A DNA stretch of 57,669 nucleotides from an uncultured Erysipelotrichaceae bacterium (GCA_947649125.1 CANSQL010000009.1:1-57669), one strand, 5' to 3'. Counted from the first letter of the stretch, positions 1-57,669 are shown. Made by a program: numbers and translations. Notes: generated by a model from the sequence alone, not told the origin.

Positions 1-1051
1 TATTGGTTCTTGTGAAGGTAACTGTTTTATTAGGCTCAATCGTAATACTTCCGATCGTAGGATCAAGCACATAAGGAGCAGGTACAGAAACCTCTTGAAC
101 ATAGACCTTTTGCGGATTCAACTTAGTCGCATGAGCAATACCGTCATCCCCGGTGATATAAGTCCCGATAGGATCACTCATATCAGCGTTATATGAAAGC
201 TTGAATTTCGTATTAGGCACTTCATCCCCATCTTCATTCAGCTTCTTAATATCAAGGTTGCCGTATTTTTGAACTTTGATATTGATAACAGTTTCATGAG
301 GGTCAGGATATTTAAACGGTACAATGTTTTGTGAAGTATTAGAAGCGTAAAGAATAGAAGTACCTACACAGGATTCCTTCACCATCTGATATTTCACTTT
401 AGCATTTTCAGGCGCATTAGCGCTGGCAGTAATCGTCAAGCTATTACCACTTTTTTTCACTGTTAAACCATCACTTTTAGAAGTGAATTCATAGTTTCCA
501 AAAACACCTTCTGTATCAGTGATTGTTTTTGATTCACCGATTTTTAAAGTTATTGACGTTTTATCGAATGAAGGTAACTTTTCAAATTGTTGCAATCTTT
601 CAATTATTTTCGTCTTCTTTGCGGAGTAGCCATCAAATGAATTAGAAGTAAACTTTAGTCCCATAGCCTCCCATATCATGAATTGAGTAGCCACATAATC
701 ATCATCGGTTTTGTTTTTCACCATATGCCAACCGGCATATGCGATTTGTTCCATTCGCCTTTGTTGAGAGTGTGAATATTCACTTTTCGTGAAATTAGCA
801 TCGATATTCAACTTCTTATTGGGTTGGACACAAAAAGCAATTTCTCCGTTCACAAATATTTTAGAAACTGTTTCACCATAAGCATCAACTACACTTCCAT
901 CTGGATTATAACCTGTATAAGAGTATAGAATTTCCTTCCCTATGGTAATATTGTCTTTCGCGTGTACAGGAAGCGACATATTTGAAACCGCTATAAACAC
1001 TGTACACATAAGTATTGATAATCGCTTTATTGTTTTTTTTAATTTAAGCAT
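1..1051 (-). CDS. Thioester-domain (TED) surface adhesin, 3' end outside window
   Basis: About 350 codons are visible and the frame is open to the window edge. The ATG at 1051-1049 follows AAAGGAAAAGGTGATGTT and opens a signal peptide ending near VHA/KD (residues 30-33). Residues about 35-200 resemble the class I thioester domain of Gram-positive adhesins: Cys74 in the motif AFCVQP and Gln123 in TQFMIWE are the expected partners of the internal Cys-Gln thioester, which bonds covalently to host amines in known family members. The last visible part (about residue 255 on) looks like a CnaB/SpaA-type domain, with DIKKLNEDG for the isopeptide lysine and YVQEVSVPAPY for the glutamate motif. More Cna domains and a sortase signal would be expected beyond the window; that is inference. 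A copy of the duplicated intergenic element lies directly upstream. Confidence 0.8.
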   Translation of the reverse strand, partial: MLKLKKTIKRLSILMCTVFIAVSNMSLPVHAKDNITIGKEILYSYTGYNPDGSVVDAYGETVSKIFVNGEIAFCVQPNKKLNIDANFTKSEYSHSQQRRMEQIAYAGWHMVKNKTDDDYVATQFMIWEAMGLKFTSNSFDGYSAKKTKIIERLQQFEKLPSFDKTSITLKIGESKTITDTEGVFGNYEFTSKSDGLTVKKSGNSLTITASANAPENAKVKYQMVKESCVGTSILYASNTSQNIVPFKYPDPHETVINIKVQKYGNLDIKKLNEDGDEVPNTKFKLSYNADMSDPIGTYITGDDGIAHATKLNPQKVYVQEVSVPAPYVLDPTIGSITIEPNKTVTFTRTN

Positions 1052-1124
1052 AACATCACCTTTTCCTTTCTACCGAGAGCTTTATAGCTTTCGGATTTAT
1101 GCTTATAAAAATCATTAGGACTTA

Positions 1125-1310
1125 TATGTGAATACACATTGCCTTTCTCTTGCAGGGGCAAAAGCCCCTAAGTGTATATCACCTTATAATAATTCAAGGT
1201 CATCCACTCCTTTCCTTACACAGAAAAAGTAAGGTACATATGCCTGTTTAAAGCGCCCTTACTTATTACTTACGATCGTAATTTGAGAAATACAAAAAAT
1301 TTTTAAACTT
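1125..1310 (-). repeat. Duplicated intergenic element, copy 1 (upstream of adhesin)
   Basis: About 185 bp is largely identical to 3645-3835 in the same orientation. Shared blocks include CACCTTATAATAATTCAAGG, AGAAAAAGTAAGGTACATA and AATTTGAGAAATACAAAAAA. On the minus strand the copy contains a GGGGC-TTTT-GCCCC hairpin and an imperfect CCTTATAATAATTCAAGG palindrome. It ends about 70 bp before the adhesin start. Function is unknown; it could be a shared promoter or leader, or a remnant of gene duplication. Confidence 0.75.
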
Positions 1311-1351
1311 TTTTCAATTTATTTTGAAGGATATAAATGGGAATAAAAAAA

Positions 1352-1377
1352 CGAACCATTAAAGCAAAGCGTTGGTA
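1352..1377 (+). repeat. Left terminal inverted repeat of the IS
   Basis: The sequence starts CGAACCATTAAAGCAAAGCG and is the exact reverse complement of 2537-2562. Confidence 0.9.
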
Positions 1378-1403
1378 AAGTAGAGATATGAGAGAATATA
1401 GTA

Positions 1404-1409
1404 TATAAT
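1404..1409 (+). promoter_or_regulatory. Possible -10 box of the transposase promoter
   Basis: TATAAT lies in an AT-rich stretch ahead of the transposase. No good -35 hexamer is seen 16-18 bp upstream, so this is weak. Confidence 0.3.
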
Positions 1410-1415
1410 TATATT

Positions 1416-1509
1416 GCCAAACCAAGAAAAGGATATTTTTAAGCAGTAACTCAGTCCTTTAGGTCTTGGTTTGGCGACTTTTTCCTATCTGAGTTGCTGC
1501 TTAAAAATA
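1416..1509 (+). other. Interlocked inverted repeats ahead of the transposase start
   Basis: Two inverted repeats alternate. GCCAAACCAAGA (1416-1427) pairs with TCTTGGTTTGGC (1464-1475). A 21-nt arm (1434-1454) pairs, with one mismatch, with 1489-1509. The order A-B-A'-B' means the transcript can form one hairpin or the other, or a pseudoknot, but not both simple hairpins. The structure ends 13 nt before the transposase ATG and could mask its translation start. Confidence 0.6.
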
Positions 1510-1522
1510 ATAGGAATTCAAT

Positions 1523-2516
1523 ATGCGCCAAACCAAAAATTCCTCATATACAAAAATGTTTTCTGTTCTTAATGAAACGGAAGACTTTTTTGAGGTTGAT
1601 ATTTTGAGCAGGATTCAAGAGGACTACATGAAATATCATGAAAACAATTTAGTCGATTATTTGCGCCTCTTGAATAAAGAACTTTTATGTCCAAACTGTA
1701 AATCTACTGAAATTATAAAGTACGGAAAAAATAAAAGCGGATCTATACGTTATAAATGTAAGTCATGTGGAAAGACATTCAGTAGCTTAAAGGATACTTT
1801 GTTCTTCTCGAGTAAGATTAATCTTAAAGCATGGTTTGCTTTTTTTGGAATGCATACTTAGCGGAAGCTCTACCTTAGAAGCCTGTATTGTAGCGAAAAT
1901 ATCGCCTGTTACGGGTGTAGAATGGATGAAGAAAATATTCAAAACCTTAAATCATTATCAAGAGAATATTATTCTGGGAAAGAAAGTATATATTGATGAA
2001 ACGTATGTTCATGAAGATTCCTCAAAAATATATTTTCTTGACGATATTGGTAAAATCAAGAAAGTAAAGAAACAGCCAAGAGGAATATCTAGAAACAAAA
2101 TATGTATTCTCTTGGCAACAGATGAAGATAAATCTATCGGCTATATAGTATGTCATGGAAGACCTCAAAGAAAACGAATTTATAATATCTGTAAAGACCA
2201 CTTAGAAAAACAGTCAACAGTAATAGGGGATATAGATAATTCAATCACATATACGGCCGAAAAGATGGATTTAAAACGAATTATGTATAAAAGTAATACA
2301 TATGAAGCATATGAGAATTTGGAACCTATCGATCAATTATGTGCTCGCTTTAAATTCTTCATTGACAAACATCGAGGGTTCAAGAAGAAATTTCTTGCGG
2401 ATTACATTAACTTATTTATATTTATCGATAATGAGAAAAAAATCGAAAAAGACTTATATAAACTCACTCTAAAACTATTGAAAATGATGTTTGAATATAA
2501 TAAAAGCAGTAAATAA
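1523..2516 (+). pseudogene. IS1595-family transposase, frameshifted
   Basis: The first reading frame (1523-1861) carries a Zn ribbon with CPNC near residue 55 and CKSC near residue 79. It ends shortly after a run of seven T at 1840-1846. The second frame (open from 1836) carries the DDE-type core: YIDETYVHE with the first Asp, GDIDN with the second, and a C-terminal ADYINLFIF segment like the end of ISXO2-type transposases. Removing one T from the run would join the frames as ...KAWFAF-LECILS.... The element is therefore inactivated by a homopolymer error, uses frameshifting, or contains a sequencing error. Terminal repeats are still perfect, so inactivation, if real, is recent. Confidence 0.8.
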
Positions 2517-2536
2517 CCTTTATATAAAGGATTTTC

Positions 2537-2562
2537 TACCAACGCTTTGCTTTAATGGTTCG
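2537..2562 (-). repeat. Right terminal inverted repeat of the IS
   Basis: It is the exact reverse complement of 1352-1377. Confidence 0.9.
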
Positions 2563-2592
2563 ATAAAAAAAAGCCGATATTCATATATCGAC
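2563..2592 (-). terminator. Rho-independent terminator of the lipoprotein gene
   Basis: Read on the minus strand, GTCGATAT pairs with ATATCGGC (one U-G wobble that only forms in this orientation), followed by a T8 tract. The IS is inserted in this T tract. Confidence 0.8.
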
Positions 2593-2619
2593 TTTGCTTG
2601 ATTAACAATTACTCATTAC

Positions 2620-3516
2620 TTAACAACCCCAACCGTAATTATCGCAAAACTCATTGCCATAATTAAAATCTACAGTCCATTTATTTATGAGATTATCACA
2701 TTTATCGGAAATCTGTGTATAACCAAATGAAACTATCGATGAGTCCTTTTCACTCATCATATTACCATAATCAATCGCTTCCTGCTCGCTATTGAACATT
2801 TTACCAGAGTTACCCAGTGCGTTAGCAGGCAGTTCTCCCGCTTTACAAGTCTGCTGCGGCTTTGATTGCGTTGGCTTTTTATTTGAACCTGTGTTCCCGG
2901 TTGCAGGCTTGTTATAGCTTCCTTGATTGCTTGTGTAACCGTTCCCGCTTGATTGATTATTATTCTGTGTCTGAGTCTGCTCCTGCGGTTTTTTCTTTAC
3001 CGTTACTTTATAGCTGCTTTCCGCTTTATTTCCGTTCACATCATACGCAGTTATCTTCACCGTATAGCTTCCTGCCTTCTTGGCATTCACATCACTTGTG
3101 ATAATATAGCCGTTCTTTGTCATCTTCTTATCCTCGCTCTTTTTGAGATCACCGTCTACAGGATCTTTCACTGATTCAATGTTAGAAGCCGCATCAAACT
3201 TATCTCCTGCAGTGATTTCAAGCTTTTCTTTTTTCAGCTTAATTAACGGCTTTTTTGTATCCTTTACTTCAAGCTGGATTTCCGTCTCGATTTCCTTATC
3301 CTTTTCATTCACAAAGACTGCGGTTACCTGCTGCTCGCCGATTTTCTTAGAGTCAAACCCCTTGACTTCCTTCAGCGCAACCTGTTCATCCGTCAAGGTT
3401 TCAGCCTTCAGCTCACCCCCATATTCAACAACAACGCCTTCCTTCACCTCAACAGAAGCCTTCCCGCAAGCCCCCAACAAAACACCTACCATAACGCACG
3501 CGATAATCTTTTTCAC
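2620..3516 (-). CDS. Ig-like-domain lipoprotein
   Basis: A 298-aa secreted lipoprotein starts at GTG (3516-3514) after AGGAGGAG. The signal peptide ends in the lipobox LLGAC, so Cys17 would be lipidated. Residues about 20-85 and 88-175 look like tandem Ig-like/DUF5011-type beta domains (DTKKPLIKL opens the second, and YTVKITAYDVNGN is a typical strand ending). A Gln/Asn/Ser-rich linker follows. The C-terminal part, from CKAGELPANALG, has four Cys and ends in NYGWGC, perhaps two disulfides. It has its own promoter and terminator. The exact function is not recognisable; the architecture suggests a cell-surface spacer carrying a small disulfide-bonded head. Confidence 0.8.
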   Translation of the reverse strand: MKKIIACVMVGVLLGACGKASVEVKEGVVVEYGGELKAETLTDEQVALKEVKGFDSKKIGEQQVTAVFVNEKDKEIETEIQLEVKDTKKPLIKLKKEKLEITAGDKFDAASNIESVKDPVDGDLKKSEDKKMTKNGYIITSDVNAKKAGSYTVKITAYDVNGNKAESSYKVTVKKKPQEQTQTQNNNQSSGNGYTSNQGSYNKPATGNTGSNKKPTQSKPQQTCKAGELPANALGNSGKMFNSEQEAIDYGNMMSEKDSSIVSFGYTQISDKCDNLINKWTVDFNYGNEFCDNYGWGC

Positions 3517-3562
3517 GTCAAATCTCCTCCTAATTTATCGTTTTTGCTTTTTTTACACCTCT

Positions 3563-3591
3563 AATATACCAAGCCAAACCATTCATGTCAA
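3563..3591 (-). promoter_or_regulatory. Sigma-A-type promoter of the lipoprotein gene
   Basis: On the minus strand TTGACA is followed by a 17-bp spacer and TATATT, about 45 bp ahead of the GTG start. It lies downstream of duplicated element copy 2, so that copy is not part of a transcript starting here. Confidence 0.7.
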
Positions 3592-3644
3592 TGCTCTGCA
3601 CTATTTATAGAGCATGTTTTTAATAAAAATATGTCAGACAGTGA

Positions 3645-3835
3645 CATGTGAAAACATATTGCCTTTCACTCATAGGTGCTAATACCCCTAAGTGTATCTC
3701 ACCTTATAATAATTCAAGGCTATCCGCCCCTTTCCATATAGAAAAAGTAAGGTACATAAACCTCTTTAAGGCGCCCTCACTAATTACATACAATCGAAAT
3801 TTGAGAAATACAAAAAAAATTAAAATTTTTTTAAA
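3645..3835 (-). repeat. Duplicated intergenic element, copy 2 (upstream of lipoprotein)
   Basis: This is the second copy of the element at 1125-1310, in the same orientation relative to a surface-protein gene. It also starts just after a terminator (that of the malic enzyme). The AAGGGGTATTAG hairpin region differs from copy 1 and pairs less well, while the TTATAATAATTCAAGG core is unchanged. Confidence 0.75.
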
Positions 3836-3861
3836 ATTTTTTTAGAGATTATGAAATGAGA

Positions 3862-3889
3862 TAAAAAAAGCCGGTATATAAATACCGAC
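3862..3889 (-). terminator. Terminator of the malic enzyme operon
   Basis: On the minus strand GTCGGTAT pairs with ATACCGGC (one U-G wobble), followed by a T7 tract. Confidence 0.8.
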
Positions 3890-3953
3890 CGGAACTATGA
3901 TTAACTTAATAAGGCTACTGTTTAAAGCTTTCAATCACTTTCTGTAAGAAAAC

Positions 3954-5135
3954 TTATTTCTTTTCCACACGCGCTACCTTACTGTCAATCGCCGCCTGTG
4001 CAACCGCCGCGGCAATTTCTTGAGCGACACGCTTATTCAACGCACTCGGAATAATATATTCCTCATTCAATTCCTCATCACTGATCAAAGCTGCGATAGC
4101 TTTTGCGGCAGCGACCTTCATTGCCTCATTGATATCCGAAGCCCGCACATCAAGTGCCCCGCGAAATATCCCCGGGAATGCCAATACATTATTGATTTGA
4201 TTCGGATAATCACTGCGTCCGGTACCGACGATAAAGGCACCTGCTTCCTTTGCCGCCTCAGGCATGATCTCAGGTGTAGGATTTGCCATCGGAAAAACGA
4301 TTGCCTTATCAGCCATTGATCTCACCATATCCTTTGTCACAACATTAGGCGCGGAAACACCGATAAAAATATCCGCATTTTTCATCGCATCGGCAAGTGT
4401 TCCGCTTAACTTACGCTTGTTTGTGATTGCGGCCATCTTTTGCTGAGCCTCATTCATATTGGCACGTCCCTCATACAACAGACCGTCGATATCACAAAGA
4501 ATAATATCACCGAAGCCCATCTCTGACAACAGCTTGGCAATCGATATACCGGCAGAGCCCGCACCGTTGATTACGATATTCAGCTCTCCCATTTTCTTTT
4601 GACTCAGCTTCACCGCATTCAACAACGCGGCAGCTACCACGATAGCCGTTCCGTGCTGATCGTCATGGAAAACCGGAATATCACAAAGCTCCTTTAAACG
4701 CCTTTCAATTTCAAAACAGCGCGGCGCAGCGATATCCTCTAAATTGATACCGCCGAAGCTTCCTGCCAAAAGCGCAATCGTGCGAACGATTTCCTCGGTA
4801 TCCTTACTGCGAATACATAACGGAATCGCATTAATACCGCCGAATTCCTTAAACAAAACGCACTTGCCTTCCATCACCGGCATGCCTGCCTCAGGCCCGA
4901 TATCACCAAGTCCCAACACAGCCGTACCGTCGGTAATAACAGCGACACTGTTGCCTCGTCCCGTATACTCATAAGATTTATCAATATCCTTCTGAATTTC
5001 TAAGCAAGGCTGCGCTACACCGGGAGTATATGCCAATGACAAATCATCCCTTGTTTCAATTTTCATCTTTGCGACTGTATCAAGCTTCCCCTTCCATTCC
5101 GCATGTAAGCGTAATGATTCCTTTGCGTAATCCAT
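3954..5135 (-). CDS. NAD(P)-dependent malic enzyme
   Basis: This 393-aa protein oxidatively decarboxylates malate to pyruvate in the cytosol. The N-terminal malic domain shows SLAYTPGVAQPC, GRGNSVAVITDGTAVLGLGDIG and the acidic metal-site segment HDDQHGTA near residue 160. The nucleotide-binding domain begins with INGAGSAGISIAK near residue 190. The length fits the short bacterial malic enzymes of the YtsJ type. The ATG follows AGGAGGAATTT and lies 9 bp after the acyltransferase stop, so the two genes are probably co-transcribed. Cofactor preference (NAD or NADP) cannot be read with confidence. Confidence 0.92.
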   Translation of the reverse strand: MDYAKESLRLHAEWKGKLDTVAKMKIETRDDLSLAYTPGVAQPCLEIQKDIDKSYEYTGRGNSVAVITDGTAVLGLGDIGPEAGMPVMEGKCVLFKEFGGINAIPLCIRSKDTEEIVRTIALLAGSFGGINLEDIAAPRCFEIERRLKELCDIPVFHDDQHGTAIVVAAALLNAVKLSQKKMGELNIVINGAGSAGISIAKLLSEMGFGDIILCDIDGLLYEGRANMNEAQQKMAAITNKRKLSGTLADAMKNADIFIGVSAPNVVTKDMVRSMADKAIVFPMANPTPEIMPEAAKEAGAFIVGTGRSDYPNQINNVLAFPGIFRGALDVRASDINEAMKVAAAKAIAALISDEELNEEYIIPSALNKRVAQEIAAAVAQAAIDSKVARVEKK

Positions 5136-5144
5136 AAATTCCTC

Positions 5145-5951
5145 CTATTTATTCTTATTCCTGCATTTACATTTCTCTTTACAGCATGTTTTTTTATTTT
5201 TTCGCTCTGTTTGCGGAATCACTCTCTCAATAAGAGCGCGTTTTTTCTTTAACTCCGCTTTTTTCTCATTTGCCAACCGCATCGTCTGATAGGCACAATA
5301 TAAACTGCCTGTGAATATAACGGCACGAATCATTTTATCGGTCTTATCAAGATTCACATGATCCAACAGCCGCTCATAATATGATTTTTCATTTTGCGTA
5401 CCATCACCAAGCTGTTCTGCCCTTGCCTCACTGTATACCGGCTCTTTTCGACATGTCACAACAGTACCTGCCGCAATATCCTTATCAATCACACATCCGT
5501 CACCGATAACGACTCCGCGATGAATCGTTACACCCGCAAGTATCGTTACATCATTACCGATACAAACATTATCCTCAATCGTGATCGGTGAAGCAACACC
5601 GCGCTGTCTGTCGTTCCCCTCATAATCAAGCTTAGCCGTCAACAGCTTCACATGATTACCGATCTGTACATGATTCTTGATCGTAATAACGGCATCATCC
5701 TCAAAATACGCACTGTGTCCGCAAGTGAATGCTCTGCCGACAGTAATATTGCTTCCGTAAATACAATAAAACGGCTGTTTGATTTTAAAGAAGCCCTTTG
5801 CGTGTATCAATCGCTTCATATAAGCGTTGCGATAATCAAATTCACTCACAAAGCTGCGATTAAAGCGATATTGTCGATAAGCACTGCGATTTTGTTTCCA
5901 TAATCCGCTTAAGCTGTTTCGATGAAAAGTCTGTTCCTTATCAGTATTCAT
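5145..5951 (-). CDS. Left-handed beta-helix acyltransferase-like protein
   Basis: A 268-aa protein with hexapeptide-repeat character from about residue 75 to 180 (VQIGNHVKLL, VCIGNDVTILAGVTIHRGVVIGDG), as in maltose/galactoside O-acetyltransferases. The ATG at 5951 is chosen because GGAAGGAAG lies 8 nt upstream; an ATG seven codons earlier has no ribosome site. The tail after residue 180 is long and basic, ending in a Cys/Lys-rich segment (KKTCCKEKCKC) that is unusual for the family and might bind metal or a surface. Substrate unknown. It is the first gene of a likely two-gene unit with the malic enzyme. Confidence 0.7.
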   Translation of the reverse strand: MNTDKEQTFHRNSLSGLWKQNRSAYRQYRFNRSFVSEFDYRNAYMKRLIHAKGFFKIKQPFYCIYGSNITVGRAFTCGHSAYFEDDAVITIKNHVQIGNHVKLLTAKLDYEGNDRQRGVASPITIEDNVCIGNDVTILAGVTIHRGVVIGDGCVIDKDIAAGTVVTCRKEPVYSEARAEQLGDGTQNEKSYYERLLDHVNLDKTDKMIRAVIFTGSLYCAYQTMRLANEKKAELKKKRALIERVIPQTERKNKKTCCKEKCKCRNKNK

Positions 5952-6035
5952 ATTGTCATCTTCCTTCCTCATTATTTTAACACGTTTTACTTATGATTAC
6001 TACGTTTGATTTCATCCAACGCTGTCCGATAACAC

Positions 6036-6063
6036 AAAAAGAAAAGGAGTGAGATTCTACTCC
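6036..6063 (-). terminator. Terminator overlapping the end of the DUF308-like gene
   Basis: On the minus strand GGAGT-AGAATCTC-ACTCC is followed by TTTTCTTTTT. The stem overlaps the last codons of the gene. Confidence 0.6.
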
Positions 6064-6647
6064 TGCTCCTTTACGACAATTTCCATATCCTTCGCTTCAT
6101 CTAAAGCGATCTTTTCTGCTTTTTTCACAAATCGTTTATAATAAATGACCGTATAAATATTTGCGATACCGTCTAATATCAGTAGAAAACTGAAATAATT
6201 TTCCAATAACGAACCTAAGTCAAAAAGCACAAGTACGATTCCCAAAACAGCCGGAATCAGTGACAGACATAGATGCGCAGGCCACTGCTTATCCTTTACT
6301 CTCAACAGATTCATACTGTACTGCAGTCTCAATATACTGTCCAACACGACAAGTACACCAATCACAGGACGATAATAATCAACGATGTAATCAGCCTTAA
6401 AACAAACGACCAATCCGCCGAACACAAGCAACAGACCGAAGGAGAACGTAAAGTCCTGGGGCTTCATATAATCCTTTTTCAACAAATAGATCAATATCTG
6501 CATAATACCTACTACCGCAACGGCAATCCCCGCTACCTTAAAAAAGCTTAAAAATTCACTTGCCTGTACCTGATAGGATACAAACGCAAAGATAAAATAA
6601 AATGCCGATAAGACAAGCAGTTTCCAATTCTCAATCTTGATATTCAT
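6057..6647 (-). CDS. Multi-pass membrane protein, DUF308/HdeD-like
   Basis: A 196-aa integral membrane protein with about six hydrophobic segments in three pairs, the pattern of HdeD/DUF308 proteins. It has a short charged C-terminus (KKAEKIALDEAKDMEIVVKE). The ATG at 6647 is preferred because GAGGG sits 7 nt upstream; the longer frame adds 19 residues without a ribosome site. Function unknown; HdeD is acid-stress related in enterobacteria but that cannot be transferred here. Confidence 0.65.
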   Translation of the reverse strand: MNIKIENWKLLVLSAFYFIFAFVSYQVQASEFLSFFKVAGIAVAVVGIMQILIYLLKKDYMKPQDFTFSFGLLLVFGGLVVCFKADYIVDYYRPVIGVLVVLDSILRLQYSMNLLRVKDKQWPAHLCLSLIPAVLGIVLVLFDLGSLLENYFSFLLILDGIANIYTVIYYKRFVKKAEKIALDEAKDMEIVVKEQE

Positions 6648-6740
6648 ATAATATCCCTCTGTTTCTTCATTAATCATAATACCATGAGTTATCACAGGAA
6701 TCAATAGGAAAAGCCGTTTTCATTGAATGATAAACGGACA

Positions 6741-6791
6741 AGAAAAAGCTGTAATTATGATAAGACCTACTGTCCTTAATAATTACAGCTT
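6741..6791 (-). terminator. Terminator downstream of the DUF378 gene
   Basis: Perfect 12-bp arms (6746-6757 and 6780-6791) are followed on the minus strand by TTTTTCTTGT. Confidence 0.65.
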
Positions 6792-6902
6792 CTATATCCT
6801 TTATCTTATACCCTCATATCCTTATTACAGATAGGTATTCAAATAGGATATACATGAATGAAATGAAACGATACTTATTTATTCTCTGACCTGCTTGAAG
6901 CT

Positions 6903-7100
6903 TTATTCATCTGAAAGCTTCATAAAGAAGGACAACAGATAGAGTCCGCTTAACGCAACCAATGAATATACGATACGAGACAGCATCGTCATTGTACCGA
7001 ATAAATATGCCACCAAATCAAATTCAAATATCGCAATCAATCCCCAGTTGATACAACCGATGATCGCAATCGCTAACGCTATTCCTTTTATTGTTTTCAT
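6903..7100 (-). CDS. DUF378 (YuzA-like) small membrane protein
   Basis: 65 aa with two membrane helices: IKGIALAIAIIGCINWGLIAIF carries the typical NWGL motif, and a second helix lies around residues 36-58. The ATG at 7100 follows AGGAGGTATTGATT, so the longer upstream frame is not the start. The gene lies 16 bp after the stop of the 44-aa gene and is probably co-transcribed with it. Molecular role unknown. Confidence 0.8.
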   Translation of the reverse strand: MKTIKGIALAIAIIGCINWGLIAIFEFDLVAYLFGTMTMLSRIVYSLVALSGLYLLSFFMKLSDE

Positions 7101-7116
7101 AATCAATACCTCCTGT

Positions 7117-7251
7117 TTAATTACCGCCCGGACCGTCTTGACGCTCACGCTTATCCGGATAATACTTCAGATTCGCATTGGTCCATTGGTTATTCCCTGC
7201 ATCTTTTTTATTTTCCTGATCCTTTAATAAATCCTTTTTTCGATCTGGCAT
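7117..7251 (-). CDS. 44-aa charged hypothetical protein
   Basis: MPDRKKDLLKDQ...RQDGPGGN: a short hydrophilic protein without membrane segment, preceded by AGGAGGTAAGCACT before the ATG at 7251. The strong ribosome site and tight spacing to the DUF378 gene support it as a real gene. No family recognised. Confidence 0.65.
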   Translation of the reverse strand: MPDRKKDLLKDQENKKDAGNNQWTNANLKYYPDKRERQDGPGGN

Positions 7252-7337
7252 AGTGCTTACCTCCTGATAGTAGTATGCGCAATATGTATAAAATAATATG
7301 AGAAAATGAAAAAATATGATGTGCTGTACTGAGAATA

Positions 7338-7550
7338 ACCCTTATAGACGTACTTTTACCATTCTTAGTTATCCTTATATTAAGCATATAATTTTCTTAT
7401 CGCTCTCCTTTTCGTTATCCTTTCCATTATCCTTATGTTTTTTATGTTATCCTTATAATTTTCTTATAATAACGCTATCCTTATAGTATCCTTATAAAAT
7501 CGTTATAACTTTATTCACATATTGTCCTTAGAATATCCTTCCTATCATTT
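7338..7550. repeat. Cluster of TATCCTTAT direct repeats in a 480-bp gene-free region
   Basis: Exact TATCCTTAT occurs at 7370, 7428, 7448, 7476 and 7487. Degenerate relatives occur at about 7338 (ACCCTTATA), 7415 (TATCCTTTC), 7524 (TGTCCTTAG) and 7534 (TATCCTTCC). Spacing is irregular. The region 7252-7733 separates divergent transcription units. No open frame with a ribosome site is seen in the repeat part. Confidence 0.65.
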
Positions 7551-7634
7551 CCCACGGAAAGCTCATTCCTATAATCTGTCCTTTGCCCTCACACTTCTAT
7601 AACTTAAATTATTCAAATCTCCCAATCGCCGCCC

Positions 7635-7663
7635 TTGACATTTTCTCATGAAAGAAATAATAT
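7635..7663 (+). promoter_or_regulatory. Promoter of the marR-ABC exporter operon
   Basis: TTGACA (7635-7640), 17-bp spacer, TAATAT (7658-7663). Confidence 0.75.
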
Positions 7664-7690
7664 TTAGTATACTAATAATTAGATAGCTAA
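7664..7690 (+). promoter_or_regulatory. Tandem TTAG-N4-CTAA operator-like palindromes
   Basis: TTAGTATACTAA (7664-7675, a perfect palindrome) and TTAGATAGCTAA (7679-7690) are centred 15 bp apart. They start immediately after the -10 box, over the likely transcription start. This is a good position for autorepression by the MarR protein encoded just downstream. Confidence 0.6.
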
Positions 7691-7733
7691 CAATCAACAA
7701 AAATAAGAAAAGAACGAAAGGAAGAAACCACAT

Positions 7734-8165
7734 ATGAACACCCCGTTACATATCCTGTTATTCAAGGTATTTCACCTCCAACGAAAGAAAATGCGAAGTG
7801 ATATGAAGCGATACGGACTATTTCCGGGTCAGCCCAAGGTGCTTCGCTACATCAATGTTCATGAAAACTGCAAGCTGAGTGATATCGCAAGAGAATGTGA
7901 TATTGAATGCGCTACTGCCAGTAAGCTGTTAGAAGGCTTAGCGGAAAGCGGAATGCTGGAGCGTTCCGTCAATACAATGAATAAGCGGGCACTTCAAATC
8001 AATATTACCGATAAGGGCAGATATGCGCTTAGCTTATGGGAGCGACACTGTGAAGAAATTGAGAAAATCGCGATGCAGGACTTTACCGAAGCTGAAATTA
8101 AACGCTTTAAACAGGACATGCAGCGTATTTATCATAACCTGAGTAAAATAAACACAAAGGAGTGA
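7734..8165 (+). CDS. MarR-family transcriptional regulator
   Basis: 143 aa with a central winged helix-turn-helix: CKLSDIARECDIECATASKLLEGLAESGMLERSVNTMNKRA includes the recognition helix and wing, then ITDKG. The N- and C-terminal helices form the usual dimer interface. The ATG at 7734 follows AAAGGAAG. Its stop lies 4 bp before the first ABC gene, so it is very likely the local regulator of the exporter, acting on the two TTAG-N4-CTAA sites at its own promoter. The effector is unknown. Confidence 0.88.
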   Translation: MNTPLHILLFKVFHLQRKKMRSDMKRYGLFPGQPKVLRYINVHENCKLSDIARECDIECATASKLLEGLAESGMLERSVNTMNKRALQINITDKGRYALSLWERHCEEIEKIAMQDFTEAEIKRFKQDMQRIYHNLSKINTKE

Positions 8166-8169
8166 TTGG

Positions 8170-9894
8170 ATGATCAAGCGTTTATATCCCTATATGCGTA
8201 AATATAAAAAACAGTTATTTTTGGCTTGCTTTTGTGTTGTTGCGGAAACTGTTTTTGAACTCATTATACCGGTATTTATGGCTGATTTGATTGATGTGGG
8301 AATCAGTCAGGGAAATCGTGATGTAATTATGGAACAAGGTTTGTTGATGCTGTTTTGTGCACTTTGTTCCTTACTGTTAGGAATACTGTATGCACGCTAT
8401 GCAGCTCTTGCGGGACAGGGCTTCGGAGCAGAGCTGCGTAAGGCACAGTTTGAAAAGCTGCAGGACTTTACCTTTTCCAATATCGATCATTTTTCGACCG
8501 CTTCCTTAATCACAAGATTAAGCAGTGATACGGCAATTATTCAAGGTGCGGTATCTAACGGAATTCGTCCGCTTGTACGCTCACCGGTAATGATGCTGAG
8601 TGCTTTGATTTTTACCTTTGCGATCAATCTGAAGCTTGCCTGTATCTTTTTAATCACAATGCCGATTTTGGGTATCGGTTTATGGATCATCGTACATAAG
8701 GTGGCACCGTATTATCGCCGTATGCAGCAGGCAGTGGATAAGGTCAATGTCGTTGTTCAGGAAAACATCAATGCGATTCGAGTGGTAAAGGCATATGTCA
8801 GAGATGATTATGAGGAAGCAAAGTTTGATAAAGTAAGCAAGGAGCTGCAGGCTGTTTCTATTCGCTCCTTTTCGACCTCGGTATGGAATCTGCCGTTATT
8901 TCAAGCAGTTGTATATGCCACAATGGTATGTCTGTTATGGTTCGGCGGGAATATGATCTTTGAAGGCTCGATGCAGGTCGGTGAGCTTACCGGTTTCTTA
9001 AGCTATGTGCTGCAGATTTTAAACGGCTTAATGATGCTGTCTAATGTGTTTCTGATGCTGACAAGAAGCATGGCCGGCGGTGAGCGAATTCTTGAGGTGC
9101 TTGATGAACCGATTTCAATGACCTCACCGAAGGACTCTGAGCTTGAAATCACCGAAGGCAGTATTTCCTTTCAGCATGTCAGCTTTAAATATCATAACGA
9201 AGCAAGTGAAAATGTATTGACCGATATTCATCTGAATATTCCTGCCGGCAGTACCGTCGGTATTTTAGGCGGAACCGGCTCGGCAAAATCAACACTTGTA
9301 CAGCTCATACCGCGATTGTATGATGTAAGTGAAGGACAGGTTTTGATCGATCGACATGATGTCAGGGAATATTCATTAAGTCATCTGCGATCAAGCATCG
9401 CTATGGTACTGCAGAAAAACACACTGTTTTCCGGTACCGTCAGAGAAAACTTGTTGTGGGGCAATCCGAATGCCGATGATGCAGCCTTGAAACAGGCCCT
9501 ACAAATCGCTTGTGCCGATGAATTTGTCAATGCCTTTCCTAACGGTCTTGATACTTGGCTTGAACAGGGCGGTGTCAATCTCTCCGGCGGTCAAAAGCAG
9601 CGTCTTTGTATTGCCCGCGCCTTGTTGAAGCAGCCGAAAATACTGATCTTTGATGATTCTACAAGTGCAGTGGACAGCGCAACCGAACAATCGATCAAGA
9701 CAGGCTTGGCACAGCTTAAAAATACCACCGTTATCATTATCGCGCAGCGTATCAGCAGTGTTATGAACTGCGATCAAATCATAATTTTAGAGGACGGCAA
9801 GGTCAATGCAGTCGGTAACCATGATACCTTATCAGCGAATAATCAGATTTATCGCGAAATCTATCAATCACAAAAGGAAGGAGCGATGCTGTAA
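8170..9894 (+). CDS. ABC exporter half-transporter with degenerate ATP site
   Basis: 574 aa: six-helix membrane domain (residues about 1-300), then an ATPase domain. The motifs are non-standard. The Walker A is GGTGSAKST (Ala for the last Gly, about residue 368), the residue after Walker B is Asp not Glu (IFDDSTS, about 492), and the switch position is Gln not His (IAQR, about 524). The signature LSGGQ is canonical. This is the pattern of the BmrC/TM287-type subunit in heterodimeric multidrug exporters, where one of two ATP sites hydrolyses poorly. Start codon ATG after AAGGAGTGATTGG. The stop overlaps the partner start (TAATG). Confidence 0.9.
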   Translation: MIKRLYPYMRKYKKQLFLACFCVVAETVFELIIPVFMADLIDVGISQGNRDVIMEQGLLMLFCALCSLLLGILYARYAALAGQGFGAELRKAQFEKLQDFTFSNIDHFSTASLITRLSSDTAIIQGAVSNGIRPLVRSPVMMLSALIFTFAINLKLACIFLITMPILGIGLWIIVHKVAPYYRRMQQAVDKVNVVVQENINAIRVVKAYVRDDYEEAKFDKVSKELQAVSIRSFSTSVWNLPLFQAVVYATMVCLLWFGGNMIFEGSMQVGELTGFLSYVLQILNGLMMLSNVFLMLTRSMAGGERILEVLDEPISMTSPKDSELEITEGSISFQHVSFKYHNEASENVLTDIHLNIPAGSTVGILGGTGSAKSTLVQLIPRLYDVSEGQVLIDRHDVREYSLSHLRSSIAMVLQKNTLFSGTVRENLLWGNPNADDAALKQALQIACADEFVNAFPNGLDTWLEQGGVNLSGGQKQRLCIARALLKQPKILIFDDSTSAVDSATEQSIKTGLAQLKNTTVIIIAQRISSVMNCDQIIILEDGKVNAVGNHDTLSANNQIYREIYQSQKEGAML

Positions 9895-11747
9895 TGAAAA
9901 ACGATAAAAAAACGATTCCTTCCGATCGTGCGGCAACCTTACGCTGTTTTATCCCTTATCTGTCAAGATATCGCTTTTCCTTATGGGGCATTGCCCTGCT
10001 TGTGATATTCAGTGCCGCAGTAAATCTTTACGGAACCTATTTGATTGCCCCGATCATCAATCAATATATCCTGCCGCATAACTATGACGGTCTTTTACAG
10101 GCAGTGCTGTTTATGTGCGCAATGTATACACTCGGTGTGATCAGTACCGCAGTTTATAAGCAGCGCATGACAAAAATTGCGCAAGCCGTTATATTCGATA
10201 TTCGCAAGGATCTGTTTGAACATATGCAGTCGCTTCCGCTGCAGTTCTTTGATACAAATACACACGGTGATATCATGTCTCATTATACCAATGATTTAGA
10301 TACGCTACAGGATGCCTTTCATAACTGCTTCGATAATATCATTCAAAGCTTTACGATCATTGTCGGTACATTAATTGCCATCTTTATTTTAAATTGGCAG
10401 TTGTCGTGTATCGTATCCTTATTTATGATAATCATGACATGGCTGATTCAATACTACGGAAAGCGCAGTAAAAAATATTTCCGTATTCAACAACAGGCAA
10501 TGGGAGCATTAAACGGCTTTATCGAGGAATCGGTAGAAGGTGCCCGAGTAATCAAGGTTTTCCAACATGAACGACAGTCGATTGCGGATTTTGACAAGCG
10601 CAATGAGAATTTACGTTTTGCGTCTGCCAATGCCTTGACCTATGCAGGAAGAACGATACCGACCGTGGTTTCTCTTTCCTATGTGAACTATGCGATCGTT
10701 GCCTGTATCGGCGGTTTCCTTGTGCTTTCGAATCAGCTGATGCTCGGAGAGCTTTCCGCTTATTTGATTTATGTAAGACAGACGGCAATGCCGATCAATC
10801 AATTCACCCAACAGCTGAATTTCATTCTTGCCGCTTTGGCAGGGGCACAGCGTATCTTTACCCTGATGGGCATACAACCGGAAATTGATGAAGGCAGAGT
10901 TACACTGGCTCAGGTGAAAAAGGGCACTGACAACAGCTTGACGGAAAGTGAAACCCATACCGGACAGTGGGCATGGCGCCATCCGCATGAAAACAAAATC
11001 GAATATGTTCCGTTAGCCGGTGATGTGCGCTTTGAAAATGTCGTATTTGCCTATCAAAGCGATCAAACGATATTAAAGGGCATCAGTCTTTACGCAAAGC
11101 CGGGTCAAAAGATTGCCTTTGTCGGCAGTACCGGAGCCGGTAAAACAACTATTACCAATTTAATCAATCGCTTTTATGATATCGCACAGGGCAGCATCAT
11201 GTATGACGGTATTGATGTGAAGCTGATTAAAAAGGCCGATTTACGAAAATCGATCGCAATCGTATTACAGGATACTCATTTATTCAGTGATACGATTATG
11301 GAAAATATCCGCTACGGTAATTTAAACGCAAGCGATGAACAGGTCATTGAAGCCGCAAAGCTTGCCAATGCACACAGCTTTATCAGACGTTTACCGCAGG
11401 GCTATCAAACACAGGTCCAAAGTGACGGAGCGAATTTATCATCAGGGCAAAGACAGCTGTTGGCAATCGCAAGAGCGGCGGTATGCGATCCGCCGGTATT
11501 GATTTTAGATGAAGCGACAAGCTCAATCGATACAAGAACCGAAAAGCTGATTGAAAAGGGGATGGATCAGCTTATGAAGGGCAGAACCGTCTTTGTGATT
11601 GCGCATCGTTTAAGTACGGTTCGTAATGCCGATGCAATCATGGTATTGGATCACGGTGTCATAATTGAGCGCGGTTCCCATGAGGAGCTGTTGAATAAGA
11701 GAGGCCGTTATTATCAGCTTTACAACGGACAGTTTGAATTAGATTAA
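9894..11747 (+). CDS. ABC exporter half-transporter, catalytic partner
   Basis: 617 aa: membrane domain, an extra loop of about 45 residues before the ATPase domain, then canonical Walker A (GSTGAGKTT, about residue 410), Walker B with catalytic Glu (LDEATS, about 537) and H-loop (IAHRLST, about 570). Its signature is LSSGQ instead of LSGGQ. In the heterodimer that signature faces the degenerate Walker motifs of the partner, so both halves of the weak site are altered together. Translational overlap with the upstream subunit supports an obligate pair. Substrate unknown; the MarR context suggests export of toxic compounds. Confidence 0.9.
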   Translation: MKNDKKTIPSDRAATLRCFIPYLSRYRFSLWGIALLVIFSAAVNLYGTYLIAPIINQYILPHNYDGLLQAVLFMCAMYTLGVISTAVYKQRMTKIAQAVIFDIRKDLFEHMQSLPLQFFDTNTHGDIMSHYTNDLDTLQDAFHNCFDNIIQSFTIIVGTLIAIFILNWQLSCIVSLFMIIMTWLIQYYGKRSKKYFRIQQQAMGALNGFIEESVEGARVIKVFQHERQSIADFDKRNENLRFASANALTYAGRTIPTVVSLSYVNYAIVACIGGFLVLSNQLMLGELSAYLIYVRQTAMPINQFTQQLNFILAALAGAQRIFTLMGIQPEIDEGRVTLAQVKKGTDNSLTESETHTGQWAWRHPHENKIEYVPLAGDVRFENVVFAYQSDQTILKGISLYAKPGQKIAFVGSTGAGKTTITNLINRFYDIAQGSIMYDGIDVKLIKKADLRKSIAIVLQDTHLFSDTIMENIRYGNLNASDEQVIEAAKLANAHSFIRRLPQGYQTQVQSDGANLSSGQRQLLAIARAAVCDPPVLILDEATSSIDTRTEKLIEKGMDQLMKGRTVFVIAHRLSTVRNADAIMVLDHGVIIERGSHEELLNKRGRYYQLYNGQFELD

Positions 11748-11776
11748 AAAGTATGAATGTGTGCTCATACTTTTTT
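11746..11776 (+). terminator. Terminator of the marR-ABC operon
   Basis: AAAAAGTATGA pairs with TCATACTTTTT across an 8-nt loop, and the T7 tract follows. Confidence 0.8.
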
Positions 11777-11924
11777 TACGTTTATTCACAGCTATCAGTT
11801 TTCTCAAGCAAACCCTCAATCATAAGACAACAAATTAAAATCTTATATCACTGTGATGACAGTCCATCAATTTTTTCATACCAGTAAGCTACATGACCCT
11901 TTCTCAGAAAACCAACATCGTATA

Positions 11925-12515
11925 TTATTCTGAACCCTTCACAAATTTCATCACTGTCTTATAAGCCAAGCATCCCGCACCATATCCAAGTGTATATAAA
12001 ATCATATCCACAAGATCAAGCATACCGCGCATCGTAACAAACTGAAGTACCTCAACCGATAAAGCACAGAAAATAAACAGAATAAAAATCATTCGATCAT
12101 TCAAGCTCTGCTTCAGCCACTTAACGGCAGTATAAAAAGGAATAAACACAGCGATATTCAGAAACAGAAGCACAACACTGTCATTATATGCAGAATCAAT
12201 AAACGCAAACGGATCTAGGCTGATGATTCTTTCACCGATATTGATACGATCAAAAAAGCACAGACTCATTAAAATAAAATACATAAGCATCGTTATCATT
12301 TTTTCAAGGTAAGAAAGCTTTATTTTAAATATGCATTTCAATAAGATATAAACTAAGTCGATATGACAAAAGCATAGAAACAAGCCTTTGTATACATTGT
12401 TAATATTATAGATACGATCAATGATTTGTAAACCGATAAAACGATAGCACAGAAAGCCGATGATAATGCTGACAATCCACAGCACTATATTTTTTAAACC
12501 GTTATTTTTATTCAT
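11925..12515 (-). CDS. VanZ-like membrane protein
   Basis: 196 aa with about six membrane helices and the C-terminal VanZ signature: a conserved acidic-Gln pair (VEVLQF), then LDLVDMILYTLGYGAG. VanZ relatives are linked to glycopeptide tolerance or envelope homeostasis, but the activity is not known. The ATG at 12515 follows AAGGAG. A longer frame reaching 12659 is open but overlaps the decayed transposase fragment on the other strand and has no ribosome site. Confidence 0.7.
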   Translation of the reverse strand: MNKNNGLKNIVLWIVSIIIGFLCYRFIGLQIIDRIYNINNVYKGLFLCFCHIDLVYILLKCIFKIKLSYLEKMITMLMYFILMSLCFFDRINIGERIISLDPFAFIDSAYNDSVVLLFLNIAVFIPFYTAVKWLKQSLNDRMIFILFIFCALSVEVLQFVTMRGMLDLVDMILYTLGYGAGCLAYKTVMKFVKGSE

Positions 12516-12653
12516 TATGCCAAACTCCTTAAGCATTAATCTACGAACGCTTATAGGTATCATATCACAGAAAGCAGTAAAGCTCAATCTGCTAATTCTT
12601 CTACACACTTTTTCGGAAACTGCTTTCAATTCTTGCCTTTCCGAATTTAATAC

Positions 12654-12957
12654 ATTCAAACTGATAACGGTACTGAAATTACAAGTCGTTTAAGAAGTGA
12701 TAAGATTATTCTCTTTGAAGTAAAACTGGAATTCATGAATATAAAGTATCGCCCCATTCGTCCTGTTGCTTCAAGACATAACGGAAAGGTGGAATCATAG
12801 AGAAGATCAGAAAAGATTACATAACTTAAACAGTTTTATTTTCAATGCCCCTCATAAACAACTCAAAAAAATATCTAAAAAAAACAATCATCATCCTATC
12901 CATCCTCTTGGTTATTATCTCCCATACATGATTTTTTTTGACTTCTTTAACGTATAA
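12654..12957 (+). pseudogene. Decayed rve-type (IS481/IS3-like) transposase fragment
   Basis: A first frame from 12654 reads IQTDNGTE, then IKYRPIRP and SRHNGKVES before a stop: the second Asp (TDNG) and Glu (GKVE) of the DDE integrase core. After a small deletion the next frame continues with HREDQKRLHNLNSF and HPIHPLGYYLP, as in the C-terminal part of these transposases, to 12957. No N-terminal half and no clear terminal repeats are visible. It is a relic only. Confidence 0.75.
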
Positions 12958-13006
12958 CTATCATTGACAAACCTACAAAATGACCTTATTCAGTTTTTGT
13001 TTATAC

Positions 13007-13035
13007 TTGAAAACCACGCTTGTTTATAATATAAT
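13007..13035 (+). promoter_or_regulatory. Promoter of the nucleoside hydrolase-ECF operon
   Basis: TTGAAA (13007-13012), 17-bp spacer, TATAAT (13030-13035). Transcription would start at about 13042, right at the first stem of the riboswitch-like leader. Confidence 0.65.
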
Positions 13036-13043
13036 CTTAAAGA

Positions 13044-13083
13044 ACCGGTTTCAAAGCCTCCCGGTATAATCATAGGCAAGGTT
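13044..13083 (+). promoter_or_regulatory. preQ1-I-like riboswitch aptamer (H-type pseudoknot)
   Basis: P1 is ACCGG (13044-13048) with CCGGT (13061-13065). The loop contains GCCT (13056-13059), followed by a single C at 13060. The tail after P1 is AT-rich (13066-13073) and then presents AGGC (13074-13077), which pairs with GCCT as P2. This small pseudoknot, with a lone C between P2 and P1, is the layout of preQ1 class I riboswitches, where a loop C pairs with the ligand. The bases AGGCAAGGTT (13074-13083) can instead pair over 10 positions with 13105-13114, the 5' arm of the terminator (two G-U), giving a mutually exclusive antiterminator. Ligand binding should therefore cause termination. The assignment rests on fold and context. 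Confidence 0.6.
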
Positions 13084-13104
13084 TCAAAGTATGTGTATAT
13101 TAAT

Positions 13105-13132
13105 AGCCTTGTCTTTAAAGACAAGGCTTTTT
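13105..13132 (+). terminator. Leader terminator (expression platform of the riboswitch)
   Basis: AGCCTTGTCTTTAAAGACAAGGCT (13105-13128) is fully self-complementary and runs into T5, 20 bp before the hydrolase ATG. A strong terminator directly ahead of a gene is typical of an attenuated leader. Confidence 0.85.
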
Positions 13133-13152
13133 AATAAAGAAAAGAGGTCAGT

Positions 13153-14133
13153 ATGAAACGAAAGATTATCATTGACTGTGATCCCGGAATAGATGACAGC
13201 TTGGCATTAATGCTGGCATTGAGCTCTGATGATATCGAGGTAATAGGTATTACTATCGTTTCCGGAAATACACCTGTACAAATGGGCTTTGAAAATGCGA
13301 AAAAAGTATTAAAGCATATGCAGCGTTTAGATATTCCCATTTATATCGGTGCAGCTGTACCACTTACGAAAGAATATGTCAATGCGCTTGACACGCATGG
13401 GAAAGATGGCTTGGGCGAAAGTTTTCTGCCTGAGGTAGATGGCTATCAACAAGATAAAGATGCAGTATCCTTTCTCATTGAAACACTGAAAAAAGAGCAT
13501 TGTTCTGTCATTGCGCTTGGACCTTTAACTAACATTGCCCAAGTCATTAGGAAGGATCCGACAGCTTTCGCATGTATCGATCAGCTGATTTCAATGGGCG
13601 GTAATTTTCGCTCCCACGGAAACTGTTCCCCTGTTGCGGAATACAATTACTGGGAAGATCCGGACGGTGCCGCACTTGTATTTCAATACTCAGCAAAAAT
13701 ACAGAAACAAATTCATATGATTGGTTTAGATGTTACAAGAAAAATAGTATTGACACCGAATTTACTATCGTATATCGAGCATCTTCATTCATATCACGGT
13801 ACTTTCATCAAGCAAATTACCAAATTTTATTTTAAGTTTCATTGGGAGTGGGAGCATATCATCGGCTGTGTTATTAATGATCCGTTAGCGATGGCGTTTT
13901 TCATACAGCCACAGCTTTGTGCCGGTTTTGCCGCCTATGTAGAGATTGTAACCGACGGTGCTGCACGAGGTCAGTCTATCGTTGATGAATATGGTTTCTA
14001 TAAGAAAAAGGCAAACGCATATGTATATCATCAAGTAGACACTTTTGCTTTTTATCATTTGTTTTTTGAACGATTATTCCAATGTTCAAAAGCTGAAATT
14101 GCCTATCTTGATAAATTGATTGTAAAGGAGTAA
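13153..14133 (+). CDS. Nucleoside hydrolase, candidate queuosine hydrolase
   Basis: 326 aa of the inosine/uridine-preferring nucleoside hydrolase fold. The calcium/ribose motif DCDPGIDD (Asp8, 10, 14, 15), HGKDGLG, the GPLTNIA threonine and AEYNYWEDPDGAA (Glu and Asn contacting ribose) are present. The usual His just before the last calcium Asp (HD in inosine-type enzymes, proposed leaving-group acid) is Asn here (NDPLA, Asn242). The ATG at 13153 follows AGAGGT. The ECF S-component follows 5 bp after the stop. With the preQ1-like leader and the nearby TGT fusion, release of queuine from the nucleoside queuosine (as reported for QueK in Clostridioides difficile) is a plausible role. The base specificity is inferred. 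Confidence 0.8.
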   Translation: MKRKIIIDCDPGIDDSLALMLALSSDDIEVIGITIVSGNTPVQMGFENAKKVLKHMQRLDIPIYIGAAVPLTKEYVNALDTHGKDGLGESFLPEVDGYQQDKDAVSFLIETLKKEHCSVIALGPLTNIAQVIRKDPTAFACIDQLISMGGNFRSHGNCSPVAEYNYWEDPDGAALVFQYSAKIQKQIHMIGLDVTRKIVLTPNLLSYIEHLHSYHGTFIKQITKFYFKFHWEWEHIIGCVINDPLAMAFFIQPQLCAGFAAYVEIVTDGAARGQSIVDEYGFYKKKANAYVYHQVDTFAFYHLFFERLFQCSKAEIAYLDKLIVKE

Positions 14134-14138
14134 AGTTT

Positions 14139-14678
14139 ATGAAACATTCATTAAGTGTATATCAAATATGTCTTATCGCATTCGCAATCGTATTAAATTT
14201 GGTCGGTGCACAAATTGCTTTATTACTGCAATTACCGATTTATTTAGACAGCATCGGCACTTGTTTGCTTGCTTACGCACTGGGACCTATTTACGCTGTG
14301 CTGCCCGGTTTATTCAGTTCTGTAATCAACACAATGTTAGGTGATGCCTACGCACTTTATTACGCACCGGTCGGAATTTTACTGGGGTTCTTATACGGCT
14401 ATGCATGGAATCATTTTCTGAAAGGAAAAGAGCGCTTGCTCATCGCCGCTTTGTTCATAAGTATTCCTACTTCGCTGTTAAGTGCATGTATTACCGCTTA
14501 CTTATTTGGTGGGATTACCTCTTCCGGTTCGACATACATCGTTCAGCTTTTGGCGCACACACCGTTGGGTTTAACAATCAGCTGTTTTATCGTTCAATTT
14601 ATCACCGATTATTTGGATCGTTTACTTGCTCTCATGTTAGTAAAACAATTTAAACAGCGAATAAAAATATCGAAATAA
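14139..14678 (+). CDS. ECF transporter S-component, candidate queuosine/queuine uptake
   Basis: 179 aa with five or six membrane helices, a PIYLDSIGTCLLAYALGP segment and APVGILLGFLYGY, as in ECF-type substrate-binding S subunits. No A, A' or T component is nearby, so it would use a shared group II energising module located elsewhere. It is translationally close to the nucleoside hydrolase, and the leader suggests regulation by preQ1 or a related deazapurine. This fits ECF-type transporters of the QrtT/QueT kind known for queuosine precursors. Which member it belongs to cannot be decided from sequence alone. Confidence 0.75.
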   Translation: MKHSLSVYQICLIAFAIVLNLVGAQIALLLQLPIYLDSIGTCLLAYALGPIYAVLPGLFSSVINTMLGDAYALYYAPVGILLGFLYGYAWNHFLKGKERLLIAALFISIPTSLLSACITAYLFGGITSSGSTYIVQLLAHTPLGLTISCFIVQFITDYLDRLLALMLVKQFKQRIKISK

Positions 14679-14688
14679 ATCTTTCCTA

Positions 14689-15366
14689 TTATATAGATAA
14701 AACCTCTAAATATTCACAAACACTTTCAGTTAACAGTTTCGCTATAGCCTGTTGATAAGAAGGCTGCATCAATTGACTGCGATCATTTGTATTTGATAAA
14801 AAGCCGCATTCCACCAATACCCCCATAGGCTTCGTCTCATTCAAAATATAATAATCACCCGGCTTTGTATGCTTATCTGTTTGGTTTAATACATTCATGC
14901 GCTTTTGAATCATATCGGCAAAGTTCTTAGAGGTATCGCTTTGCTTCTGATAAAACACTTGTCCGCCGTGTATCGCTACATTAGGATAGGCATTTAAATG
15001 AATACTGATAAACAAATCTACTTGTTTGGCGTTAATTATATTTGCACGCTTTTTCATATCCTCTTTTTTGCGATTACTTGCGCCCTCACTTGCTAAATCA
15101 TATGCGCCGTCTCTTGTGAGAAGCACACTCGCTCCTTTGGTTTCCAGCTCCCTTTTCAGCTGCTTGGAAATCGCAAGATTGATTTGTGCTTCTTTTACGC
15201 CTTCTTTTTGTGCGCCTTCATCTTTTCCGCCGTGTCCCGCATCAACAACGATTACGACACCGTCTAACGGTAAACTCTTTGTTTGCACAAGGGCATGAAT
15301 TTGAATTACTGCACCAAACAGGAAAGCACAGGATAAAGCGATGATCCAATAATACTTTTTTTTCAT
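14689..15366 (-). CDS. cwlD: N-acetylmuramoyl-L-alanine amidase (CwlD-like, Amidase_3)
   Basis: 225 aa, with a signal anchor at residues 5-25 and then the zinc amidase domain. Zinc ligands are His45 (DAGHGG), Glu59 (VKEAQINL) and His123 (SIHLNA), and the catalytic Glu is Glu186 (VECGFLSN). It would cleave the amide between MurNAc and L-Ala in peptidoglycan outside the membrane. It ends 10 bp from the convergent ECF gene, so it is not part of the salvage operon. The cwlD name is by similarity of size and architecture; a sporulation role is not implied. Confidence 0.85.
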   Translation of the reverse strand: MKKKYYWIIALSCAFLFGAVIQIHALVQTKSLPLDGVVIVVDAGHGGKDEGAQKEGVKEAQINLAISKQLKRELETKGASVLLTRDGAYDLASEGASNRKKEDMKKRANIINAKQVDLFISIHLNAYPNVAIHGGQVFYQKQSDTSKNFADMIQKRMNVLNQTDKHTKPGDYYILNETKPMGVLVECGFLSNTNDRSQLMQPSYQQAIAKLLTESVCEYLEVLSI

Positions 15367-15516
15367 AAAATCACCTACCTATATGTATGCTGAAAGAATT
15401 ATATTTATGACTGAAAAGTATTTTATCGGTTTTCAAACTATTGTACTGAAGCATCACAGATATCTTATTATAAATATCATCTGTTTTTTATTATTCTAAA
15501 TCAAATCAGTTTATGT

Positions 15517-15522
15517 TATAAT
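15517..15522 (+). promoter_or_regulatory. -10 box directly ahead of the transporter-TGT fusion (leaderless start?)
   Basis: TATAAT ends 6 bp before the ATG at 15529, and no ribosome site is seen between them. Transcription would start at or next to the A of ATG, so the mRNA may be leaderless. The -35 region (about 15494) is poor. Confidence 0.5.
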
Positions 15523-15528
15523 ACTCCC

Positions 15529-17379
15529 ATGTCAAATACAAAACAAAAACTTTTGATTTTTTTTGCGGCAATCTCCGCAGGTACCCTATTGATATCAAAT
15601 CTCGCAGCGGTAAAGCTGTGGGACTTTTTCGGCATTGCCGTTGACGGCGGTGTCGTTGTCTTTCCGCTTACCTATATTATCGGTGATTTGATCGTTGAGT
15701 GCTACGGCAAAAAAATTGCGAACAGCATTATTTTTTCCGGCTTTGCAGTCAATGTAGCCGCAGTAATTGTCTTTTGTTCAATCACGGCATTATCGGATAA
15801 TCCCGGCAATATGCAGACCTCAATGCAGGATATCTTAGGATTTACACCGCGTATTATCGTTGCTTCCTTAATTGCCTATGTAAGCTCTAATTTATTAAAC
15901 AACGCTGTGTTCATGAAAATGAAAAGCGGAAACAGCGTATTTGCGAACAGCTTTATTGCGCGGGCCTTGGCTTCCTCGGCATTTGCGCATTTGATTGATT
16001 CCGCTATCTTTGAAACCATCGCCTTTATCGGTGTTTTAAGCTTTCATGAGTTTTTGATGCAGGCCGCCTTCGCTTACCTGTTAGGCTTCGGCTTTGAGCT
16101 TGTATTAGCGCCGCTTGAGGCTTGGATCGCAGGCAAGGTAAAACGCTGTATGAAGGAGTATCAAAACAACAATCGCTTCAGCTTTGAGATTACGGATAAA
16201 ATTCCCGGAACGCTCGGTCGTGCCGGTATCATTCATACACCGCACGGTGATATCAAAACCCCGGCCTTTATGAGTGTCGGGACAAAGGGTGAGGTTCGCT
16301 TCCTTACGATGGAAGAGCTGAAAAGCATCAATGCACAGGCAATGCTCAGCAACGGCTATCATCTGCGCAATGCTTCAAAGGAAATCGCGAAACAAGGCGG
16401 CTTGGCCGAATGGTCCAAATGGAGAGGTCCTACGCTGACCGATTCCGGCGGTTTTCAAATCATGTCGCTCGGCTCCGGCTGCGGTAAGGTTGTCAGCATG
16501 GAGCGCGAAAGAGAAGTTACCAATGCCGAGATCAAGGATCGCTTGGCTCATGTCAAAGAAGACGGGGTACATTTCAAGGATCCGTTCACAAATCAAGATG
16601 ACTTTATCGGTCCCGAGGAATCGATGCAGATTCAATGCCGCATCGGTGCCGATATTCATATGGCATATGATGAGCTGACCTCTTTGGCAGACAGCTATGA
16701 ATACAATGTCGAAGCCTTGGCAAGAACCGAGCGCTGGGCGCTTCGCTCCTTAAAGGAGCACAAAAAAAGATGTGACAGCTTAGGCTATCATCAAGCACTG
16801 TACGGCGTGATTCAAGGCGGACGTTGGGAGGACCTGCGCCGTTCCACCTGTAAGAAATTCGCTCAGATGGATTTTGACGGCTATGGCTTGGGAGGCGCCT
16901 TCCTAAAGGAAAGCCTCGGTGAGATTCTGCGTTGGTGCAACGAGGAACTGCCGGAGCACAAGCCCCGCCATTTGCTTGGCTTATCACATCCCGATGATAT
17001 TTTAATCGGTATTGAACAGGGTGCGGATACGTTTGACTGCGTTGCCCCTACAAGAGAGGCGCGTCACGGTAAAATTTATACACGACACGGAAATTTCAAT
17101 CTTGCGAAGGCAATCTATGCTTCCGATGAGAAAACATTGGATTCCCCTTGCGACTGTCCGACCTGTCAAGCAGGCTGGACAAGAGGACAGCTTCGTGCCC
17201 TAATGAAATCTCAGGACAATGAGGAACGTCGTCAATATTATAAGCTCGCGACCTTGCATAACCTTCGCTTTATCATTCGTTTGACCGAGGAAGCACGCAC
17301 CGCAATTCTAAACGGTGCCTTCCGTGAATATAAAGAAGCATTTATGAAGGATTATTATCATGATACAAGGACTGAATAA
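15529..17379 (+). CDS. tgt: YhhQ-type queuosine-precursor transporter fused to tRNA-guanine transglycosylase
   Basis: 616 aa in one frame. Residues about 1-205 form a six-helix membrane domain of the YhhQ/QPTR family (NLAAVKLWDFFG, FPLTYIIGDLIVECYG). Residues about 218-610 form a TGT. Its active-site Asp is in LTDSGGFQIMSLG (about residue 305), the nucleophile region is TFDCVAPTREARHG (about 502), and the zinc site is CDCPTC (about 541) plus the His in ATLHNLRF. TGT exchanges guanine 34 of tRNA(GUN) for a deazapurine. Two pocket stretches differ from the preQ1-type bacterial enzyme: DELT instead of DECT, and GGAFLKES where E. coli has GGLAVGEP. About 20 extra residues follow MSLG. The fusion would place base insertion at the uptake site. 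Function is well supported; queuine specificity is inference. Confidence 0.88.
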   Translation: MSNTKQKLLIFFAAISAGTLLISNLAAVKLWDFFGIAVDGGVVVFPLTYIIGDLIVECYGKKIANSIIFSGFAVNVAAVIVFCSITALSDNPGNMQTSMQDILGFTPRIIVASLIAYVSSNLLNNAVFMKMKSGNSVFANSFIARALASSAFAHLIDSAIFETIAFIGVLSFHEFLMQAAFAYLLGFGFELVLAPLEAWIAGKVKRCMKEYQNNNRFSFEITDKIPGTLGRAGIIHTPHGDIKTPAFMSVGTKGEVRFLTMEELKSINAQAMLSNGYHLRNASKEIAKQGGLAEWSKWRGPTLTDSGGFQIMSLGSGCGKVVSMEREREVTNAEIKDRLAHVKEDGVHFKDPFTNQDDFIGPEESMQIQCRIGADIHMAYDELTSLADSYEYNVEALARTERWALRSLKEHKKRCDSLGYHQALYGVIQGGRWEDLRRSTCKKFAQMDFDGYGLGGAFLKESLGEILRWCNEELPEHKPRHLLGLSHPDDILIGIEQGADTFDCVAPTREARHGKIYTRHGNFNLAKAIYASDEKTLDSPCDCPTCQAGWTRGQLRALMKSQDNEERRQYYKLATLHNLRFIIRLTEEARTAILNGAFREYKEAFMKDYYHDTRTE

Positions 17380-17390
17380 TCAGTCTTTTT
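17370..17390 (+). terminator. Terminator overlapping the stop of the fusion gene
   Basis: GACTGA-ATAA-TCAGTC followed by T5; the TAA stop lies in the stem-loop. Confidence 0.75.
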
Positions 17391-17487
17391 CTTTGTCTGC
17401 CGTAAGCTGAAATTCACTGTTTTTCCTGCTGTAAAACTATTTCTTTTATATTTCAAACGCTATTTTATTAAATCGTACCGTTAAGCT

Positions 17488-17516
17488 TTGACAGATTGAT
17501 TTAAATTAGCTAAAAT
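17488..17516 (+). promoter_or_regulatory. Promoter of the LytTR regulator gene
   Basis: TTGACA, 17-bp spacer, TAAAAT, about 150 bp before the ATG. Nothing else is recognised in 17391-17665. Confidence 0.6.
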
Positions 17517-17665
17517 TTACCAGAGACAAACTTTACTATTATACAGCTGTATATCTTAAGATTGATTGAACAAATCACATCAACACAGATAATTCAGCAG
17601 TCTTTTCAATGATCACAGGTAAAGGACATGTATAGGGAGATACACAGTAAAGGGGGAAATACCGA

Positions 17666-18364
17666 ATGAACATTCTTATTATTGATGACAACAAGCATGA
17701 TACCGCAGTACTGAAAAAACTGTTAAAACAAATCGAACAAAAAGAGCGGATTCGCATCACAGTAGAAACAAGCGATATACTCCCCGCTTATTCTAAGGAT
17801 TTACGTGAATTTCATATGATATTTATGAATCCGATGATTAACGGTGCGGAAAGTATTGATTTAGCTTGTAAAATCAGAAAATATGACAATAATGTATCGA
17901 TTATATTTACAGCGGATAATTTAAATTATGCGCAAAAGGGATATTATGCGAATGCGAATCGTTATTTGTTGAAGCCTTATGATGAAAGCACTTTTTTCAA
18001 TGAGGTCATCGATCTATTCTGGAGCTTTATCTATGTTCATAAAAGCATTCGTATTTTTAAAGATGAATTTGAAATACCGATTCATAAAATCATGTATATT
18101 GAAGTCAATCATCGGAAAACCTGCTTTTATTTAATGGGCGGAGATAAAAAGGTAACTTATCGCCCGTTGAGCGACTGGATCAAGCTGTTAGAGGACGCAC
18201 CTTTTTCACGTCCGTGCAGAGCGTTCTATATCAATTTTTCCAATGTGAAAAGCATTACACAGTACGGAATTATCATGCGGGATGAAAAATATATACCGAT
18301 TACGAAATCGTATCAAGATCGTTTTTTCTCAGACCTGTTGTTTTATCGCAATCGCTGTCGATAG
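17666..18364 (+). CDS. LytTR response regulator with pseudo-receiver domain
   Basis: 232 aa: receiver-like domain (1-120) and a LytTR DNA-binding domain (about 130-230; IMYIEVNHRKTCFY, RPCRAFYINFSNVKSI). The acidic pocket (IIDDN) and the switch Lys (LLKPYD) are present, but the phosphoacceptor position is Asn55 (FMNPMING). Aspartyl phosphorylation is therefore unlikely. No histidine kinase gene is adjacent. It may act constitutively or respond to another signal. The ATG follows AAAGGGGG. The gene ends base-to-base against the convergent pilin-like gene, whose product could be a target; that is speculation. Confidence 0.85.
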   Translation: MNILIIDDNKHDTAVLKKLLKQIEQKERIRITVETSDILPAYSKDLREFHMIFMNPMINGAESIDLACKIRKYDNNVSIIFTADNLNYAQKGYYANANRYLLKPYDESTFFNEVIDLFWSFIYVHKSIRIFKDEFEIPIHKIMYIEVNHRKTCFYLMGGDKKVTYRPLSDWIKLLEDAPFSRPCRAFYINFSNVKSITQYGIIMRDEKYIPITKSYQDRFFSDLLFYRNRCR

Positions 18365-18988
18365 TTAAATTTCTCTTTGTTCGCGCTGATGCTTCCAAAG
18401 CGATAATACAAGAATCGTACCTGAGAACATACAAAACAAAAGAAGCACGTCTTGAAGCGAAAATGCTTGGGTCGGGATATAATAAAGCATTGCGCTTGAA
18501 TTATCGCTGAAAGCGGCTGTATTGTCCTGAGATATCGTTTGGATGACTGCCGGTTCGATCACAACATTCATTTGAGGCTCTTGATCGGCCGTTTGCGCAG
18601 GTAAGCTGATCAACAGCGGCTCCATGGTACCGTAAGATGCAGCCTTAGTCTGAATAATCAAATAGCTTCCCTTTGATAACTGCTTCCATTCCACTGCCTG
18701 TTGGTCATCGCTTGTATGAGTAAACGCAACAAGATTTCTTGTCTTTACCTCTTGTTCCAGCTCTTTTAATAATGCTTTGGAAGGCTCCAAGGCCTCTTGT
18801 CCGCGCTGTCTCATAATATCACTTACATCGTATAATGACAGCGCAATCGTTTCCTGTTTCACATTGATATGCTTCAGGTGGATTCTGATGCTGCCCTTTT
18901 GTGTAAGCGCAGATATCGGATGCAGATAAAGCCAAAAGCTGCATAGAAATACCCCGAGCAGCACTCCTTGTCTGTTTACCGATTTCAT
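18365..18988 (-). CDS. Pilin-domain-like exported, membrane-anchored protein
   Basis: 207 aa. The ATG at 18988 follows AGGGGGATACC. A signal peptide (to about residue 27, ISA-LTQ) is followed by a beta-rich ectodomain: GSIRIHL, GSYLIIQT and EPLLISLP resemble the N-terminal domain of SpaA/LPXTG pilins. A C-terminal membrane helix (DVLLLFCMFSGTILVL) and a short basic tail come last. No LPXTG motif is present, so anchoring is by the helix. It is convergent with, and abuts, the LytTR regulator gene. Exact function unknown. Confidence 0.6.
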   Translation of the reverse strand: MKSVNRQGVLLGVFLCSFWLYLHPISALTQKGSIRIHLKHINVKQETIALSLYDVSDIMRQRGQEALEPSKALLKELEQEVKTRNLVAFTHTSDDQQAVEWKQLSKGSYLIIQTKAASYGTMEPLLISLPAQTADQEPQMNVVIEPAVIQTISQDNTAAFSDNSSAMLYYIPTQAFSLQDVLLLFCMFSGTILVLSLWKHQREQREI

Positions 18989-19192
18989 GGTATCCCCCTT
19001 TTCTTTTATCACGCAGCATACATCTGATATAGCTCCAGTATACACTATTTTTTAAGCTCATTCACGTTATCACAGACTGTTTTTTCAGTTAATTATTTGA
19101 TTGAGCACTTATTTAAGAGTCTATGCTTACTCATTGAAACATGGATAACCGTACTGTAGTTTTTATTATTTCTTTCTGATTCTGATATAAAA

Positions 19193-19225
19193 AAACAACC
19201 TTTCTGCGGATGAAAAAGATTGTTT
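19193..19225 (-). terminator. Terminator downstream of the small XRE gene
   Basis: On the minus strand AAACAATCTTT pairs with AAAGGTTGTTT (G-U included), followed by T6. The rest of 18989-19352 shows no gene. Confidence 0.55.
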
Positions 19226-19352
19226 CATTTACAGCTTTCCTTCACTGTTTCATGAATTAAAAATACCCATGTTGATTCAATCAATCATAAGAAGGTTCGT
19301 GCTGATTTCATATTGATGAAATTTTAAAGCTATTGTCGAAGCTTATCCTTAA

Positions 19353-19580
19353 TTAAAATAATCGGTATTCTTCCATGTCCTTTAGCTTGATATTTAACGG
19401 CTTTGCGATTTTAAGCAATGTTTCAAGACTGATGGTTTTTCTGTCTCTTTCAATCAAATCAAGATAAACAACATCTAAATCAGTCAAGCTTGCCAATTCA
19501 TCCAAGCCCATTTGTTTATCCCTTCTTAGTTGATGTATATATTTACCGATGTGATTTCCAAACTTTACCTTTGTGCTCAT
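19353..19580 (-). CDS. Small XRE-family regulator
   Basis: 75 aa, essentially one helix-turn-helix domain (IGKYIHQLRRDKQMGLDELASLTDLDVVYLDLIERDRKTISLETLLKIAKPLN). The turn is atypical (LDVVYLDLIERDRK where ...SYISRIERGKR is usual). There is no dimerisation or effector domain. It stands alone between two gene-poor stretches, so the target is unknown. Confidence 0.75.
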   Translation of the reverse strand: MSTKVKFGNHIGKYIHQLRRDKQMGLDELASLTDLDVVYLDLIERDRKTISLETLLKIAKPLNIKLKDMEEYRLF

Positions 19581-19870
19581 AATTATACCCTCGTTTCTTA
19601 TTTTCAGCTTTTATGTAATGAATTTGATACGTTTATTTCACTACGTGTCTTAATTATATCATATCCAATGGTTCTGCGCACAATAATTTACTTTTTTATT
19701 TTAAATGTAAAGCTTTTTCTTTTAGGATTTACAAAAGATACAATTTTATACGGTAGGATTTATCTGTATTAAGGCAATATACTATCTTAATCAGTACATA
19801 ATTGAGCTTTTTATCATATTTAATAAAATTTAAAATAGTGTCATATCAGGTTAGCTGAGCAATTATAAAC

Positions 19871-19907
19871 TTTCACACATTATTTTAAAACAAAATAATG
19901 TGTGAAA
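19871..19907. other. Perfect 16-bp inverted repeat in a gene-poor 500-bp region
   Basis: TTTCACACATTATTTT (19871-19886) and its exact complement (19892-19907) are separated by AAAAC. It ends neither adjacent gene closely (ptsI has its own terminator at 20043-20069). The rest of 19581-20042 is AT-rich without a convincing gene. Confidence 0.7.
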
Positions 19908-20042
19908 ATCAATCCAAATAGAATTTTAAGTCTGATACCGTTACTCCATAATAAAAGACAGCCGGATCCGTATTCTTTCAATAAGAATGCAGCCTCACTG
20001 CCCTTCACGAAACCGGATTCTGTTTTTTCAATCCTTTTCCGA

Positions 20043-20069
20043 CAGACAAAAGCAGCCGTCACGGCTGCT
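20043..20069 (-). terminator. ptsI terminator
   Basis: On the minus strand AGCAGCCG-TGA-CGGCTGCT is followed by TTTGTCTGTC. Confidence 0.75.
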
Positions 20070-20097
20070 TTATGATCTCATAATAAATTTTTAAATA

Positions 20098-21798
20098 TTA
20101 GTCAACCTTGCTTTTTACAAGTGCTAATACTTCTTCAGCTGTCGCAAGCTGTACTGCTTCCGCAGCCAGTTTTTCACAATCAGCTTTGCTTAATGTTGTT
20201 ACCATCTTACGTGCCTTCAAAATAGAAGTTGCACTCATGGAGAATTCATCAAGACCAAGTCCCAACAACAACGGTACGGCATATGGCTCTCCTGCCATTT
20301 CACCGCACATACCGGCCCATTTACCTTCCTTATGTGCACCGTCGATGGTTGCCTTAACCAGTCTTAAAATTGATGGATTATACGGCTGATACAGATAAGA
20401 TACATGCTCACTCATACGATCGGCTGCCATTGTATACTGAATCAAGTCGTTTGTACCGATGGAGAAGAAGTCTGCTTCCTTCGCAAAGTTATCAGCATTG
20501 ACCGCAGCTGCCGGAATTTCAACCATCATACCAACTTCAATATTATCCGCAACCTTAACGCCTTCGCTGATTAGCTTTTCCTTTTCCTCATTGAAAATTG
20601 CCTTCGCATCTCTGAATTCCTTTACGGTCGCAATCATCGGAAACATGATGCAAAGCTTACCGTAAACAGAAGCACGAATCAATGCACGAAGCTGAGTACG
20701 GAAAATATCAGTGCGATCCAAGCATAAACGAATAGCACGATAGCCTAAGAACGGATTCATTTCTTCAGGGAATTCAAAATAAGACAGCTTCTTATCACCG
20801 CCGATATCCAATGTACGTACAACGACCTTGCGTCCGCCCATACCGGTCAATACTTCCTTATATGCTTCAAATTGCTCATCCTCAGTCGGGAAATGATCGG
20901 AATTCATATAAAGGAATTCGGTACGGAATAAGCCGACACCCTCACCGCCGTTATTCAATACACCTTCAACATCCTTGACACCGCCGATATTACCGGCAAG
21001 CTCTACCTGATGTCCGTCGGTAGAAATTGATTTCGCAGTTTTTAAAACCTTTAATGCTTCCTTTTCCTCAGCATATGCCTGTGCCTTTGCCTCATATTTT
21101 TTGATGGTTGCTTCATCAGGGTTTAAGATAACCTCACCCTCTAAAGCATCCATTACGATAATATCGCCGTGCTTCGCTTCCTCTAAGATACCGCTGCAGC
21201 CTACTACAGCCGGAATTTCAAGCGAACGAGCCATAATTGCGGAATGTGAAGTACGCCCGCCGATCGCAGTCGCAAAGCCCTTCGCAAACGTATTCAGCTG
21301 TGCTGTATCACTCGGTGTCAAATCATACGCAACAACAACGGAATCCTCATTGATCAAGCTCAAATCAGGAATCATCAACCCTAACAGATTACATTTCAAA
21401 CGAAATGTAACATCCTTGATATCCGCTGCACGCTCACGCATATAGTCATTATCCATAGATTCGAAAATCATAATCATCTGATTCGCAACTGTCTCAGTCG
21501 CATAATCTGCATTGACCTTATCATTTTCAATCATACTGATGATCTGTGCCGAAAGATCGGGATCGGAAGCCATCATTAAATGTGCATCAAATACTGCCAG
21601 TTCTTCATCACTTAAACGCTTAGACGCAATTTCCTTAATACGCTCAATATCCGATTTCGTCTTTTCCAAAGCTTCATGAAACTTCGCTGTCTCAACAGCC
21701 GGATCAGCTTCTTTTTTCACAATTTCAACCGTAGGCTGCTCAAGCTTATAAACCTTCGCAATCGCAACTCCGGATGACGCCGCAATACCTTTTAACAT
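20098..21798 (-). CDS. ptsI: PTS enzyme I (phosphoenolpyruvate-protein phosphotransferase)
   Basis: 566 aa, full length for EI. The phosphohistidine is His185 in [21 protein letters not shown]. The C-terminal PEP-binding barrel shows FRTEFLYM, the IRLCLDR arginine and GMCGEMAG (catalytic Cys). It takes phosphate from PEP and passes it to HPr, starting all PTS sugar uptake in the cytosol. ptsH is not adjacent, unlike in many Firmicutes. The ATG is followed by a normal N-terminus ([13 protein letters not shown]) and preceded by AAGGAGG. Confidence 0.97.
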
Positions 21799-21951
21799 AA
21801 CAAATTTTCCTCCTTATTATCCTATATGAGAAAGACCGCAAGAAATCGCTTTCAAATCTTTTTCTCTAACATAAATGATAACATTTTCAAGCATAAATTT
21901 CCAGTCCTTTTATCTGATTGATAATAGAAAATGCGACTTTTTATCGATTTT

Positions 21952-22266
21952 CTATTGTGCACAATAAAGCTGCTCCAACAAAAGTGAAACTGCAGCCCTT
22001 TTACAACGATAATACGTGCTTGGAGAATACACGGAACGCCACCAGCTTCGCTCCTTAAGCTCAAAGAAATCATTAAACAAAATAAGCGCATATTTATGCT
22101 TCATAGCCTTCAATAAAGCTTGAAGCAGCTCTATCAGCTCTGTTTCATTCGGTGTTGCCGCATGTGATGATGTATGATTACGGGTAATTCCTTTACGATA
22201 TACATATCCCAAATAACGTATTAGTTGTTCCTTTTCCGTTAATGACAATGAGTTTATTTTATCCAT
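21952..22266 (-). CDS. Small hypothetical protein, possible ArpU/MG284-like
   Basis: 104 aa, hydrophilic, helical. The C-terminal WWRSVYSPSTYYRCKRAAVSLLLEQLY resembles the helix-turn-helix end of sigma-like/ArpU-type small proteins and of the MG284/MPN403 family, but this match is from memory and weak. The ATG follows TAGGAGGC. It lies about 150 bp upstream of ptsI on the same strand. Confidence 0.5.
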   Translation of the reverse strand: MDKINSLSLTEKEQLIRYLGYVYRKGITRNHTSSHAATPNETELIELLQALLKAMKHKYALILFNDFFELKERSWWRSVYSPSTYYRCKRAAVSLLLEQLYCAQ

Positions 22267-22424
22267 AATGCCTCCTAATTCTCTTTACGCTAACCTAAGC
22301 TCGGTTATTATATTATTGGCAAAAAGAGGCTGATATACAAAAATTCACATAATTTCACATTTATTCTGTTATCAATAGTTTTCATTACAAAGAATATTTT
22401 TTAAAGATTACGCATAGGAAGCAC

Positions 22425-22456
22425 AAAAAAATACGACATCGCTTATCACGACATCG
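22425..22456 (-). terminator. pfp terminator
   Basis: On the minus strand CGATGTCG-TGATAAG-CGATGTCG forms an 8-bp stem with two G-U pairs, which appears in DNA as a direct repeat. A T7 tract follows. Confidence 0.65.
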
Positions 22457-22477
22457 CATTGTTATTATAGCTGACAA

Positions 22478-23683
22478 TTAGCGCATATTGAACGGCTTAA
22501 TTGTTTTAGGAATACCGTTTTCCATAATTAATGTAGGCTCACCTTCAATTAACGGTGTGATATAATCATAGAATTCCTTTGTCAAGCCCTGATAGTTTGG
22601 CAGAATCCATTCTGTAGGTACATGCTTAACATGGTTTGCGAAGTTTTCAGCAGGTCCGCTGATGAATTTCGCATTGTATTTACCATCGATATATTCACGC
22701 TGTACTGCGACTACCTCACCGGTAAACTTACCGTCAGCACTTCTCATATGAGCGGACATACCTAATTCAAATGCCTCGCTGACATCAACCAATGACTGAG
22801 CGAAGTTAGAAGAACGTGCAGCAGTACTTAAATCCTGTACCTTTGCGCGAGGTGCAATACCTGCTTCTAAAATCATGTTTTTCAAGGTTTCTCCGGCACC
22901 GCCTAAGATAGCGTGTCCGAAACCGTCGTTTTTAGCTTCACCGGCTGAAATATAAGTACCGTCGGCATAATGTGCACCCTCACTTGTGACGATGTAGCAT
23001 TTACCCTTTTCTTCCATACACTTCTTGACCTGTGCCAAGAACTGCTCCTTATCGAAATCGATTTCCGGTAATACAACTAAATCAACACGTCCCGTTACAA
23101 CAGTTGAGCCTGCCAACCAGCCGGCATCTCTACCCATTGTTTCTAAAATGAATACTTCCTCACGAGTATACACGTTGTAATCCAACCAAGTAGCGTTTAC
23201 TACTTCATTCGCAAACTTCGCACCGGATGCGAAGCCCGGACAGTGATCGGTAACCATCAGGTCATTATCCACTGTTTTCGGAATACCGACGAAGCGCTTA
23301 TCAATGTTGTTTGCCTTTGCCCACTGACTCAATGCATCTACTGTATCCATTGAATCATTTCCGCCGATATAGAATAAGATTTCAATATCGTGCTTGTCCA
23401 TGATTTCAACCAGCTTGCGATAATCGGTTTCATCATTTCTTTTTAATTTGTAGCGGCAGCTTCCCAAAGCAGAAGACGGTGTTTGACGAAGCAGCTTATT
23501 TTCTGTTTCACTCATGTTTGTAAGATCATATAAGCGATCCTGCAGAATACCTTCGATTCCGTTTAATCCGCCGTATACGTGATCATAAACAGGATTTAAC
23601 TGATTTGCCCGTACAACACCTGCTAAAGAAGCATTGATAACTGTAGTAGGTCCGCCGGACTGTGCAACTAAACAATTAGCCAT
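22478..23683 (-). CDS. pfp: PPi-dependent phosphofructokinase
   Basis: 401 aa. It phosphorylates fructose-6-phosphate with pyrophosphate, reversibly, in glycolysis. PPi specificity is read from GGNDSMDT (Asp where ATP enzymes have Gly) and PKTVDND (Lys where ATP enzymes have Gly). AQSGGPTTVINAS and ETMGRDAGWLAG are the other active-site segments. AGGAGG precedes the ATG. Confidence 0.92.
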   Translation of the reverse strand: MANCLVAQSGGPTTVINASLAGVVRANQLNPVYDHVYGGLNGIEGILQDRLYDLTNMSETENKLLRQTPSSALGSCRYKLKRNDETDYRKLVEIMDKHDIEILFYIGGNDSMDTVDALSQWAKANNIDKRFVGIPKTVDNDLMVTDHCPGFASGAKFANEVVNATWLDYNVYTREEVFILETMGRDAGWLAGSTVVTGRVDLVVLPEIDFDKEQFLAQVKKCMEEKGKCYIVTSEGAHYADGTYISAGEAKNDGFGHAILGGAGETLKNMILEAGIAPRAKVQDLSTAARSSNFAQSLVDVSEAFELGMSAHMRSADGKFTGEVVAVQREYIDGKYNAKFISGPAENFANHVKHVPTEWILPNYQGLTKEFYDYITPLIEGEPTLIMENGIPKTIKPFNMR

Positions 23684-23777
23684 GTGTCTATTCCTCCTAA
23701 TATTTATATGACAGGTTTATTTTATCATAATCATCTTTATTTTAAAAGGGCATTTTAAGAATATGGCAATGTTCGCA

Positions 23778-25682
23778 TTACGCCTTTTCGCGCATCAGCT
23801 TCCGCCATGCAAGCAAGCCGCAGCCGCTGCAGATGCTCAACAGAAGATACAGGGAATAAGGAACTACGACACCTGTCATCGGTGAATCACTTTCCTCATC
23901 CTTTTCTGTTTCTGCCTGTGTGTTTCCGTCATTTTTATTGCCGTCATCCTTTAACGGTGGTATCGTTTCCTCGTGTTTCATATAATCAGGGTCCTTTTCA
24001 TGACAGCTGATGCATTCTCCGTTGACAAATTCATGTGCTGTTTTCGCAGTCACCGTGCCCTTACGCACGATTTCATTACAAGCCGCACAGAAATAATCAC
24101 CGCTGTAGCCGTGCTCGCTGCAGGTTGCATCCTTGACATTGATCAGCTGAAGGCTCGTATGTCCGCTTGCTTCAATGATCGTATCCTTTAATGCGATTTC
24201 AATCATCAGTGCAATATCCGCGAACAATTTGCCGCAGCCCTCACACAGCCAATAAGCGATATGCCCGCTTTCGGTACAGGTCGGTGCCTTCGCTTCGACT
24301 TCAATTTTCGAATGCTCAAGCTTCTCTAAAAGCACATCATTTTTATCGAGCTTTATCGTAAGAGCCGCATCGGCAAAGTATTCATCACAGGTCTCACAAT
24401 ACCAGTATGTAATATTGCCTGCTTCGATACAGCTTGCATCCTTTGCGTCAATCTGCACCGCTTTATGTCCCGGGGCAGGTATGATTGTATCTGCTTCCGT
24501 AATTTCCTTACTCAATGCCAAATCTGCATAATATTTCATCGCACTGACCCAGTACTCCATGCGTCCCGCCTCAAGACAGGTCGGCTCGATTCTTGTATAA
24601 TGAACGACAATACCCGCTACACTGTCCTTTGCGTTATTGCTTCCCTTATAGCTTCCCGTTACCAAATTATCGCTTAAATCCGGAGTTTTACCGCCTGTTA
24701 CACGTGACAAGCCGTACATATAGCCCGCCGTCACGCTCTTTATAATATTTTCAGGGATAATGAATTCAATATCACTGACAGTTGATGCGCTGATATGACC
24801 GGTGTCGGAATCAGAATTAAATACGCCGACCAAGCCGCCCAGTCCCATCGATGATTTTGTCAGCAACGCATATTCGACACTTGCATTCGTCTCGATAACA
24901 ACATTATGTACACTGCAGTTTTCAATGCTGTTGCTTAAAAAAGCTGCACCGATCAAACCGCCGATTTTTCTTGTGCCGGTTATTTTCAGATTTTCCACAC
25001 TGCAGTCGGAAATCAAGTTATCCCCCTCGCCTCGAAGTCCGATCAAACCGCCGATATTATCTCCTTCACTGTCAGATGTCACATATAGGCCGTTGATACT
25101 GCTTCCCTCATTGGCTCTTACGTGAGAATTTGTAATCCTTGAATAATGATCGCCCGCTAAGCCTCCGACCATGAACGTACCGCTGATCGTTATATCACCG
25201 ATAACATTACAATTCATTGTCTTTGCGACCATATAACCGCCCAAGGCACCTACCATATGATTTGCCCGTATATTCACATTTTCCAAGGTCAAATCCGCAA
25301 TTACAGCGCCGGAACCATCCCCTGCATGTCCGAAAAATCCTGCTTCATTCAAAGTCTCATCATTAATCTTTAAATTCTTCACTGTTCTTTGATTTCCCTG
25401 AAAGGAGCCGTTAAACGGATTTGCGTTATTTCCGATCGGTATCCATTCCTCATTGTTTAAATCAATATCAGCCGTTAATATAACAGTTTTCTTAGAGAAG
25501 CTTTTCCCGCTGTTCACCATATCACGAAACGCAAACAGCTCCGCCTTATCGGAAATCGTAAATTCTGTCGCGGTATCATAATCAGCTCCCCAATCAGGTG
25601 TACTTGCCTTTACAGATACCGATAACGGCATCATTGTGACAAGCATCGTCAGTATGACCGCAATACAAATAAGCTTTTTCAT
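23778..25682 (-). CDS. GLUG-repeat cell-wall protein with Cys-rich repeats
   Basis: 634 aa from the ATG at 25682 (AGGAGG 7 nt upstream). Signal peptide to about residue 28. Residues about 50-310 form a right-handed beta-helix-like region with GLUG-type turns (VGALGGYM, VGGLAGDH, IGGLIGLRG, IGGLIGAA, LGGLVGVF). From about 345 on there are four repeats of about 50 residues (PTCLEAG, ASCIEAGNITYWYCETC, PTCTESGHIAYWLCEGC, ATCSEHGYSGDYFCAAC), most with a CxxC pair, plus a final CISCHE. The end, SPMTG-hydrophobic helix-MREK, is a sortase-type signal with SPMTG in place of LPXTG. It is a surface protein of unknown ligand. Confidence 0.8.
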   Translation of the reverse strand: MKKLICIAVILTMLVTMMPLSVSVKASTPDWGADYDTATEFTISDKAELFAFRDMVNSGKSFSKKTVILTADIDLNNEEWIPIGNNANPFNGSFQGNQRTVKNLKINDETLNEAGFFGHAGDGSGAVIADLTLENVNIRANHMVGALGGYMVAKTMNCNVIGDITISGTFMVGGLAGDHYSRITNSHVRANEGSSINGLYVTSDSEGDNIGGLIGLRGEGDNLISDCSVENLKITGTRKIGGLIGAAFLSNSIENCSVHNVVIETNASVEYALLTKSSMGLGGLVGVFNSDSDTGHISASTVSDIEFIIPENIIKSVTAGYMYGLSRVTGGKTPDLSDNLVTGSYKGSNNAKDSVAGIVVHYTRIEPTCLEAGRMEYWVSAMKYYADLALSKEITEADTIIPAPGHKAVQIDAKDASCIEAGNITYWYCETCDEYFADAALTIKLDKNDVLLEKLEHSKIEVEAKAPTCTESGHIAYWLCEGCGKLFADIALMIEIALKDTIIEASGHTSLQLINVKDATCSEHGYSGDYFCAACNEIVRKGTVTAKTAHEFVNGECISCHEKDPDYMKHEETIPPLKDDGNKNDGNTQAETEKDEESDSPMTGVVVPYSLYLLLSICSGCGLLAWRKLMREKA

Positions 25683-26096
25683 TCCATAACCTCCTATGAT
25701 ATAAATATGGCGTTTGAATATATTTTTTATTTTAATATAAAGTGTTTTATTTGACAAGTAAATTTTTTTATCAAATTTGCCGTTTTTATACAGATAACTT
25801 TATTTTTCATTCAATAAACCCTGTTATTCTCGCAGGCAAAAGAAACCTTTATCAATTATAACTTAGATTATCGCCCTTTCGGATAAGTATTTATTCCCTC
25901 TTATATATGCAACTTTTTAGCTAACATAGCTTTATACACAGCCTTACCGAGGCAAGCTTAAGAATTCTTGTGCTGCTTTAATACATTTGAGTTATAATCA
26001 GACTTTCATATAAATAAAATATTTTTTCTCAGTAATCGACTGTGCTATAATAGATAAGTACATAAGCTTTCTGCTTAAGCAGTATAAGGAGGATTT
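25683..26096. other. Gene-free region between divergent genes
   Basis: AT-rich, containing two TATAAT-like boxes towards mscL (about 25995 and 26045). No gene, repeat or structured RNA recognised. Confidence 0.5.
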
Positions 26097-26555
26097 ATGA
26101 AAAAAATTATTGAAGAATTCAAAATATTTATTATGAGAGGAAACGTGCTTGATTTAGCGATCGGTGTAATCATCGGCGGTGCGTTTCAAAAAATCGTCAA
26201 CTCACTTGTGAATGATATGATCATGCCGCTGATTTCATTGATTACCGGCGGTATCAATTTCAGCAACTGGTTTCTTGCCCTAGACGACAGCTCCTATTCG
26301 GTTTTAAGTGAAGCGCAGGCAAACGGTGCCAACACCTTAAACTACGGGTTATTTTTAACTGAGGTCTTGAATTTTCTGATTATGGCATTTGTGATTTTTA
26401 TGTTTGTGAAAACAATGAATCGCATTGCCGCAAAAAGAAAGAAAACAGAGGTTGAACCGGAACCGACGAAGACAAAGACATGTCCTTATTGTAAATCGGA
26501 AATTGATATTGAAGCGACACGCTGTCCGCATTGTACCTCACAGCTTGAAGCTTAA
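26097..26555 (+). CDS. mscL: Large-conductance mechanosensitive channel with C-terminal zinc ribbon
   Basis: 152 aa. The N-terminal helix, TM1 (FIMRGNVLDLAIGVIIGGAFQKIVNSLVNDMIMP), loop and TM2 match MscL, the pore that opens on membrane tension to release solutes. In place of the usual C-terminal helical bundle there is a linker (residues 108-126) and a zinc ribbon, CPYC (129-132) to CPHC (143-146). The ATG follows AAGGAGGATTT. Confidence 0.93.
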   Translation: MKKIIEEFKIFIMRGNVLDLAIGVIIGGAFQKIVNSLVNDMIMPLISLITGGINFSNWFLALDDSSYSVLSEAQANGANTLNYGLFLTEVLNFLIMAFVIFMFVKTMNRIAAKRKKTEVEPEPTKTKTCPYCKSEIDIEATRCPHCTSQLEA

Positions 26556-26611
26556 TACACTGTAACAGACATCATTTACAGATGAATATTTAACGGATAT
26601 ATAAAATTATT

Positions 26612-26662
26612 AAAAAAAGCATGATCGTTATCATTTAAACAGATGAATAACCATGCTTTTTT
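26612..26662. terminator. Bidirectional terminator between mscL and the SDR gene
   Basis: AAAAAAGCATG and CATGCTTTTTT arms give A/T tracts on both sides, so it can serve both convergent genes. Confidence 0.75.
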
Positions 26663-26693
26663 ATCTTCTCAATTAAGCAAATGAATCAATGCC

Positions 26694-27455
26694 TTATCCG
26701 ACAAAGCCTCCGTCTACGGATAATACTGCACCGGTAATATAGGCTGCGGCATCGCTCGCTAAAAACAGTACCGCATTGGCGATATCCTCACCTTCACCCA
26801 AACGCTGCAGCGGAATATTCGCAGCCATTCTTTCAACGATTTTTTGATCCAAGGCCTTCACCATATCGGTTGCGGTAATTCCCGGAGCTACTGCATTTAC
26901 ACGAATTCCGTCCTTGCCGAGCTCACGCGCCAATGCCTTCGTCATACCGTTGACCGCAAACTTACTTGTCGGATAAGCGCTTCCCGAGCCTTGTGCATAT
27001 AAGGAAACCATGGAGCTTGTATTAATCACAGCGCCTTTGCCCTTTTCCTTCATCTGCGGTACGCACAGCCGCGTTAAACGAAACATCGCATCCACATTGA
27101 TATTCATGACCTTAGAAAAATGCTCATCATCATAATCAAAGATAGATTTTGCATCGGAAACACCGGCATTGTTTACTAAAATATCAACCGATGAATGAAA
27201 ATGCTTTGTCAACTTCTCCAGCATTTCCTTGATTTCCTGTTCCTTATTCAAATCAGGATAATAACCGACAACCGCATAAGCATCATTTTCCGCCTTCAGC
27301 TTTTCAAGCGCACGCTCTACGCTTTCCTTACGTGAGCCTAATAACGCTACCTTAGCCCCGCTATTCAAAAACCCCTGCACGATCGCATAACCGATTCCGC
27401 GCGTTCCGCCGCTGACAAGCACTACCTTATCCTTCAATGATGTAAACTGTTCCAT
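26694..27455 (-). CDS. SDR-family oxidoreductase (FabG-like)
   Basis: 253 aa Rossmann enzyme: NAD(P)-binding SGGTRGIGYA, NNAG, catalytic Ser (NTSSM) and YPTSK (Tyr and Lys), ending in ITGAVLSVDGGFVG as in 3-oxoacyl-ACP reductases. It stands alone, away from fatty-acid genes, so the substrate is open. The ATG at 27455 (MEQFTSLKDK) is preferred over one ten codons upstream, because a purine-rich AAAGG site precedes it and the family begins there. Confidence 0.85.
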   Translation of the reverse strand: MEQFTSLKDKVVLVSGGTRGIGYAIVQGFLNSGAKVALLGSRKESVERALEKLKAENDAYAVVGYYPDLNKEQEIKEMLEKLTKHFHSSVDILVNNAGVSDAKSIFDYDDEHFSKVMNINVDAMFRLTRLCVPQMKEKGKGAVINTSSMVSLYAQGSGSAYPTSKFAVNGMTKALARELGKDGIRVNAVAPGITATDMVKALDQKIVERMAANIPLQRLGEGEDIANAVLFLASDAAAYITGAVLSVDGGFVG

Positions 27456-27667
27456 AAATATCCCGGCCTTTCTTTTATTAAGCATCTATTGTATTCTACT
27501 TCAAATATAGCACACTTATACCTAGAATACAATCCATACGCCCTTTTCGGTATATTTAGCGGCAAGCTTACAGAATACTTTCTCTTTCATCGATTGATTT
27601 CGATCAATAAGCTTCATATTCATCAAGCTAAAGCATAAAATAAAACGAATATAAAGGGGAGATCATC

Positions 27668-28741
27668 ATGTCTACCATCTCACTGGCAATGATTATCAAG
27701 GATGAAGAGGCAGTCTTAGACAGATGCCTTGCGTCAATTTGTGAATGCGTGGATGAAATTATTATCGTAGATACGGGAAGCAGCGATCGAAGTGTGGAAA
27801 TCGCTGAAAAGTATACGAAGCAAATTTATCATTATACATGGAATGATGATTTTGCGAGTGCACGAAATGAAGCATTTTCACATGCGAAAATGGATTATAT
27901 TATGTGGATGGATGCAGATGATGTTTTGCCTGCAGAGGAAAAGGAAAAGCTGCTTGCCTTAAAACAAACACTTACTTTAGATACGGATATCGTAATGATG
28001 AAGTATCATATTGCCTTTGATAATGAGAATCAGCCGACCTTTACTTATTATCGTGAGCGCTTGATTCGTAATAATAAGCAGTTTTATTGGAGCGGCAGAA
28101 TACATGAGGCAATCAATATTCACGGTAAAATCGCATACAATGAGATTGCGATCCATCATAAAAAGCTGAAGCAAAATGATTCCATGCGTAATTTGCGTAT
28201 TTTAGAGAAGCTTTGTCAGGAGAAAAGGGCAACTGTAAGAGATCGGTATTATTATGCCAGAGAGCTTTATGAGCATTGTCAGTATCAAAAGGCACTTTTA
28301 CAGTTGGAGCAGGTGTGCACAGCGCAAGAGCTGTGGATTGAAAATAAGATCGATTCCTATCGAATCAAGGGACATTGCCTTTGGGCATTAAGCAGGAAAG
28401 AAGAAGCGCTTGCATCCTATTTTAACAGTTTTGTGTTTGCCTTGCCGAAGGCAGAAATTCTTTGTGATATCGCTTATTGTATCATGCAGGAACAGAATTA
28501 TAAGCAGGCGATCTATTGGTATCATGCAGCACTGCATACGGAAAAGAATGAAACAAGCGGGGCCTTTATTCAACAGGAGTGCTATGACTTTATACCGTAT
28601 GTACAGCTTTGTGTTTGCTACGACTGTATGGGTGAGCATGAAAAAGCCTTGTATTATCATCAACAGGCAGCTAAGCTAAAGCCAACGCATCCGATCGTAC
28701 AAAAAAACAATGCGTATTTCAAGACGTATTTAAAAAAGTAA
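27668..28741 (+). CDS. Family 2 glycosyltransferase with TPR tail
   Basis: 357 aa. The N-terminal GT-A domain begins SLAMIIKDEEAVLDRCLAS and has VDTGSSDRS and the metal-binding DADD. From about residue 200 helical TPR-like repeats follow (KQAIYWYHAAL, EKALYYHQQAAKLKPTHPIV). This architecture (WcaA-like GT plus TPR) occurs in enzymes that glycosylate peptides or proteins as well as cell-surface sugars. It is monocistronic, so the acceptor is unknown. The ATG follows AAGGGGAGATC. Confidence 0.82.
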   Translation: MSTISLAMIIKDEEAVLDRCLASICECVDEIIIVDTGSSDRSVEIAEKYTKQIYHYTWNDDFASARNEAFSHAKMDYIMWMDADDVLPAEEKEKLLALKQTLTLDTDIVMMKYHIAFDNENQPTFTYYRERLIRNNKQFYWSGRIHEAINIHGKIAYNEIAIHHKKLKQNDSMRNLRILEKLCQEKRATVRDRYYYARELYEHCQYQKALLQLEQVCTAQELWIENKIDSYRIKGHCLWALSRKEEALASYFNSFVFALPKAEILCDIAYCIMQEQNYKQAIYWYHAALHTEKNETSGAFIQQECYDFIPYVQLCVCYDCMGEHEKALYYHQQAAKLKPTHPIVQKNNAYFKTYLKK

Positions 28742-28742
28742 A

Positions 28743-28760
28743 AGCTGTCACATGACAGCT
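28743..28760. terminator. Hairpin between convergent glycosyltransferase and rlmH genes
   Basis: AGCTGTCACATGACAGCT is self-complementary. On the minus strand it runs into TTTTACTTTTTT, serving the rlmH end of the long operon. Confidence 0.7.
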
Positions 28761-28763
28761 CTG

Positions 28764-29240
28764 TTATTTATGATACGGCTGATGATTAATAATCGTAAAG
28801 GCACGATACAGCTGTTCGGCAAGCAGCACTCTGACAAGCTGATGAGGAAAGGTCAAATCAGAAAGCTTCCAACGAAAATCGGCACGATGCAACAATGCTT
28901 GGCTGAGACCTAATGAACCGCCGATCACAAAAACGATATTGCCGCCGGAATATGTCTGCAGCTGATCGATCTTTTCAGCTAAGCCTTCACTTGTCAGCAT
29001 TTTGCCTGCCAAATCTAACAGGATCACCTTGTCTGTATCTTTGATGTGGGACAATAAGCGTGCGCCTTCCTTATCCTTGACCTGCTCCATCTGTGCTTGA
29101 TGAAGTGTCTGCGGTGCATTTTCATCTGCGACCTCAAGTATTTCCAATTTTGTATAGGCTTGAAGGCGTTTGGCGTATTCCTCAGTCAATTGGCGCATCG
29201 CCTTTTCTTTTTGTTTTCCTACCGCTAATATTTTTATCAT
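28764..29240 (-). CDS. rlmH: 23S rRNA (pseudouridine1915-N3)-methyltransferase
   Basis: 158 aa SPOUT-fold enzyme that methylates pseudouridine 1915 on the assembled 70S ribosome. Typical segments are IKILAVGKQKEKAM, the SAM-knot FVIGGSLGLS and the C-terminal LTFPHQLVRVLLAEQLYRAFTIINHQPYHK-type end. The ATG at 29240 (GAGGT upstream) gives the standard length; an extension of 26 codons overlaps the preceding gene. It is the last gene of the rpsF-to-rlmH cluster. Confidence 0.95.
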   Translation of the reverse strand: MIKILAVGKQKEKAMRQLTEEYAKRLQAYTKLEILEVADENAPQTLHQAQMEQVKDKEGARLLSHIKDTDKVILLDLAGKMLTSEGLAEKIDQLQTYSGGNIVFVIGGSLGLSQALLHRADFRWKLSDLTFPHQLVRVLLAEQLYRAFTIINHQPYHK

Positions 29241-29250
29241 AGCTACCTCA

Positions 29251-30000
29251 TTATTGATCCTTGTTGCCGCCGATATAAATACCGAATTGCTCGGCCGCAT
29301 AAATGCGCAGCTGATCACACGGCAAATCCTTACGCTGAAGTTGATTGATCAGAGTATCTGCGGCAAGCTGTCGATGATTTCCTTCCTGTGAAATATGCGC
29401 CAATACGATTTCCTTTGTTTTATCACCGATGACTTGAGAAAGCACATAGGCGCTGTCCTCATTACAAAGATGTCCCATATCATTGATAATTCGCTGCTTC
29501 ACAAAAACCGGTCGTGCGGTCTGCATCAGCATTTCAATATTATGATTGCTTTCAAATACATAATAATCCGCATTTTCAATATACGGCATTACATCCTTTC
29601 GAATATATCCGGTATCGGTAATATACACCATTTTACCGAAGTATCCCTCAATCACAAATCCGATCGTACCGTCACAATCATGGCTCATCGGTAAAATCGT
29701 TACATCGAAATCTCTGATTTTCAAGCGTTCATAGGCTTGTACATAATTGGCATCCTTACGCTCCAGCTTTGCGCAGGCAAATGCCGGCAGCACATCAAAC
29801 ATTTTCAGCTGTGATACATGATCCTTATGCGTATGTGTAATCAATAATGCATCTGCGTTTTCATATCGATAAGACAGGCGCTCAAAACAGCTGTTTAAAT
29901 AACGCTTTGTCGTTCCGCAATCGATGATCAATTCACAGCCCTCATCCTTGATTACACAGCAGTTTCCTTTTGAACCACTCGCAAGCAATGCGAACTTCAT
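29251..30000 (-). CDS. yycJ: YycJ/WalJ-type metallo-beta-lactamase-fold hydrolase
   Basis: 249 aa. ASGSKGNCCVI at the N-terminus and the metal motif THTHKDH identify the YycJ family, predicted to be a nuclease linked to DNA repair and replication/division coordination. Downstream metal ligands in LPMSHDCDG and DTGY are visible. The start overlaps the stop of the M23 gene (TAATG), and rlmH follows after 10 bp. Confidence 0.9.
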   Translation of the reverse strand: MKFALLASGSKGNCCVIKDEGCELIIDCGTTKRYLNSCFERLSYRYENADALLITHTHKDHVSQLKMFDVLPAFACAKLERKDANYVQAYERLKIRDFDVTILPMSHDCDGTIGFVIEGYFGKMVYITDTGYIRKDVMPYIENADYYVFESNHNIEMLMQTARPVFVKQRIINDMGHLCNEDSAYVLSQVIGDKTKEIVLAHISQEGNHRQLAADTLINQLQRKDLPCDQLRIYAAEQFGIYIGGNKDQ

Positions 30001-31502
30001 TATCGTCCCACCACCGTCTGCGGATCGATTTGAACACCATGATATCGCACTTCAAAGTGCACGTGCGGGCCTGTCGCAACACCTGTCATACCGATATTAC
30101 CGATTGCTTCACCTTGTTGAACAACTGTTCCAACCGGGAAGAAGCCCGGACCGCTCATATGTCCGTAATAGGTCTGATAGCCGTTATTATGATCAATAAT
30201 TACGCGATAGCCGCCGACAGGATGATAATCGCTTTGAACAATGGTTCCGCGATCGCTTGCCAAAACCTTACCGTAGAAATTATAACGATTTTGAACATCG
30301 GTTGCCGTATGTCCGCTGTAACAGTACCAACCGCATGTAATTGAGGCAACCTCTACCGGCCAACGGAAATGCCCGCTTCCGATATGCGGATATACCTTAG
30401 TACCGACACGCTTTACCTCTCGTACCGGCTGCTTAGTGATAATGCTCGATATCTTTTTACCGTTACCGGTACTTTGTCCGTTTACGAATGTTTCCTGATA
30501 ACGCGCATTTTCTTTGCCCAGCTCCTGCTTCGTATCAATGATTTCCATTCCCTCTCTCAAGGTATCATCGTATACGATCAGTGTTGATTCCGGATAAACG
30601 GTTTCCTCCACCTGATTCTCTTTAATGACCTCGTAGTGAATCGGACTGTTGATCGCCGTTACATTTAACTTCATTCCTACCTTGACTAGCTGATTTTCAC
30701 TGACTAAGGAATCCTGATTCAATGCCAACAAATGAGATGTCGGGATATGATTCAACCATGCGATACCTTGAATGGTATCATATTCCTTTGTCGTATAAAA
30801 TTTCGCCTTACTGTCATAACCGTAGCTGATGATTTTTAAAGCTTCTTCTTTTGTTTTGGCAATTTTATTAATCGGCGCAAGTCCCTTAGAAACACTCATT
30901 TCTTCTTTAAAATAAGCATTTTCTACTCTTGTACCGTACTCATGATCTCCTAACGGCGGAACCTCACTGCCGCTGTTGATCAGCTTAAAGGATTTCTTAT
31001 CAATAAAATTCAACGCAAAATCATCACGAGCCGCCACAAAATCATCTATGTTTTTGACATAAATCACTTCTCCGTTTGAGAATTCAATCTTATTCGCTTC
31101 GACACTGAATAAATTATTTTCATTGATATATTTCAGTATTTCATCATCCTTGTTTTCATAAGTAAAGAAGTTGATTTCATTTACGATATGTACATCCTCA
31201 CCTAAGCCAAGCTTGGTATCGGGAAAATCCTGCGCATAACGATTTTGATAAACCTCTGAAAGCATTTCATCCAGCTTGGAGTCATCGTTTAAAACACCGA
31301 TGATACTGTCTTTATAATAAATCACGGTGTTATTTTGTTCCGTTTGCGTTGTATTCAAAACCTTTTGCGGAATAATCGCATTCTCGATATCAAACGCACT
31401 GTTAAAGTCTCCGCTGAAGGCCTTCGGCTCAAAATATGCGGACATAAAGGTTAATACGACTGCGATCAAGAAGGCGGAAATCAGTGCATAGACCTGCTTC
31501 AT
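30000..31502 (-). CDS. M23-family peptidoglycan endopeptidase with LysM and G5 domains
   Basis: 500 aa. An N-terminal signal anchor (residues 5-24) is followed by a long extracellular region. A LysM-like segment (TIQGIAWLNHIPTSHLLALN, about 235-275), a G5 domain (about 290-370) and a C-terminal M23 domain follow. The M23 zinc motifs are HTATD and HVHFE, with GHMSG also present. It should cut peptide cross-links in the wall. Its place between dnaB and yycJ may tie wall cleavage to the growth-related operon. The start has TTCTGTAACAGAAAGGAGCGAG upstream. Confidence 0.9.
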   Translation of the reverse strand: MKQVYALISAFLIAVVLTFMSAYFEPKAFSGDFNSAFDIENAIIPQKVLNTTQTEQNNTVIYYKDSIIGVLNDDSKLDEMLSEVYQNRYAQDFPDTKLGLGEDVHIVNEINFFTYENKDDEILKYINENNLFSVEANKIEFSNGEVIYVKNIDDFVAARDDFALNFIDKKSFKLINSGSEVPPLGDHEYGTRVENAYFKEEMSVSKGLAPINKIAKTKEEALKIISYGYDSKAKFYTTKEYDTIQGIAWLNHIPTSHLLALNQDSLVSENQLVKVGMKLNVTAINSPIHYEVIKENQVEETVYPESTLIVYDDTLREGMEIIDTKQELGKENARYQETFVNGQSTGNGKKISSIITKQPVREVKRVGTKVYPHIGSGHFRWPVEVASITCGWYCYSGHTATDVQNRYNFYGKVLASDRGTIVQSDYHPVGGYRVIIDHNNGYQTYYGHMSGPGFFPVGTVVQQGEAIGNIGMTGVATGPHVHFEVRYHGVQIDPQTVVGR

Positions 31503-31519
31503 GCGCTCGCTCCTTTCTG

Positions 31520-32860
31520 TTACATTGATTCTGTATAATTATAAAACGCGGAAATTGATTTAGAGAAGGCTAAATCAACATTGCCTGTCGCACCGTTACG
31601 ATGCTTTGCGAGATTGACCTCGGTTCGCTCCGGAAGATTTTGTTCCTCTTCGGTTTTATCTTTGTTATAGTAATCCTCACGATATAAAAACATTACGATA
31701 TCGGCATCCTGTTCGATTGATCCGGATTCACGCAGATCGGAAAGCATCGGATGCTTATTGGGACGCTGTTCGACTGCACGTGACAGCTGTGACAGCGCGA
31801 TGACAGGACATTCCATCTCTCTTGCCAAACCCTTTAAGGAACGAGAAATCTCGGAAATTTCCTGTTGGCGATTATCACCGCTGCTGCGTGAGGAGCCGGA
31901 TATCAGCTGTAAGTAGTCGATGACGACCATATCCAAGCCGTGCTCGCTTTTCAGCTTACGGCATTTGGAATAAATCTCAGCGATTTTAATATTGGAAGAA
32001 TCATCGATAAACAGCTTCGTACCGCTTAGATCCGCAGCTGCCTCATTGATGCGATTGAAATCCTCATCGCTCATATTTCCGCTTCTCAGCTTAAATGATT
32101 CTACTTCACTGCGGGCACTCATAATACGCTTCATCAATGCTTCCGCAGGCATCTCAAGTGAAAATATCGCAACTGCACCGCTGTTGAACTGAGCTGCGCG
32201 CATCGCCAAATTCAGCGCAAAGGCCGTCTTGCCCATTGCGGGACGTGCTGCCAGTATAATCAAATCACCGCGCTGAAAGCCGTTTGTCATTTTATCCAAA
32301 TCATAGCCTGTCTTGATACCGGTCACATGATCGCTGAAGGAGCGAAGCTTTGTCAGCTCCTGAATTACGTTGGCAATGACCTCTTTACTGCTTTTGAATT
32401 CAGTTGCCTTACGGCTTCTCGTTATCTGTAAAATATTACGCTCTGCCTGATCCATCACATCGTCCAATTCCTGATCGACATGATAGGCATCCTCAGCGAT
32501 TGCCTCTGCCGTTTCAATCAATCTGCGTAAATGAGCGCGGCTTTTAATCAGTTCGATATAATGGGCGCTGTTTGCCTGTGATACCGCAGTATCGGAAAGC
32601 TTTAAAATATAATCGGCGCCCCCTACCATATGTAATTCATCGCTGTCCTGTAATCTTGTGATCAACGAGGTTGCATCAATCGGCTTCCCTGTTTCACTTA
32701 AATAATTCATCGCCGAAAAAATACGCTGATGAATATTTAAATAAAAATCCTCTGCCTGCAGCCCCTGATCGAATACGATGCGAACGACCTTCGGATAGAC
32801 AAGCATCGAGCCTAAGATTGCCTGTTCCGCTTCGTTGCTGTGTGGTAATTCCTGACTCAT
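31520..32860 (-). CDS. dnaB: Replicative DNA helicase
   Basis: 446 aa: N-terminal DnaB domain (HSNEAEQAILGSMLVYP), then the RecA-like domain with Walker A RPAMGKTAFALN and Walker B VVIDYLQLISG. It forms the hexamer that unwinds DNA at the fork (called DnaC in B. subtilis). It follows rplI by 8 bp, the usual Firmicutes order. Confidence 0.97.
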   Translation of the reverse strand: MSQELPHSNEAEQAILGSMLVYPKVVRIVFDQGLQAEDFYLNIHQRIFSAMNYLSETGKPIDATSLITRLQDSDELHMVGGADYILKLSDTAVSQANSAHYIELIKSRAHLRRLIETAEAIAEDAYHVDQELDDVMDQAERNILQITRSRKATEFKSSKEVIANVIQELTKLRSFSDHVTGIKTGYDLDKMTNGFQRGDLIILAARPAMGKTAFALNLAMRAAQFNSGAVAIFSLEMPAEALMKRIMSARSEVESFKLRSGNMSDEDFNRINEAAADLSGTKLFIDDSSNIKIAEIYSKCRKLKSEHGLDMVVIDYLQLISGSSRSSGDNRQQEISEISRSLKGLAREMECPVIALSQLSRAVEQRPNKHPMLSDLRESGSIEQDADIVMFLYREDYYNKDKTEEEQNLPERTEVNLAKHRNGATGNVDLAFSKSISAFYNYTESM

Positions 32861-32868
32861 AGCTTCAC

Positions 32869-33315
32869 CTACTCACTTAAATGAACACGTATTACACCGA
32901 TTACCTTGTTTTTATAAAGATCGATCTTTACATCGGTATAACCGAGTGAGGCAATCGCTGTATTATCCAAAACCTTTCGCTTATCGATTTTGATTTCATA
33001 TTTCTGCATCAACTGTTCCGCAATCTGTTTGGTGGAAACACTGCCGAATACACGTCCGTCTTTTCCTGTTTTCACCTTAAACTCTAAAGTCAGCTTTGCC
33101 AATTGTTGTTTGATGGCTTCGGCATTTGCCTCCAGCTGCTTTTCCTCTAAGGATTCCTGCAGCTTTTGTTCATCTAATATTTCCATTGATTTTTTCGTTG
33201 CCTCTACCGCCAAATGCTGACGTATCAAAAAATTGCGTCCGTAGCCGTCGGCTACCTTTACAATATCACCTTTTTTTCCTAAATTTTTAACATCACTTAA
33301 CAGAATCACTTTCAT
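32869..33315 (-). CDS. rplI: 50S ribosomal protein L9
   Basis: 148 aa, with the signature [19 protein letters not shown], a long helix and a C-terminal domain. Its start lies 23 nt inside the end of gdpP, with AGGAGG within the gdpP coding region, so translation is probably coupled. Confidence 0.97.
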
Positions 33316-35278
33316 GCTTTATGTCCTCCTGTTCCTTTAAATATTGATTGATTACCGTATGGAGCTCTTGTTCCAGATCCTCAACACGAGCGTTGTCGCG
33401 CGATAACGCTGCTGCCGAGAAATGGCCGCCGCCCTGCATCTGTTCCATAAGTATCTGTACATTGACATTCCCCTTCGAGCGTGAGGAAATGCCGACGGTA
33501 TTTTCTGCCGTATAGGCAATGACAAAGCTTGCCTCAATCCCCTTAATATTCAATAACGCATCGGCTGCCTTTGACATCATTGTGCGATGGAATATTTTAT
33601 CTTCCTTTACCGCCGCAATCAACAGTTGATTTTGATACACATGCGTATATTTCATAATATTGGTCTGTTCCGCAAATTCATCAAAATCCTCTTTCAGCAT
33701 ATTTTCAGCCGCAGTCGTATTCACACCGAGCTTGCGTAAATAGGCGGCTGCTTCAAAGGTACGGCTTCCGGTACGCATTTTAAAGCGATTGGTATCCACA
33801 AGGATGCCGGTATACATCAAGGTCGCTTCTTCCTCGCTTAGATTAATACCGTTTGATTGATATGGGAAAAATTCCGTAATCAGTTCACATACCGAGGAAG
33901 CACTGCTTTCAATATAGACAAGCAGCGGATTATCGATAAAGTCCTCACCGCGGCGATGATGATCGATAATCATGATTTTTTCCGCCGCTTGTAAGGTTAG
34001 CGGGGCACCGCATTGGTTCGGCGCATTATGATCGACAACGATCACAAGATCGCGTTCATTTACCATTCTTGCGGCTTCTTCATCATCTAAAAAGGCATGG
34101 CGCTCCTCAAGCTTATCCTTACAGCCCTTGAGTGCTTCCTGAAGCTGCAGCTCAATACCGCCGCTTTTACATACGATATAGGAAGGAGCTTCATAAGTGC
34201 TGCACAAACGGCTTACACCGATTGCCGCACCCATACAGTCAAAATCCATCAGCTTATGACCGACGATAAATACGCGATCGGCCTCCATAATTGCTTCCTT
34301 GACGGCCTGTGCCATCACGCGTACACGAACCTTGCTGCGCTTTTCCTTGGCTTCGCTGTTGCCACCGTAATATTTTACGTTTTCACCGTATTTCTTGACC
34401 GCGACCTGATCTCCGCCGCGGCTTTGTGCCAATTCTAATAAATCATTCACCATTTGATCCAGTAAGCGATAATCTTTTGTACCGCGCGCATAGGACATCG
34501 ACAGTGTAATCGAAACATCAATTTCATCGGCCGCTGTACGAATATCATTTAAAATCGAGAAGCGATCTCTTACGATTTCCGTATAGATCCGCTCATCCAA
34601 TACGACCAAAAAGCGATCGGAACGCAGGCGTCTGACAAACATCCCGTATTTCTTGGCCCAGTTCAGCACCGGCTGACGCAAATTCGTATGAATCAGCGCC
34701 ATCTTTTCCTCGTCCTCATACTGCTGAATCTCCATATAATTATCAAGCTGTAAAAGACCGACAACGACTGCTTCCTGCAGATATTGTGTTTTCAGTTGAA
34801 TCAATTCGGAAACATCACGCACATACAGCACCTGTGCATTCTCCTTGCGGGTGATTTCATAAACATGACTTTCATCACTGCCGATCACGACATCGGCATC
34901 TCCCTGAAACAGCTCATTGACCTCGGGAATCCATGCGGACAGCTTTTTCCCCAACAGATTCAAACCGCGCTCATTGATTACATCATTGACCCATGTTGCA
35001 CAATAGTTTTCATTATAGGTTATGATACCGATCTGTCCGAAATCAAGCGCTTCCTTCGCATCATTGCCTAAAATTCGTGAAATATCGATATCACGTGATT
35101 CCTTTTCACCCTCAAAGCGGTAGATGATCCAGATGATCATTACGATATGAATTGCCGTCAACAGCCATACCAAATAATTATTTAATTCCATTCCCGATAA
35201 AAGAAACATCACAAGCGCAACGATTTCCGCAAGTATTAAAATACCGATCTGCGTCTTAAGATTTTCCAAGCGTTCCAT
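33293..35278 (-). CDS. gdpP: Cyclic-di-AMP phosphodiesterase GdpP
   Basis: 661 aa: two N-terminal membrane helices, a PAS-like part, a degenerate GGDEF domain (SRGGDQV in place of GGDEF) and a DHH/DHHA1 phosphodiesterase domain. The DHH part shows [10 protein letters not shown] and MIIDHHRRG, and a Gly-rich GGGHFSAAA. It hydrolyses c-di-AMP to pApA at the membrane, affecting osmolyte and wall control. The ATG at 35278 has GAGG 8 nt upstream; a GTG three codons earlier is too close to that site. Confidence 0.93.
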
Positions 35279-36188
35279 GTATGACACCTCGTTTCCATTT
35301 TAGTCGTACAGCACTTAAAATACTGATTATGCCGCACCCTATGATCAAAAGCCTTGTCGGCATAAACAATAATCCTGCGATACAAAGCAGTGATAAAAGG
35401 ATACCTAACAGCTTTTTTTGATATATAACAGTAATGCCTAAAATATCAAGCACACATTCTGCGCACAGAACGATACATACTACAATATATGCGCTGATAA
35501 GGGCCACTGATAAGTTACCCTCTAATTTTAACATATTTTTAAATGAAAATAACAGCCAAATACAAATACTTATATAAGCAACCCATTTCGGCATCATACA
35601 ATCGAATATGGATTTTACCGGCATTTCATCATATTTGATGCGTCTTAATAATAAACAGGCGAATAAATGAATACAAATCGTCTGCAGAATCGCAGTAACA
35701 ATGCTTACGATAACCGACAGAACTACGGCAAGCTGCAGGATATCGATATTGCCGAAGGAAATATAACCGCTGAGCTGCTTAGCGACAAGAATGTCCTCCT
35801 GCAGGTCATAGCCAAAGGCCGAGGCGAACAGCACCATGGTGATAAAATAGGATATCAGTGTCAAAACAGCGGTAAACGTAAGCAGATACGAGCGCTTCCA
35901 ATGATGATAGACTCCGTATCCGTATCCTAAACCGCAAATGAGCGAGGATGCAAGATAAAAGCTTGTTGTCGGTGCGGATATCATCAGCGACATCAGCAGC
36001 ATGGAAACAGCGGGTACAAGCGCAGCCTTCCAGCCGTAACGAACGGTATAGATCAATATCGGAAAAGCCAAAATCCAATAAAGCGCATATTCCAATACAT
36101 TGCCGAACTGCCGATTAAAAAACAGCAGCAGACCGACCAATGCACACATCATAGCTCCTTCGGTGATTTTCTTGGTTGCGTTTGTCAT
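35256..36188 (-). CDS. DUF2232 (YybS-like) membrane protein
   Basis: 310 aa with about eight membrane helices; the N-terminal part (ITEGAMMCALVGLLLFF) resembles the ECF S-component-like YybS/DUF2232 family. It sits between rpsR and gdpP as in B. subtilis. The 3' end overlaps the gdpP start by 23 nt. The ATG at 36188 follows GGAAGGAAGG. Role unknown. Confidence 0.8.
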   Translation of the reverse strand: MTNATKKITEGAMMCALVGLLLFFNRQFGNVLEYALYWILAFPILIYTVRYGWKAALVPAVSMLLMSLMISAPTTSFYLASSLICGLGYGYGVYHHWKRSYLLTFTAVLTLISYFITMVLFASAFGYDLQEDILVAKQLSGYISFGNIDILQLAVVLSVIVSIVTAILQTICIHLFACLLLRRIKYDEMPVKSIFDCMMPKWVAYISICIWLLFSFKNMLKLEGNLSVALISAYIVVCIVLCAECVLDILGITVIYQKKLLGILLSLLCIAGLLFMPTRLLIIGCGIISILSAVRLKWKRGVIHGTLGKS

Positions 36189-36355
36189 CTTATCCTTCCT
36201 TCCGTAAGAGTGCATGTATCAAACGATTCTTCAGCTGTTACATGACATTGGATTTTATATCAAATCTCATCTGACAGCTCATAAATATTCATTTTTACAA
36301 AAGGCAGAAGCAAAAAGAACAAAAACCTCCGCCGTTTTTGGAGGAGGTTTCATAT

Positions 36356-36586
36356 TTATTCGCTTACGTAAGGCAATAATGCCATCTGACGAGCACGCTT
36401 AATAGCGGTTGCCAGCATACGCTGATATTTTGCACGTGTTCCTGTTACACGACGAGGAACGATTTTTCCGTTTGCGGAAATATAGCGTTTCAATAATTCA
36501 ACGTCCTTGTAATCAATTGATTCAATTTTATTTTTCGTAAAGTAGCAAACCTTTTTGCGCCCCATACGCTGTTTTCTAAATGCCAT
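36356..36586 (-). CDS. rpsR: 30S ribosomal protein S18
   Basis: 76 aa. [26 protein letters not shown] and [11 protein letters not shown] match S18, which pairs with S6 in the small-subunit platform. A gap of about 170 bp to the DUF2232 gene contains a hairpin AAACCTCC-TCC-like GGAGGAGGTTT region that may attenuate the downstream genes. Confidence 0.96.
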
Positions 36587-36606
36587 CGGGGATTCTCCTT
36601 TCTGAT

Positions 36607-37071
36607 TTAAAACGGCAGATCGTCACTTGCGATATCTAATGTATCGGCACTTGAGAAATCTGCGTCAAAGCTGTTTGCGGCCGGTTGATCGGGTGTATAG
36701 CCCATATCCGGCTGCATCGGCTCCTGCACTGCGTAGCCGCTGTGCTCCGCCGCCGCTTTTTTGCTTTCCAAGAACTGAACGCTTTCCGCAACGACCTCGG
36801 TAACGTAAACACGTTTACCGTCCTTGTCGTCATAGCTGCGGGTTTGAATTCTGCCTTCCAGTCCCAGTAAAGCACCTTTTTTTACATACTGTGCCATAAA
36901 GTCTGCGGTCTTGTTCCAGGCAACACAGTTAATAAAATCTGCGTCCTGACCTTGACTCGGCACACGTCGGTTACATGCAATCGTAAACGAAACCACGGAA
37001 GTACCGCTCTGTGTTTTTCTCAACATCGGGTCCTTTGTGATTCTGCCTACTAAAACAACTCGATTAATCAT
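36607..37071 (-). CDS. ssb: Single-stranded DNA-binding protein
   Basis: 154 aa. OB fold begins [18 protein letters not shown]; residues 105-148 are the flexible linker, and the end DIASDDLPF is the acidic tip that recruits replication and repair proteins. Located between rpsF and rpsR as usual. Confidence 0.97.
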
Positions 37072-37083
37072 AGTCTGTTCCTC

Positions 37084-37377
37084 TTATTCTTCACCTTGTG
37101 TTTTAACGATCAAGAAACGAACAATATTCGGATTGATACGAGTTAAACGATCAAATTCCTGAATTCCTTCATTGTTTGCCGTAACATTGATAACTACATA
37201 GTAGCCTTTGTTCATGTGATTGATTTCATACGCGAACTCTTTTACGCCCCATTCGTCCACCTTATCGATGGAACCCTCGCGGTCGGTGATGATTTTGTGC
37301 ATATCATCCATTACCTGCTGGCGCGCTGCATCCTCTAAAGATGCGTTCACGATGTACATGATTTCGTATTTCTTCAT
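37084..37377 (-). CDS. rpsF: 30S ribosomal protein S6
   Basis: 97 aa, MKKYEIMYIVNASLEDAAR onward. The ATG at 37377 has AAGGAGG 8 nt upstream, so an in-frame GTG three codons earlier overlapping the site is not used. First gene of the operon. Confidence 0.96.
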   Translation of the reverse strand: MKKYEIMYIVNASLEDAARQQVMDDMHKIITDREGSIDKVDEWGVKEFAYEINHMNKGYYVVINVTANNEGIQEFDRLTRINPNIVRFLIVKTQGEE

Positions 37378-37449
37378 TACGTACACCTCCTTATGGTCTA
37401 TTGGCCCTGATTACAGAGCAAGGAGTAGAGATTATCTACCCGTTTAATG

Positions 37450-37478
37450 ATTATAACAGTTTTCAGCAGTGAAGTAAA
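37450..37478 (-). promoter_or_regulatory. Promoter of the rpsF operon
   Basis: On the minus strand TTTACT, 17-bp spacer, TATAAT, followed by a leader of about 65 nt with a GTAGA-TAATC-TCTAC hairpin. I could not confirm an S6:S18 autoregulatory motif in it. Confidence 0.65.
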
Positions 37479-37611
37479 CAGTTTTTTTTGTGTTTCAGCG
37501 AAGTTCCGTACGCGTTACCAAGCACACTCAACAACACCCGCTTTGTACTTACGTAAATAAAAAATTCAACAAAGGAGTGCATTGCGTTTTTTAAAGAATC
37601 ATAAATCAAAT

Positions 37612-37655
37612 ATAAAGAAAAAGACCGAAGTCATTCACTATGAATTTCCTTCGGC
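37612..37655 (-). terminator. Terminator of the DUF2752-TM2 unit
   Basis: On the minus strand GCCGAAG pairs with CTTCGGT (one G-U), with an inner ATTC/GAAT pair, then CTTTTTCTTT. Confidence 0.65.
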
Positions 37656-37748
37656 TTTTATCTGACACTTTCCCATGCATATCATTTTCCGCAATACTCG
37701 ATGTATAAATGTTCTCCTATACAAATACAAAATCCGATGTACAGAAGC

Positions 37749-38084
37749 CTATAAAATCATCATAAGGTTTTGGAAGTTTACATCCTTTGCCTTTTTCTGT
37801 ACGGTAAACCAATCTACGATTGTTAAAACACCGCATAAGCCCATAGTAAGCAGCTTTAATATCCCCATACCGGTATCTCCCAGCATAAAGCGATCTATGC
37901 CCAGACTGCCCACGAAAATGGATACCAATAAAATAGTCATAGGGTCCTTGTATTCCAATGCAGAAATCAGTGAAAATTTTTCATCGTCAACTTCCTGCAT
38001 CTTTTGCTTGATAAAGACAATCTTATCAGCCGGCAAATATTTTTGGTTTGTCATGATATACATATCAATTTGATCTTGTTTCAT
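37749..38084 (-). CDS. TM2-domain membrane protein
   Basis: 111 aa. A cytosolic N-terminal part (1-48) is followed by the TM2 domain: two helices with the conserved GIDRFMLGDTGMGILKLLTMG turn and a final IVDWFTV. Function unknown. It lies 24 bp after the DUF2752 gene on the same strand, and such pairs are common. Confidence 0.85.
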   Translation of the reverse strand: MKQDQIDMYIMTNQKYLPADKIVFIKQKMQEVDDEKFSLISALEYKDPMTILLVSIFVGSLGIDRFMLGDTGMGILKLLTMGLCGVLTIVDWFTVQKKAKDVNFQNLMMIL

Positions 38085-38108
38085 TATTCTGTCTCTCCTC
38101 TTTATTTA

Positions 38109-38447
38109 TCATGTACTTAATAAAAGAAACAAATAACAGCAGGCGTTTAAAACAGCGAAGCCGATCATAAATTGTTTTGCTCGATCACGCACTCTTTGCG
38201 GAATATAATCCATCCATATAAACAAGAGAATGCAGACCGGTGCAAACAAAAATAAGGGATGATAGCTGAATGCACGTCGCAGATTGCCCGATAAAAAGCT
38301 GAGCCATGCATGGGTAAGTCCGCACCCCGGACAGCGTATATGAAACAGTTGCCGCAGCGGGCATCCCGTAACACACAGTAATCCTATGACTGCAAAACAC
38401 AACAACGTATACAGCAGTTTTTGATAACCTTCTTGTTTTTGAATCAT
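38109..38447 (-). CDS. DUF2752 membrane protein
   Basis: 112 aa with three membrane helices and the family motif CPGCGLTHAWLSFLSGNLRRAFSYHPL. Function unknown. It is expressed from the region shared with the divergent XRE gene. Confidence 0.85.
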   Translation of the reverse strand: MIQKQEGYQKLLYTLLCFAVIGLLCVTGCPLRQLFHIRCPGCGLTHAWLSFLSGNLRRAFSYHPLFLFAPVCILLFIWMDYIPQRVRDRAKQFMIGFAVLNACCYLFLLLST

Positions 38448-38488
38448 ATTTATGAGTTTCGCCGCCTCTGCTTTGTATTAAAGTACAA

Positions 38489-38514
38489 TATAAAAATACC
38501 ATAGTATTTTTATA
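38489..38514. promoter_or_regulatory. 11-bp inverted repeat between divergent DUF2752 and XRE genes
   Basis: TATAAAAATAC-CATA-GTATTTTTATA is a perfect dyad 58 bp ahead of the XRE start. A second, smaller dyad, ATACA-TATAAT-TGTAT, lies nearer the XRE gene. A likely operator for the XRE protein. Confidence 0.55.
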
Positions 38515-38571
38515 AAGTCAATAAATATACATATAATTGTATTGTAATATTTGACTTGGAGGTTGAACACA

Positions 38572-38859
38572 ATGCTAAATCAACAAATTCGTTTATTACG
38601 CCAAGCACGCAAAATGAGTCAGGTAGAATTGGCTAAAGAATTGAATGTAACCAAACAAAGTGTTTCTAATTGGGAAAATGATAATATCCAGCCTTCTGTT
38701 GAAATGCTGGAAAAAATCGCAAATGTGTTTTCCGTATCAATGGATTATTTATTAGGCAATAATCCGCGGGAATGTATTGATGTAAGTGATCTGCCGGCAG
38801 AGGTCATTGCCCACATACGATTATTAATAGAGGATCTGCGTAAAACAAAAAAAGACTGA
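38572..38859 (+). CDS. XRE-family transcriptional regulator
   Basis: 95 aa. The HTH occupies residues 3-60 (IRLLRQARKMSQVELAKELNVTKQSVSNWENDNIQPSVEMLEKIANVFSVSMDYLLG), with a short C-terminal helix. The ATG at 38572 follows TTGGAGG. It is divergent from the DUF2752-TM2 pair with the dyad between them, and is the probable local regulator. Confidence 0.88.
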   Translation: MLNQQIRLLRQARKMSQVELAKELNVTKQSVSNWENDNIQPSVEMLEKIANVFSVSMDYLLGNNPRECIDVSDLPAEVIAHIRLLIEDLRKTKKD

Positions 38860-38983
38860 GCGGCTTTGATCGCTTTCGCTCAGCACAATAGGAATTGTTT
38901 GCTTAACGCATTTGGCCTTTTGAAGGCTTTACTTAAAATGTTTTATATCATCAGATATAAGACCATTAATTATACATATCTGT

Positions 38984-39006
38984 CCGGCATAAACGCCGGC
39001 TTTTAT
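38984..39006 (+). terminator. Hairpin with T tract between two XRE genes
   Basis: CCGGC-ATAAAC-GCCGG followed by CTTTTATT. It may end transcripts of the XRE gene. No gene is seen in 38860-39094. Confidence 0.5.
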
Positions 39007-39094
39007 TATGCATTTATCAATTCTTATACCCGATTCTTATACCGATGATACCCTCGCTATTTAATCAAGCAACCGCCTGCCTGCAGCACTTCCG

Positions 39095-39427
39095 CTATCC
39101 GGCTGCCTTTTCCTCCAACAGCTCCATCATTTGATTCAGCATATGATAAAAAGCTTCCTTTTGATTCTCATTCAAATGAATCAACAGACGAGTCAACTGT
39201 GATTCTAAGGGATCATCACTTTCAAACAGATAATTATCCATTCTTATGTTTAATATACGGCATACTTTTAAAAAAGTATCTGCTTCGGGAATTGCCTTGC
39301 CGACACACCAGCGATTTACCGTCGCTCTTTCAATATCCAAAACCGACGCAAGCTGTGCCTGTGTCATATGATTTTTTCTTAATCCGTCTTTTATAATCGT
39401 TTTAATTTCCAGCTTATCCATGTCCAT
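39095..39427 (-). CDS. XRE-family regulator
   Basis: 110 aa. HTH at residues 8-65 (MTQAQLASVLDIERATVNRWCVGKAIPEADTFLKVCRILNI). The C-terminal helical part (LTRLLIHLNENQKEAFYHMLNQMMELLEE) probably mediates dimerisation. Regulated genes unknown. Confidence 0.85.
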   Translation of the reverse strand: MDMDKLEIKTIIKDGLRKNHMTQAQLASVLDIERATVNRWCVGKAIPEADTFLKVCRILNIRMDNYLFESDDPLESQLTRLLIHLNENQKEAFYHMLNQMMELLEEKAAG

Positions 39428-39630
39428 ACCTCTTATCTACCATATTTTACAATGTGCCCTCTATAAATAATTAGTCTATTAATATAATCATGTTGATGAA
39501 TTATGCTCATAAAGGACAGAAAACAGAGGATATAAACTTTTATAAAGTGCTTCGTAGTATGAAAAACCGCTGTAAATTCAACAGAAAACATGATAAGATG
39601 TAGGAACGAAACAAGAAACGGAGGCATTTT

Positions 39631-39765
39631 ATGGAACAGATCATCGAGGAATTAGCCGCATATTATGCAGCCTTAGGATATCCGATGTATGATATTGACG
39701 AGCTGAAACAGATGAGTGAGGACGAGCTGAACGATTTATATGAGATCACCTTTCCCAATCGTTAA
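39631..39765 (+). CDS. 44-aa acidic protein, BH0509-like
   Basis: MEQIIEELAAYYAALGYP...LNDLYEITFPNR: short, acidic and helical, with the MSEDELNDLYE-type end seen in small BH0509-like proteins. AACGGAGG precedes the ATG by about 7 nt. The next gene starts about 95 bp downstream. Confidence 0.6.
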   Translation: MEQIIEELAAYYAALGYPMYDIDELKQMSEDELNDLYEITFPNR

Positions 39766-39859
39766 GGGTAAGCGAGCGAAAATATAAAACAAATTAATCA
39801 CGACTCTGTATTTATCTTGATATTCATGATAAAATGATGCAGAAAAAGAGAGGCTTATC

Positions 39860-40468
39860 ATGAAAACAATACGCTTTGAAAAAAGAGAAATCGATAAAGT
39901 GCTTGAAGCATTAAAGAGCGGCAAAGTAGTTGCGTTTCCGACGGATACGGTCTACGGCTTAGGTGTGATTTATGATCAAGAGGCGTTAAAACGACTGAAG
40001 GATGCGAAGGGACGCTCAGAAACAAAGCCGATTCCGACAATGGTTTCCTCATATGCGCAGCTGATGCAGATTGCGGAAATCAGTAAACAAGCAAAGCGGC
40101 TGATAAAAGCGTTTATGCCGGGAGCTTTGACGTTAGTGATGAAAAAAAAGGTTCGTGTGCCAGATTTTGTCACCAACGAAAAAGCGACGATCGCCGTTCG
40201 AATGCCCGACGATCCCTTTGTACTGTCATTGATTGAAGGATGCGGCGGACCGCTGCTTGTCAGCAGTGCCAATCGCTCAGAGATGCCGAGTGCCCTTAAC
40301 GATCAAGAGGTATTCAGCCAGCTTGACGGCAGAATCGATGCAGTCGTTATCGGAACAGCAGGCGGTGAAAAAGCAAGCACAATTATTGATGTCAGTGAAG
40401 CAGAGATAAAAATACTGCGTATCGGTGATATTTCTGAAGCACAGATACGCAAAGCATTAGAAAATTAA
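39860..40468 (+). CDS. tsaC: Threonylcarbamoyl-AMP synthase (Sua5/YwlC/TsaC)
   Basis: 202 aa YrdC-fold enzyme making threonylcarbamoyl-AMP for the t6A37 tRNA modification. FPTDTVYGLG, KGRSETKP, PGALTLV and LLVSSANRS are the conserved segments. The extra Sua5 C-terminal domain is absent, so it is the short TsaC form. rpiB follows after 12 bp, so the two are likely co-transcribed. Confidence 0.92.
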   Translation: MKTIRFEKREIDKVLEALKSGKVVAFPTDTVYGLGVIYDQEALKRLKDAKGRSETKPIPTMVSSYAQLMQIAEISKQAKRLIKAFMPGALTLVMKKKVRVPDFVTNEKATIAVRMPDDPFVLSLIEGCGGPLLVSSANRSEMPSALNDQEVFSQLDGRIDAVVIGTAGGEKASTIIDVSEAEIKILRIGDISEAQIRKALEN

Positions 40469-40480
40469 GGAGGAAACTAT

Positions 40481-40924
40481 ATGAAAATCGGAATTGCCTG
40501 TGATCATGGCGCATACGAAGCAAAGGAAGCAATCAAGGAGCTGTTGAGTCAACAAGGACATGAGGTAACAGACTACGGTACACATTCCACCGCCTCATGT
40601 GATTACCCTGATTTTGCGTATGCGTGTGCAAAGTCAGTCAGTGAGGGTGAAAATGAGCGCGGTATCGTAATATGCGGAACCGGAATCGGTGTCAGCATTA
40701 CCGCCAATAAGGTAAAAGGAATTCGCTGTGCCCTATGCAGCGAGCCGACAAGCGCCCGTCTTACAAGAGAGCACAATGACTCTAATGTATTGGCAATGGG
40801 CCAGCGTACATGCGGAATCGAAGTCATGAAGGATATTGTAAATACGTGGATCAATACCGAATATTCTCATGATGAACGTCATCAGCGCCGCATTGATAAA
40901 ATCACAAAGATCGAACAAGCGTAA
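40481..40924 (+). CDS. rpiB: Ribose-5-phosphate isomerase B
   Basis: 147 aa. IACDHGAYEAKEAIKELL and GIVICGTGIGVSITANKVKGIRCALC (catalytic Cys in CGTGIG) identify the RpiB/LacAB family. It interconverts ribose-5-P and ribulose-5-P. AAGGAGG precedes the ATG. Confidence 0.93.
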   Translation: MKIGIACDHGAYEAKEAIKELLSQQGHEVTDYGTHSTASCDYPDFAYACAKSVSEGENERGIVICGTGIGVSITANKVKGIRCALCSEPTSARLTREHNDSNVLAMGQRTCGIEVMKDIVNTWINTEYSHDERHQRRIDKITKIEQA

Positions 40925-40946
40925 TGATACAACATACGCTCAACCG

Positions 40947-40972
40947 ACAAGCATGAAAGTGCTTGTTTTTTT
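40947..40972 (+). terminator. tsaC-rpiB terminator
   Basis: ACAAGCA-TGAAAG-TGCTTGT followed by a T7 tract. Confidence 0.85.
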
Positions 40973-41161
40973 ATATGAAAACGGTGTCCTCATTCTCTTA
41001 TCCTTTCCATCAGAATGCCATCAATATATTGACTCTGTGTTACACTCGATGCTTTTTTATTTTCCTAAGCTCATCATAAGCTTTTCACATAATATTCAGA
41101 AGACAAACAACGTACCTACAAACTTATTCGCTATAATAGCCGCAGGAATGAGGTGAAGCCT

Positions 41162-41950
41162 ATGGCTCAAACAAAAATGGTCTTTCAAAGACTGGAAAAA
41201 AAATATATTATTACACAAGCACAAAAAAAGCTGTTTCTGGAAAAAGCAGGAACTCACTTGAAAAATGATTTATTTGATGCATCAACGATTTGTAATATCT
41301 ATTTCGATACAGATCAATATGCGTTAATCAACAGATCGATTCAAAAGCCGCCGTATAAGGAAAAGCTGCGGCTGAGAAGTTATGGGAACCCAAACAGCGA
41401 TGATACTGTGTATTTAGAAATCAAAAAGAAATATAAGGGCACAGTGAATAAACGCCGTATTGCTTTAACGATCACACAGGCACAAGAGCTTTTACAGCAC
41501 CGTACACTGCCGAAGGAAAATACCCAGATTCTCCGTGAGCTGGCTTATTTCATGAAATTTTATCAGCCGACACCTAAAATATTCATCGCTTATGAGCGTA
41601 ACGCATGGATCGGAAGTGAAGACAAAGAGCTGCGAATTACCTTTGATACACAATTACGACGCAGATATGACAGACTTTCCTTTACGGACGGTGATGACGG
41701 CAAACCGTTGTTGAATCATAATCAAGCGTTAATGGAAATCAAGGTCGCAAATGCGTATCCGCTGTGGCTGACGCATATTTTATCAGAGCTGAAACTATAT
41801 CCTGCATCATTTTCTAAATACGGCACAGCGTATATGCGCGATATCGTAACAGCGAAACAGCTGACGCTATCAAATGAATTCACCTGCAGGGAAGCATCAG
41901 CTTTCGGTTATCAACAAAAGGAGGCATATTCATGTTTACAAGCATATTAA
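41162..41950 (+). CDS. VTC-domain (polyphosphate polymerase-like) protein
   Basis: 262 aa. RLEKKYIITQAQ at the start, YFDT, the basic KEKLRLRSYG and EIKKKYKG strands, and a final MEIKVANAYPLWLT and KYGTAYM match VTC/CYTH-type tunnel folds, whose Glu, Lys and Arg residues bind triphosphate. Yeast VTC4 makes polyphosphate; bacterial members of this kind are usually cytosolic and paired with DUF4956. GAGGTGAAG precedes the ATG at 41162. Overlaps the DUF4956 gene by 19 nt. Confidence 0.85.
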   Translation: MAQTKMVFQRLEKKYIITQAQKKLFLEKAGTHLKNDLFDASTICNIYFDTDQYALINRSIQKPPYKEKLRLRSYGNPNSDDTVYLEIKKKYKGTVNKRRIALTITQAQELLQHRTLPKENTQILRELAYFMKFYQPTPKIFIAYERNAWIGSEDKELRITFDTQLRRRYDRLSFTDGDDGKPLLNHNQALMEIKVANAYPLWLTHILSELKLYPASFSKYGTAYMRDIVTAKQLTLSNEFTCREASAFGYQQKEAYSCLQAY

Positions 41951-42606
41951 ATGAAGGCACAGAAGGCCTAACCCTTTTACATGGAGTTTTATGTACCGGC
42001 TGTTCCCTGTTTTTGGGATTATGGATTGCGCTTATTTACGCAAAACAAGGAAGCGGCAGTAAAAGCTTTCGCATTTCGATTGCGATTTTACCGGCAATCG
42101 TTCAGTTAGTGATAATGATGGTAAGCGGCAATCTCGGTACGGGAGTGGCAGTGCTCGGCACTTTTTCACTTGTGCGCTTTCGTTCCGTACCCGGCAGTTC
42201 AAAGGAAATCCTATTCATCTTTTTTGCGATGGCAATCGGTTTAGCGACCGGTATGGGAAACTTAAGCTTTGCCGTATTTACCGCATTCGTGATCAGCTCT
42301 GCATTCTTCTTATACTCTCATATCAGCTTATTTCAAGGTCAGATGAAAGACAAGGAGCTTCGTATTGTCATTCCGGAGGATTTGGATTATACAGAAATGT
42401 TTGATGATATATTTGCGCGTTATGTATCGCATGTTGAAATCATCAGAGTAAAGACGATCAATTTAGGCTCGATGTTTGAAATCTTATATCATATTACGTT
42501 GAAGGACACGCATCAGGAAAAAGCGATGATTGATGAAATTCGCTGTCGCAACGGAAATCTTGCGGTAATATCAGCGAAAAGGCAGGCGAACAGTGATGAA
42601 TTATAA
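41932..42606 (+). CDS. DUF4956 membrane protein
   Basis: 224 aa. Three or four membrane helices (residues about 15-125) include GTGVAVLGTFSLVRFRSVPGSSKEILFIFFAMAIGLATGMG, the DUF4956 signature, followed by a cytosolic alpha/beta domain. AAAGGAGG lies within the end of the VTC gene. The next gene starts inside its last codons. DUF4956 is the standard partner of VTC-domain proteins in bacteria; the activity of the pair is not known. Confidence 0.85.
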   Translation: MFTSILNEGTEGLTLLHGVLCTGCSLFLGLWIALIYAKQGSGSKSFRISIAILPAIVQLVIMMVSGNLGTGVAVLGTFSLVRFRSVPGSSKEILFIFFAMAIGLATGMGNLSFAVFTAFVISSAFFLYSHISLFQGQMKDKELRIVIPEDLDYTEMFDDIFARYVSHVEIIRVKTINLGSMFEILYHITLKDTHQEKAMIDEIRCRNGNLAVISAKRQANSDEL

Positions 42607-44437
42607 GCGTATCGCTGCTTCGGGAATGTTGAGCCTTGCGCTTGTATTATGCGGCTGTCAAAACAAGGCAGCTGCGGATAGCGAGGTGACACAACAGGAA
42701 GCTAAAGTCTGCTATGAGGACAATGATTATTATACGGAATATGCAACTGCGGAGTATACGGAAATTGATTTGGATAAGGAAAACGGTGATGTTACGATTC
42801 AAGCGGCAGGCACCTATGAACTTCACGGAAGCTTGAAGGGCTCAATACTCGTTGATACAAAGGATGAAGTCGTGCGCTTGGTTTTGAAGCAGGCAAGCAT
42901 CAGCGCCGAAAGCGGTCCGGCGATTCGCTGCAGCGAAGGCAAAAAGCTGATTCTATCATTATATGAGGGAACTCAAAATCAGCTGAGCGACAGCACTGAT
43001 CATGAAACTACTGAATATGATGCGACGATTTTTGTCCAAAACGATTTAACGATCAACGGTTCGGGAAGTCTTGTGATTGATGCGAATATTCAAAATGCGA
43101 TCAAGGCAAAGGATACATTAAAGCTCATGGAAGGCAATATTCAAATTGAATCGACAGATAACGGCATTATCGGTAAGGATGCACTCTATGTTCACGGGGG
43201 GAGCTATCAAATCAAGGCAGAAGGCGACACAATCAAAAGCACCTATGACAAGGACGATGAAAAGGGCGACATTATAATCGAAAACGGTGAGTTTCAGCTT
43301 GAGAGCGGACAGGACGGGATTCAGGCGACGCGTTCGCTGACTGTCTATAACGGAAGCTTTTATATCGAAAGCGGCGGCGGAAGTGAAAACGGCGTAAAAG
43401 CTGCGAATGCCTTTCAGCCGGGCGGCTTCGGACATTGGAATCAACCGCAGAGCGAAGCTGTTGATGATTCACCGAGCGCCAAGGGGATAAAGGCAGAAGC
43501 GCAGCTTACGATTCATGACGGCTCCTTTGAGCTGAATACAAGCGATGATTCACTTCATGCGAACGGCGATATCACGATTAATAACGGAATCCTCACTCTG
43601 GCAAGCGGTGATGACGGTATTCACAGTGATCAAACCCTGACGATTCAAAACGGACATATCAATGTGACAGAAAGCTATGAAGGGCTTGAGGGCGCCGATA
43701 TTATCATTAACGGCGGTGATATTCAAGTGTGTTCAAGCGATGACGGAATCAATGCGGCAGGGGGAAGCGACAACGACAATGCCGATCAGCCCTCACCCGA
43801 TCGATTTATGCAGGGTGGTGACTACACAATTGAAATCCACGGCGGTACGATCCTAATTGACGCAAAGGGAGACGGTTTGGATTCTAACGGTACGATTGAA
43901 ATGGACGGAGGCAGTGCAGTCGTATTCGGACCGTCAGACGGCGGAAACGGTGCCCTGGACTATGATAAAGCCTTTACGATCAGCGGCGGTATTCTGATCG
44001 CTGTAGGAAGCTCACAAATGGCACAGGCTCCTTCCGCTTCTTCCACGCAGCCTGCCCTTATGCTTCAGCTTTCTCAACAAGAGGCAAATACGCTGTTTTA
44101 CCTTTGTGATGAAAACGGCAATCCTATGATCGGCGCCGTGCCTAAACGCGCTTATTCCAATATCGTCATCAGCACCCCTAAGCTTACGTTGTCAAAGGAA
44201 TATCAGCTTTACATCGGCGGAAGCGGCATAGTCAACGATGCCGGATATATCGAAAGCGGTTTACAGGGCGGAAACTTGAACACAACGATAACCTTAAATG
44301 ATATCATTACACAGAATACGCAAGGCGGTGCACAACCGGGCGGCTTCCCGCATACCAGAGGCGACAGAGGCAATGACTTCCCGACCGAGCATATGCTGCC
44401 TCAGGAACTACCTTCACAAACAGAAAAAGAGCTGTAG
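42596..44437 (+). CDS. Cthe_2159-like (carbohydrate-binding) beta-helix lipoprotein
   Basis: 613 aa. A lipoprotein signal with Cys near residue 21 (LVLCGC) is followed by a right-handed parallel beta-helix. The helix is built of repeats such as LTINGSGSLVI, IIIENGEFQLESGQDGIQATRSLTVYNGSFYIES, ITINNGILTLASGDDGIHSDQTLTIQNGHINV. Acidic DDGI turns would bind calcium, as in the cellulose/pectin-binding protein Cthe_2159. A beta domain closes the protein. It is translationally coupled to DUF4956 (start inside its last codons). The VTC-DUF4956-beta-helix trio recurs in Firmicutes, often with CotH kinase, which is absent here. Confidence 0.82.
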   Translation: MNYKRIAASGMLSLALVLCGCQNKAAADSEVTQQEAKVCYEDNDYYTEYATAEYTEIDLDKENGDVTIQAAGTYELHGSLKGSILVDTKDEVVRLVLKQASISAESGPAIRCSEGKKLILSLYEGTQNQLSDSTDHETTEYDATIFVQNDLTINGSGSLVIDANIQNAIKAKDTLKLMEGNIQIESTDNGIIGKDALYVHGGSYQIKAEGDTIKSTYDKDDEKGDIIIENGEFQLESGQDGIQATRSLTVYNGSFYIESGGGSENGVKAANAFQPGGFGHWNQPQSEAVDDSPSAKGIKAEAQLTIHDGSFELNTSDDSLHANGDITINNGILTLASGDDGIHSDQTLTIQNGHINVTESYEGLEGADIIINGGDIQVCSSDDGINAAGGSDNDNADQPSPDRFMQGGDYTIEIHGGTILIDAKGDGLDSNGTIEMDGGSAVVFGPSDGGNGALDYDKAFTISGGILIAVGSSQMAQAPSASSTQPALMLQLSQQEANTLFYLCDENGNPMIGAVPKRAYSNIVISTPKLTLSKEYQLYIGGSGIVNDAGYIESGLQGGNLNTTITLNDIITQNTQGGAQPGGFPHTRGDRGNDFPTEHMLPQELPSQTEKEL

Positions 44438-44473
44438 GCAATCGCCTCAAGCTCTTAAACTGTAACAGAAAAT

Positions 44474-44498
44474 CAGACATCAGATCGATGTCTGTTTT
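44474..44498 (+). terminator. Terminator of the VTC operon
   Basis: CAGACATC-AGATC-GATGTCTG followed by TTTTC. Confidence 0.75.
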
Positions 44499-44522
44499 CT
44501 TGTGGATGAATTTCGGTCAGTT

Positions 44523-45332
44523 CTATTCATCCGTGTCCTCTTCCGATTCTGCTTCTTCTTCGGGTTCTTGATCCAGCATTGCATCAAGCACACCGTCATA
44601 GCCGTCCATGGCGTAATCCTTCAACAAACGAACGCCCTCTGTTTGGAATAAATATTCACAATAGAACATTCCCGCAATATCAGGAAAACGCTGCCATAGA
44701 TCTAAACGGTTCATCAGCTGCAGAATCTGCGTCTGTATTTTTTCACCCTCTACACGCACGGCAGCGGTAAGCGAACGAAATGCTTCCTTCCTGCGTGTAA
44801 TATAGCGCGGCTTATCAAGTCGATACAGGCGCACGTCCTCATTCCATGAAAGATATTGTGTAAGACCCTCGCAAAAGAAGCGATACTCGAGCTCCTCATA
44901 ATAGCCCTGCGGCATCTCATACGTATTGTTTATCACATAACGCAACAGCTGCACATGGCAAAGGTTATGCAGAATATAACGCATCTCCTTTACACTTGTG
45001 GTGTAATCAGCCACATTCAACAGATCAATGAGCAGATAGTCCTCATCCTCATGCCGCAGCATTTTCGCATCAAAGAATTTTTCGCTTCCTACGATCGGCA
45101 TAATAATGACATCCTTCGTTATCAGATGATGATGAGGGAATAAGTATGTAACTACATCATGGTTCCATAACGGATATCGTCGATACATCGACAACTCCTG
45201 ACACAGATGAATTACAACTTCCTGCCTCGTCGGACTGATCTCAGACGTCTGACAATACGGCTGATACCAAGTATGCTTCTTGGCTTCATGGTTCTTTACA
45301 TAATAATCGATTTCACTAAATTCGAATCGCAT
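44523..45332 (-). CDS. Hypothetical protein with degenerate gluzincin-like motif
   Basis: 269 aa, soluble, with a very acidic tail (EPEEEAESEEDTDE). Its centre reads LHNLCH (His122, His126) with ECEG-like FCEGLTQYLSW (Glu155) about 30 residues later. This is the spacing of HExxH...E zinc peptidases, but with Asn replacing the catalytic Glu. It may be an inactive metalloprotease relative that still binds metal, or this may be coincidence. The ATG at 45332 follows AGGAGGAG. Monocistronic. Confidence 0.55.
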   Translation of the reverse strand: MRFEFSEIDYYVKNHEAKKHTWYQPYCQTSEISPTRQEVVIHLCQELSMYRRYPLWNHDVVTYLFPHHHLITKDVIIMPIVGSEKFFDAKMLRHEDEDYLLIDLLNVADYTTSVKEMRYILHNLCHVQLLRYVINNTYEMPQGYYEELEYRFFCEGLTQYLSWNEDVRLYRLDKPRYITRRKEAFRSLTAAVRVEGEKIQTQILQLMNRLDLWQRFPDIAGMFYCEYLFQTEGVRLLKDYAMDGYDGVLDAMLDQEPEEEAESEEDTDE

Positions 45333-45632
45333 ATCAATCTCCTCCTCTATGACCACCTATATTATAACTAAACTTGTCGACTTTTTCACCTACTTAGGTA
45401 TATCTTGGTTCTATTTTTTTAAACGGCCGTTTTGGAGCATTTTCAGAGGCCAACTTTAACTCAGATTTTTTCAAAAATTTCAAATCCTGTAATTTTACAG
45501 TCTTTAATAAAGTTTTTAACAAAAGTATAACACCATATAAATGAGATAAAGTTTTTTTCAACACAAATAAACACTTGTCCTCCATCTTCCGAAAAAACAC
45601 ACATAAAATGGCTTAGAAAGGAGAAAAATGCC

Positions 45633-45914
45633 ATGCAAATTCCTCAACCGAACATAAATGCCTATCGAAAATGGATGAAAACACCGAATTTTTATCATCA
45701 ATTAGCGCCGACATTGTGTAATGACAATAAAAATAATGTGAATTTTACCGGCACTCAGGTTGCCTTTATCAACAATAATTTTGATGAAGGAACCGATTTT
45801 CGCGGCTACGGGTGTTACAGAAGCAACGCTCCCTGTAACCTATGCAACATCTACTGTCCTCTTTACTATAACAGTAAAAGTGCCGTACAGGCAAACAACG
45901 CTTGGTTCATTTAA
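45633..45914 (+). CDS. Small Cys/Asn-rich hypothetical protein
   Basis: 93 aa with no signal peptide or membrane helix. Five Cys lie mostly near the end (GYGCYRSNAPCNLCNIYCPLYYN). AAAGGAG lies 9 nt before the ATG, and a terminator follows. No family recognised. An alternative frame (45760-45954) is open over the second half but lacks a ribosome site. Confidence 0.5.
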   Translation: MQIPQPNINAYRKWMKTPNFYHQLAPTLCNDNKNNVNFTGTQVAFINNNFDEGTDFRGYGCYRSNAPCNLCNIYCPLYYNSKSAVQANNAWFI

Positions 45915-45934
45915 CAGAATCCCGTATGAAATAA

Positions 45935-45977
45935 AAAGCATGGGGTATGAATAAATAAATCTCATATCCCATGCTTT
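45935..45977. terminator. Bidirectional terminator
   Basis: AAAGCATGGGGTATGA and TCATATCCCATGCTTT arms lie between the small Cys-rich gene and the convergent deacetylase gene. Confidence 0.7.
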
Positions 45978-45990
45978 CATTTATTCCTGT

Positions 45991-47250
45991 CTATAATCCT
46001 GTTTTCTCTCCCTTATATTGAAACAGCTCTGATATAGTCACAAGCTGATACCCCTTGTTTTGCAGATAAGGAACAAGCTCCTTTACCGCCTCGAGTGTAG
46101 TCGGATATAAATCATGAAACAAAATAATTGCGCCGTCAAATGCACCTGCCTTTGCCCGACTCAGTGTAACCTGTTTATCACGATTGCGCCAATCCTCACT
46201 GTCGACATTCCATAAAGCGATATGCAGACCGTTTTGTTCCAGTACCTGCTCGCTCGTTTCATTCCATGCGCCGTACGGCGGTCTTACATAGGTTGCCTCA
46301 TGGCCGGTTAGCTTATACAACGCATCCTGAGTATCGAACACCTCTTTACGAATAAACTTCTTATCCTTAGAAGCAATGCTTTTATGATCCCATGAATGAT
46401 TACAGATCTCAAAGCCGTTTTCCACCATATGCTTCACCGTATCAGGATAATATTGAATATTCTGTCCGAGCATAAAGAAGGATGCAGTTGCATTATGTGC
46501 TTCAAATACCTTCATCACTTCATCGGTATATACAGAGGGACCGTCATCAAATGTCAATGCGATCATCGGCTTCTTCGGATCGATTTTCAGCTTTCGCTTG
46601 ATCGTAAGCGGTTTTTTATTTTCACCCTTGCCCGCAAGCTTGATGTATTTTTGATAATCACTGTATTTTAATTGAATCGCAGCATTTTTATAATAAAGCT
46701 TGACCGTATTCTCATGCGGTGTAACGTTGATATCAGCCAAAGACTTCACCGTAGTATTCGCCTGCTTCTTAAACTGTTCACGAAGCATATCATAATAATC
46801 ACGCCTGAATACATCCGTTACCTTGATCTCTCGCTTTGCTTCCGTATCATAGCTGATACATTGTTTTTCTTCCTTGATGATGTTTTTTTCGGCATCCATC
46901 AGCTGATAATGAAATACGACACTGAGATAACGCTGATTCAATTCATCACTTTCATAATCAAGAAGGGCAATACCGTTTTCCTTCGGCAATGCTTTTATAT
47001 ATTCATTGATTTTCGCATTCATTTCCTTTGATTCAAACTGCGGATAATGAAACAAGCGTATTTGCTGCTCATTTTCTTCATCGAATTGACTGATCAATTC
47101 ACCGGCTTTTTTGTTTTCCTCACTTACTTCCTTCAATTCCTTATAAGGATCGGGCTTAGCAATGATTTTGGATATACCGAAGCCCAAAAGCAATAAGCTC
47201 ACGAGCACAAATACGAGTCTTTCATATCTTAATTTTTTATGTGTCTTCAT
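45991..47250 (-). CDS. Polysaccharide deacetylase (CE4) with DUF3298-like domain
   Basis: 419 aa. Signal anchor (11-31), a PdaC/DUF3298-type mixed domain (about 60-200), then a CE4 deacetylase: TFDDGP (about 231-236), NHSWDH metal histidines, RPPYG and the final LFHD. All catalytic positions are present. It should deacetylate peptidoglycan (or another surface glycan) outside the membrane, which typically raises lysozyme resistance. Single-gene unit. Confidence 0.9.
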   Translation of the reverse strand: MKTHKKLRYERLVFVLVSLLLLGFGISKIIAKPDPYKELKEVSEENKKAGELISQFDEENEQQIRLFHYPQFESKEMNAKINEYIKALPKENGIALLDYESDELNQRYLSVVFHYQLMDAEKNIIKEEKQCISYDTEAKREIKVTDVFRRDYYDMLREQFKKQANTTVKSLADINVTPHENTVKLYYKNAAIQLKYSDYQKYIKLAGKGENKKPLTIKRKLKIDPKKPMIALTFDDGPSVYTDEVMKVFEAHNATASFFMLGQNIQYYPDTVKHMVENGFEICNHSWDHKSIASKDKKFIRKEVFDTQDALYKLTGHEATYVRPPYGAWNETSEQVLEQNGLHIALWNVDSEDWRNRDKQVTLSRAKAGAFDGAIILFHDLYPTTLEAVKELVPYLQNKGYQLVTISELFQYKGEKTGL

Positions 47251-47477
47251 GTTTCGCCTTTCTTTTTTATACGCTTTAAATCATCTTATTCTTTTTGACA
47301 TTGTTAAAGTGTAAGCATTTTTATATTTCATAGAAATTTATTTTACAATCCTCTTTTAGTATAACACATATTTATTTAATTACCACTCTTTTCGCAATGT
47401 TTTTTCTGACAGCAGTTTTTTTAACAGCTCTTATTTCAATGACCTCTGTTTATTTTATGCAGTGCCATATTAATATT

Positions 47478-47540
47478 GCAGGAATCAAATCACTTATATG
47501 AGGATTCCTGCTTGTATTGAGTACGTACATGCTTTATAAT
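47478..47540 (+). promoter_or_regulatory. Promoter of the HAD gene with upstream dyad
   Basis: TTGTAT (47512-47517), 17-bp spacer, TATAAT (47535-47540). A perfect 9-bp dyad, GCAGGAATC/GATTCCTGC (47478-47486, 47503-47511), ends right at the -35 box and may be an operator. Nothing else stands out in 47251-47567. Confidence 0.55.
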
Positions 47541-47567
47541 ACAAGAGATTGAACAGAGGTGAGTTGA

Positions 47568-48341
47568 ATGAGAAAGCTGTTTTTCTTTGATATTGACGGT
47601 ACTTTGACAAGCGCAAAAGAGTTCGGTAAGGTGTATGAAAGCACAAGAGAGGCCTTGCGCCGTTTAAAAGAGAACGGACATTTTGTGGCCTTGGCAACAG
47701 GCAGAGCGCTGTTTCGTGCCAAAGCGTTTCAAAATGAGATCGGACTTGAGAATATGGTATGTGAAGGCGGAAGCTGTATTATCTTGAATCATCAACAGGT
47801 AAGCTATGAAGCACCGAATCAAGAGCTGTTAAAGGATATTTATCGTGAGGCGCTCGCTAAGCAGGTGGGTATTGCGGTTGCCTGTGAGGACAGTGCTCAT
47901 CGTATCGCTTCAAATTCCTTGTTTCATGAGCTGGCAGGTGATTTTCATGAGTTTATGGATGTCAGTACAGACAGTGAGTTTTATATTGATGAAGTTGATC
48001 AAATCAGACGTTTGTTTATTGCCGATCCGCAGCATAAAATGGATATGAAAAAGCTCGAACAAATCGGTGTGATGCACTACGGGGACGATCAGTTTATTAT
48101 CATTGAGCCTGATGATAAATATAAAGGAATAAAAAAGACCTGCGATCTGTTAGGGGAAAGTGAAGCACAGATCGTAGTTTTCGGTGATGGCTGGAACGAT
48201 CGCAAGATGTTTCAACAGGCGCCCTTTGCGGTGGCAATGGGGAATGCCGTACCCGAGGTCAAGGCTGAGGCGGATTATATTACGGCAGACAGCGACCATG
48301 ACGGCATCTATCTTGCCTGTGAGCATTTCGGTTGGATTTAA
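47568..48341 (+). CDS. HAD-superfamily (Cof-type) phosphatase
   Basis: 257 aa. Motif I FFDIDGTLT, motif II ATGRA, motif III Lys (YKGIKK) and motif IV FGDGWNDRKMF, with a type IIB cap between. This is the Cof-like sugar-phosphate phosphatase layout. Substrate unknown. GAGGTGAGTTG precedes the ATG. Confidence 0.9.
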   Translation: MRKLFFFDIDGTLTSAKEFGKVYESTREALRRLKENGHFVALATGRALFRAKAFQNEIGLENMVCEGGSCIILNHQQVSYEAPNQELLKDIYREALAKQVGIAVACEDSAHRIASNSLFHELAGDFHEFMDVSTDSEFYIDEVDQIRRLFIADPQHKMDMKKLEQIGVMHYGDDQFIIIEPDDKYKGIKKTCDLLGESEAQIVVFGDGWNDRKMFQQAPFAVAMGNAVPEVKAEADYITADSDHDGIYLACEHFGWI

Positions 48342-48404
48342 AACAGAAGCAGTTAAGCTATGATATGTATTCATTATATATAATTGTTTAAGGAGGAAAA
48401 ACAT

Positions 48405-49184
48405 ATGAATGAGGTATTAGAGGTAATTGAACAGCGTATTTCTTTACGTGCATACAGTGATGTGCCGATCAGCAGTGAAGAAGAGGAAGCTATTTTACAT
48501 GCGGCAATGCGGGCACCGACTGCCGGAAATCAAATGCTTTACTCAATGATTATTATCAGAGATCAAGAAAAAAAGCAGCTGTTGAGCGAGCTTTGCGATC
48601 ATCAGCCGTTTATTGCGAAGGCACCGCTGATGATCATATTTGCGGCCGATCATCATAAATGGTTCCGTTATTATCAAAAAAACGGGGTGAAGCAATTCTG
48701 TGAGGGCAAGGCATTTCAATTTGAGGCACCGCAGGAAAGTGATTTACTGTTGGCGATTCAGGATACGATGATTGCCGCACAAAACAGTGTTATCGCGGCG
48801 GAATCAATGAATATCGGCTCCTGTTATATCGGTGATATCATGGAAAACGGGGAAAGAATCAAGGAGCTGTTAAATCTGCCGCAGTATACGATGCCGATCG
48901 GTATGGTTGTGTACGGTCATTATCCACAAGGCTTTCCGAAGCTGCCGAAGCGCCGCTTTGATAAGCAGTTTGTCGTATTTGAGGATCAGTATCAGCAGTT
49001 GAGCGATGAACAAATCGATGAAATGTTCCAAGCAGAGGATGCACAATATAATCCGAACAATCCGCATCAGGCAGAAAACTTTGCGCAGCAGTTTTACGCT
49101 CGCAAGACCGGTGCACCCTTCTCTAAGGAAATGGCACGAAGCGCTCGCTTTTGGCTGAAGCAGTGGGACGGTCGCCTGTTGTAG
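48405..49184 (+). CDS. Nitroreductase-family protein
   Basis: 259 aa FMN-dependent oxidoreductase: the N-terminal IEQRISLRAYSD and AMRAPTAGNQMLYSM contact FMN, and the PIGMVVYGHYPQ segment is typical. The C-terminal extension (about 195-259) is longer than in minimal nitroreductases, as in NfrA/SsuE-like members. AAGGAGGAAAAAC precedes the ATG at 48405. Confidence 0.85.
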   Translation: MNEVLEVIEQRISLRAYSDVPISSEEEEAILHAAMRAPTAGNQMLYSMIIIRDQEKKQLLSELCDHQPFIAKAPLMIIFAADHHKWFRYYQKNGVKQFCEGKAFQFEAPQESDLLLAIQDTMIAAQNSVIAAESMNIGSCYIGDIMENGERIKELLNLPQYTMPIGMVVYGHYPQGFPKLPKRRFDKQFVVFEDQYQQLSDEQIDEMFQAEDAQYNPNNPHQAENFAQQFYARKTGAPFSKEMARSARFWLKQWDGRLL

Positions 49185-49200
49185 CAATTATAAGGAAGGA

Positions 49201-49222
49201 AAAGCTCAAACGAGCTTTTTTT
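49201..49222 (+). terminator. Nitroreductase terminator
   Basis: AAAGCTC-AAAC-GAGCTTT and a T7 tract. Confidence 0.8.
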
Positions 49223-49261
49223 ATCGGTTATCGCACTGCCTGCAGAATCAGCCTTTTTGAC

Positions 49262-50197
49262 TTACGAAACAGTATTGTTGTCACTTGTGATCAACGAAAC
49301 CTGCAGCTCATCACATACCGCAAAGATCGGGGAAAGAATCGTATAATTCAAAGCACCGCCCCATAACAAGCCGATTACATGATGGCGATATTCTCCCTCC
49401 TGCATCAGCACTACAGAGCCGCTGTCCCCATGATCGGAAAAAGCAGTATTAACATCTGCGATGATGATCTGATTTCGCTTTTCATCAGCATCTGCATACA
49501 GATAAGCAATTTTCCCGATCGTCGTCCCGGTCGTTCGTCCGCTTTTCACAACAAGATCACCGATATTGTCCATTGTCAGCTCATAGGAGCCTAACGGCGC
49601 TCCGATACCGATAATCTCATTTGTCTTTGCCTCTTTGCTGTACAGCATCCTCGCAATTCCGCCGTCCACAAGCTCTGAATTTACCGTTCTTGAAGCATAG
49701 GCAATCAAATCCTGTGTTTCATGTGATTCCGGCTGAAAGATGGACTGATCGGGCCGCGGAAAACAATGCGCATTTGCCAACAGATAAATATCATTTTCAT
49801 TATCCTGTGCTCTTATAGAGCGCACAAACATCCCCAATGTACAAAGCCCGCCGGTAAACGGACTGTTTGGCATATAAATCTCAGCTCCGCCCGGTATCGG
49901 ACGAAATTTCTCGCGATTGACTACTTCGCTTTGTTCCGCCTGATATGTTTCAAATTTCGGCAGTTCAATGACATCGGTAGGAATTCCGTCTAAGTATGCC
50001 GGTATTCGTTCATTTTTCGGACAGTTCTTTTCCGGTTCTTTTTTTGTTGTAAAAACGATGATTGCCGGTTCGTCTGTTTCTTTTCCGTCCTTTTCCTTAT
50101 AACCGATTGCGACTGAATGTACATTATTCAGAGACATCAGCCAATCACAGTATTTGTTTTTCACCGCCTGTATTGCTTCACACTGTTTCTGATCCAT
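49262..50197 (-). CDS. Trypsin-fold serine protease without signal peptide
   Basis: 311 aa. A plausible catalytic triad is His144 (LLANAHCF), Asp178 (VDGGIAR) and Ser259 (HGDSGSVV). VKSGRTTGTTIG precedes the Ser strand, as in Nal1-like and similar bacterial proteases. No signal peptide or membrane segment is present, so it appears cytosolic. The N-terminal 100 residues form a separate small domain (VHSVAIGYKEKDG...PAIIVFTTKK) that also occurs ahead of such protease domains. Single gene; substrate unknown. Confidence 0.75.
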   Translation of the reverse strand: MDQKQCEAIQAVKNKYCDWLMSLNNVHSVAIGYKEKDGKETDEPAIIVFTTKKEPEKNCPKNERIPAYLDGIPTDVIELPKFETYQAEQSEVVNREKFRPIPGGAEIYMPNSPFTGGLCTLGMFVRSIRAQDNENDIYLLANAHCFPRPDQSIFQPESHETQDLIAYASRTVNSELVDGGIARMLYSKEAKTNEIIGIGAPLGSYELTMDNIGDLVVKSGRTTGTTIGKIAYLYADADEKRNQIIIADVNTAFSDHGDSGSVVLMQEGEYRHHVIGLLWGGALNYTILSPIFAVCDELQVSLITSDNNTVS

Positions 50198-50487
50198 TCT
50201 ATCACTTCCTGTTACAGGTTATTCCGTAATTTACCCGAAGCATAGGCAAATATCATTTTATCTTGACTCATCGGCTCAAAAGCATTGTAAATTATTTTAT
50301 TTCTGTGAAAAGATTCGAAGTGTATAATTGTACTTAATTGACTTTTTTTAGTATAAATTTTATATAATGGTGTCTGTTCTTGCCAAATCATCGTTTGCGG
50401 CAGTATAATAGTAACAACAAGATAAGCTGAAAGGCTTTTGTTGTGTTTGCGTTACCGTTATCGGTAAATGAGGAGGATAAAGATAGT

Positions 50488-50949
50488 ATGAAAAAATTAA
50501 TGGTTTTATTGTGTGCAGGTATGTTGCTTGCAGGATGCGGAAGCAAGAAAGAAGAAGCTAAAACTGAAGAAAATCGTGAGTCAAAGGTATGTACGATGGA
50601 GCAGTCCGGCATCAAAATGGAATTAGGTGCATCTGCGTTAAATGACATCATTGACAAGGTTGATGTAAAAGTTATCGTTCCTTTACAGGGAGTTTCAGAA
50701 AGTGCTGTTACTGATACATTAAAGGCACAGATGGAAGAGGCTGCATTGAAGCAGATCGGATTAAGCAAGGGCGACGGCGTTGATGTAGAAACAGAGGCTA
50801 AGGACGGTAATCTTTCTGTTAAGGTCACTATCGATATGAACAAAGCAAGCGCTGAAGCGAAAAAGGTGTTAAATCTTGAAGATGCTAAGGAAAGCAAGCT
50901 GAGCGATTTTGTTAAAGCGGCTGAAGCAACCGGAGCTTCTTGTAAGTAA
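50488..50949 (+). CDS. DUF1307 (YehR-like) lipoprotein
   Basis: 153 aa. The ATG at 50488 follows GAGGAGG. The lipobox is LLAGC (Cys18). The mature part, beginning KVCTMEQSGIKMELGASALND, matches the DUF1307/YehR family. Lys/Glu-rich linker after the Cys. Function unknown; own terminator downstream. Confidence 0.82.
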   Translation: MKKLMVLLCAGMLLAGCGSKKEEAKTEENRESKVCTMEQSGIKMELGASALNDIIDKVDVKVIVPLQGVSESAVTDTLKAQMEEAALKQIGLSKGDGVDVETEAKDGNLSVKVTIDMNKASAEAKKVLNLEDAKESKLSDFVKAAEATGASCK

Positions 50950-50964
50950 TTTATTATTTCAATT

Positions 50965-50999
50965 ACAGCTGTACTTCTAAGTGAAGCACAGCTGTTTTT
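50965..50999 (+). terminator. DUF1307 lipoprotein terminator
   Basis: ACAGCTGT near 50965 pairs with ACAGCTGT near 50988 through an extended TTC/GAA stem, followed by T5. Confidence 0.75.
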
Positions 51000-51042
51000 A
51001 TCGCAAGAATTAGTAAAGCGAGACAATGATACAAACAAATCT

Positions 51043-51100
51043 CTTCATACCATCTAATCAACGACTTATCGTTGCTCTGATGGTATGAAGATGATATAAT
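51043..51100 (+). promoter_or_regulatory. Nested palindrome overlapping the restriction-modification promoter
   Basis: Outer arms CTTCATACCATC (51043-51054) and GATGGTATGAAG (51079-51090) are perfect. Inside lies a second dyad, CAACGA-CTTA-TCGTTG (51059-51074). The promoter reads TTGCTC (51072-51077), 17-bp spacer, TATAAT (51095-51100), so the right arm occupies the spacer. A dimeric DNA-binding protein here would block transcription. Confidence 0.65.
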
Positions 51101-51122
51101 ATACACATACGAGGTGATGTGT

Positions 51123-52352
51123 GTGATTCTAGAGACATATTTAAAAAACAATAACAAAAATTTACATCAAATGCATTTGATAACGGGAATACCAGAAACT
51201 ACCGTGCGTGATATTAATAAACGAGATCTTTCTAAATGGTCCCTCAGCTATTATGACGCTATCGCAAAAACTGTCGGCAAGGAACGTTCAGTAATCATGC
51301 AGGAACTTGAGGATTTAAAAAAATCACAGAGCTATTCACCTATTTTCGGTAAATATGATCTTGAAAATCGTAGATATATAGGCAATAAAAATAAATTATT
51401 AAATTGGATCGCTGATTTAATCTGTGAAAACACTAACGGATCAACTTTCTTTGACGTATTTGCAGGAACCGGAGTTGTAACTAAAAAGATGCTGGAAAAA
51501 TATGATTCTTTTATAATAAATGATTTCCTTTATTCCAACAATGTTATTTACAAAGCTTTTTTCGGCAAAGGAAAATATAATGTAAACAAACTAAAATCTA
51601 TTCAGAAGCAATACAATACTATTATTGATAATAACAGCGATGATGAGTATTTTTCTAATAATTTCGGCGGTAAATTTTTTAGTATAAATGATGCAAAAAA
51701 AATAGGAGAAATCCGAACTTTAATAGAAAAAGATAATTCATTAAAGCAACGAGAAAAAGACATTCTAATAGCCTCTTTATTATATTCTGTAGATAAAATC
51801 GCTAACACGGTCGGACACTACGATGCCTATCGAAAAAAAACAATCTTAAAAGATAAATTTGTTTTTGAATTGATAAACCCAATAAAAACCTCTAACAAAA
51901 ATATTAAGATATTCAGAAAAGACGCAAATGACCTTGTTCGTAATGTAACAGCCGATATTGCCTTTATTGATCCTCCTTATAATTCCAGACAATATTCTCG
52001 ATTCTATCACGTTCTTGAGGGTATTGCTAAATGGAATAAACCTAAATTGGAGGGAATAGCCATGAAGCCTCCTATTGAGAATATGAGTGAATACAGCCGC
52101 TCTGGGGCACCGCAAGTATTCGATGATTTAATTCAAAATCTTAATGTTAAATATATTGTTGTGACCTATAATAATACATATCACTCTAAAAGCTCAAGCT
52201 CAAAAAATAAAATTACGCATAATGAAATATTAAATTCCCTTAATAAAGTTGGGAAAACCAAATCTTTTGAAATTCCCTTTCAATTTTTCAATGCAGGTAA
52301 GACCAATTTAATAGACCATAAAGAATTTGTATTTATCACGGAGGTCAGGTAA
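51123..52352 (+). CDS. DAM-class N6-adenine methyltransferase with N-terminal HTH
   Basis: 409 aa from GTG at 51123 (GAGGTGAT just upstream); the in-frame GTG at 51114 overlaps that site. Residues 1-65 are an XRE-like helix-turn-helix (LHQMHLITGIPETTVRDINKRDLSKWSLSYYDAIAKTVG). The methyltransferase part has a start motif RRYIGNKNKLL, SAM motif FDVFAGTGVV and catalytic DPPYNSRQYS. It resembles D12-class enzymes of the M.FokI kind. It should methylate adenine in one strand of the recognition site. The HTH suggests it may also repress its own promoter through the nested palindrome. Confidence 0.88.
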   Translation: MILETYLKNNNKNLHQMHLITGIPETTVRDINKRDLSKWSLSYYDAIAKTVGKERSVIMQELEDLKKSQSYSPIFGKYDLENRRYIGNKNKLLNWIADLICENTNGSTFFDVFAGTGVVTKKMLEKYDSFIINDFLYSNNVIYKAFFGKGKYNVNKLKSIQKQYNTIIDNNSDDEYFSNNFGGKFFSINDAKKIGEIRTLIEKDNSLKQREKDILIASLLYSVDKIANTVGHYDAYRKKTILKDKFVFELINPIKTSNKNIKIFRKDANDLVRNVTADIAFIDPPYNSRQYSRFYHVLEGIAKWNKPKLEGIAMKPPIENMSEYSRSGAPQVFDDLIQNLNVKYIVVTYNNTYHSKSSSSKNKITHNEILNSLNKVGKTKSFEIPFQFFNAGKTNLIDHKEFVFITEVR

Positions 52353-52397
52353 TATGCATAAAAATTTTCAAAGCTTTGGGGCACAGGAAAAACAATT

Positions 52398-53321
52398 ATG
52401 AAAAAATCTCAAAGAACAATACGATCTCCTTTATTCTATGTCGGTGACAAATATAAACTGATGCCACAACTGAAAAATTTATTCCCACAAAATATAAAAA
52501 CATTTTATGATGTATTTTGTGGAGGCGGCAGTGCCTCTCTTAATATTGTAGCTGAGAATTATGTTTTAAATGATATCAACGATAGGGTTATTGAACTTCA
52601 TCAATTTTTACAAGAACAATCAAATGATATTGAACAATTTATTGCAGGAATGCATGAAATTATAAATAAATATGGGCTCAGCCTTTCTGAGCTTGGAAAA
52701 AATAATAAAATCGAAAATCTTAAAAAGGTTTATATTAAAACATATTTTTCCAAATATAACAAAGAGGCCTATTTGAATTTAAGAACTGATTACAATAAAA
52801 ATCAGTCAAAAACAGAATTATTATATCTATTATTGATTTACGGGTTTAACCATATGATACGTTTTAACGCTCAAGGACAATTCAATCTGCCAGTTGGTAA
52901 TGTTGATTGGAATAAAAATGTTAGTGCTGCATTAAGAAACTATGCATCTTGGATTACCCATAACAAAATAAAATTATCTCAGGGATTGGACTTTGAAGCA
53001 TTCGTTTTAAGCCAAAATTTTAGAAAAGGTGATTTTATCTATTTTGATCCACCTTATCTGATAACTTTCAGCGATTATAATAAGTTATGGAACGAGGATG
53101 AGGAATATCGTCTATACGCTCTCTTAGATAAGTTATCAGAGGATGGAATACATTGGGGTTTATCCAACATGCTTTATCATAAAGAAAAAACAAATACTAT
53201 TTTACAGCTCTGGGCAAAAAAGTATCAAAAATATGATATTGAAAGCAATTATATATCCCGATTTGACAATAGCATAAAGAAACAAAGTAAAGAACTTTTT
53301 GTTACAAATTATAACGGTTGA
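52398..53321 (+). CDS. DAM-class N6-adenine methyltransferase
   Basis: 307 aa. SPLFYVGDKYKLMPQL, SAM motif YDVFCGGGSASLNI and catalytic YFDPPYLIT mark a Dam/DpnM-type enzyme. Lacking the extra HTH, it is the second methyltransferase of the operon. Two methyltransferases for one nuclease indicate an asymmetric recognition sequence with different strands to protect. The ATG follows CAGGAAAAAC. Confidence 0.9.
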   Translation: MKKSQRTIRSPLFYVGDKYKLMPQLKNLFPQNIKTFYDVFCGGGSASLNIVAENYVLNDINDRVIELHQFLQEQSNDIEQFIAGMHEIINKYGLSLSELGKNNKIENLKKVYIKTYFSKYNKEAYLNLRTDYNKNQSKTELLYLLLIYGFNHMIRFNAQGQFNLPVGNVDWNKNVSAALRNYASWITHNKIKLSQGLDFEAFVLSQNFRKGDFIYFDPPYLITFSDYNKLWNEDEEYRLYALLDKLSEDGIHWGLSNMLYHKEKTNTILQLWAKKYQKYDIESNYISRFDNSIKKQSKELFVTNYNG

Positions 53322-53338
53322 AAAGAAGAGGAGCAGAT

Positions 53339-54961
53339 ATGACTAGACAAAAAAAATACGAAAGAAAGCAGTTATCATTTTCAACAACTATGAGAAGTCC
53401 GGAAAGAATTGCTGATTTTGTAGAAAGCTTATTAGATTATGAAGGAAAAGCTTTAACTGATAACTTGATACATCAAATCATCATCGATTGGATTATAAAG
53501 AAACTTATTTATGGCAAAACTGCATTAGATGCATACAAACATTTAAAAGAAATTTATTACAACGAAGATCTAACTTATACACCTGATCAAGCAGAATTTA
53601 TATATACGTATATTGAAAAAAATACAAAGGGACATAAAGAAGCTGGCTTTACAAAAGGATGGCCATCACGATTTGACACTTATTTAAGGTTACCAATGGA
53701 ATTTGGATTCATATATTATAAGATGAATGAACCGCTTGAGATTTCAGAAACCGGTAAATTAATTGTTCAGGCGAGTCAAACGGATGATTTAATGCTTGAC
53801 AAAGCAAACAGTTCTTTTGTCAAAGTATCAGATATATTTTTAAATGCTCTAGTTAAGTATCAAACAAATAATCCATTTCGACGCAATGAAATAGAAAATG
53901 CACCGTTTGTATTATTCTTACAAACTATCTTAAAGCTTAAGGAAGGTTTTGAATGGAAGAAATCCGGTATATATAGAAGTGAAATTCCTTTCATCATTTG
54001 TTGGTGGAATGCCGATGCTTATGCCTTAGCTGAATATATCAATAACTTTAGGCTTGCTTATGGCCTAAAGCCCAGCGATGAAATTGTTTACGAGCATTGC
54101 TTAGAATTATTAGGTTCTCAAAATCGCAAAAGATTTAAAATGAAACAAATAACAAAAGAGGGTGTTGATGATTTCATTAGGAAATTAAGGTCTACCGGGG
54201 TAATTTCATTACGAGGCTACGGTAGACTGATTGACATCAACCTCTTTGATATTGATAGAGTAAATTATATTATAAAAAATTATTCTAACTATCCGATTAT
54301 TGAAGATGAAAAAAAATATTATCAATATATGGGGGAAATTGATACTAAACTTGTACAAACTCATACAATAGTTTCATCGGATCGTATCGCCAATCTTAAA
54401 CAAACTACATTAAAAACTTGGGCACAGAATATGAATACAGAGGATATTATCAAAGAATTTAAATCTTTGACAAGTTCTAAAGGCAGTCAGCATCCAATAT
54501 TAAAATTTATTAACGCACCGACCAGATTCGAGTTCTTGATGAGTATAGCGTTAAAGAAACAATTTCCTGAACTTGATATTCAGCCTAATTACCCTATAGA
54601 TGACGAAGGAATGCCTACATCAACAGCTCGCGGAGGCGTTGGGGATATAGAAATATATGGTATGAAAATCGATGTTTTGGTAGAGGTCACTATGATGCGA
54701 AATAAAAGTCAATCTGTAAATGAGATACCAGGAATTGCCCGTCATCTAAATGAATTCCAGCATATCAATAGAAAAACTGTATATTCTTTATTTGTAGCAC
54801 CGAATATTCATGCGGATACACAATTTATGATTGAATTTGCAAAATCAAGATATAATGCCGATATTTACCCATATACTATTGAACAATTTATTAAAGTATG
54901 GAAAAACAGCAAAGAAATAGCTGATTTTACTGTTCATGTTCTTAATAATAGTATTAGTTAA
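53339..54961 (+). CDS. AlwI-like type IIS restriction endonuclease
   Basis: 540 aa from the ATG at 53339 (GAGGAG upstream). The N-terminal DNA-recognition part is followed by a PD-(D/E)XK-like core near residues 434-450: GDIEIYGMKIDVLVEVTMMRN has the Asp and the Glu-x-Thr pair. The order and size fit the AlwI/MlyI/PleI/BstNBI group, which bind short asymmetric sites (GGATC or GAGTC) and cut outside them. Family assignment is from recall of these proteins. Third gene of the operon, 17 bp after the second methyltransferase. Confidence 0.75.
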   Translation: MTRQKKYERKQLSFSTTMRSPERIADFVESLLDYEGKALTDNLIHQIIIDWIIKKLIYGKTALDAYKHLKEIYYNEDLTYTPDQAEFIYTYIEKNTKGHKEAGFTKGWPSRFDTYLRLPMEFGFIYYKMNEPLEISETGKLIVQASQTDDLMLDKANSSFVKVSDIFLNALVKYQTNNPFRRNEIENAPFVLFLQTILKLKEGFEWKKSGIYRSEIPFIICWWNADAYALAEYINNFRLAYGLKPSDEIVYEHCLELLGSQNRKRFKMKQITKEGVDDFIRKLRSTGVISLRGYGRLIDINLFDIDRVNYIIKNYSNYPIIEDEKKYYQYMGEIDTKLVQTHTIVSSDRIANLKQTTLKTWAQNMNTEDIIKEFKSLTSSKGSQHPILKFINAPTRFEFLMSIALKKQFPELDIQPNYPIDDEGMPTSTARGGVGDIEIYGMKIDVLVEVTMMRNKSQSVNEIPGIARHLNEFQHINRKTVYSLFVAPNIHADTQFMIEFAKSRYNADIYPYTIEQFIKVWKNSKEIADFTVHVLNNSIS

Positions 54962-55090
54962 TAAAATAAATCAACAAAAGAAAGTTCGTTTTACAGTCTA
55001 ACTACTTAAGCTAGTCTCTTTACTGTTGTCCAAATAATTGGGTTCACTTCATTCACGGTTTACACAAAATTTGAGACACTCTCTTTTATT

Positions 55091-56002
55091 TCATAATACA
55101 CCTTTATTAATTTTTTCTCTCTCATATTTTATCCAATCATTAAAATAATCAAATTTTTTCTCTTTTTTTTCATTTTCATACTCATTATACGAATTAGGCT
55201 CATCACCTTTGCTAATCTTTGCATATTCACGCACAGAATCTTCAACTTGATGATAATGATATTTAATCTTCGTTGTAGTATATATCTTTTCGCTATACTC
55301 TACTAATTGAAAAAGGGAAGGGTTAAAACAAACAATATTATGTCCTTCTGCTTGAACACTTTCAAAATATATACCGTTACCATTTATACTTTTTAATACA
55401 TCAGATAAAAACCTTGTTACATTATAAAGGTGTAAGTTCTCTTGCTGTACTGGTTGTGTTAGAAGTTTAAGCCAAGTTTCCATTTCTACAGTATCTTTAT
55501 CTGTTAAGTCAATTAATTCAATATTGCCCTTACATTTAAACTCACCAATACTACAATTTTGTCCTACTTGTAAGTGAACTTCAGCCAAACAAGTTTCTAT
55601 TGTATCTGCTAAGTACAAATACGATATTCCTTGTCTGTTAAATCTTCCTCCTTGTGCATATATTGATGGTGGCGCTTCTATTTCATGTTTATAATATGGA
55701 AGTATAAAGTGTTTATTTAAATCATCATCTGATCCATAAATAACTTCATTTCCTATTCGCCCTCGAAAAAACACCATTTCAGTACCGATTTTTTTTGTTG
55801 GGAAAGATTTTGATGCAAAATATTCTCTATAGTCTTCAAATATAATATCTGGGTTATTGTTTGTCAAATCCTCGTTTACTATCTTTATTAAAGCTTCTTG
55901 AAGATTCAAAGACCATATAACTTCCCTATATTTTTCAGGAAAAGTTTTTACCATTTCATTTGACTTATTTATTACATCCTGAATTTTATCCAATAGGCTC
56001 AT
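55091..56002 (-). CDS. RES-domain protein (candidate NAD-consuming toxin)
   Basis: 303 aa. An N-terminal helical domain (1-72) precedes a RES domain: Arg80/Arg82 (FFRGRIG), Arg120 (GGRFNRQG), Tyr130 (YLYLADT), Glu141 (LAEV) and Ser215 (YFESVQAEGHN) fit the Arg-Tyr-Glu-Ser set of the family. Known RES toxins such as MbcT and ParT degrade or use NAD. A long charged C-terminal tail (DEPNSYNEYENEKKEKK) is added. No Xre antitoxin gene is next to it. Instead it follows the AAA ATPase gene by 108 bp on the same strand. The ATG at 56002 is 7 nt after GAGGAGG. Confidence 0.8.
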   Translation of the reverse strand: MSLLDKIQDVINKSNEMVKTFPEKYREVIWSLNLQEALIKIVNEDLTNNNPDIIFEDYREYFASKSFPTKKIGTEMVFFRGRIGNEVIYGSDDDLNKHFILPYYKHEIEAPPSIYAQGGRFNRQGISYLYLADTIETCLAEVHLQVGQNCSIGEFKCKGNIELIDLTDKDTVEMETWLKLLTQPVQQENLHLYNVTRFLSDVLKSINGNGIYFESVQAEGHNIVCFNPSLFQLVEYSEKIYTTTKIKYHYHQVEDSVREYAKISKGDEPNSYNEYENEKKEKKFDYFNDWIKYEREKINKGVL

Positions 56003-56110
56003 TTTCATTCCTCCTCTGTTTTCTATTTGGAAAAGAGTCTTACAACTCTATCCCAATTTTACTTATAAGAAATAAGTTTCATACGTTATCTTATGAAAAC
56101 CATGTATAGA

Positions 56111-57382
56111 CTAGTTCTCCTTTTTATTTATCATCGGTTTTAAAGCCGGAATTGCCCCATATTTACCAAGCATATAGTTTTTTTCATAATTTTCATCTTT
56201 TCGTATTTTAATACCGTTCTCATCATTGAAATCTGCTAAAGAATATAATTGAGAAGCACCTGTATCTTCCTTTTCAACAAACCATATTTCATCCCTTCTC
56301 AACAAATCGTTTTCCAACGCCCATGTATCATGTGTTGTAAAAATAAGCTGTGCATGACTTTTATTCATTTCCGGATTTAAAAAACAGAGTATAAAATTCC
56401 TAACCAAAAGAGGATGCAGACGAGAATTAAGCTCATCGATAAAAAACACACCGCCTGTTTCCATTATCTTCATCAATCTCGGATATAGAGAAAACATCTT
56501 CAATGTGCCTGCAGACTCCTCTCTCAATGGTATTGATACAAGTTCATCACTGCCATTAATTTTATGAAGCGCATTTATATTCATTTGTCTTCTGCCTTCA
56601 TCATCTTTATATTTATTCACTTGAAAGCCAACGATTGATTCATCGAATGTTGAAATAAACTCAACAACCTGTGCCCTTACAGTAGGATCATCGGCAAAGC
56701 TCTTAGGAATGAATCTGGACAACACAAGATTTTCCACAGGATTACCATAGTTCACAACCTCATGCTTCATGAACCAATCTCTTACGCACTTTAATTCATC
56801 GATTTTTAACTTAGCTCCGAGTGAAACAATCAGCACTTCTTTTTCCAAAGCAGTCTCAATATTATCATGGCAATTCTTTGGCAATCTACATAACTCCAAA
56901 ATATCTTCATCTCTGTTGCGATAAAAAACCGATTTAAATTCTCCTCTTGATGATTTAGCCTTTGTATTCAGCCATTCCTCTTTTACACCGTTGACGTCAA
57001 CACTAAAGCCATAATTATATGTTTTAAATTTATCTTGTTCGTCTCCGATAAAATAAACCTCAAATACAGATTCAGCATCTTTACTGTTATTATCGAATAA
57101 GAACGGAGTTGGTTTCGGGAATTGACTCTTTTCATCATTGATCAGGGAATCTCCGCCGAATGCAAAGGAACTGCAAACATAGGTGCACATATAACGAAAT
57201 GCCAAATATACATTAGATTTTCCGCCTGCATTTGCTCCGAAAATGGCTGCTGTCGGCAAAAGCTTTTCTAATCCGACGGTAATGATGTGAGATTTATATT
57301 CAGTCATCTTAGTCGCAGATAAATCTAAAATTGTATCATCCCTAAATGACCTAAAGTTCTTAAAGCTGAATTGTATTAGCAT
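56111..57382 (-). CDS. AAA (AAA_15/21) ABC-type ATPase, defence-associated kind
   Basis: 423 aa from the ATG at 57382 (AGGAGG upstream). It begins LIQFSFKNFRSFRDD, the usual RecF/OLD-like N-terminus. Walker A is GANAGGKS (residues 49-56, Ala in place of the common N-G-x-G-K). Walker B is FFIDELNSRLHP (about 312), followed by IFTTHD, the His switch. No TOPRIM nuclease domain is attached. Stand-alone ATPases of this group are common in phage-defence islands, together with a separate effector. Here the next gene is the RES protein. Confidence 0.85.
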   Translation of the reverse strand: MLIQFSFKNFRSFRDDTILDLSATKMTEYKSHIITVGLEKLLPTAAIFGANAGGKSNVYLAFRYMCTYVCSSFAFGGDSLINDEKSQFPKPTPFLFDNNSKDAESVFEVYFIGDEQDKFKTYNYGFSVDVNGVKEEWLNTKAKSSRGEFKSVFYRNRDEDILELCRLPKNCHDNIETALEKEVLIVSLGAKLKIDELKCVRDWFMKHEVVNYGNPVENLVLSRFIPKSFADDPTVRAQVVEFISTFDESIVGFQVNKYKDDEGRRQMNINALHKINGSDELVSIPLREESAGTLKMFSLYPRLMKIMETGGVFFIDELNSRLHPLLVRNFILCFLNPEMNKSHAQLIFTTHDTWALENDLLRRDEIWFVEKEDTGASQLYSLADFNDENGIKIRKDENYEKNYMLGKYGAIPALKPMINKKEN

Positions 57383-57519
57383 ATAAAATATCCTCCTATA
57401 TATATTATAGCTTGATTTCAATCAAAATCAACATTTATTTGAGGGATTTTCTCAATTAGAAGTACAAAATCAAGGTATGACCCAGTCCTTAATTATGATA
57501 CAAGAGATAATCGAGATAG

Positions 57520-57542
57520 AAAAAAAACACCCGTTAAGGGTG
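57520..57542 (-). terminator. Terminator of the gene at the right edge
   Basis: On the minus strand CACCC-TTAAC-GGGTG followed by T8. Confidence 0.8.
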
Positions 57543-57559
57543 CGTATTCTACAATGGTA

Positions 57560-57669
57560 TTACTGATTTAGTGAATTGATGTATTTAATTACTTCAGGTT
57601 GAATTTCTTTATCAATTTTTAATGCGTTCATCACCTCTGTGATTGGCTTGTTTGTGTCTTCCACCATGT
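57560..57669 (-). CDS. C-terminal end of a gene cut by the window edge
   Basis: Visible: ...MVEDTNKPITEVMNALKIDKEIQPEVIKYINSLNQ, then TAA at 57562-57560. The ATG at 57667 could be the start or an internal Met; the region upstream is outside the window. Own terminator downstream. Not identifiable. Confidence 0.45.
   Translation of the reverse strand, partial: MVEDTNKPITEVMNALKIDKEIQPEVIKYINSLNQ

Follow-up and report, generated by a model that had tools for sequence, protein, structure and literature searches.

Within the window, a stretch of 57,669 nucleotides from an uncultured Erysipelotrichaceae bacterium, lies a group of genes that, together with their leader, we read with modest confidence as a queuosine salvage and reuse locus under a divergent riboswitch derived from preQ1-I, the ligand of which is most probably queuine. 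Queuine is a gut-made micronutrient on which animals depend. If the reading is true, a tiny aptamer has switched ligands as the pocket of an enzyme in its own pathway changed, and a genetically encoded queuine sensor is gained. Even with preQ1 as the ligand, this clade-wide element below the Rfam threshold would be a fourth sequence form of its class, and direct queuine salvage in common gut Erysipelotrichaceae becomes testable through the hydrolase, transporters and TGT. The features are listed in Table 1.

Table 1. Features of the predicted salvage locus and its leader, in window coordinates
Feature	Position	Strand	Remarks
Putative sigma-70-type promoter, TTGAAA-N17-TATAAT	13007-13035	+	11/12 consensus matches; top site of region
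Variant aptamer, H-type pseudoknot, 34 nt	13044-13077	+	Conserved in 22 distinct relatives
Aptamer P1	13044-13048/13061-13065		ACCGG/CCGGU
Aptamer loop	13049-13060		UUUCAAAGCCUC
Can-numbered loop bases	13049-13050; 13059; 13060		U6,U7; U16; C17
Aptamer P2	13056-13059/13074-13077		GCCU/AGGC
Aptamer tail	13066-13077		AUAAUCAUAGGC
Predicted antiterminator	13075-13113	+	GGCAAGG (13075-13081) pairs with CCUUGUC (13107-13113), the terminator 5' arm
Intrinsic terminator	13105-13132	+	Perfect 10-bp stem (13105-13128), loop of 4, U tract
Nucleoside hydrolase (NH), IUNH family	13153-14133	+	PF01156, E 2.5e-87
ECF transporter S-component, CD3073-like	14139-14678	+	NF045596, E 1.5e-21; PF12822, E 2e-6
QPTR-TGT fusion	15529-17379	+	PF02592, E 5.7e-33; PF01702, E 1e-105
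QPTR (Vut_1, YhhQ-type) domain	about 15643-16122	+	
TGT domain	about 16216-17358	+	
TGT pocket Asp156-Glu-Leu158 (Z. mobilis numbering)	16669-16677	+	PreQ1-type Cys158 replaced by Leu
TGT pocket loop GGAFLKE	16891-16911	+	Three residues shorter than GGTSVGEPK; Val233 region rewritten

The preliminary description had named a preQ1-I-like terminator leader, and of this the leader, the terminator and, by way of relatives, the kinship with preQ1-I all stand; it is not a standard preQ1-I element, and Rfam misses the source copy. RF00522 gives no match on the source leader at the gathering score or at E<=10, and a PreQ1 family search of the whole source genome at E<=1 does not recognise it. Other Rfam matches of the leader are chance, such as one to an enterococcal sRNA at E 0.01. 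The transcript is predicted to start just upstream of the pseudoknot, from a promoter-like site that ends eight bases before the inverted-repeat-rich leader, in a scan that overall returned about as many promoter-like sites as shuffled sequences do. The RNA from 13025 to 13135 folds more stably than its shuffles (z -2.3).

The element is shared by a clade of relatives. Searching 295 genomes of the source's order with the S-component yielded 30 loci, in 25 of which a hydrolase adjoins the S-component with its start visible or nearly so, and alignment of the DNA 5' of the hydrolase reveals one common element, absent only from the most distant loci. Its consensus, ACYGG-UUYN(4-9)CCUC-CCRGU-AUAAUMAUAGG, describes a 34-nt H-type pseudoknot with 22 invariant columns among 22 distinct element sequences. 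P1 is paired in all 22, with one compensatory change from U-A to C-G; the inner three pairs of P2 (CCU/AGG) are also standard throughout, a fourth pair (A-U or G-C) is present in six of the 22, and covariation in P2 is scant, this helix being nearly invariant.

A model of the variant, R1, scores the source aptamer at 57.5 bits and finds the element at E < 1e-4 in 26 of the 295 genomes; among 395 genomes sampled from the class, its matches are confined to six, all in the same family. When 84,980 species were scanned for the exact pattern, 25 stretches came up, 20 of which include the P1 5' strand, and all 20 belong to Erysipelotrichaceae-type records (Amedibacillus, Merdibacter, Traorella, Faecalitalea, Longicatena, Faecalicoccus, Floccifex, Absicoccus and others) or unnamed Bacillota. 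The five outside the family (L034-L037 and L039) are missing that strand and were dismissed as chance. The gene 3' of the element is the hydrolase in nearly all cases. In two genomes (G290 and G163) the element occurs a second time, 0.8 kb further upstream, and there precedes a PF02592-family gene that NCBIfam matches best to the queuosine precursor transporter (QPTR).

Comparison with preQ1-I type I shows both what has been kept and what has been replaced. In each there is an H-type pseudoknot of about 34 nt with a 5-bp P1 and a GG/CC top, the tail starts with AUAA, and queuosine salvage genes follow, here with a terminator platform. The published UU after the P1 5' strand and UC before the P1 3' strand (PMC8752633, PMC11625349) are also shared. 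Under the base assignments of the Carnobacterium antarcticum structure (U6, U7, U16, C17 and the G5-C18 floor; PMC8752633), the type I features are invariant in the 22 distinct sequences, namely the G5-C18 floor, U6/U7, and C17 preceded by U16. The tails differ, with AUAAAAAACUAAGG in type I and AUAAUMAUAGG in every variant: the A30/C31 tail followed by UA(A)GG is not present, and the stretch that in type I holds the alpha-site A30 and the beta-site C31 has been shortened and its sequence changed. In the sister family, which belongs to the same order, canonical elements have the tail AUAAAAAACUAAG. The variable loop is also placed differently, preceding the invariant CCU in the variant and following the P2 strand in type I.

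RF00522 does match below threshold at the same place in relatives (L014, 26.3 bits, the best score among the variants, and L019, 19.1 bits), and these fall short of the gathering score of 39. R1 scores variants at 52-64 bits and canonical elements at no more than 21.5 bits, a gap that marks them as two separate populations. A wholly new riboswitch class was considered and dropped, given the RF00522 matches in relatives and the fit of the type I bases. The leader is a clade-specific altered relative of preQ1-I and not an ordinary preQ1-I element.

Both genes directly behind the leader are as first described. The hydrolase has a strong PF01156 match, and the S-component, starting six bases after it, has profile matches below their cut-offs (76.8 bits against NF045596, 'CD3073 family', with a cut-off of 180, and 28.4 bits against PF12822, just under the cut-off of 30.7). 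The fusion of a YhhQ-type transporter to TGT is likewise borne out by PF02592, PF01702 and TIGR00697 ('queuosine precursor transporter'; 95.2 bits, above the cut-off of 50.95), and TGT occurs once in the source genome. The TGT gene does not belong to the NH-S unit. An amidase gene (Amidase_3; 14689-15366) on the opposite strand separates the NH-S pair from the TGT gene, and within the 14-18 kb around NH-S in relatives, TGT is near in just one; NH-S and TGT are therefore not one operon. QPTR and TGT are fused in several relatives and TGT is separate in others. Such fusions have been reported before (PMC11130926), with identical domain order and families and no essential difference; the fusion seen here occurs in one Erysipelotrichaceae genus plus a few relatives.

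The link of the NH-S genes to queuosine comes from their orthologues, which elsewhere are preceded by canonical preQ1-I. In the sister family, several QueA-positive genomes have such an element in front of a lone S-component orthologue, and Enterococcus faecalis and Lacticaseibacillus paracasei plasmids carry the hydrolase and S-component pair (52% and 41-44% identical) behind canonical elements scoring 47.1 and 45.5 bits. These arrangements weigh against reading the hydrolase and S-component as general nucleoside salvage with TGT as an unrelated neighbour, as do the variant copies before a QPTR gene and the lack of QueA in every variant genome. We regard general salvage as very improbable, even though RihA, RihB and RihC are the characterised enzymes that score best against the hydrolase and TGT, split off by the amidase gene, is usually located elsewhere.

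The orthologous pairs behind canonical preQ1-I also suggest that NH-S is of the same kind as queK-qrtT of Clostridioides difficile (PMC11477304), a comparison that covers gene family and context. From its IUNH family and operon context, the hydrolase would have a QueK-like role, releasing queuine from queuosine, and the S-component a QrtT-like role in uptake of queuosine or queuine. In C. difficile a queK-qrtT-queL operon is under preQ1-I control (PMC11477304), and an S-component of that species transports Q in addition to q and preQ1 (PMC11130926). In both systems, found in bacteria without preQ1 synthesis, a class I-like pseudoknot precedes an IUNH hydrolase and an ECF S-component (PMC11477304, PMC11130926). 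The systems differ in that C. difficile has queL in the operon and the source locus has no adjoining queL, and in that the source genome is without QueA and QueH, its riboswitch is altered, and its use of queuine would be direct rather than indirect.

The absence of queuosine biosynthesis genes, claimed at first for the window, extends to the whole source genome (98.7% complete): QueC, QueD and QueF are unmatched with a phage Dp-1 query for which these genomes offered no positive control, and the QueE-like matches with the same query are weak and cover only the generic radical-SAM part. A complete preQ1 synthesis pathway, which would have spoken against the salvage reading, was not found with the Dp-1 QueC/D/E/F query. 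The proposed search for queA and queG was run on the whole genome, and neither these nor QueH were detected, so preQ1 should not be convertible to queuosine in the source organism. QueG is uninformative here, as QueA-positive relatives use QueH instead.

Within the order, QueA is found in none of the 26 variant genomes and in 225 of the 269 others (Fisher 9e-19 by genome and 1e-7 by genus, shared ancestry being uncorrected), and the co-occurrence may stem from one ancestral event rather than many independent ones. In a set of 40 genomes, QueA and QueH are lacking from all 25 with NH-S and are both present in 14 of the 15 others, where they accompany a TGT of another type. One genome (G154) is without QueA and QueH, yet has a canonical-like type I preQ1-I element between the hydrolase and the S-component.

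The TGT of the variant genomes is a separate type, scoring 331-362 bits against PF01702 compared with 527-561 bits in QueA-positive relatives. Cys158 and Val233 decide between preQ1 and queuine in TGT (PMC3660597), and this preQ1 pocket is missing from the source enzyme: QueA-positive relatives have Cys158 and the loop GGTSVGEPK, and variant genomes have Leu158 and GGAFL---KE. Among plasmid records the closest TGT, 49% identical, is that of Arthrobacter, which has the pocket GGALE---KE. The source GGAFLKE resembles this Actinobacteria GGALEKE, and the source TGT is of an Actinobacteria-like type with a rewritten pocket.

The lack of QueC/D/F, QueA, QueG and QueH, together with the replaced TGT pocket, makes direct insertion of queuine the best reading of the pathway, in keeping with part of the preliminary description, which had the base inserted directly into tRNA. 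The pocket also provides a counter-point, since the published queuine-type signature GG[LS][AS]G (PMC11570991) is not present in the source TGT, which has GGAFLKE. Direct queuine salvage is known in Chlamydia trachomatis, which uses TGT plus QPTR (PMC11130926, PMC11570991) and, like the source organism, has these without QueA and QueG/H; the source also has a hydrolase and an ECF S-component, both behind a riboswitch, and has GGAFL---KE in place of the GG[LS][AS]G pocket of C. trachomatis-type direct salvage. Indirect salvage, with a QueL-type queuine lyase yielding preQ1 from queuine as in C. difficile, draws on the same gene pair being known there in the queK-qrtT-queL operon under preQ1-I (PMC11477304), but is the most improbable of the alternatives: without QueA and QueH, preQ1 in tRNA could not return to queuosine, and in the window the NH-S pair has no third gene behind it.

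The retained bases that read the guanine-like face and the N9 edge, and the regulation of queuosine-precursor genes, make a 7-deazaguanine ligand likely. Among such ligands we find queuine the most probable, with slight confidence in its favour, because these cells apparently insert queuine and have no means of processing preQ1 once it is in tRNA, because preQ1 would be useless to them beyond unmodified insertion, and because it is precisely the clade without QueA and QueH whose ligand-side tail has been rewritten. The main rival ligand is preQ1, as every known class I type binds it. The leader would then be a degenerate or alternative preQ1-I subtype that still binds preQ1 but has given up one of the two ligands stacked in type I. 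The kept alpha-site C17, U6 and G5-C18 floor are consistent with this, the three known class I types all bind preQ1 despite their differing consensus (PMC11625349), and several queuosine-precursor transporters accept preQ1 (PMC11130926). We nonetheless think it unlikely, given that the variant genomes have no QueA or QueH with which to use preQ1, that no member has kept A30 and C31, the tail bases that read the ligand, unchanged and in place, and that orthologous operons outside the clade have kept canonical preQ1-I.

A switch that responds to the hydrolase substrate, queuosine or another 7-deazaguanine nucleoside, instead of the base is quite improbable. The hydrolase is the first gene of the regulated operon, and a C. 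difficile S-component carries Q besides q and preQ1 (PMC11130926), but U6 of class I reads the N9 edge of the free base (PMC11625349) and is kept, and a ribose at this edge would clash. It would also be counterproductive for an operon to be switched OFF by its own substrate. Observations that count against queuine as the ligand include G154, with its canonical-like preQ1-I element despite lacking QueA and QueH, and Bartonella, where preQ1 is inserted without QueA (PMC11570991). A literature search of open-access papers found no natural queuine riboswitch. Whether the locus represents a natural queuine-sensing 34-nt pseudoknot, arisen from preQ1-I in Erysipelotrichaceae losing QueA and QueH, with the riboswitch, TGT pocket and salvage genes switched together, is to us an evenly balanced proposition.

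For the favoured queuine reading, a mechanism can be proposed. The S-component (with an ECF core assumed to be encoded elsewhere) and the QPTR domain would import queuosine and/or queuine, the hydrolase would free queuine from queuosine, and the TGT with the altered pocket would put queuine straight into tRNA. In the leader, the antiterminator strand (13075-13081) overlaps the 3' strand of P2, and the tail AUAGGC(AA) would have two alternative partners, the loop CCU (forming P2) or the terminator 5' arm. With ligand bound, the pseudoknot would keep AUAGG(C) in P2, the terminator would form and transcription would be OFF; with ligand absent, the tail would pair with the terminator 5' arm and the NH-S operon would be read (ON). 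This transcription-OFF logic is suggested by the leader anatomy and class I practice. In 21 leaders, complementarity between tail and terminator is 15.9, far above the 11.1 (sd 2.1 per sequence) obtained when the downstream DNA is shuffled; tails swapped between relatives give 14.9, barely under the native value, which points to conserved complementarity more than to covariation.

The pairs of IUNH-family nucleoside hydrolase and ECF S-component genes carried by plasmids of L. paracasei and E. faecalis represent putative mobile queuosine salvage; the L. paracasei plasmid is conjugative, and IS5 transposases flank its pair. An Erysipelotrichaceae genome, G154, lacks QueA and QueH yet has a canonical-like preQ1-I type I element, which is located between the hydrolase and S-component genes, apparently has a translational platform, and makes this arrangement a possible intermediate or counter-example. 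In an Erysipelotrichaceae MAG (L049), the variant pseudoknot element lies immediately 5' of an S-component-like frame, with no hydrolase within view.

Coordinates of the features discussed
Feature	Location	Remarks
Hydrolase and S-component pair, L. paracasei plasmid	L148 5921-7523	canonical preQ1-I riboswitch upstream
Hydrolase and S-component pair, E. faecalis plasmid	L149 5876-7520	canonical preQ1-I riboswitch upstream
Canonical-like preQ1-I type I element	L128 (G154:C37) 1253-1299	38.7 bits, slightly below cut-off (RF00522, 39 bits)
Variant element	L049 7821-7859	
QPTR-TGT fusion	window 15529-17379	
Transposase-like remnant	window 12660-12800	
Type II restriction-modification set	window 51114-54961	D12-class adenine methyltransferase, AlwI-type endonuclease
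AAA_21 ATPase	window 56111-57421	accompanies the Type II set

The fusion of YhhQ-type transporter and tRNA-guanine transglycosylase (TGT) domains in the window recurs in relatives (L073, L075, L078, L079, L084 and L085) from several genera of the family and, since TGT is separate in close relatives, QPTR-TGT has undergone repeated fusion or fission. Restriction-modification genes are also present in the window and, judged from its sequence, the region 5' of the promoter resembles an integrase-core transposase remnant (TDNGTEITSRL...RPVASRHNGKVES).
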